A stretch of 38,919 bases of DNA from positions 1 through 38,919 of IMG/VR virus record IMGVR_UViG_3300020172_002729; one strand, 5' to 3'. The notes below the pieces were generated by a model. It had not been told where the DNA came from and searched no databases. It worked only from the letters and a program-made list of their open reading frames with translations. This DNA comes from a virus. Positions 1 through 38,919 of this stretch are shown one piece after another. A program made the translations under genes and the position numbers. Position 1 is the stretch's first letter. Every line of letters starts with the position of its first letter.

Positions 1-1134
1 AGTAACGTTTGTAATCTGTACTGAACTTATTACTCTCGCTTGTTCGGTGGCGTTAGTTGAGCCATCAAAAACCATAGTTAAATTACCAACGGTGTTAATT
101 ACATTTACACCTAAATTACTTTCTAATCCACCACCAACTCTATACTGAATGAACAATGTTGTATTTGGTGTTGGTATCAAACCTAAGTTTACGTTATTCT
201 GATAATCGTTTAATCTTGGTATTACACCTGTTTGTGTAAAAGTAGCCAACTGTTCGTCGGCAGTTGAGTTTGCACCACCAAAAGTAATCTTCATAAAGTT
301 TTCAGGTGTAAACTCACTTATGAATCTATTGTTAGTATCTATGTAAATACCAGGTGTTATACCTTGACTTGCGGTTTTACCTGCAAAAGGAATAAACACT
401 CTCGATTCTGCCAATGCTGGAACTTCATACCATCTACCAACAGGTGAAATAAATTCAGAATACGCTGGTATGTTTTCATATGTTATACCATCTTTTTGAA
501 TTATTGAAGTTACGTTTAATACGTTTCTTTCGGGTAAAAATAAATTAAAGAATGGTATAGCATCTGATGATGTAATTACTCTCTTGAACACTTTAGTTAT
601 ACCGTTAACTAAGAATTCTCTTTTTGTTATATTATAACTAATAACTCTATTTGTTCCGTCTAATACAGGTATAACTTTTTGGTTTGGTTGTCCTGAGGCG
701 TTAAATTGACTTGAGAAAACAATGTCGGTCAAATTTTCAAATGTTTGTCCCGCACCAATAAATTGTGAACCCGCTTTAATTGTGCCCATGTAATTTACAT
801 TAGGTCTATCACCACCAACAGGTACGTTAATTGTAATATCACAAACAGCAACTGATGGTCTATTACCAGGTATTTTTAAACCGTATGTACGAGCGATATT
901 ATATAATGAACTTCTTTGTTGTGCAAACTCTAAAACTGTTTCTTGTATACTTCTATCAATATGATAATGTAGGTTATCTGTAACCGCCGCGTTTAAATCT
1001 AATAACACAGAAAAAATAGATGCGTCATTAAAGTTGTTAACTAAATCAGGGTAATATTTCCTTGTATAGTCGATTAATTCTTGTCTAATAGCCGCAAAGT
1101 CTCTTACGGTATAGGATATTCTTCTTTCTGCCAT
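1..1134 (-). CDS. 6: Baseplate wedge protein, T4 gp6-like (partial, C-terminus beyond window)
   Basis: Reading from an ATG at 1134 the frame is open for 378 codons to the window edge, so the C-terminal part is missing. The protein starts MAERRISYTVRDFAAIRQEL and continues with a segment reading NDASIFSVLLDLNAAVTDNL. This 'act-early in the chain, all-against-all' N-terminal pattern (RDF..I...L......P....F...D.S....LLD..A...D.L.Y..D) is typical of gp6/gpJ-like baseplate wedge proteins, which form the ring of the inner baseplate around the hub. The following residues are beta-rich and fit the rest of that family. The gp25 gene ends one base before this start codon (1136), and gp25 and gp6 are direct neighbours and binding partners in contractile tails, which supports the call. 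No separate promoter or clear ribosome binding site is seen, so it is probably translated from the gp25 message. Confidence 0.85.
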   Translation of the reverse strand, partial: MAERRISYTVRDFAAIRQELIDYTRKYYPDLVNNFNDASIFSVLLDLNAAVTDNLHYHIDRSIQETVLEFAQQRSSLYNIARTYGLKIPGNRPSVAVCDITINVPVGGDRPNVNYMGTIKAGSQFIGAGQTFENLTDIVFSSQFNASGQPNQKVIPVLDGTNRVISYNITKREFLVNGITKVFKRVITSSDAIPFFNLFLPERNVLNVTSIIQKDGITYENIPAYSEFISPVGRWYEVPALAESRVFIPFAGKTASQGITPGIYIDTNNRFISEFTPENFMKITFGGANSTADEQLATFTQTGVIPRLNDYQNNVNLGLIPTPNTTLFIQYRVGGGLESNLGVNVINTVGNLTMVFDGSTNATEQARVISSVQITNVT

Positions 1135-1135
1135 T

Positions 1136-1606
1136 TTATATATTAATAATTATAAAGTCTCTTGATTGAAACGTATTATCGGTTATTGTGAAATCAATTC
1201 TTATTTTAGCAGTATATTCTGATGTCCCTCTACCCGCCACTCTATATACTCCATTACCTAAGTTTTCATAATTAATGGTGCCTACTGAACTATATTGTGT
1301 TTCATATTCCTCATATGGTAATACAATAATATCATTAACTACTAAGTTTGGTATGTATTTACTTACAGTATCACGAATGTCATCCTTAACCGCCTCGAAT
1401 GTAATTCCATCAAAAGGTTCAAAAATAAATTCGTATAATCTACTACCAAAATCAGGTAAATAATATCTACTTCCTTTTCTTGTTAATAAAAGATGAACTA
1501 AATTACTTCTTGTTTCTTGGTCGGGATTTTGTGATAGTGATAAATAATCACCAACCAAAGAATCGGTAAAAGGAAAGTTTACACCATATGTTATACCATT
1601 AGCCAT
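1136..1606 (-). CDS. 25: Baseplate wedge protein, T4 gp25-like
   Basis: About 156 residues beginning MANGITYGVNFPF. It carries the gpW/gp25-family pattern: an N-terminal NLVHLLLTRKGSRYYLPDFG stretch, then SRLYEFIFEPFDG, then a helix and IPNLVVNDIIVLP. gp25 is a lysozyme-fold (but non-enzymatic) wedge subunit that initiates sheath assembly on the baseplate. The open frame runs upstream to a TTG at 1612, but the ATG at 1606 gives the usual family N-terminus, so I take that start. It overlaps the end of the upstream DUF5522-like gene by eight bases and ends one base before gp6, so the three look co-transcribed. A TATTTAT element sits five bases ahead of the ATG, inside the end of the upstream gene. 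Confidence 0.88.
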   Translation of the reverse strand: MANGITYGVNFPFTDSLVGDYLSLSQNPDQETRSNLVHLLLTRKGSRYYLPDFGSRLYEFIFEPFDGITFEAVKDDIRDTVSKYIPNLVVNDIIVLPYEEYETQYSSVGTINYENLGNGVYRVAGRGTSEYTAKIRIDFTITDNTFQSRDFIIINI

Positions 1607-1817
1607 TTTCAATAAATATAGTTGTGTTCCCTTTTTTGTGAGCAGGATAAAAAGGACAATGTCTACAACCTGACCCGCAACAATATCCTCGTTTTAAATG
1701 AAATTCTTTAGTAAAAACATATTTTCCATTTTCAATGTAAAAATCAGGATTGGTATTTTGTGTTGAGTCCCCACTTAAAAGTATTGAGGTCTTCTGTTGT
1801 AAGTTTTTGTAATTCAT
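1599..1817 (-). CDS. Small cysteine-rich protein, DUF5522-like
   Basis: 72 residues. The C-terminal half contains a conserved-looking block, FHLKRGYCCGSGCRHCPFYP (about residues 39-58), preceded by DFYIENGKYVFT. This matches my memory of the DUF5522 family, small proteins of unknown function common in Bacteroidota and some eukaryotes; the four cysteines and the histidine suggest a metal or iron-sulfur site, which is inference. The first 25 or so residues do not look conserved and are encoded in the stretch shared with the 3' end of the HNH endonuclease gene (1744-1817), so the true start could be further inside. The stop overlaps the gp25 start. The gene lies among baseplate genes but is probably not structural; it looks like an acquired host gene. 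Confidence 0.7.
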   Translation of the reverse strand: MNYKNLQQKTSILLSGDSTQNTNPDFYIENGKYVFTKEFHLKRGYCCGSGCRHCPFYPAHKKGNTTIFIENG

Positions 1818-2331
1818 TGTTCTCCGCCACTTTAGTACATAAATGAATAAAAATTTTTTCAGGAAATGTATTTTTCATTACGTTTATATGTTTATGAACC
1901 CACTGAACATTCCCAATTATATAACCTAAATTACTATCAATTCTATCTAAAGATGCTGTGTAATTTCTATCATTCCAAAATTTAGGTAAAGTAATATCTA
2001 AGCCAGATAATTTACATTTTCCATTTTGTTGTAAAAACAATTGATTAATGTATTCTTTTGTAATATTAACATCTAAATTCTTTCTTTTAGTTCTTATTTT
2101 AACCCCGCTATTAATAATTTTGTACCACATATCACCTGAAACTCCTTCAAGTTTATTGGTACATTTACAAGATATTATTTTATTTTGTCTCAAATGAGTA
2201 CCAAAAACTTCACAAGTGTTACCACAATCACATTGACACAAGTATCTAATGTGTCCATTTTTATTTTTACCAAGTTGTTCTATAACAATAAGTTTTCCAA
2301 ATCTGTTGCCAATCATTTCAATTTTTTTCAT
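1744..2331 (-). CDS. HNH endonuclease (free-standing, homing type)
   Basis: 195 residues. The N-terminus reads GNRFGKLIVIEQLGKN followed by a CxCxCG...CxC cluster (CQCDCGNTC then ISCKC, about residues 33-57), a zinc-binding module frequent in phage HNH proteins. The nuclease core is residues about 105-152: GKCKLSGLDI, ASLDRIDSNLGYIIGNVQWV and HINVMKN, matching the SLDRIDS..GY..GNVQWV..HIN.MK signature. Such enzymes cut DNA and spread their own genes between phages. It stands alone, between the ribonucleotide reductase terminator and the DUF5522-like gene. Its last 24 codons overlap the start of that gene in another frame, which suggests that it was inserted here and reads into its neighbour. 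No intron or intein around it was recognised. Confidence 0.9.
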   Translation of the reverse strand: MKKIEMIGNRFGKLIVIEQLGKNKNGHIRYLCQCDCGNTCEVFGTHLRQNKIISCKCTNKLEGVSGDMWYKIINSGVKIRTKRKNLDVNITKEYINQLFLQQNGKCKLSGLDITLPKFWNDRNYTASLDRIDSNLGYIIGNVQWVHKHINVMKNTFPEKIFIHLCTKVAENNELQKLTTEDLNTFKWGLNTKYQS

Positions 2332-2354
2332 ATTTCACACATGTTTTTACAATT

Positions 2355-2361
2355 ATAAATA
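2355..2361 (-). promoter_or_regulatory. TATTTAT element ahead of HNH gene
   Basis: The minus strand reads TATTTAT, 23 bases before the HNH start codon and just downstream of the ribonucleotide reductase terminator. That is the expected place for a promoter that restarts transcription. The promoter role is inferred from recurrence of the motif. Confidence 0.4.
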
Positions 2362-2371
2362 TCTTGTGAAA

Positions 2372-2406
2372 TAAAAAAAGGATGGAAAAATCCATCCCTT
2401 TTTTAT
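2372..2406 (-). terminator. Rho-independent terminator after ribonucleotide reductase
   Basis: On the minus strand GGATGGA and TCCATCC form a 7-bp stem around a four-base T-rich loop, with an A-run before and a run of seven T after the stem. It lies about 16 bases past the reductase stop codon. The A and T flanks could extend the stem and let it work on both strands. Confidence 0.85.
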
Positions 2407-2421
2407 TATTTTAAATTTATA

Positions 2422-4281
2422 TTATTTGATTTCACAACCCAAAGCTCCACAAGCAATTTCACCACTTAAATCTGTTTCATCAGTAAGTTCTACAACTTTT
2501 GACAAATCAATTGTGTGAAGTTTAGTGAACAATCTTTCATATTCTTCTTTAGTACAATCTTCAAATGGTGCTTGAATATAACTTCCGCCATCATAAGGTA
2601 ATACAGAAAGACCGTTATAGAAATCTCTGTTTTCCCACATCCACTCACCCGCCAATTCCCAATCTTCAGGTTTTAGACTGATTGTTGCAGATACATTGTG
2701 TGTATTAGAACCACTTCTGTGACCAGGTCTTACCCATTCTTGTGTGATTTTCTTAACACGGTCCAACAATTGGAATGGTGATTCGGTTCTTAAAATTGCA
2801 CCTTCGGGTGATTTTTGTGGTACCGAAATTACTGCGGTATCGTGTGGTCTGAAATATTCATCTTCTATCAACTCAGGGTGATAAATTGCCAAGTATTGAT
2901 AAATTGATTCATTTTTACCAACACGAACACGACGAATATAGTAGTCATTGTGCCAAGCGTGAATACCTGATGATGTTCCCAAAGTCAATGATGTTGTACC
3001 AGCTGGTTTAACAGTTGTTGTTCTTGCTGATTTGTTAATACCAATAAGTTCTGCGACTCTTGCATTTTCTTCTTTTACAAGTTTAGCTGCTTCTTTCATA
3101 TCATAACCCAAAACAACACCTGAACCGATACCTGTCATTGATACACCAATCAACGCTTCTTTTTCAGTTGTACGTTTCCAAATATCTCTTAGGTAATGGA
3201 AATCAGTATACCCTGCTTGGAGTGTTCCGATAAAGGCCGCTGCTTTAACACGGTTGTTCAAATCTTCTTGTGATTCAATGTCAGAAACATTTACTTCACA
3301 CAAATTACAGAATTGGTTTGGTCTCAAAGCGATTTCACAGCAAGGATTAGTTCCCCAATCTTTATCGTTTGTAAAATAGATACCAGGTTCACCAGCTCCT
3401 GAAGCCTCAACTCTTTTCCACAAATCCATAAAGAATTCTTTTGTGATTTTGTGTCTCAACAAAGTCGCTGAGTTATTAGCTCTACCTCTTTGTGGGTTGT
3501 GTTCCCACCAAGCACCTGACTTACACGCAATCATTTCGTGGTCATCAGCACTAAATAAACTTATCAGAGCTGCTCTGCGAATCCCTCCTGCTAGAACGGC
3601 ATCTGCAATATGACAAACCATATCATGAACTTCAATTGGTGTTAATTTTTCACCATCTTCTTTTGCATCCAACATTCCTTTTAACTTGTGAAGACAATCT
3701 TTTAATGGTTGAGGACCTGGCGCTTTACCACCTGATGTTACAAGTCTAGCTCCTTTTGGTCTGATGTCTGAAAAATCAAATTCAGGTGTTGAAAGATTTT
3801 CACCAAAATAAGACTTCATTAATACTTTAATTGCGTCTGCCCATCCTTCAATAGAATCACCAATCAAAAATCTTCTTGTTCTGTTTGAGTTTGGTTTTCT
3901 AATTTCAGGTAGTTTATCAACGTGGTGTTTTTGTACTGAATAACCAACACCAGTTCCACCTAACAACAAGAACATAGTTTCTGAAAATGCGTCCAAGTGG
4001 TCGATAGGTAAATAAGCACAGTTATAAATTCTGTTTGGTGATATTTCAATTGGTTTACCACCAAACTGCATTGACCTCATAGAAGGTAATACTTTTTTAT
4101 CATAAACATATTTGTAAACCTGCAAAATTTCACCACCTAATTGTGGGTACTTTTTGATATGCATGTTCATGTTTCTTGTTACAAGTTCTTCCCAAGTCTC
4201 ACGTCTATTGAGCTCAGGAACAAATTTTGCGTACTTCATGTAGACAGTTAAGTCTGACAGAATCTTTTGCGATGCGTCCAT
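2422..4281 (-). CDS. nrdJ: Adenosylcobalamin-dependent (class II) ribonucleotide reductase, monomeric type
   Basis: 619 residues. It reduces ribonucleotides to deoxyribonucleotides using vitamin B12 coenzyme, supplying phage DNA synthesis independently of oxygen. Visible landmarks: an N-terminal cysteine in RIYNCAYLP (Cys88), the LLLGGTGVGYSV substrate loop (106-116), the active site NPCCEI (312-317; thiyl-radical Cys314 and Glu316), CNL at 325-327 holding the redox partner cysteine, the phosphate-binding VKPAGTTS segment, and a C-terminal CGALGC (Cys611 and Cys616) just before the end, which delivers reducing power. This layout matches the single-chain Lactobacillus-type reductase (about 740 residues), here shorter. 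It follows the helicase gene by 24 bases. AAGGAG lies about 16 bases ahead of the ATG, rather far for a ribosome binding site. T4 itself uses a class I two-subunit enzyme, so this is a replacement. Nucleoside di- or triphosphate preference cannot be read from the sequence. Confidence 0.92.
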   Translation of the reverse strand: MDASQKILSDLTVYMKYAKFVPELNRRETWEELVTRNMNMHIKKYPQLGGEILQVYKYVYDKKVLPSMRSMQFGGKPIEISPNRIYNCAYLPIDHLDAFSETMFLLLGGTGVGYSVQKHHVDKLPEIRKPNSNRTRRFLIGDSIEGWADAIKVLMKSYFGENLSTPEFDFSDIRPKGARLVTSGGKAPGPQPLKDCLHKLKGMLDAKEDGEKLTPIEVHDMVCHIADAVLAGGIRRAALISLFSADDHEMIACKSGAWWEHNPQRGRANNSATLLRHKITKEFFMDLWKRVEASGAGEPGIYFTNDKDWGTNPCCEIALRPNQFCNLCEVNVSDIESQEDLNNRVKAAAFIGTLQAGYTDFHYLRDIWKRTTEKEALIGVSMTGIGSGVVLGYDMKEAAKLVKEENARVAELIGINKSARTTTVKPAGTTSLTLGTSSGIHAWHNDYYIRRVRVGKNESIYQYLAIYHPELIEDEYFRPHDTAVISVPQKSPEGAILRTESPFQLLDRVKKITQEWVRPGHRSGSNTHNVSATISLKPEDWELAGEWMWENRDFYNGLSVLPYDGGSYIQAPFEDCTKEEYERLFTKLHTIDLSKVVELTDETDLSGEIACGALGCEIK

Positions 4282-4305
4282 ATAATTTTTTTAATCTCCT
4301 TAAAT

Positions 4306-5685
4306 TTAATTTATTGTTTGTTGTTGTTTTCTTTTTGCCAATAATTCATTGACTCTATTTCTATTTCGTTCTTCTTTTTGTTCTTCAAGACCCAAAAATG
4401 TTACTGAACTTTCAGTATCAATTTCCATGAGTTCGTTATCAAATTTACAATTTTCAAACACGATACCATCACGACCAATTCTTGATTTGGTAATAGCTAT
4501 TGTCGCGAGTTTCATTTCTTTTTGTTGAAGACTCTTTGCAACTGAAATAATAACGTGTCCTACTTGTGCCTTTTTGATTGACCCTCCCATTTGGTCTGTG
4601 GTAACAACATCGGAAGAAATAGAACTTCTGTTTCCTTGAGTTGCTGTCCAACCAGCAACATCAAGTTCATGACACAGTGCCTCGAAAGCTCTCATAACAG
4701 AACCTTCACTCTTCCACTCGTCACCTAAATTTTTATCAGGTACTATACAATCAATGTAATCCAAAACTATCAAATCAATCTTATTACCTTCAGCAATCAT
4801 TTTTCTTACTTGGTTTTTGATTTGAGACATAGTTAGAGTATCTGATGGGTATTTTTTTAAAATTAATCTATTTTTTGTAGATTCCCTAATTTCTCTAACT
4901 TTTTCCATAACTTCTTCTTTATAGAAAGAAAGTTCGTCAGGTGCAATACCTGTCCACATGGTAAAGTGTTTTCTTTGGATAATTTTTGGGTTGTCTTCAA
5001 AAAATATTTGAAGAACACTGTATCCCAAGTTGAATGCATGGTTTGCGATTTTTGAAAGTACTGTGGTTTTACCTACACCTGTTGGAGCCAATATTACTCC
5101 TAATTCTCCCTTTGCTAATCCGCCCTTTAATAGGTTGTCGATACCTGGGATTCCAATAGGAATTGGGTGACGGTAATCATCATCTAATACTTCATCTAAG
5201 TTTGTAAACACATCTTGTTCACCCTCTTCAATTTCACCTACCTGAAGAGCTTTGTTAACCATTTCTTCTAATTGGTCATAACTTTCGAAATCACCTTTGT
5301 CAATGATTTTTTGGGCCTTAGTCATTACTTTCTGTAGCTCTTGTTGCTTACAGAACTTAAGTGCCTTTTCAATTACGAACTGATGACCTTCTAAATTAGA
5401 ATCTTTGATTTGAATTAATGTGTCTTGTACTATTCTTCTCGCAGCCTCTGATGCGATTTCGGAACGAGTCAATTGGTCTAATGTGTCAAATGAGGGAACA
5501 CTCTCATACTTCTTATAATACTCTTTAATCATTTGAACAATGATTTTGAAGTACTGATTATCGAAATATTTTGAATCCAAAACGTCAATAATAGAACGAG
5601 CAAAATCTTTGTTGATGATTAATTGATTAATAAGTTGTATTTGAAAAGTGTTACCTAAATACCCGAAATTTTTGTCGTTCCCCAT
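4306..5685 (-). CDS. 41: Replicative DNA helicase, DnaB/T4 gp41-like
   Basis: 459 residues. The N-terminal domain (1-150) is helical, as in DnaB-family helicases, and a linker leads to a RecA-type motor. Walker A is APTGVGKTT (200-208), Walker B is DLIVLDYID (304-312), and a DnaB-like QGNRSS segment with downstream AITKSRIGRDG (arginine finger region) follows. A hexamer of this protein unwinds DNA ahead of the polymerase on the lagging-strand template. It is preceded by a TATTTAT element 23 bases upstream and a hairpin at the end of the preceding gene, so transcription may restart here and continue into the reductase gene. No primase domain is fused to it and no primase gene is in the window. 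Confidence 0.92.
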   Translation of the reverse strand: MGNDKNFGYLGNTFQIQLINQLIINKDFARSIIDVLDSKYFDNQYFKIIVQMIKEYYKKYESVPSFDTLDQLTRSEIASEAARRIVQDTLIQIKDSNLEGHQFVIEKALKFCKQQELQKVMTKAQKIIDKGDFESYDQLEEMVNKALQVGEIEEGEQDVFTNLDEVLDDDYRHPIPIGIPGIDNLLKGGLAKGELGVILAPTGVGKTTVLSKIANHAFNLGYSVLQIFFEDNPKIIQRKHFTMWTGIAPDELSFYKEEVMEKVREIRESTKNRLILKKYPSDTLTMSQIKNQVRKMIAEGNKIDLIVLDYIDCIVPDKNLGDEWKSEGSVMRAFEALCHELDVAGWTATQGNRSSISSDVVTTDQMGGSIKKAQVGHVIISVAKSLQQKEMKLATIAITKSRIGRDGIVFENCKFDNELMEIDTESSVTFLGLEEQKEERNRNRVNELLAKRKQQQTIN

Positions 5686-5708
5686 AACTATTTTTTAGAC
5701 CTGTTTTG

Positions 5709-5715
5709 ATAAATA
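5709..5715 (-). promoter_or_regulatory. TATTTAT element ahead of helicase
   Basis: TATTTAT on the minus strand, 23 bases before the helicase ATG. It touches the base of the stem-loop that covers the stop codon of the preceding gene. Confidence 0.4.
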
Positions 5716-5735
5716 CTATCAAGCGAGTTGATAGT
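5715..5735 (-). other. Stem-loop overlapping a stop codon
   Basis: ACTATCAA and TTGATAGT form a perfect 8-bp stem with a five-base loop (5723-5727). The stop codon of the upstream gene (5719-5721) lies in the stem. No T-run follows, so it is not a standard terminator. It may be an RNA processing or stability element, or an operator next to the TATTTAT element. Confidence 0.5.
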
Positions 5736-6174
5736 TCAAATATGTTTTAGAAAAATTTTTGTCTGAAAAAATGTCAGTCAATTCAGCTAGTATGTTTTTT
5801 ATGTCTGGTCGTATATCCACGGTGTATCTAGCCTTTGGTGGGTATGGTTTTGCATCAAATCCTCTCTGACAAATTGTCTGTTCTCCGAGTTTGATGGATA
5901 CGTTGAACCACTCGGGTCCATCGGTTTTTGATGTGTTCATAACTGAAGGGTCGTTGATAATCAACTCCTTGTTTTCGTTCATGTAATCGTGGGTCTTTAA
6001 CCATAGCTGGTCTTGAAGAACATCACAAACCCACGATAGTGCTTCGTTAATTTCTAAACTATAACGACATTCCTCGTTAAAGTTCCTGACATTAAAAAAT
6101 CTCTGCACTACGATGTTTTCGTTAAGTTTTACCAAGAATTCCACTTTCGTCGCGTCCATTTGTTTTTCTTTCAT
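5719..6174 (-). CDS. Hypothetical protein with an internal duplication
   Basis: 151 residues, no family recognised. Two segments align with each other: residues about 13-57 (FLVKLNENIVVQRFFNV... ECRYSLEI...) and about 92-136 (VSIKLGEQTICQRGFDA... ARYTVDI...). Shared positions include KL.E....QR.F, then RY..(E/D)I followed by a helix of about 15 residues. So the protein seems to be two copies of a small beta-beta-helix unit of about 45 residues. There are two possible ATG starts (codons 1 and 6); neither is decided by a ribosome site. It sits one base after the RNase H gene and before the helicase, so a role in replication is plausible but not shown. No catalytic motif, signal peptide or membrane segment is visible. 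Confidence 0.75.
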   Translation of the reverse strand: MKEKQMDATKVEFLVKLNENIVVQRFFNVRNFNEECRYSLEINEALSWVCDVLQDQLWLKTHDYMNENKELIINDPSVMNTSKTDGPEWFNVSIKLGEQTICQRGFDAKPYPPKARYTVDIRPDIKNILAELTDIFSDKNFSKTYLNYQLA

Positions 6175-6175
6175 A

Positions 6176-7177
6176 TTACTTATTTTTAAATCTACTTTTT
6201 TCTTTTCTTGTTAATTTTAATATTGGTTGTAAAAATTCTACCCACACATTGTCTTTTTGTGGTAGATATTTAAAAAATCCATCGTCTATCATCATTCTCA
6301 TTAGATTTTTGTAACCCCTACCTTCAGGGTCCATATCTTCTGAAAAATAAAGTTCAACTTCTTTTTTCGCTTCTTCTGTAATTATTGGGTTTGACAAGCT
6401 AACAATCTTTTCCCTAAGTGAAAAGTATTCCATTCCTTCTGAACCTGATTTGGTTCTACCTGATAATAAATTTTGAATCGGTTTTTGAGTTTTGTCATTT
6501 GTAATTAATTGTTGTCCCTTTTCCAAAATATCATCAATAGAAATTACTTTATCAAGGACTTCAGGAAAATACTTTATAAGTTTCTTGTCACCCAAACTAT
6601 AAATCCCTTCAATATTATCAGATTTATCACCTAATAATATTTTAACTAATTTAACATTTTGTACAGGAATTTCTAAGGTTCCAATTTTGACCTTGTGTTT
6701 GTCTGTAATCCACTCTTTTGCTATTGGTGAGTAGATATGTACTTTTGATGTAATAAGCTGTGTAAGGTCCTTGTCTGATGATAATATGGTAATCTTTTCA
6801 TCACTCACCTGACAATAGTGTGCGATTAGGTCATCACACTCGTGGTCGTCAATACAAATCTGTCTGACGAACATTTCTTCTAAGTATTGTCTGACTCTTG
6901 TCTTTTGAGAATAATAAGACTCTTTCTTATCCTCGTTCATCGTCAACCGACGATTTTCTTTATATAACGGGTAAAGTTTTTTTCTTTGAGATGCGTTGTT
7001 ATTACCATCCCAAAATACAATAATCTTGTCGTAATTATAATCCGATAAGAATCGTTGAATTACATTAATGAAGTGGTAAATTCCACCAATATGTTTCCCT
7101 TCGTGGTAGAAATCTCTAACCCCGTGAAATCCAATCTTAAATAAGTTGTCTCCGTCAACTACTAATGTTTTTACCAC
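6176..7177 (-). CDS. rnh: RNase H / 5'-3' flap exonuclease, T4 Rnh-like
   Basis: 333 residues of the FEN-1/PIN nuclease family, which removes RNA primers and 5' flaps from lagging-strand DNA. Metal-binding acidic clusters are visible: VVDGDNLF (Asp8, Asp10), FWDG (Asp57), IDDHECDDLIA (Asp110-Asp116), SSDKD (Asp135, Asp137) and the helix-three-turn-helix region LLGDKSDNIEGI (181-192; Asp184, Asp187). Length is close to T4 RNase H (305). The start is GTG at 7177: an in-frame stop lies three codons upstream and the first catalytic strand begins at once, so no other start is likely. It follows uvsX by 11 bases and ends one base before the duplicated-domain protein. Confidence 0.93.
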   Translation of the reverse strand: MVKTLVVDGDNLFKIGFHGVRDFYHEGKHIGGIYHFINVIQRFLSDYNYDKIIVFWDGNNNASQRKKLYPLYKENRRLTMNEDKKESYYSQKTRVRQYLEEMFVRQICIDDHECDDLIAHYCQVSDEKITILSSDKDLTQLITSKVHIYSPIAKEWITDKHKVKIGTLEIPVQNVKLVKILLGDKSDNIEGIYSLGDKKLIKYFPEVLDKVISIDDILEKGQQLITNDKTQKPIQNLLSGRTKSGSEGMEYFSLREKIVSLSNPIITEEAKKEVELYFSEDMDPEGRGYKNLMRMMIDDGFFKYLPQKDNVWVEFLQPILKLTRKEKSRFKNK

Positions 7178-7188
7178 TTCAGTTTATT

Positions 7189-8202
7189 TTATTCTAATAC
7201 CCTATCTTCTTTTTCCTCTTTCAAATCGAAGTCACCTTCAACTCCGATAATCTCACTCCAATAATCAGCGTATTCTTTTTTGTACGCTTCAATCGAAGCT
7301 TTTTCTTCTGTCGAGTCTTTACCCGCCAAGAATCCATGAGGTGTAACAATAATCTTACCATCCTCATACCCCAAACCATTAATGTGGTTTTTCAATACGG
7401 AAACTTTACTACGGATAGCAAACTTAACACTACGTTTGTCTTTGGTTGCGGTAATCTTATTTGTACCCGCACCTTTTTGGTTTCCAAACAAGAATACCAA
7501 AGATGAATTCAACCAAATTGCTTCACCACCTTTAGCTTTAATCTTAGGTTGACCAAATGGATTATCAGGAAGTTCAACCCATGGCTGATTAATAATAATC
7601 AATGTGTTTTCATGTTTTGAATCCGATTTTCTTGAACCTGAAATTCTTTGGTTGATACCCATACCAATTTTGTCAGCAAGAACCGCCGCGTTATGTTGTT
7701 TACCTCCTTTACCTTCATAAGTCATCTTACAAGGGACAGAACCTACTGAATCCCAAATAAAACACAAATCATAATCTAATTCACCTTTGTTTTGCGCGTC
7801 CAATAGTGAATTTATATAATCGGTAATTTCTTCAATGTAGTTAAAGTTATTGTTGAAGATGTAAAACCCGTCCCAATCAGCTTCACCTGTTTCTTGGTCA
7901 ACAACTTCTTCACATTCAAAACCCATAAGTTTTGCGTGTTCAAAACTCCATTTTTGTTCGGTAATAATAAACACAGGAAGTACACCCATCTTTTGAGCAG
8001 CAACTGCAGCTTTTACAGCCGCGGTTGTTTTACCTGTATCTGAGTGACCCAAGAACATATTCAAGTGTCCAATAGCAGGACCAGGTAATCCCACCGCATC
8101 CAAAAAGTCTTTACCCAAATCAAGGTATCTTTGTGGTTTGTATTTTGCAGAAGTTGAGAACTTCTTTTTAATTGTACTGAAATCGTTTTTCTTAATCGCC
8201 AT
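7189..8202 (-). CDS. uvsX: UvsX/RecA-type recombinase
   Basis: 337 residues. It forms filaments on single-stranded DNA and drives strand exchange and recombination-dependent replication. Walker A is GHSDTGKTT (52-60) and Walker B is YDLCFIWDSVGS (144-154). Further conserved parts are TEQKW (81-85), NTLIIINQPW and KAKGGEAIWLNSS, the latter matching the RecA/UvsX loop and the GG..(L/I) element. The C-terminus is acidic (DLKEEKEDRVLE), as in RecA proteins. It is somewhat shorter than T4 UvsX (391). Its start codon lies inside the end of the upstream 73-residue gene (11-base overlap), indicating translational coupling. Confidence 0.93.
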   Translation of the reverse strand: MAIKKNDFSTIKKKFSTSAKYKPQRYLDLGKDFLDAVGLPGPAIGHLNMFLGHSDTGKTTAAVKAAVAAQKMGVLPVFIITEQKWSFEHAKLMGFECEEVVDQETGEADWDGFYIFNNNFNYIEEITDYINSLLDAQNKGELDYDLCFIWDSVGSVPCKMTYEGKGGKQHNAAVLADKIGMGINQRISGSRKSDSKHENTLIIINQPWVELPDNPFGQPKIKAKGGEAIWLNSSLVFLFGNQKGAGTNKITATKDKRSVKFAIRSKVSVLKNHINGLGYEDGKIIVTPHGFLAGKDSTEEKASIEAYKKEYADYWSEIIGVEGDFDLKEEKEDRVLE

Positions 8203-8413
8203 AATTGTATTTGTAAAACTCTTTTAATGTTTCCAACTTATCATTCGCATTTGCCAATTTTTCTACAAACTTATCCATTTCTTCCAAGTGTTGTGGATGC
8301 TCTCCAATACCAACCGCGTTTTCCATGTAAACCATAAGTGTCGCTTCTGCTTCGGCAATTTCACTCTCATATTTTTTTGTAAGAGAGTCATACATCAATT
8401 TTCTTATTTTCAT
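8192..8413 (-). CDS. Small helical hypothetical protein
   Basis: 73 residues beginning MKIRKLMYDSL. It is rich in Glu, Lys, Ala and Leu, with heptad-like spacing (YESEIAEAEATLMVYMENA ... EKLANANDKLETLKEFYK), so it is probably two helices that may form a coiled-coil hairpin. The family is not recognised. A good purine-rich ribosome site (AAAAAAGGA) lies eight bases before the ATG, and the stop overlaps the uvsX start. It stands directly after the terminator that closes the single-strand binding protein gene. Position suggests a recombination or replication accessory role, as inference only. Confidence 0.75.
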   Translation of the reverse strand: MKIRKLMYDSLTKKYESEIAEAEATLMVYMENAVGIGEHPQHLEEMDKFVEKLANANDKLETLKEFYKYNYGD

Positions 8414-8434
8414 TTTTTTTCCTTTTTTAATAAA

Positions 8435-8475
8435 AAAAGCTTGGACACAATGTGTTACTGAGTGTCCAAGCTTTT
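8435..8475 (-). terminator. Strong rho-independent terminator after gp32-like gene
   Basis: AAAAGCTTGGACAC and its exact complement form a 14-bp stem with a 13-base loop (8449-8461), flanked by an A/T run on each side. It begins nine bases after the single-strand binding protein stop and ahead of the 73-residue gene. It should stop most of the abundant gp32 message. Confidence 0.9.
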
Positions 8476-8483
8476 AGATTTTT

Positions 8484-9323
8484 TTAGAATGGTAATTCCT
8501 CGTCAGCGTCCATTCCCGCTTGTGGGTCTTTGTAGTTTCCACCACCAAGAACTTCCATAGACTCATCACCGTAAACATACTTTTTAGCTTCTGAATCCCA
8601 ACGTGGAACTTCACCACGAGCAATTGCCTCCAAGTACTCAACGGGTTTCTTTGAGTAAACGTCTTCCCAAGTTGTGGTATCATTCTTCCACTCTTCCAAT
8701 TGAGTTTTGTCTTGTGAAAGTGCGCTTGGGTCATCGTGCATAATTGTCTGAATTGTGGTATATTCTTTACCTTTCGGGGTTTTAGATTTTACCAACTGAA
8801 TAATTAGGTCACGACCTTCGTTAACATCAGTGATGTTTCCTTTGGACCTCCAAATAGGAATAATCTTGTCCAACACGCCATCTTGTTTGTAATTGTGTTT
8901 GAAACGCCAGAATTTAACTCCTTCGTCTTCATGGTCACGGTCAATTACTTTTACAATGTAGAATTTACGTGCCTTATACTGTTTGGCAAGTTCTTTGTCA
9001 GATTCCTTGCCAGTCTTCATCAATTCTTCGTAAACTTCTGTGAGGGGTGAACGACCACCTTCGTTTTTGTCGGGGTCATAGAATTTGTTGTAAACTCCGT
9101 TAACTTGAATTTCATGGAACCATACTTCTTTAAATGGGGAGCTACCATCTGTAGTAGGAAGAATACGAATTCTTCTTTGTCCTGAATTTTCACCTTTAGG
9201 CAGAATTGCTGCGAAGTAACGCTTCATTCTCTCCTCTTGTGTCATAGGAGCTGAATCACCAAAAGGTTTTGTGTTTTGTTCGTACTGTGCCAATACGGCA
9301 TCAAATGTTGAATCTTGCATCAT
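8484..9323 (-). CDS. 32: Single-stranded DNA-binding protein, gp32-like
   Basis: 279 residues. It coats single-stranded DNA during replication and recombination. The core has RIRILP, FKEVWFHEIQVNG, KARKFYIVKVIDR and DLIIQLVKSKTPKGKEYTT, the aromatic and basic strands of a gp32-type OB fold. Length is close to T4 gp32 (301). I see no cysteine in it, so the zinc site of T4 gp32 (one His, three Cys) is absent. The C-terminus is acidic and ends DADEELPF, resembling the DDDIPF tip of bacterial SSB that recruits partner proteins. It is bracketed by a TATAAATA promoter-like site upstream and a strong terminator downstream, so it looks like a separately controlled, highly expressed gene. The start is the first of two consecutive ATG codons. 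Confidence 0.88.
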   Translation of the reverse strand: MMQDSTFDAVLAQYEQNTKPFGDSAPMTQEERMKRYFAAILPKGENSGQRRIRILPTTDGSSPFKEVWFHEIQVNGVYNKFYDPDKNEGGRSPLTEVYEELMKTGKESDKELAKQYKARKFYIVKVIDRDHEDEGVKFWRFKHNYKQDGVLDKIIPIWRSKGNITDVNEGRDLIIQLVKSKTPKGKEYTTIQTIMHDDPSALSQDKTQLEEWKNDTTTWEDVYSKKPVEYLEAIARGEVPRWDSEAKKYVYGDESMEVLGGGNYKDPQAGMDADEELPF

Positions 9324-9348
9324 AATCTTTGTTCTTAAAACTGTTATT

Positions 9349-9356
9349 TATTTATA
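9349..9356 (-). promoter_or_regulatory. T4 late-type promoter box TATAAATA ahead of gp32-like gene
   Basis: The minus strand reads TATAAATA, the T4 late promoter consensus, 25 bases before the ATG at 9323. It lies in a near-palindrome GTTATAAATAAATAAC. Confidence 0.5.
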
Positions 9357-9388
9357 ACAAGTATAACAAAGAAATACAATAAATCAAA

Positions 9389-10063
9389 TTACTGAGCTAA
9401 ACCTTGGTCAAAACTTTTTCTAACTTCTCTATGGTCCACGTCTTCAACATCTTCAGGTTTTAAAATGTACTCATTTTTTCCTGTTTTTTCCATTTCATCA
9501 CTTTTTTCACCAAAGAAATCAGTAAGTTTTTGATTAAATGGATATGAATCTAAAGACCTTAAGTGTAACTTTTCTTCTGGTGTCTTTGTTCTATATTTTT
9601 CAATCTTATCTTCAATACCATTTATCTTTTCGAAGATACTATCCATTTGTGATAATTTTTGTTCCAAGTCATCAAGTTTGGACATCATTGATGTCATATA
9701 TTCTTCTTGTTTTGTTTGAATGTCTTTTTGAGAATTCACCAATTCAGTGATATCTAATTCTTCGGTACCACTTTCGCTAGGTGTTTCTGTAGTTCCTTCT
9801 TCATTACCTGTAATTTCTTCAACATCGGGGTCATTCGCAACATCAATCGGTTGACCAGGTTCTGTAGTTGGTTCTGCTGGCGGAGGAGTTGCACCACCTA
9901 AAGTACTATCAGCGGGTTCGGGTCCTACAGGAGGAGCACCAGCCTCGGGTGCTGCGGCGTCTAATGGTGCATCTGCGGGAGCATCTTGTTCGTTTATGTA
10001 ACGATTTATTTGTTTGTGTCTTGTTAGTTCTTGTAAAAGAGCTTCAGATAATGTTTTTTTCAT
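9389..10063 (-). CDS. Hypothetical acidic, proline/alanine-rich protein with coiled coil
   Basis: About 224 residues from the ATG at 10063 (MKKTLSEALLQEL); the frame also extends six codons to a GTG at 10081, which I reject because it lies inside the end of the previous gene. Three parts are visible: a short amphipathic N-terminus (1-26), a disordered low-complexity stretch rich in Ala, Pro, Glu, Gly and Thr (about 27-105), and a helical coiled-coil part (about 105-165) reading EEYMTSMMSKLDDLEQKLSQ, followed by a mixed C-terminal part. This architecture resembles virion core or scaffold-like proteins in which an N-terminal peptide targets the particle, but no family is recognised. It is 11 bases after the 75-residue gene and is followed by the gp32 promoter region. 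Confidence 0.72.
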   Translation of the reverse strand: MKKTLSEALLQELTRHKQINRYINEQDAPADAPLDAAAPEAGAPPVGPEPADSTLGGATPPPAEPTTEPGQPIDVANDPDVEEITGNEEGTTETPSESGTEELDITELVNSQKDIQTKQEEYMTSMMSKLDDLEQKLSQMDSIFEKINGIEDKIEKYRTKTPEEKLHLRSLDSYPFNQKLTDFFGEKSDEMEKTGKNEYILKPEDVEDVDHREVRKSFDQGLAQ

Positions 10064-10073
10064 TTTATTTTTT

Positions 10074-10301
10074 TTAATCACGTAATAATGTTTTAATACC
10101 TGTTGGGGTTTCTACCTTTAAGGTTCTGTTTAATTTCATAGTATTATCAACTCTTTCGATTAAACCGTCTTTCATTCTGACTGTATAACAATCACCTGTT
10201 TGTAAATCACAAACTTCTTTATATCCATTTCCTAAATCTTTCTCAGCGATAACAGTATCCTTTTGTAGGTAGTTATCAAGTAAACTTTTTAATTGGCTCA
10301 T
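10074..10301 (-). CDS. Small hypothetical protein
   Basis: 75 residues, MSQLKSLLDNYLQKD..., with a helical N-terminus and then short beta strands (NGYKEVCDLQTGDCYTVRMKDGLIERVDN). Two cysteines eight residues apart might pair or bind metal; no family is recognised. It has its own TATTTAT element 16 bases ahead of the ATG and is separated by 33 bases from the giant hub gene, so it may be transcribed with the following acidic protein gene as a small unit. Placement after baseplate genes suggests a virion or assembly role, unproven. Confidence 0.65.
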   Translation of the reverse strand: MSQLKSLLDNYLQKDTVIAEKDLGNGYKEVCDLQTGDCYTVRMKDGLIERVDNTMKLNRTLKVETPTGIKTLLRD

Positions 10302-10317
10302 AACTTTGTTTTTACTA

Positions 10318-10324
10318 ATAAATA
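10318..10324 (-). promoter_or_regulatory. TATTTAT element ahead of 75-residue gene
   Basis: TATTTAT on the minus strand, 16 bases before the ATG at 10301, in the 33-base gap that follows the giant hub gene. Confidence 0.4.
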
Positions 10325-10334
10325 TATCATTTAA

Positions 10335-13300
10335 TTAAATAAGTAACTTTTCAGTATTAGCCAACGTAAGTGCCCTTTCCGCCACGGTGTAGTATTCTGT
10401 AAAGTTTGGGTCTTTCTTGATGTCGGTGACATTTGGTGCGTACCAATATTTGTAGAACAAAGTAACAAAAGATTCTGCGGTACATTTAAAGTTTTCACCG
10501 TTTATGTCTTCAATATTAATTGCATTGTACCCCTCTTTTTTAGTACATTCTATTTGCGAATTTAATAAATTGGCGAAATAGTTTTTCATAAAATCTAAAC
10601 AAGTTCCAATCCTAACAAAATCAAATATAGGTACCAAAGTGCCTTTGTTGTCTAATTGTCTGTATCCTGAAACATACTGTAACAAAGATTTTGACCATTG
10701 TATATCACCTGTAATACCATATAAATTATTTAACTGTATTTTGAAAGTAGCCTTTTCTGTGTTATATCCGCTTAAGAAAAACAAAGTAAATAAGAACAAC
10801 CTCATTTCTTTGTCTGATACATTTTGTTTTAAATCAATAACTAAATTATTTAAAGTTATTGTTTTAGTTGTGTATGGTTGTTTACTTAATTTTGATTGGT
10901 CGGACTCAGGTGAACCCCAAAGATTTGTTTCTAAAGGTTCCGCTGTTGAGTTTTCATAATTAATTATAAATCCTTGGTAAGGTACTCTTTGTTTAATTTG
11001 ATAGTCAATTGCAGCTTGTCCTTCTAAATATTTTCTTGATTCTGAGTCTCTAGTTACAACAGTATTATTTGCCGATTTAGTTTTAACAGTATTTTGTAGT
11101 TTCTTTGTAAAGTCTTCATTAATAGAGGCTAATTCATCGTAAACTTTTGGTACCGACAGTGATGACATTCTTTGCCCCTTAATTGTCGTATTAAACACAC
11201 CAGGTCCAATTTCATGTTTAACATTTCTAATAATATATGTACCATTGAACATGGGTAAGTGCCTTAATACAAAATACATTGTTGGTTGTATCATAACATT
11301 ACCTAATGTTTTTACAGTACAATCGTATGTTCTATTTTTATACAACTCAAACAATGAAACTGTTTGTTGTGATGTTTTTTTATTTCCGCCCAATTGTCCC
11401 ATGTCAACTATTGTCTGAATTTGTTCAGAAGATGTTACGTTTTGGTTTTGACTTATTTCAACAGATTTAAATACATTTTGATTTGGAACACCAAAATCAA
11501 CAACAAATCCAACCGCCTTATTGTTCCTAAATTGGTTTGTTACAGGATTTGTATTTTTTAAAGTGTTACCAGCACTAACGCCCATATCAAATGAATCACT
11601 CTTAAACGGATATTTTGGGTCATTGTCCATAGACAAAGTTTCCGATGGTTTTCCAATATATTGACACAAAAATTTTGGTGAAGATGAGATATAATCAACA
11701 TAACCAAAGGTACTAAACACGTCATTAGCATTGTTTAATATTGTTTGGTTTCTTGTTGTACTATTTAGATAAGGTTTACCATAAAAATTAATATATGCTG
11801 GTAGTACAAAAAAGTTCATTCTGTTTTCAGCAAACAATTGTCTTAACAGACTCATAACTGAAGTGTTTGAATTGCTCCAACTACAATACTTTATTATACT
11901 ATCAACATTAATAATGAAATCGTCACCAATGTCTCTATTACTTTTGTCAAAAAATAAGAACTCTTCAAATAACGACCTTGTACTAAAATCAATACCCGCA
12001 ACCCATTTATCGTTAAGAGCTTTAAAGACCTCCCACATTTCAAGTTTTGTACTGTCACCCTCAAATTTAGAAATTGCAACTTCGTCAGATTTTGGTCCTT
12101 GATTTATCGCATTTGGTAATTTAGTTCTAAGTTGGTTCTCAATATTTGTTCTCTTTTCGTAAGTATCTTTGATTAGTTTTGTAATTTCTTCTCTAAAATC
12201 TTGAGGTTCATAACTTGGAAGTTTGACTTTTCTTGTTGCGTATATCTTAATTAGTTTATGTAATTTTTGAATGTTAGGTACTGTAAACGCAATATTATTT
12301 TCAATAAAGAAATCATAAATGTATGAAACCTCAGTATATTGGATGTTTGGTATTGTTGAAAACCCTACATGTAATTTTAATGCCTTCCACTCTTCAGGGT
12401 AATTTGTCTGAGATTCTTCTAATGTACTTACTGAATCAGGTAATGAACCAAGAACATATGTACCATATACTTCAGATACGTTAGGTTTCATTTTGTTTAC
12501 CTGTTCGTCTGTACCTGTAATAAAATTACCAAACTGAACTCTATCAAATTGTGTTGGATTACCAATTTTTAAATAAACAGATAATTCTAAAAATTTAGAT
12601 ATTGTGTTTGATATTGCGCTTACTTGTGAACTAGCAAATCCCTCAGGGTTTTTTTCTGAAGGTGGCGTAACTAACAACATCTTTTTAAGAATTTGTTGGA
12701 AGTTGGAGTATCCTGTTTCTGCAGTATCGGACTCAATGAATAATTGTGAAACACCGCCCCTTGTACTAAATCCAATAAATTCTTGTTCAAATAAATCTAA
12801 TTGTTCTTTTGTGAACACACCAAACAAATCTTCAATTTTAGCATATGGATTATTATTGGTCCTATTTGTACTATACAATCCAAACTCAGATTGATTATCT
12901 GTATTATTATCTATAAATTTTAAATATTCATCATAATTTGGTTTCTGTATTATAGAATTATCAAACCATCCAAAATTTGGTGCCGACCAAAAAGCTCTTG
13001 CGGAACCATTAAACATTTGTGGCGAATTGACAAAATCGTAATTAACATCACCTGATGATTTATTAACAATATATGACTGTAAAAATGGTAAGTATCCTGC
13101 CGATGGGAATAACAATGATTTACCAACTTCTTCGGAACCAAAGACTTTACCATATGGTGCGGTAATATTAAAATAAGAATGATACGGAACTAATGGTCCA
13201 AAAAGACTGTTGTTTGTAACAACATTAAAATTTGTTATAACTTTCAAATTTTCACCCCAAAAAATATCTGGTTTACTATCAACATTATTATTAAACAAAT

Positions 13301-16300
13301 CGGTTCCTGTTATTATTTTATAAACCGAATTGTATAGACCAGGATAGAATCCCGTGTTAATACTACCACCACCTATTGGTGTTATTGAGTATGGTGTTTT
13401 ATTTGTTGCATTATCAGTTATTATTTGATAAACTCTATTTTCATTATTTGTGGTTGGGTCGTAAGCCTTAACATAATCAAAATCTTTCCAAACGTCCTCT
13501 AAAATATCCCCATCACCATTTACGTATTTTTTGTATCTATAATAAACAGAACCAATTTTTAGAATCCAAGCGTATGGTAATTTGTGCACTGCAGAAAATT
13601 TACTAAATGATGAAAAAATATAATCTTCTTTTTTTGATGATGTTGTGTTTAGGTATTTTTCATATAAAGTAGATAATGGTAGTGAATTTAAGAAAAGATA
13701 TGCTGACCTTTCGTACGTTGTATTATCACCTTCCATTAATAAAGCGTTCATAAAATATGGTGTATTCAACATAGATGTTGTTGTGTTGGCATTTATATTT
13801 GTGTCATCACCATATATTCTTCCTTCGGTCAACATCCTTTCACTTCCTTTTGCGAATCTTCTATTGTAAAAATCATTAACTGTGGATTTGTTCACATCAC
13901 CTGTAAATCCTATAACCGTTGAGCTACTTTTTGTGAAGGGTTGAATTGTATTTTTTTGGTTTGTTATAAATAAGTTACCTTGGTCTAATGTGTATGTTGA
14001 TATTGTTTGGTAAAGTCCTCTTGTTGTAGTCGCATTACTGTCTTCCATTTTATCTCTAAATGTACTAATTGAAAATGGGTACGTGTCAAAAAGAGTTATT
14101 CGTGTGCTCGAATTATCATTTAAATAACTTGTTATTTTATCAAGTGACTCTAACTTTGTTGGTATTCTACTAAATTTACCGTAGGCGTTTTCTGATAATA
14201 ATTCCGTACTATTATTTATATGTTCGTTGATATAACTAGTGTTGTAGTTTTGCCCTAAAAAATTCCTCCACTTTGGTCCTTCTTCATTTGGTCCCGCGGT
14301 TGATTTTAAATAATCATATAACGGTTTTGTGTTTACTTCAGTTTTTAAAATACTTTTTAAATCCCCATTTGGTAAATAAGAATTAATGATGTTATTAACT
14401 TCTAAGTTTGAACCCGCAAAGGTTAAATCTATTGTTGTCCAAGAATCTTTATCAATATCGTTAAAGTACATTCCTGAATAAAAAGTATTCAAAAGTAATC
14501 TTTCATACATTTCATAGACAAATTCAAATATTGTAGTTTCTGTTGTTCCGTCACCCCCCGTTGTTGCAGCAGCGTTTGGTGTACTTTTATAAATGTCATC
14601 AACAAATTTAAATTCAATTGCCGAAGACGGGGTGTAGTTTAAAGTAATGTCAGTTGTATTGTGAGTTGTAGAATTAAACTCAGTTTCTTTAACTGTAAGT
14701 GCGTATAAAAATTGTTCAACAAAATCTACTTCAGGCCAAATTCTTGTATCATAACCTTTAGTAAATCCAACAACAGACCTACTACCAGGATAACTAAGTT
14801 GGTATTCTGTAGTACCCGCAACATCTTTCTTTTGAACAAATTGAGGCCAAGGATATATTACGTCTGTTATGTTTTTACCAGCGGTTGGTACTGAGCTTTT
14901 ACCATCTTGTGATGGTGTATTGGTTTTGATTATTGAATTAATTCTGTCTTTATTGTTTCTTTCTCTCCAAGCTAAATCATGAACATCGTCCATTGTCCTG
15001 TAAAACGCATCTACCGATGCCATAATTACACCAACAACATTTCTAATTGTGGGTCTAAATGTTAAATCACTTGATAACCCATTAACCTTAATTCTATTTT
15101 GAAATTCTTCGTTTAATTTTTCATTTTCTTGTTGATTTGTTTTTGCAATCAATTGATTTAAATCCGCAACATTCTTTTCAAACAAATTTGTTGTATAATA
15201 ATATGGTGATGGCTCATCTGTACCTTCAGATGTTGCGTTTTTATCGTCAACAAATGTACCGAAAGCATATAATTCTTTAATTAAAGTATCTTTAAAGTTT
15301 TTGAAATCTTCATCAGTTTTAGGTCGTGTAACTCTATTCCCCGTTCTTAAAAAATAAGTTTCAAGAAAATTAATATCATCAGATGTAAATTTTTTAGTGA
15401 ATTGTATTTGTTCAAAAAACTTTTTTGGTGTTGGTAAGTTTTTACCCCAAACAGGTACTGAAGTTATTTCTTCTTTATTAATTGTGATTGTTTTGGTTAG
15501 TCCAGTATTTGCTGTTTTGGTTATTCCAGTGTTGGATGCGATACTTGTTTGGTCACCTGTATTTGTAATTGCTTTAATACCTTTTAACCCATAAAGTCTT
15601 GTACCACCCTCTAAAGCAATAACATTTGTTTCTGAAATAAACTCAGACTTCCACTTTTCAATGTCTGTAGAATATCTCGCAACTGATTCACTATATTTTT
15701 CTAATGCAACTACATTTGTAAAATCTAACTGCTCATACTGTTGATTTAAAAATTGAGTATACTTTTTTAGTTTTTGAGTCATTGCGTCCAAGGTTAATGT
15801 TGGTACTTGTTTGTCAATCAATCCCTTGGTTCTATATTCTTCAAAAACTTGAGATAGTTTACTATATCCTTTTGATGTTAAATCAATCTTAGTTTTTGTT
15901 GAAACATCCGTGCCTGTTTGTTGTAAACTAGCAGATGCTTGTTGTGTAGTATTGTCGTTTGTTGTTACAGGTATCTTATAAATTGGATACATGTTAGGTA
16001 ACGCAAATAAATAACCCAATCTAACATCATCCAAAATTGCACTTGTTCTTGCAATAAATTGTAAGTCAATATTGTAATTACCTGACGCTTGGTCAAATGA
16101 AGTATTAAAACTTTTTAGCATCAGTTCGTATTGAATTGCTTTACCGTAAAATCCTTTAAGTGTTAATTTAAATAATGGATATGGATAATATAGGAACACC
16201 GAATATGGTGAGTTACCACCTGTTTCAAACAATGCTCTACCTTGTACATCAGTTAATTGCATACTAACTGTTGGTATTCCGTTAGATAAGATGTCTACTG

Positions 16301-16703
16301 ATATTGCCTTTATACCAAGTAATTGAGTATCAACATAATTTTTTTGTTGTGGGTTTGAATTACTATCGAAAGATATTTGATTAATTCTACCTTGTCCTGA
16401 TACCCTACCTGTTAATTGGTCGGTATAACTAGTATCAAAAGCGTTTTTACCTTGTGGTTTTAAAAAATTAATTGAAGCGATTGTAAAGTTACTAACACCG
16501 CTTTCAACACTTTGTCCGACAGCTAATTTAGTTCTTGGAACTGATTCTACTTCCAAGTTAGCATACATGACAAGGTCTTCTTGTTTTATATTCCTATTAA
16601 CTCTTTTACCTGAACGGTCTTTCGCAGAGTTTGGGTCAATCAAAACAATGTTAGCATCATCAGTATAAAAAATATTTTCACCACCACCAAAATTATCTGC
16701 CAT
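10335..16703 (-). CDS. Giant baseplate/hub structural protein with C-terminal glucosaminidase-like domain
   Basis: 2122 residues, the largest gene here. The N-terminal part (about 130-250) contains VDILSNGIPTVSMQLTDVQG and YYPYPLFKLTLKGFYGKA, typical of baseplate hub proteins in large T4-like phages of Bacteroidota (by memory). Near 1820-1890 a stretch reading MYFVLRHLPMFNGTYIIRNV and GPGVFNTTIKGQR resembles the gp27/gpD-type hub fold, where a ligand loop is followed by 'G.Y.I..V.H....G.F.T'. The last 170 residues (1951-2122) resemble a GH73-type glucosaminidase, with NNLYGITG (1992-1999), but the expected catalytic Glu before SGY appears as Leu. The central 1200 residues are not recognised. 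It follows gp53 with an 11-base overlap. It probably combines hub and cell-wall contact functions; exact homology to a T4 protein is not established. Confidence 0.75.
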   Translation of the reverse strand: MADNFGGGENIFYTDDANIVLIDPNSAKDRSGKRVNRNIKQEDLVMYANLEVESVPRTKLAVGQSVESGVSNFTIASINFLKPQGKNAFDTSYTDQLTGRVSGQGRINQISFDSNSNPQQKNYVDTQLLGIKAISVDILSNGIPTVSMQLTDVQGRALFETGGNSPYSVFLYYPYPLFKLTLKGFYGKAIQYELMLKSFNTSFDQASGNYNIDLQFIARTSAILDDVRLGYLFALPNMYPIYKIPVTTNDNTTQQASASLQQTGTDVSTKTKIDLTSKGYSKLSQVFEEYRTKGLIDKQVPTLTLDAMTQKLKKYTQFLNQQYEQLDFTNVVALEKYSESVARYSTDIEKWKSEFISETNVIALEGGTRLYGLKGIKAITNTGDQTSIASNTGITKTANTGLTKTITINKEEITSVPVWGKNLPTPKKFFEQIQFTKKFTSDDINFLETYFLRTGNRVTRPKTDEDFKNFKDTLIKELYAFGTFVDDKNATSEGTDEPSPYYYTTNLFEKNVADLNQLIAKTNQQENEKLNEEFQNRIKVNGLSSDLTFRPTIRNVVGVIMASVDAFYRTMDDVHDLAWRERNNKDRINSIIKTNTPSQDGKSSVPTAGKNITDVIYPWPQFVQKKDVAGTTEYQLSYPGSRSVVGFTKGYDTRIWPEVDFVEQFLYALTVKETEFNSTTHNTTDITLNYTPSSAIEFKFVDDIYKSTPNAAATTGGDGTTETTIFEFVYEMYERLLLNTFYSGMYFNDIDKDSWTTIDLTFAGSNLEVNNIINSYLPNGDLKSILKTEVNTKPLYDYLKSTAGPNEEGPKWRNFLGQNYNTSYINEHINNSTELLSENAYGKFSRIPTKLESLDKITSYLNDNSSTRITLFDTYPFSISTFRDKMEDSNATTTRGLYQTISTYTLDQGNLFITNQKNTIQPFTKSSSTVIGFTGDVNKSTVNDFYNRRFAKGSERMLTEGRIYGDDTNINANTTTSMLNTPYFMNALLMEGDNTTYERSAYLFLNSLPLSTLYEKYLNTTSSKKEDYIFSSFSKFSAVHKLPYAWILKIGSVYYRYKKYVNGDGDILEDVWKDFDYVKAYDPTTNNENRVYQIITDNATNKTPYSITPIGGGSINTGFYPGLYNSVYKIITGTDLFNNNVDSKPDIFWGENLKVITNFNVVTNNSLFGPLVPYHSYFNITAPYGKVFGSEEVGKSLLFPSAGYLPFLQSYIVNKSSGDVNYDFVNSPQMFNGSARAFWSAPNFGWFDNSIIQKPNYDEYLKFIDNNTDNQSEFGLYSTNRTNNNPYAKIEDLFGVFTKEQLDLFEQEFIGFSTRGGVSQLFIESDTAETGYSNFQQILKKMLLVTPPSEKNPEGFASSQVSAISNTISKFLELSVYLKIGNPTQFDRVQFGNFITGTDEQVNKMKPNVSEVYGTYVLGSLPDSVSTLEESQTNYPEEWKALKLHVGFSTIPNIQYTEVSYIYDFFIENNIAFTVPNIQKLHKLIKIYATRKVKLPSYEPQDFREEITKLIKDTYEKRTNIENQLRTKLPNAINQGPKSDEVAISKFEGDSTKLEMWEVFKALNDKWVAGIDFSTRSLFEEFLFFDKSNRDIGDDFIINVDSIIKYCSWSNSNTSVMSLLRQLFAENRMNFFVLPAYINFYGKPYLNSTTRNQTILNNANDVFSTFGYVDYISSSPKFLCQYIGKPSETLSMDNDPKYPFKSDSFDMGVSAGNTLKNTNPVTNQFRNNKAVGFVVDFGVPNQNVFKSVEISQNQNVTSSEQIQTIVDMGQLGGNKKTSQQTVSLFELYKNRTYDCTVKTLGNVMIQPTMYFVLRHLPMFNGTYIIRNVKHEIGPGVFNTTIKGQRMSSLSVPKVYDELASINEDFTKKLQNTVKTKSANNTVVTRDSESRKYLEGQAAIDYQIKQRVPYQGFIINYENSTAEPLETNLWGSPESDQSKLSKQPYTTKTITLNNLVIDLKQNVSDKEMRLFLFTLFFLSGYNTEKATFKIQLNNLYGITGDIQWSKSLLQYVSGYRQLDNKGTLVPIFDFVRIGTCLDFMKNYFANLLNSQIECTKKEGYNAINIEDINGENFKCTAESFVTLFYKYWYAPNVTDIKKDPNFTEYYTVAERALTLANTEKLLI

Positions 16704-17010
16704 AGTAATAGAATCTTGTCTTTATTGCGTTATTATAATCCTGTAACGATGCGTTTAGTGGGTAGGGAACAATCAAAATTGAATTGTCGGGTATACTCCA
16801 TTCTAATCCTCCGTATTCAGGATTTGCCGCCAATATTAACCAACCAAAATAAGCTGAGTTATAATATTGTTGACTAATCTTATCTGTCCTACTAATTCCT
16901 GCTCTATAGATATACTTAATATCTGTTGCCTTTCTTGGTAAAGTCACATATGGTACAACGGTTTGTTGCCCATCAACTAAAAATTGTTCGTATCTATTAT
17001 AGTAGTCCAT
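16693..17010 (-). CDS. 53: Baseplate wedge protein, T4 gp53-like
   Basis: 105 residues. It starts MDYYNRYEQFLVDGQQ, then YVTLPRKATDIKYIY, and the region YYNSAYFGWLILAANPEYGG followed by IPDNSILIVPYPL. The 'F.W.I...N......W.IP.N..L.IP' pattern is the LysM-like part found in gp53 wedge proteins, which lock wedges to the hub at the baseplate rim. It is shorter than T4 gp53 (196). It overlaps the stop of the 1560-residue gene by one base (TAATG) and the start of the giant hub gene by 11 bases, so the three form one tightly packed baseplate unit. Confidence 0.8.
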   Translation of the reverse strand: MDYYNRYEQFLVDGQQTVVPYVTLPRKATDIKYIYRAGISRTDKISQQYYNSAYFGWLILAANPEYGGLEWSIPDNSILIVPYPLNASLQDYNNAIKTRFYYYGR

Positions 17011-25984: not shown

Positions 25985-26012
25985 TGGGTGGAGATAAAAA
26001 CTCCACCCATAT
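25982..26012 (-). terminator. Stem-loop terminator after tail sheath
   Basis: ATATGGGTGGAG and CTCCACCCATAT form a perfect 12-bp stem with a seven-base loop (25994-26000), nine bases past the sheath stop. The tract after it on the minus strand is AT-rich but not a clean T-run, so termination may be partial. Confidence 0.8.
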
Positions 26013-26021
26013 GAATGTTTA

Positions 26022-29000
26022 TTAAATGTTTTCGAATGAAGCTCCTGATGGTGTAATCAAGAATTCTATGTCGATGAATTCTAATGCTTTAGTTGGTTTT
26101 AAGTAAATCTTACCTGTCATTTGGTTTCTATCCAAATCTTCAGGTGTGTTTGTAACTACAACTCTAAAGTCAATCAAACCTCTATCTCTTCTAATAGAAT
26201 CTAAAATTGGGTTAACTGAATCCAAGAAATCTTGTCTAACTTTATCGTCGTTTTGTTCAAACAACAATCTTACAGCCACAGCTGAAATCAACTTACGAGC
26301 TTGTAACAACAATCTTCTAACGTTAATTCTATCAAGTGCAGATTCTGCGATTTGAGTAGTTTTATTACCCCAAATTACAGTTCCAACATCAGAGAAAGTT
26401 GCAATTGGGTTGATGTGACCTTGATAAAGAGTGTCTCTATCTTCTTGTGTAAGTTTCTTTCTTGCCTTGATTGAGTTAACAATACCTCTTGTGTAACCCG
26501 CAGATGCGAACCAAGGGAATGCGATGTTATCAGTCAATGCTAAGTTTCTACAAACTTCCGCAGTTGGTGGAAGATAAATTTGTGTGTTGTTAACAGTATC
26601 TCTCGTTAATACCCATGGATAGTAAGTTGCTGTATAGTTAGAATCAATTCCTGTTGTCTCTAAATTATCTACCGCTTCTTGTGGATAAGTCAAATCACTT
26701 GAATTTGTACTGTTTGATACAAACATATTGTAATCAGGACAAGTCATAACATACAAAGAATCTGCTCTTTGAGTTTCAATCATATCAATAGCGTCCTCAA
26801 CAAGATTTGAGTTGTTAACAAAATCAATTCCAGGTGTAACAAATATGTTAATGTTTACCGCTTCAGGGTTAGCAAATGTTTGTTGTCCTAACAAATATGC
26901 GTAATAATCGGTATTCGCGAAGTCAGTAGAGTTATTACCAACAGTAATCTTTTTGAACGCTCCCCAACCTGTTGCTGTTGGGAATTGTGATGTTGGAGCG
27001 TATCCCCTTAAGAATCCTGAACCACCTAAGATAAAGTTATCACCATTAGTTCTGTATTCTCTGTAGATATCCCAACCATCAAAACCACCTGCAGGTAACA
27101 AAGTGAATTTTCTAGCGTTTAATCTGTAGTATGGACTTGTTGAATCTGTAGGTTCAGAGGTAAATGACGCATTACCCACTTCAAAAGCTGAAGTTCCTGA
27201 AGTAGAATAACCCGAAGGTATTGTAACAACAGTTGCACCTGAGTCCAAGTGATAACCTTTAGACAAGAAAGCCCAAGGATTTGAACTTGTTGCAGTTTGA
27301 ATATTTGGAGGGTTTTGTTTACCTTTATAGTTAAAATATTCTTGGTCAATACCTACAGTATTTGAAATACCTAAATATGTTCTGTTAACTTTGTCACCAC
27401 TGCTAATTTGTTGAGAACCAAACGGAGGGTAAAAAGTTGGGTCACCAGCAGTTTCGTAATAAGTTTTATAAATAGGAAATGCTGGTATTGCTCCACTATA
27501 AATTCTTAATGGGTAACCCCTGAAACCACAAGGAAGTGCATCTAATGGTGCCTCCGCATTTATTTCAACCATTATAAATTTAGAACGAGATGCGTATTCA
27601 CCATCACTTGTTCCAATTTTAACACCGATAAAGTTGTTGTTACTTGGATTCATAGAACAGTTTGTAAACTTCTCTATGAACACAGGATTTTGGTCAGTGT
27701 CATTAAAGTCACGAACCGCCACATCAAAAGTACCGTTAGCGAAAGACACGTTTAAAATCGAAATTTTTATTTCTGCATTTGCTGCGTTACCGTCAGATAT
27801 TGAAATAAACTTAAACAAGTCATAAACTGTATTACCTCTTAATTCTGAAACTACGTAAGGTGTTTCTGGTGTTTGATATTGTTCCAAGTACCACCCTATT
27901 GATATATTGTTTCCGTCATCATCTTGTGCTGATGGAAGAGAAACTAATGAACCATTTATTCCTCTGATATAACCCTCAGAATAACCATAGTTCAACATGT
28001 TTGTAAAACTTTCCTCAACAAACAAAGGAACATCAGTTCTAACTTTTCCAAAATTAGATAATCCAAATACTTTACCCAAATAGTTAGTGTCGGTAACATC
28101 CAATGATGTTGTAAAAGCGAATGTTTCATTTTCATATGTAACACCTGAAATTGAGAAAGCCGCGTAAGGTGATTTACTTGTACCAGAATATATACCTGAT
28201 GTAATAATATTGACATCGGTAATACCTGTAACTTGGAAATCAGGATTTGTATTATCGTTGTACATAGAGATACCTCTTGAACGTAATGTTGCCAAAACAA
28301 CATCATTCCATTCAGTGTATGCGGTACCAACTTGTGTATACGCCTCTATAGAAACTGAACCTGAGAATTGACCTAAAGTTCCGTAAGCCGAACCTGAAAG
28401 AGAATTAATTTTAGTTGAAAAAGAATATCCTGAGTAAACGTTACCTGAATCGATTCCAAATTGTGCGTAATACCAAGTATCGTTATTTCTTGATGAATAG
28501 GATGTTAAAGTGTTCTTTAAACTTGGGACACCATAAACGTTAGTTAATCCTGTAAATCCACTACCTGTTAATGAATCATAATCAGCGTCAGGAATAGTAC
28601 CAAATACATAAGCTGTGTTCGCACTTGTTGCTGTTGACGAAAATACACCTGATAAGAATGTCTTAATCTGAGTATCTATCGATGTAGTTGTTCCACCTGT
28701 TTGTGATATTGTGTCGTTTAAGTATGGGTAAAATATTGCAGAACCAATTCCTGAAAGGTATTCAATAGTTGAAGTACCCCCTGTAGAGCCAGAGAATGTA
28801 ACAATAACTTCAGATTCCGCAGAATCTTGAGATACTGAACCACCACTAACGTTTGCAATAGAAGTGATTGACCAAGAAGGTCCCGCATCATACCCTGATA
28901 ATCCCAATACTCTTGTCACAAACATTTGATTGGACTGTTGTAAATATGATTTTGCTATGTATGCCGCTTCGTATTTTGGAATTTGTGTATTAACAAATTT

Positions 29001-29195
29001 TTCAGGAAGAGTACCTCCGAAGACTGCTTGGAATTCATCGAAACTTGTAATAAAGATTGGCTCGAAAGCTGGACCTTTAAATGTTTCTCCTACAATACCT
29101 AATGTTGTAACACCAACACTTTGTGCTACAAATGATAAATCACGTTCTGAAGTGTAGACTCCAGGTGAAACGAATACTTTATTGGATGTTGCCAT
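26022..29195 (-). CDS. 18: Tail sheath protein, T4 gp18-like
   Basis: 1057 residues, much larger than T4 gp18 (659). The contractile sheath surrounds the tube. The N-terminus has the family pattern: FVSPGVYTSERDLSF, VGVTTLGIVGETFKGPAF, and ITSFDEFQAVFGG. The conserved C-terminal assembly domain is clear: WFASAGYTRGIVNSIKARKK, NPIATFSDVGTVIWGNKTT, INVRRLLLQARKLISAVAVR and FEQNDD, then GLIDFRVVVTNTPEDLDRN and a final strand ending FIDIEFLITPSGASFENI. The middle (about residues 110-620) is a long Gly/Ser/Thr-rich beta insertion, probably surface-exposed. It has two promoter-like boxes upstream and a stem-loop terminator downstream, so it appears to be its own transcription unit. Confidence 0.95.
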   Translation of the reverse strand: MATSNKVFVSPGVYTSERDLSFVAQSVGVTTLGIVGETFKGPAFEPIFITSFDEFQAVFGGTLPEKFVNTQIPKYEAAYIAKSYLQQSNQMFVTRVLGLSGYDAGPSWSITSIANVSGGSVSQDSAESEVIVTFSGSTGGTSTIEYLSGIGSAIFYPYLNDTISQTGGTTTSIDTQIKTFLSGVFSSTATSANTAYVFGTIPDADYDSLTGSGFTGLTNVYGVPSLKNTLTSYSSRNNDTWYYAQFGIDSGNVYSGYSFSTKINSLSGSAYGTLGQFSGSVSIEAYTQVGTAYTEWNDVVLATLRSRGISMYNDNTNPDFQVTGITDVNIITSGIYSGTSKSPYAAFSISGVTYENETFAFTTSLDVTDTNYLGKVFGLSNFGKVRTDVPLFVEESFTNMLNYGYSEGYIRGINGSLVSLPSAQDDDGNNISIGWYLEQYQTPETPYVVSELRGNTVYDLFKFISISDGNAANAEIKISILNVSFANGTFDVAVRDFNDTDQNPVFIEKFTNCSMNPSNNNFIGVKIGTSDGEYASRSKFIMVEINAEAPLDALPCGFRGYPLRIYSGAIPAFPIYKTYYETAGDPTFYPPFGSQQISSGDKVNRTYLGISNTVGIDQEYFNYKGKQNPPNIQTATSSNPWAFLSKGYHLDSGATVVTIPSGYSTSGTSAFEVGNASFTSEPTDSTSPYYRLNARKFTLLPAGGFDGWDIYREYRTNGDNFILGGSGFLRGYAPTSQFPTATGWGAFKKITVGNNSTDFANTDYYAYLLGQQTFANPEAVNINIFVTPGIDFVNNSNLVEDAIDMIETQRADSLYVMTCPDYNMFVSNSTNSSDLTYPQEAVDNLETTGIDSNYTATYYPWVLTRDTVNNTQIYLPPTAEVCRNLALTDNIAFPWFASAGYTRGIVNSIKARKKLTQEDRDTLYQGHINPIATFSDVGTVIWGNKTTQIAESALDRINVRRLLLQARKLISAVAVRLLFEQNDDKVRQDFLDSVNPILDSIRRDRGLIDFRVVVTNTPEDLDRNQMTGKIYLKPTKALEFIDIEFLITPSGASFENI

Positions 29196-29234
29196 TATTC
29201 TTAAATTTTTCTTTTAATCAGTTTTATTTTATAC

Positions 29235-29241
29235 ATAAATA
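29235..29241 (-). promoter_or_regulatory. TATTTAT element ahead of tail sheath
   Basis: TATTTAT on the minus strand, 39 bases before the sheath ATG at 29195, the same distance as in the tail-tube gene. Confidence 0.45.
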
Positions 29242-29268
29242 TTGTTGATTTTTTCAAAAATCTTAGTA

Positions 29269-29293
29269 TACCGCTTATATTTATAATACGGTA
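29269..29293. promoter_or_regulatory. Palindrome TACCG-N15-CGGTA over a promoter-like box between divergent genes
   Basis: TACCG (29269-29273) and CGGTA (29289-29293) are inverted repeats 15 bases apart. Between them, 29278-29285 reads TATTTATA on plus and TATAAATA on minus, so it could serve the sheath gene (minus) and the ribbon-helix-helix gene (plus, TATTTAT 37 bases before its ATG). This looks like an operator over a divergent promoter. Not tested. Confidence 0.45.
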
Positions 29294-29321
29294 GGAATAA
29301 ATTCTGCCTTTTTTCTACCCT

Positions 29322-29492
29322 ATGAAAAAAACCCCCAAGAAAATAAAGAATATCAAGATTTCTGTTGAATCTCACAAAATCCTAAAAGATTATTGTGATA
29401 AGAAAGGATTTAAAATTTACGGATTTTTAGAGAATCTAATAAGAGTAAATTGTGAGGTAAAGAAGGATATATATGGTGACCCCTTAGACTAA
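29322..29492 (+). CDS. Small ribbon-helix-helix-like protein
   Basis: 56 residues starting MKKTPKKIKNIKISVESHKI, followed by LKDYCDKKGFKIYGFLENLI. A basic N-terminal tail, one strand (KNIKISV), helix, turn (KKGFKIYG) and a second helix fit the ribbon-helix-helix fold of small DNA-binding repressors, as known from many phage genes. The first residues would enter the major groove as a strand pair. It is the only plus-strand gene in the surrounding minus block, its stop overlaps the 3' end of the gp15-like gene by nine bases, and it is divergent from the sheath gene with a palindrome over the shared promoter region, so it could regulate tail genes. The family call rests on pattern only. Confidence 0.68.
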   Translation: MKKTPKKIKNIKISVESHKILKDYCDKKGFKIYGFLENLIRVNCEVKKDIYGDPLD

Positions 29493-30524
29493 TTTTTGGT
29501 CAAACAATATGAAAGCGTCTTCTGACGGATTATCATATGTAATTTCAATTCTAAGAGTATCTCCTGAATTTGTTTGAAAATATTCCAAGTTAGACCCGAT
29601 AAAATTATTATTAATGTAAACATCAAACGAATCTACATTATTAGACTTGATTTGATAAAAATCATAATTGTATTTTAAATTATCGGTTAGTTGAGTATTA
29701 CCATTTAAATACTGAAACAATCCCTCAATAGTATTTTCATTTGGGTTTGGTGCCACCGCTTTTCTTTGTTTTGTTTTAATACCAACATCAACCATTTGAA
29801 GTAATCTTGAAACCGCAGGGGCTATTTCAAACTGTTCCTCATCTAAAAGAACTCCCAACATTTTAAAAGTGTAACTTTGAATGTAGTATCTTCTTTTTTG
29901 TAAACCGTTTTCTGAACTATCTGTAATGTTTTCTAAAATTATTGGTATAAATCTTCCATTAATATTTGTATATGCCTGTTTTGAACCAAACTTTTCAAGG
30001 ACTTTTTTGTTAAATGCATTAAGTTCTCTCATTCTATTTGCAAATACTTTAACTTCATAAGTAATATCTACAGGTGTGGGTTGCGGTATTTTATAAACAT
30101 CATATCCATTTCTTGCACCATCAAACGTTGGCACAAGTGCGTATTGAAATGTTGGACGGCCAGGTATTTTAAATGATGTACCTTGGTTTGTACCGTATGG
30201 TGTTTCAGGTTTTCTAACGGTGGCAACAAATGGGGGTGAAATATTTGAATCCAAATCTTGGAAATTCCAAGTTTGAGTAAACTGTGCCCAGTTCTGTGTT
30301 GTAATAATTACGTCAACCGTATTAACTTTTTTACCATCAACAGAAATACCTAAATCATTTTTTACAAAATCTAACATACCCCTATCTAAATCAGAGTGAT
30401 AAATTCCTTTAGGTAAATAAGTCCCGTCTTTTTGAATTATTTCCAAAAGCTCTTGTCTTCTTTCACCCAATATTTTTTTGGGTGTTAAAGAAATGTTTTT
30501 TACTATCTTTTTTGGTAATGCCAT
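29484..30524 (-). CDS. 15: Tail completion / sheath stabiliser protein, gp15-like
   Basis: 346 residues. The protein has TQNWAQFTQTWNFQDLD near residues 76-92, then PETPYGTNQG and the conserved block PTPVDITYEVKVFANRMREL, followed by FGSKQAYTNINGRFIPIILE and RRYYIQSYTFKMLGVLLDE. This matches tail-completion proteins of T4-like phages of Bacteroidota (memory of the family) and fits the T4 gp15 role of capping the tube and sheath and joining tail to neck; a gp3-like terminator is the main alternative. The C-terminal 70 residues are an extra beta-rich part (NNNFIGSNLEYFQTNSGDTL). Its start overlaps the gp14-like stop by one base (TAATG), so the two genes are co-translated. Confidence 0.7.
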   Translation of the reverse strand: MALPKKIVKNISLTPKKILGERRQELLEIIQKDGTYLPKGIYHSDLDRGMLDFVKNDLGISVDGKKVNTVDVIITTQNWAQFTQTWNFQDLDSNISPPFVATVRKPETPYGTNQGTSFKIPGRPTFQYALVPTFDGARNGYDVYKIPQPTPVDITYEVKVFANRMRELNAFNKKVLEKFGSKQAYTNINGRFIPIILENITDSSENGLQKRRYYIQSYTFKMLGVLLDEEQFEIAPAVSRLLQMVDVGIKTKQRKAVAPNPNENTIEGLFQYLNGNTQLTDNLKYNYDFYQIKSNNVDSFDVYINNNFIGSNLEYFQTNSGDTLRIEITYDNPSEDAFILFDQKLV

Positions 30525-31036
30525 TAGATACCTCTAAATTCGTCATCATTAACTGGTGTACATACAAAAGTTTTGTAAAAAGGTTTGTACCCACCATATG
30601 TATGTTTATTATCTGAAACAATCCTACCATCATCAGCAACGGAATAATACCTCATTCTGTTCTCTGTTTCTGCATAACCAATATAATCACCATATTGTAT
30701 TTGAACATTTAATTCTTCTAAATGATGTAGGTATACACTTAGTTTCATATTACCAGGTTCTGTTTGTGTTAATCTTGAATCACCAAAAGTGGCTTGGCTT
30801 GGAGCCTCAACCTGAACATAACCCTTTATTTCAACAGGTGGTAAAAAAGAAATACCATCTTTTAATGCTTCACCATAAACATCATCCTGATTTGTTTTAG
30901 ATTTATCTACACGATATAGAACAACTCTAAAGTTCATATCTCCAAATAACCACTCTTCACCAAGAGCGATATTTAATTGAAAATCCTTTTCGCCAAAAAA
31001 TTTGGATATTCGCGTAATTGGTACCTTGTTAGTCAT
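30524..31036 (-). CDS. 14: Neck protein, gp14-like
   Basis: About 170 residues from the ATG at 31036 (MTNKVPITRISKFFG). The open frame also extends five codons to a GTG at 31051, which overlaps the TATTTAT element and is unlikely as a start. The sequence GEEWLFGDMNFRVVLYRVDK, DDVYGEALKDGISFLPPVEI and GYVQVEAPSQATFGDSRLTQ fits the neck family that joins head and tail in T4-like phages. A gp14 assignment is inferred from the pattern and from the gp15-like gene right behind it (overlap TAATG). Divergent to it, 43 bases away, starts the plus-strand SNF2 helicase gene. The remaining order differs from T4, where gp13 would be adjacent; here gp13 lies 3.4 kb away on the other strand. Confidence 0.65.
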   Translation of the reverse strand: MTNKVPITRISKFFGEKDFQLNIALGEEWLFGDMNFRVVLYRVDKSKTNQDDVYGEALKDGISFLPPVEIKGYVQVEAPSQATFGDSRLTQTEPGNMKLSVYLHHLEELNVQIQYGDYIGYAETENRMRYYSVADDGRIVSDNKHTYGGYKPFYKTFVCTPVNDDEFRGI

Positions 31037-31041
31037 TATTG

Positions 31042-31048
31042 ATAAATA
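31042..31048 (-). promoter_or_regulatory. TATTTAT element ahead of gp14-like gene
   Basis: TATTTAT on the minus strand, five bases before the ATG at 31036, in the 42-base gap between divergent genes. Confidence 0.38.
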
Positions 31049-31078
31049 CACGAAAATTGATTATTATTATAAAGAGTA

Positions 31079-32848
31079 ATGTCCGATAGTTCACCAATAG
31101 AATTAATCTCACTTGTAGAACAAAAAGCTCTTAATGTTTTAGAGAACTATAACGGTGCCAACAATTATATACTTAAATTAAAAAATATTTACGGACCAAA
31201 CAAAAAAGGGATACCAACAAGAAGTCAATCCGATTATATAATAACCTATCAAAATGTTGTTCCAAAAGTTGCAAGAAAATGGGTTGAACTTGATAGTTAT
31301 TTTTCAGAAAAAATTGCTAACGAAAAATTATACACCGAACCACCAAAACAGGTTTGGGTTGAAAAACTATTAGTTGAGAAAGACAAAGCTTATCATGTTT
31401 GGGGTAAATTCTTCGAGAGTGAACAATTATCGGAATTTTGGATTCCAAAAGTTGCAATTATTAAAAACCCTGAACAATATTATAAAGAAATAGATTTTTC
31501 AAAATATTCTAACAGACCTTTATTGTTTCATCAAATAGAAGCGGTAAATAAACTTGTAAGAACAAAAAGATTTATTTTGGCGGATGATATGGGTTTAGGT
31601 AAAACCACTTCAACCGTAGTTGCCGCTTTAGAAACAGAAGCAAAGAAAATATTGGTAATTTGTCCAGCATCTTTAAAAATTAACTGGCAAAGAGAAATTC
31701 AAAATTATACTGATAGACCAACATTTATTTGTGATGGAAAAAAATATGAAGACGCTGATTTTGTAATCATCAATTATGACATCATCAAAAATTTTCACGA
31801 CCCCGAAAATGAACAAGACTCATTAATATTAAAAAGTAAATTTGATTTAATTGTAATTGATGAAGCGCATTATATTCAAAATAAATCAGCACAAAGAACA
31901 AAATTAATTAATAGTTTTGTTAAAGACGTTGATAGATTGTGGTTACTAACAGGCACACCAATGACATCAAGACCAATGAATTATTATAATTTATTAAATC
32001 TTGTTGAGTCGCCTGTTGCTGCAAATTGGATGGCTTATGTTAGAAGATACTGTAACGGATACCAATTCAAAGTTGGAAATAGAAAAATATGGAATGTTAC
32101 AGGAGCATCAAATTTAGAAGAATTAAGAGATAGAACATCAAAACAAGTTTTACGTAGATTAAAAACTGAGGTGTTAGACTTACCCGATAAAATCATTACA
32201 CCCGTTTATTTAAGATTAAAATCAAAAGAATATGAAAGTTTAATGGGTGAATACTATGATTGGTACGATAAAAATCCCGATGAAAGTACATCACTAACAG
32301 TTCAGTTTACAAAACTTACAAAAATAAGACAAGTAATTGCAAGTGAAAAAATAAATTCAACAATAGAATTAATAGAAAATATATTAGAACAAGATAAAAA
32401 AGTTATAGTTTTTACAAACTTTACAGAGACATTACACACAATACATTCACACTTTGGAAAAAAAGCGGTTTACCTTGATGGTTCTTGTAGTCCAAAACAG
32501 AGACAAGATTCGGTAGACAGGTTTCAAAATGATGAAGAAATTAAAGTGTTTGTTGGGAACCTTAAGGCCGCTGGTGTAGGTATCACACTAACCGCCGCTG
32601 AAGCTGTTATTATGAATGATTTATCATTTGTACCATCAGACCACTCACAAGCCGAAGACAGAAGTTATAGATATGGACAGAAATCAAATGTTTCTGTTTA
32701 TTATCCAATATTTGAAAATACAATCGAAGGAGTTATATACGATATATTAAATCACAAGAAAAATATTTTTGAGACTGTAATGGGTGATAATCAATCAAGA
32801 GCGGATGTTGTGCAAGAAATAATGAGTCGAATTAATGAACGGATGTAA
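31079..32848 (+). CDS. SNF2-family DNA helicase/translocase
   Basis: 589 residues. ATP-driven translocation or remodelling on double-stranded DNA. The motor motifs are in order: Walker A DDMGLGKTT (169-177), IVIDEAH (258-264), LLTGTPMTSRP (289-299) and, in the second lobe, VFTNFTETLHTI, AVYLDGSCSPKQRQ, GNLKAAGVGITLTAA and QAEDRSYRYGQ. That is the SMARCAL1/HepA-like single-chain SNF2 pattern. The first 140 residues are not recognised and may bind DNA. It may serve the role of T4 UvsW in recombination-dependent replication. A purine run AAAGAG lies three bases before the ATG; no TATTTAT element is present in the 42-base gap on this strand. It is followed by the superoxide dismutase-nuclease fusion. 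Confidence 0.92.
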   Translation: MSDSSPIELISLVEQKALNVLENYNGANNYILKLKNIYGPNKKGIPTRSQSDYIITYQNVVPKVARKWVELDSYFSEKIANEKLYTEPPKQVWVEKLLVEKDKAYHVWGKFFESEQLSEFWIPKVAIIKNPEQYYKEIDFSKYSNRPLLFHQIEAVNKLVRTKRFILADDMGLGKTTSTVVAALETEAKKILVICPASLKINWQREIQNYTDRPTFICDGKKYEDADFVIINYDIIKNFHDPENEQDSLILKSKFDLIVIDEAHYIQNKSAQRTKLINSFVKDVDRLWLLTGTPMTSRPMNYYNLLNLVESPVAANWMAYVRRYCNGYQFKVGNRKIWNVTGASNLEELRDRTSKQVLRRLKTEVLDLPDKIITPVYLRLKSKEYESLMGEYYDWYDKNPDESTSLTVQFTKLTKIRQVIASEKINSTIELIENILEQDKKVIVFTNFTETLHTIHSHFGKKAVYLDGSCSPKQRQDSVDRFQNDEEIKVFVGNLKAAGVGITLTAAEAVIMNDLSFVPSDHSQAEDRSYRYGQKSNVSVYYPIFENTIEGVIYDILNHKKNIFETVMGDNQSRADVVQEIMSRINERM

Positions 32849-32863
32849 AGTTTTGTGAAACTC

Positions 32864-32874
32864 TATTTATTTAT
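32864..32874 (+). promoter_or_regulatory. Overlapping TATTTAT elements ahead of SOD fusion gene
   Basis: TATTTATTTAT: two overlapping copies of the motif on the plus strand, 15 bases before the ATG, in the 41-base gap after the helicase gene. Confidence 0.42.
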
Positions 32875-32889
32875 AATAAAAGTAGAGAC

Positions 32890-34452
32890 ATGAAATTGAA
32901 AAAGTTAGAAGCCGAAATAGAAGAAGTACAAAGTTTAATAGAAGGAACTGAGAACATACAAGAAAAACTTCAAGAACAACAAAAAGAAATTATTAATGAA
33001 ATGAAGAAAATAGGTATTGAAAAATTACCTTATTCTTATTCATCATTACAAAGATTTATCGACCCAAAGACGATGAATATCCACTACAACAAACATTATA
33101 AAGGTTATGTGGATAAACTAAACAAAGCTTTAGAAAAACAAAAAGACAACGATTTAGACCTTGAAGAGATTATCAAGGGAATATCTCGATTCAACAAGAC
33201 AGTCAGGAACAATGCTGGCGGTGCTTTTAATCACGCATTGTTTTGGAAAATGCTAACACCAAAAAGACAAAAGATTAAAGGTGAAATTTTAGAAAAAATT
33301 ATTAAAGACTTTGGTTCATACGAAGAATTTAAAAAACAATTTATTGAAAGAGCAAAATTAAATTTTGGTTCGGGTTGGTGTTGGTTAGTTGTTACAAAAA
33401 CAGGAAAATTAAAAATTGTTACAACACCAAATCAAGACAATCCATTGATGAATGTTATTAAAGATGGGGGATATCCACTTTTAGGTTTAGACCTTTGGGA
33501 ACACGCTTATTACCTTAGATATCAAAACAAGAAAGATGAATATATTGAAAAGTTTTTTTTGGTAATTAACTGGGAATTTGTAAATTCCCTATACACGTCA
33601 AGAACGGAAAAGAAATTAAAAGAAGAAAAATTAGTGTCAGAAATTTTAACAGAGGGGCAAAAAAGTATGGGTTGCAATTCATCACAAGTAAAAGAAATTA
33701 ATAGGTTGTTTTCAACAAACCCACAAGTAAAATATAAATTTATGAATACTATAAACACAATATTAAAAAGTGTTTATACCGAATATTGGAAAGAAAAAGA
33801 CGAATATGAACCAGGTTCAATGTCAGGAATATATGATTTTGGAACTAAAGGTCGTTCAGTTTTAAACAAATTAAATACAAATTATAGCTCATTCTGTATT
33901 TTGTTAAACGACTTAAACATTTTTTTAAAGTCAAAGGAAAAACAACCAATTGTGTTTTCACCTAATAACAAAGAACAACAACTACAGGAAGTTGAAAGAT
34001 TTTGTAACTATTTGTTATTACTTAAAGATAGAATTTTTAATTTGTCCACATCAAAAACTCTTCAGGAAATTTTCAAAAAACTAAAAGAGACTGATGAAAG
34101 GGGTGAAAAAAGAGAAGACGATACCGTAATACAACTCAAAAAAATATTTAATACTGATAAAGTTGAAAAAATTGGTGGTCTTGGAAATGAGGAAGACATG
34201 ATTTCAGGTGTTGATGCGATTATCAACATTAACGGTGAAAGAAAAACTGCTCAAATTAAACCGTTTAGTTATACTAAAGATATTTCTGAAACCGAGGTTA
34301 TGGTCTTTGGGGCAAGTGCACCTAAAAAATATAAAACTGATTTTATTGTTTTTAATAACCCAAGTAAAACTATTGTATTTAAAAACAACGCAACAAAAAT
34401 ATTAGATGGTAACTACGTTTTTCCAAAAGATAGCGAAATTAAATCTGTTTAA
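32890..34452 (+). CDS. Superoxide dismutase (Fe/Mn type) domain fused to a PD-(D/E)XK nuclease-like C-terminus
   Basis: 520 residues. Residues 1-45 are a coiled coil. Residues 46-236 are a complete Fe/Mn superoxide dismutase: YSYSSLQRFI, metal ligands His65 (NIHYNKH), His115 (NHALFW), Asp201 and His205 (DLWEHAYY), the gate tyrosine Tyr73, and the motifs FGSGWCW and TPNQDNP. Gly111 and Gln182 at the second-sphere positions resemble manganese enzymes. Residues 240-400 are unrecognised and helical. The C-terminal 120 residues contain GVDAIININ and TAQIKP (Asp442, Gln455, Lys457), like the D...(E/Q)xK active site of PD-(D/E)XK nucleases, with Glu409 or Asp410 on the preceding helix. If active, the SOD part would convert superoxide to peroxide and oxygen. 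Lying between the SNF2 helicase and neck gp13, it could be a virion or DNA-processing protein. The nuclease part is inference. Confidence 0.85.
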   Translation: MKLKKLEAEIEEVQSLIEGTENIQEKLQEQQKEIINEMKKIGIEKLPYSYSSLQRFIDPKTMNIHYNKHYKGYVDKLNKALEKQKDNDLDLEEIIKGISRFNKTVRNNAGGAFNHALFWKMLTPKRQKIKGEILEKIIKDFGSYEEFKKQFIERAKLNFGSGWCWLVVTKTGKLKIVTTPNQDNPLMNVIKDGGYPLLGLDLWEHAYYLRYQNKKDEYIEKFFLVINWEFVNSLYTSRTEKKLKEEKLVSEILTEGQKSMGCNSSQVKEINRLFSTNPQVKYKFMNTINTILKSVYTEYWKEKDEYEPGSMSGIYDFGTKGRSVLNKLNTNYSSFCILLNDLNIFLKSKEKQPIVFSPNNKEQQLQEVERFCNYLLLLKDRIFNLSTSKTLQEIFKKLKETDERGEKREDDTVIQLKKIFNTDKVEKIGGLGNEEDMISGVDAIININGERKTAQIKPFSYTKDISETEVMVFGASAPKKYKTDFIVFNNPSKTIVFKNNATKILDGNYVFPKDSEIKSV

Positions 34453-34459
34453 TATTTAT
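34453..34459 (+). promoter_or_regulatory. TATTTAT element ahead of gp13-like gene
   Basis: TATTTAT on the plus strand, directly after the stop of the SOD fusion gene and five bases before the ATG at 34465. Confidence 0.38.
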
Positions 34460-34464
34460 AGTTG

Positions 34465-35592
34465 ATGACAGTAATACAAGAACCCGAAAGAAGTAAACTA
34501 TATAGACGTATCAGGACTCTACTTGGTGCACCTGTTAGGGGTGTTGAATTGGAGGACGAACAAATGGATTCATTAATGGAACTTGCCATTGGTGATTATA
34601 CACAATACGTTTTAAATTGGTTGATTGACGCTCAGTGGACATCACTTAATGGTTTAAACTTAGATGAGCGTTCAGTTGCAAATGCGTTAATCACACGTTC
34701 ATTAGATTGGGAGACCCAATATACATACGCATACTCAAAGATAGTTGGGTTACAAGCTGGAGGTCCTTGGGTTTTGAAGAAGGATTATTTTGATTTAGTA
34801 CCCAATCAACAATTGTATGAAATACCAGCAGGTAGAGAAATTAATGAATTACTTTGGTTTCAAAGAGCCGAATTAAATGATACATTTTTTGACCCATTTA
34901 TGGGTGGTCTTTATGGTTTTGGAGGTACTGGTTTAGGTGGACCCTCGGGATACGCACAATTTGGTGTTGGTGGAAGTTATTTTATGATGCCAGCTTTTGA
35001 TGTTGTATTAAGAATGGCGGACAGAAATTTAAAACAAAGAATTATTATTGGAGATTTAACATATAGAATTACCGCAGCTCCTGATGGTAAAAAAATAGTT
35101 CATTTATATAATGTACCTGGTGGAAGATTTGATTTCTCAAACATTTCATTCAATTCATACAGATGTTGGTATTGGTATTATGATACTACCGACTCTAATA
35201 GAAATGACTGTTTAGCCCAAAATCCTGATATTGTTAAACTACCTTCAGATGTACCATTAGACGAATTGACTTGGTCTGAACTTAATACACCTGCCCAACA
35301 ATGGGTTAGAAGATGGTTTACCGCATACTGTAAAGAAACGTTATCTAGAATTTGGGGAAAATATAGTGGTAATTTAAAAACACCAGATTCGGAACTTACT
35401 TTAGATTATACCTCTTTAGCGACAGAAGCTAAAGATGAAAGAGCAAAACTTATTGAAGAGTTAATAGGTGCTGAAGGTCAGTTAACAAGATTGAGACCTG
35501 AAAAAGTTATGGAAAGAGAAGCTTTGATAGCTGAAAACTTAAATAAACAACTTAAGTTCAGAGCGTTCCCTGGTAATTATTACGTAATTTAA
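34465..35592 (+). CDS. 13: Neck protein, gp13-like
   Basis: 375 residues from ATG 34465 (an in-frame TTG at 34462 would add one residue). The N-terminus has RTLLGAPVRGVELEDEQMDS and ELAIGDYTQYVLNWLIDAQW, the C-terminus WSELNTPAQQWVRRWFTAYC, KETLSRIWGKYSG and a final helix with EALIAENLNKQLK. This matches the T4 gp13-type neck protein family (309 residues in T4), which together with gp14 seals the filled head. The middle has a glycine-rich insertion (MGGLYGFGGTGLGGPSGYAQ) absent from T4. It is separated from gp14 and gp15 by the SNF2 and SOD genes and lies on the opposite strand. The next gene starts within the last bases of its stop codon. Confidence 0.78.
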   Translation: MTVIQEPERSKLYRRIRTLLGAPVRGVELEDEQMDSLMELAIGDYTQYVLNWLIDAQWTSLNGLNLDERSVANALITRSLDWETQYTYAYSKIVGLQAGGPWVLKKDYFDLVPNQQLYEIPAGREINELLWFQRAELNDTFFDPFMGGLYGFGGTGLGGPSGYAQFGVGGSYFMMPAFDVVLRMADRNLKQRIIIGDLTYRITAAPDGKKIVHLYNVPGGRFDFSNISFNSYRCWYWYYDTTDSNRNDCLAQNPDIVKLPSDVPLDELTWSELNTPAQQWVRRWFTAYCKETLSRIWGKYSGNLKTPDSELTLDYTSLATEAKDERAKLIEELIGAEGQLTRLRPEKVMEREALIAENLNKQLKFRAFPGNYYVI

Positions 35593-35927
35593 TGCCAATA
35601 TTAAGAAGTATACCTGCAAAAAAAATTATTAATGGTTTTGAAGTTAAAACTTCAGAAAATATTTTAGTTTCAGAACCTTATTATAAAACTAATGGCGAAT
35701 ATGCTATTGTGATTAAAGGTGTTGATTATTGTGAACTAATATTAGATAGTAAAACAACTGACCACGTAGTAGTAAAAGCGTTAACAAAAGTTTTAATTAA
35801 ACCCGATAAAAATAAAATTGATGAAGAGTTTGATGAAGTAGAAATCAACAAAGGTGCTTGTGTCGAATTCTACTTCATGGGTGGTTCTTGGTATATATTA
35901 TCTTCAGACGGACTCAAACTCAGTTAA
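35592..35927 (+). CDS. Small beta-rich hypothetical protein
   Basis: 111 residues. It is made of short alternating strands (YAIVIKGVDYCELILDS, HVVVKALTKVLIKPD, VEFYFMGGSWYILSSDGLKL) with no catalytic motif. The ending 'GGSWYILSSDGLKL' occurs in small phage structural or decoration proteins, so a virion surface role is plausible. The ATG overlaps the gp13-like stop codon by one base (TAATG), so the pair is translationally coupled. Its last 24 bases overlap the 3' end of the convergent polymerase gene. No family is recognised. Confidence 0.7.
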   Translation: MPILRSIPAKKIINGFEVKTSENILVSEPYYKTNGEYAIVIKGVDYCELILDSKTTDHVVVKALTKVLIKPDKNKIDEEFDEVEINKGACVEFYFMGGSWYILSSDGLKLS

Positions 35928-38669
35928 TTTTTGTTCCCAACCTTCTTCGGCCAATTCGTATATGTAATTTGGTTCCAAACCTCTCTTGTTCCAATATTTA
36001 ACCTCATCAGGTGATATAATTAAAACGTCTTCATCGAGTCTATCTTGGTCACCATCACCTAACGGATATCCATTCACTAGTTCACATTGTTCTTTAGTGT
36101 AAAACTCTCTCTTACTTGGGTCATCAATTAATAAAGTTTCTCTAACATCATCTTTAAAAACAACCATTAAAGGTTCTAATCTTTTATTAAATGTTACAAC
36201 CGCTCTTGGTACATTATATTCTCCAACCATATCGGGATTTTTTTCTAACTCATCATTTTCTAATCTATAACAATTGATTTGAATTGTGTCACCTTTCTTT
36301 TGAACGTCACCATGAGAAGCTCTTGAACCATTATTAACATAATAAATTACATCTCCCAAATTAACATTAAGTCCATCTCTAATTGCCAATTCCATGTGTG
36401 CCATTCTTGACATTAGATGTCCTGCTTTAGTTTTTTGAGAACATCTTGTTTTATAATCATCAAGACTTAGTTTAACTTTTGCTCTCGAAGCAATCAATTT
36501 AAGAGGAATTTTCATACTAACAATTTTTTCCAAATACTCATAGTAATACTCAACAAATTCTTGACCCTTACCATTTAGTAAAAGTTTCAAACCCTTATCC
36601 AAAAACTCTTCAATATATAGAGGTAGTTTCTTTGATTTAATCGTATTACCAACAAGTTTGATTTTTCCTTTATCTGTCATAAGAGCGTAGTTTTTACGGG
36701 CCACGTTAATACATGATGGCCAAACACCATCGTTATCTAATGCCATTTCACCTCTCATGAATATGTCATTATATTCGGCAATATCGGCTGCCGCTCCTGT
36801 ATATTCTTTACCCTCTTTAACCTTCCAATTATTCCCACGACCAATATACTTACGAGTCTCAATATCGGGAGGTGCTGAGAAGTTTACACCGTCCGTATCC
36901 ATTACAAGCGGTTGATAACCACGAGCAATGAAAAATTTAATCATTTGACGTAGGTACTGTCTACCTGTACATGTAATTTGTTCGCCCATGTACATATCAC
37001 CCCAATGAAACACCTGAGGAGCGGATAAAGCACCGAACATTGAGTTAATAAAAATCTTAATTGGTAACTGTTTGTTTGAATATGTTTCAGAAAGTTTTGG
37101 GTCTGTTTTTTCGTATTTTTCCGCCAATTCTTTATAGTGAATACGGGTGTCACGGAAATATTTTAACATTCCTTTCATTGCGCCTGTTACATCACATTTT
37201 GGGAATACATCGTGAACCAATTGAATTGATGGATATAGTGAACTAAAGTCAAGTTTCAATACGTTAGTTGAATAACCGACTTTTAGTAATCGTGACAAAC
37301 CACCAACAAAGTCTGTCTTACCTTGTTTTTCAGGAATAGCCAAACCATGTTTGTAAGACCACGCAACCATCAACATTTTCCAAAGAGTTGCAGTACCCAT
37401 TGTAGATACACGTTCATATGTTGTTGGAATCATGGATGCAAGTAAGAAAGACGCTTGGTTAAATTCTTTATCAACCAACAGAGTTTCTTCCAAGTCATCA
37501 TCAAGATATCGTTCAACTATATTGTCACCTGTAGTCTTAATATAAGTGTCACTTCTTCGAGAACAAATATCATCAACTTTTTGGTCCAAACCAACCTTTT
37601 TGTAATTACCATTCTTAATATTCAACCAATATTCTTCTTTCTTTTTATATAAAGAACCAATATCTGTGTGTTGGATATAAACACGGTCCTCAGCTTCGAG
37701 GTCCAAATATTGTGTAATATATTTCAAACCAGCAGCTTTAATGTTTGAGTTAATTGCTTGTGCTCTACGAACAGAGTGTAGAATATCAATTATATTATAT
37801 CCCCAAATAGAGGTTTGTTGATAATCTTCTATTTCGTTAGCTAACTTAAGTATTTGCTTTGTTTGAGTTATACTCTTCTCAGGATTGAGTGAGTGACATA
37901 CTTTTTTTATATCCAAACCAAGAGCTTTACATCTTTCAAATATCCAATACCAGTCAAAGTTAAATGAATTATATCCACCGATAATTGAAGGTCTGAGTTC
38001 GTCAATTACCTTAAAAAACTCTATAATACCTTCTCTTTCTTGGTCTTCTTCCATACATTCAATCACCCTGTGGTAACCCTTGTTTGTTTTTAATCCAATC
38101 ATGAATATACGACCATCCTTTGGTTCAAGTGAGGTCGTTTCTAAGTCAAATACCAATCGAGTTACTTCATCGTAATCCGCAAAACCTTTAAATAATCGTT
38201 TTTCTTTCTGAACTAAGAATTGTTCTACGGGCGGTAACATCAAGATTTTATCTTTCATCTTTTCACCCCAAGGGTCTAACCCGCCATCCCTAAAAAATTG
38301 AATTAGAGTCCTATATCCTTTGAGTGATTTAACCATAAATGTAAGACCTCTTTCAAGCCTCTCGTCACCCATGGTTTCTAATTTATCAATAACGATTCCG
38401 TATTTGGACATCGCTTCCTTTTGTAAACCCTTTGAGCCTTGATAAAAGTTTAAACCACGAAGGTCCCCAACCCAAGCAAACGCAACAAATGTGTCCCTTT
38501 GAATTGATTTTCCTTTACCAGGAACTTCTTTAATTTTGTAAATGTAATCTGATTGATAATCGAATTCTATCGACGTGATGAATTCTTCAGGGTCAGCACC
38601 CTCCAAAAACTGCTTAATTTCTTCTTGTGATATCATATTTTCCTTTCCGAGTGGTGTATTAGCTGCCAT
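35904..38669 (-). CDS. 43: DNA polymerase, family B, T4 gp43-like
   Basis: 921 residues (T4 gp43 has 898). The proofreading exonuclease shows FDLETTS (174-180), GYNSFNFDWYW (232-242), and IIDILHSV (293-300). Polymerase motifs are LDFSSLYPS (473-481; metal Asp474), KIFINSMFGALSA (538-550; motif B) and MDTDGVNF (590-597; Asp591, Asp593). No intein or split is visible. Two ATG choices exist (codons 1 and 12); the first has a TATTTAT element 31 bases upstream. The 3' end converges on, and overlaps by 24 bases, the small beta-rich gene on the plus strand. It is expected to work with the helicase, gp32-like protein and RNase H encoded in this window; clamp and clamp loader lie outside it. Confidence 0.95.
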   Translation of the reverse strand: MAANTPLGKENMISQEEIKQFLEGADPEEFITSIEFDYQSDYIYKIKEVPGKGKSIQRDTFVAFAWVGDLRGLNFYQGSKGLQKEAMSKYGIVIDKLETMGDERLERGLTFMVKSLKGYRTLIQFFRDGGLDPWGEKMKDKILMLPPVEQFLVQKEKRLFKGFADYDEVTRLVFDLETTSLEPKDGRIFMIGLKTNKGYHRVIECMEEDQEREGIIEFFKVIDELRPSIIGGYNSFNFDWYWIFERCKALGLDIKKVCHSLNPEKSITQTKQILKLANEIEDYQQTSIWGYNIIDILHSVRRAQAINSNIKAAGLKYITQYLDLEAEDRVYIQHTDIGSLYKKKEEYWLNIKNGNYKKVGLDQKVDDICSRRSDTYIKTTGDNIVERYLDDDLEETLLVDKEFNQASFLLASMIPTTYERVSTMGTATLWKMLMVAWSYKHGLAIPEKQGKTDFVGGLSRLLKVGYSTNVLKLDFSSLYPSIQLVHDVFPKCDVTGAMKGMLKYFRDTRIHYKELAEKYEKTDPKLSETYSNKQLPIKIFINSMFGALSAPQVFHWGDMYMGEQITCTGRQYLRQMIKFFIARGYQPLVMDTDGVNFSAPPDIETRKYIGRGNNWKVKEGKEYTGAAADIAEYNDIFMRGEMALDNDGVWPSCINVARKNYALMTDKGKIKLVGNTIKSKKLPLYIEEFLDKGLKLLLNGKGQEFVEYYYEYLEKIVSMKIPLKLIASRAKVKLSLDDYKTRCSQKTKAGHLMSRMAHMELAIRDGLNVNLGDVIYYVNNGSRASHGDVQKKGDTIQINCYRLENDELEKNPDMVGEYNVPRAVVTFNKRLEPLMVVFKDDVRETLLIDDPSKREFYTKEQCELVNGYPLGDGDQDRLDEDVLIISPDEVKYWNKRGLEPNYIYELAEEGWEQKLTEFESV

Positions 38670-38700
38670 GGTTCACGACATTTACCTTACTCATTCATGG

Positions 38701-38707
38701 ATAAATA
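38701..38707 (-). promoter_or_regulatory. TATTTAT element ahead of DNA polymerase
   Basis: TATTTAT on the minus strand, 31 bases before the polymerase ATG, in the 59-base gap after the next gene. Confidence 0.4.
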
Positions 38708-38728
38708 TAATTTGGTCAAGTTGTATTA

Positions 38729-38919
38729 TCAACAACAGTACTGAGTTTTTATAAACGAATCTGTTACGTTTATATATAGGTTTTCTCTTATTGGAACAAT
38801 TAGTTCACCCTGAGATGTTGTCACACTAAATTCCCCTAAAAATCTACCTGTAGATTTTGTGTCTTTATTTGTGAACTGATAATAGATATAATATTCTGTA
38901 GGAGCATCAGGGTTATCCA
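38729..38919 (-). CDS. Hypothetical protein, C-terminal part only
   Basis: The final 62 codons of a gene that enters from beyond the window, ending QGELIVPIRENLYINVTDSF plus a short tail with a Cys-Cys pair. Open frame without interruption and with typical coding composition. The beta-strand pattern (EYYIYYQFTNKD, FLGEFSV) suggests a structural or binding domain; no family is recognised. It is followed by a 59-base gap before the polymerase gene. Confidence 0.65.
   Translation of the reverse strand, partial: DNPDAPTEYYIYYQFTNKDTKSTGRFLGEFSVTTSQGELIVPIRENLYINVTDSFIKTQYCC

Follow-up and report, generated by a model that had tools for sequence, protein, structure and literature searches.

A modular phage gene joins a Mn-type superoxide dismutase to a nuclease-like domain and may encode head cargo cut by the prohead protease

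In the window, by which we mean the whole 38,919-nucleotide stretch of viral DNA that was analyzed, a single open reading frame joins a superoxide dismutase (SOD) to a PD-(D/E)XK nuclease-like domain. The 520-residue frame was confirmed exactly as first described. Its parts, the motif that precedes it and its two neighbors are as follows.

31079–32848 (+): SNF2/UvsW-like DNA helicase, the upstream neighbor (PF00176, phrog_62)
32868–32875 (+): TATTTATA, late-promoter-like motif 22 bases 5' of the start codon (by enrichment)
32890–34452 (+): whole gene, 520 residues, in the order tail, SOD, linker, helical middle, PD-(D/E)XK domain
32890–33000 (+): amphipathic N-terminal tail, residues 1–37, ending I-N-E(37), a proposed capsid-targeting propeptide (variable sequence with L/I-X-E at or near residue 37)
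32992–33003 (+): proposed prohead-protease site 1, I35-N36-E37 / M38 (conserved [LI]xE column)
33016–33600 (+): Mn-type Fe/Mn SOD domain, residues 43–237 (Pfam, PDB relatives)
33601–33675 (+): variable linker, residues 238–262, with two L/I-X-E motifs at E245 and E255 (both Glu invariant; low pLDDT)
33676–34089 (+): helical middle domain, residues 263–400 (AlphaFold2 model)
34090–34428 (+): PD-(D/E)XK nuclease-like domain, residues 401–513, with E409, D436, D442, Q455 and K457 (invariance, Foldseek)
34462–35592 (+): head-tail adaptor (neck) protein, the downstream neighbor (phrog_211, 2.3e-10), with TATTTATA at 34453

The SOD domain is intact and likely to be catalytically active, as judged from its sequence. 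The Pfam domains Sod_Fe_N (2.2e-22) and Sod_Fe_C (2.4e-38) span residues 43–233, far over the cut-off, and the nearest sequences in the PDB are Mn-SODs, the first being that of Sphingobacterium (6gsc). The initial annotation had read a complete Fe/Mn SOD with four metal ligands, the gate tyrosine and the Mn-type second-sphere residues Gly111 and Gln182, and all of these are present, the ligands being three His and one Asp. The ligands H65, H115, D201 and H205, together with the gate Y73, H69, G111 and Q182, are invariant in every family member that covers them, so that no homologue has lost its metal site; across all architectures the four ligands, the gate Tyr, H69, W163 and Q182 do not vary in 196 of 196 SOD domains. 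The top cellular matches of the domain, at 44–53% identity, are nearly all from Bacteroidota, and this relatedness suggests a Bacteroidota host for the phage group.

The C-terminal region of the window's own protein has no family match by sequence at useful E-values in Pfam, the PDB or the phage collection; PHROG gives zero matches for the whole protein, and the Pfam matches over the cut-off are to SOD only. An AlphaFold2 model of residues 238–520 (pLDDT 87.9, pTM 0.79) presents the middle and PD domains as a single unit, and its best matches in a Foldseek search of the PDB are PD-(D/E)XK enzymes, among them I-Ssp6803I (E 7e-3, probability 0.99) and archaeal Hjc resolvases. The structure prediction and fold search that had been proposed as a check thus returned a restriction-endonuclease-like fold for the C terminus, for which the case is weak but consistent, resting on a structural match at that E-value with no match by sequence. 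The site residues D442, Q455 and K457 are present as first reported, with E409 and D436, which the initial annotation had missed, and all five are invariant in 177 of 177 aligned rows. The glutamine at Q455 is no argument against activity because a D..QxK arrangement is catalytic in the DREN domain of SPARDA (PMC12205087).

The domain order is not peculiar to the window. IMG/VR was scanned with the C-terminal half and then with a full-length alignment, and after removal of duplicates there were about 175 further distinct SOD-middle-PD proteins, with identities from 43% upward, on contigs of T4-like phages; these are the homologues of identical domain order for which a search had been suggested. 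The repetition of this order in so many distinct proteins, on many contigs, led us to reject a frameshift or an assembly fusion as its origin. Two apparently frameshift-split SOD/nuclease genes (L261 and L270) were left out of the natural variants, and three copies (L018, L020 and L143) are apparently damaged or truncated. A pattern scan of 84,980 bacterial and archaeal genomes did not find the C-terminal family. In BFVD there is one deposited member, A0A6J5L953 from an uncultured Caudovirales phage, which is annotated "superoxide dismutase"; because it matches the C-terminal half, a member of the family is already deposited under the SOD name. The middle-PD unit is also present in A0A8D9CCA0 (BFVD), a 1113-residue marine phage protein, and, without SOD, in a 735-kb phage genome (L204), where the distant copy retains the E/D...D...QxK site residues; a search with this copy as the query found no viral relatives. 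Free-standing SODs without such a fusion are found in the jumbo phages 2.275.O and MIJ3.

The gene occupies a fixed slot. Among 148 loci whose completeness allowed a judgment, the helicase lies 5' in 146 and the neck gene lies 3' in all 148, the two exceptions lacking only the helicase, and contamination by a bacterial SOD gene was rejected on the basis of these constant neighbors. The "neck region" of the initial annotation is correct as a position, since the SOD gene adjoins the neck gene, and there is no sign that its product is a neck component. A homing endonuclease was likewise rejected because of the fixed position and the fusion; the SOD-less copy in L188 does have an HNH gene on its 5' side. 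Elsewhere in the window, an open reading frame at 1744–2331 (−) adjoins the ribonucleotide reductase gene and resembles an HNH-like homing endonuclease by eye, with no Pfam match at E≤0.1.

Within this slot the modules are exchanged. With the downstream neck protein as the query, which avoids bias toward SOD, 78 loci were surveyed: 36 have SOD, middle and PD domains, 38 have SOD without a recognized middle-PD unit, three have middle-PD without SOD, and one has neither. In three of the 36 (L385, L388 and L389) SOD and middle-PD are encoded by separate genes. The partners of SOD in the group of 38 include none at all, an N-terminal HExxH zincin-like domain and an alternative C-terminal module, the last following a linker with the same two L/I-X-E motifs as in the SOD-nuclease, KKLNE/SYLKVLLE/N (here and below, a slash marks the bond after the motif Glu); in L436 another QxK-type region is fused on. 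On two contigs, L188 and L189, SOD is absent and a single LVLSE/S site connects the tail directly to the nuclease, with the HNH gene just upstream. In L188, L204, L382, L385 and L398 the middle domain is part of a chain that contains no SOD.

Several further proteins were seen at these loci. In L188 a QxK nuclease-like protein with an N-terminal tail ending NINE/D is encoded at 10853–11935 (+), flanked by the SOD-less gene and the neck gene, and a region similar to it is fused behind HExxH-SOD in L436 (2438–4900). An N-terminal domain with HEW-x-H and (N)EDEA is fused ahead of SOD in L384 (4853–5950), L410 (4870–5976) and L399 (3822–5969), all on the + strand; it is zincin-like, with a weak Peptidase_M76 match (0.017), and could be a head-packaged protease. 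The L426 locus has an SNF2-like helicase gene with an apparent intein (571–3489, +), two QxK nuclease-like genes and no SOD.

What recurs in the SOD-nuclease family, in the N-terminal tail and in the linker behind SOD, is the motif L/I-X-E. The prohead protease of T4, gp21, cleaves behind L/I-X-E and in this way removes the short N-terminal capsid-targeting sequences that bring proteins into the T4 head (PMC9026906); T4 gp23 loses 65 residues (PMC9958956). In the present family the N-terminal tail, described at first as a coiled coil and better read as a removable tail, is variable and mostly ends in [IL]-x-E (often LITE, IINE or FLNE), after which a native-like SOD N terminus begins. The column at residue 37 holds [LI]xE in 81 of 83 rows of one alignment and 139 of 177 of a larger one. 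In clades without Glu at this column the motif is mostly a few residues off (IIQE/Q, QIDE/A, TITE/Q), which is how a short linear signal would be expected to behave. E37 is followed by Met in most members and by Ala or Gly in other clades, gp23 of the same phages having Ala, and in the Met clades initiation at M38 could yield a product that resembles the processed form. In the high-entropy linker, E245 and E255 are invariant in all 177 rows and are the sole invariant residues there before C262; they are usually preceded two residues earlier by Leu or Ile and mostly followed by Ser, Thr, Gly, Ala or Glu. Residues 243–259 have pLDDT values below 50 and are predicted to be disordered.

In 52 representatives below 80% identity, compared with shuffled versions of the same segments, L/I-X-E is enriched 2.1-fold in the tail (z 11) and 3.7-fold in the linker (z 16), these z values being optimistic for related rows; the ratios elsewhere are 1.03 in SOD, 0.85 in the PD domain and 1.37 in the middle. 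L/I-X-E is a short motif, and E204 within SOD matches it as well. The tail with its terminal motif is kept even where the SOD of this phage group stands alone. The window, a 39-kb fragment, has no homologue of gp21 (PF03420) or gp23 (PF07068); related long contigs hold gp21, gp22 and gp23 homologues, and among 15 records that hold the fusion a gp21-like Peptidase_S77 (PF03420) is found in five and gp23 (PF07068) in seven. One gp21-like protease of these phages is encoded at G001 99519–100232. In every copy of gp23 read, from five related records, LINE/A occurs at about residue 60, which resembles T4 gp23.

Signals of this kind may extend to other genes. Genome-wide, L/I-X-E at positions 6–12 was counted in 20 of 113 and 13 of 89 genes against a background of about 6%, which is suggestive only. 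In G001 and G006 several genes begin MK-x-[LIV]-ITE or similar, with L/I-X-E at residues 6–12 at two to three times background, and perhaps this is a general capsid-targeting signal in the phage group. A low-complexity Pro/Ala/acidic protein (window 9389–10081, −; G001 32147–32821; G006 42110–42769) has an N-terminal tail ending INEQ, IVEQ or ITEQ and may be a further head cargo or core protein that gp21 cuts. The same phages encode a second protein of about 500 residues (L033 3092–4579, L034 4166–5650, L035 4115–5623 and L043 3851–5347, all −). It begins with an MK-x-ITE tail and contains a zinc-ribbon-like stretch, a Phage_L5_gp82 match (PF25735, 7e-29) and internal L/I-X-E motifs; its C-terminal domain, of the PD-type QxK kind, is related to that of the SOD-nuclease. 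Between tail tube and sheath lies a gene (window 24972–25823, −; G001 47640–48494) whose product has the N terminus MSLHKIVRQNLLSLVNE/G in its G001 form and a DWDDN motif; it is HAD-like by eye and has no Pfam match.

The motif ahead of the gene resembles a late promoter. In two related phage genomes of 150 and 112 kb, TATTTATA is the most enriched 8-mer in the 60 bp ahead of genes (31-fold; present at 34 of 208). Of 134 distinct SOD-middle-PD genes, 101 have it in the 80 bp upstream, typically 20–29 bases ahead of the start, as compared with 1.3% of random 80-bp windows; only eight of 17 HExxH-SOD genes and none of four SOD-less genes have it within the same distance. Genes preceded by it are those of gp21, gp22, tail tube, neck and terminase as well as SOD; it was absent before the ribonucleotide reductase, DnaB-like helicase, exonuclease, UvsX, ssb, SNF2 helicase and DNA polymerase genes examined. 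T4 and cyanophage late promoters have TATAAATA/NATAAATA (PMC2984593). TATTTATA is not identical to the T4 TATAAATA, and we regard it as the putative equivalent, in this phage group, of a T4-type late promoter.

We consider it probable that the SOD-nuclease gene encodes an internal head cargo polyprotein of the T4 type that is processed in the prohead and then probably injected. The sequences directly show the domain architecture, its conservation, the enriched motifs and the genomic setting; from these we infer that the tail acts in targeting, that the chain is cleaved, packaged and injected, and that both domains are enzymatically active on their presumed substrates. The polyprotein would be made late, together with the structural genes, and the tail (residues 1–37) would direct it into the prohead core. 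A gp21-like prohead protease would then cleave behind the L/I-X-E motif that ends at E37 and behind one or both of those in the linker (E245, E255), so that the tail is lost and a Mn-type SOD (approximately residues 38–245/255) and a nuclease module (approximately 256–520) are freed. Both products would remain alongside the genome in the head and probably be injected with it. The SOD would clear superoxide around packaged or incoming DNA, the benefit arising for packaged DNA in sunlit water or for incoming DNA in a stressed cell, and protection of DNA or the virion from superoxide, one of the options first put forward, is possible. The PD-(D/E)XK enzyme would act on DNA, whether host, defense-related or branched phage DNA. 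IPI of T4, which is injected and guards the incoming DNA, is a precedent (PMC9958956). A broader reading, toward which we lean somewhat, is that tailed phages employ the polyprotein strategy of other viruses: a single late gene in a fixed slot would encode interchangeable enzymes (HExxH zincin, SOD, different nucleases) connected by L/I-X-E linkers, and after cleavage by the prohead protease within the head the separate enzymes would be injected with the DNA.

Of the other explanations, the one that survives best is that this is an ordinary auxiliary gene, the full-length protein acting in the infected cell with nothing packaged, SOD against the oxidative stress of the host and the replicating phage and the nuclease in DNA metabolism. 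SODs and other defense genes against reactive oxygen species (ROS) are common in freshwater phage genomes and have been proposed to protect host and phage (PMC6802176), a helicase and a DNA polymerase are neighbors, and the jumbo phage SODs are unfused. However, the SOD gene has its late-type motif in common with head genes, the enrichment of L/I-X-E is restricted to the tail and the linker, and the stand-alone SODs of this group keep the motif-ending tail; we hold such a role to be rather unlikely. It is also conceivable, and somewhat less likely still, that the protein is packaged as proposed but that its nuclease works on branched or terminal DNA in head assembly, in an Hjc-like manner, and not in the host. 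The Hjc Holliday-junction resolvases are among the best fold matches, but such similarity is generic for PD-(D/E)XK folds, and several loci are without this nuclease or have a different C-terminal module.

The initial annotation had also offered redox sensing coupled to DNA cleavage, in which the SOD would sense or consume superoxide and control cleavage by the PD-(D/E)XK domain of the same chain. Both active sites are invariant in one chain over 177 rows, but the linker between them is variable save for the motif Glu residues, and its motifs persist when the partner domain changes. Because SOD-only genes, split genes (L385, L388 and L389) and nucleases without SOD in the chain (L188, L204, L382 and L398) all occur, coupling in one chain is not required, and we regard it as very unlikely. 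That the SOD fold is reused as a non-catalytic structural part of the head or neck, as the adjacent neck gene and the late-type motif might suggest, is hardly credible, since an active site put to such use would not keep its four ligands, gate Tyr, H69, W163 and Q182 unchanged in all 196 domains.

If the cargo reading, which we prefer, is true, the particles of a widespread group of T4-like phages contain both an antioxidant enzyme and a nuclease, made from one precursor by the head protease, and the principle of the T4 internal proteins extends to catalytic polyproteins. L/I-X-E at domain borders would then be a readable code for injected phage proteins in metagenomes, and why a phage brings its own SOD into the cell would become testable.

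In the literature searched, which was incompletely covered, we found no description of a SOD-nuclease fusion, of its cutting signals or of the modular slot. The closest known system is that of T4 IPI–III and Alt (PMC9026906, PMC9958956), with which the present proteins share an N-terminal tail ending in L/I-X-E, a late-type motif and cargo that varies among phages; homologues of gp21, gp22 and gp23 are present in the phage group. In contrast to IPI–III and Alt, SOD and nuclease are here in one chain with internal cut sites, the tail has about 37 residues as compared with 10, and packaging is a prediction. No sequence similarity to IPI–III or Alt was found with PHROG or Pfam, and the SOD-nuclease protein may work like the T4 internal proteins and yet not be a sequence member of their families. 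The Mn-SOD of Sphingobacterium (6gsc/5a9g; Bacteroidota) is 47% identical and shares all ligands and second-sphere residues, to which the phage protein adds the N-terminal tail, the C-terminal linker and the partner domains. I-Ssp6803I, Hjc and the DREN domain of SPARDA (PMC12205087) have a similar alpha/beta topology and E/D...D...QxK arrangement, whereas the phage domain has no detectable sequence similarity to them and has its own helical middle and a head-gene context. The SODs of freshwater phages are listed as ROS-defense genes (PMC6802176); in the literature searched we found no account of the fusion, cut sites, late motif or modular locus. Finally, giant viruses are known to package a SOD in their virions (reviewed in PMC9405923), a likeness that extends to the present phages insofar as their particles would bear one; the Megavirus enzyme is a Cu,Zn-SOD (PMC9405923), unrelated in fold and virus, and is not part of a polyprotein.
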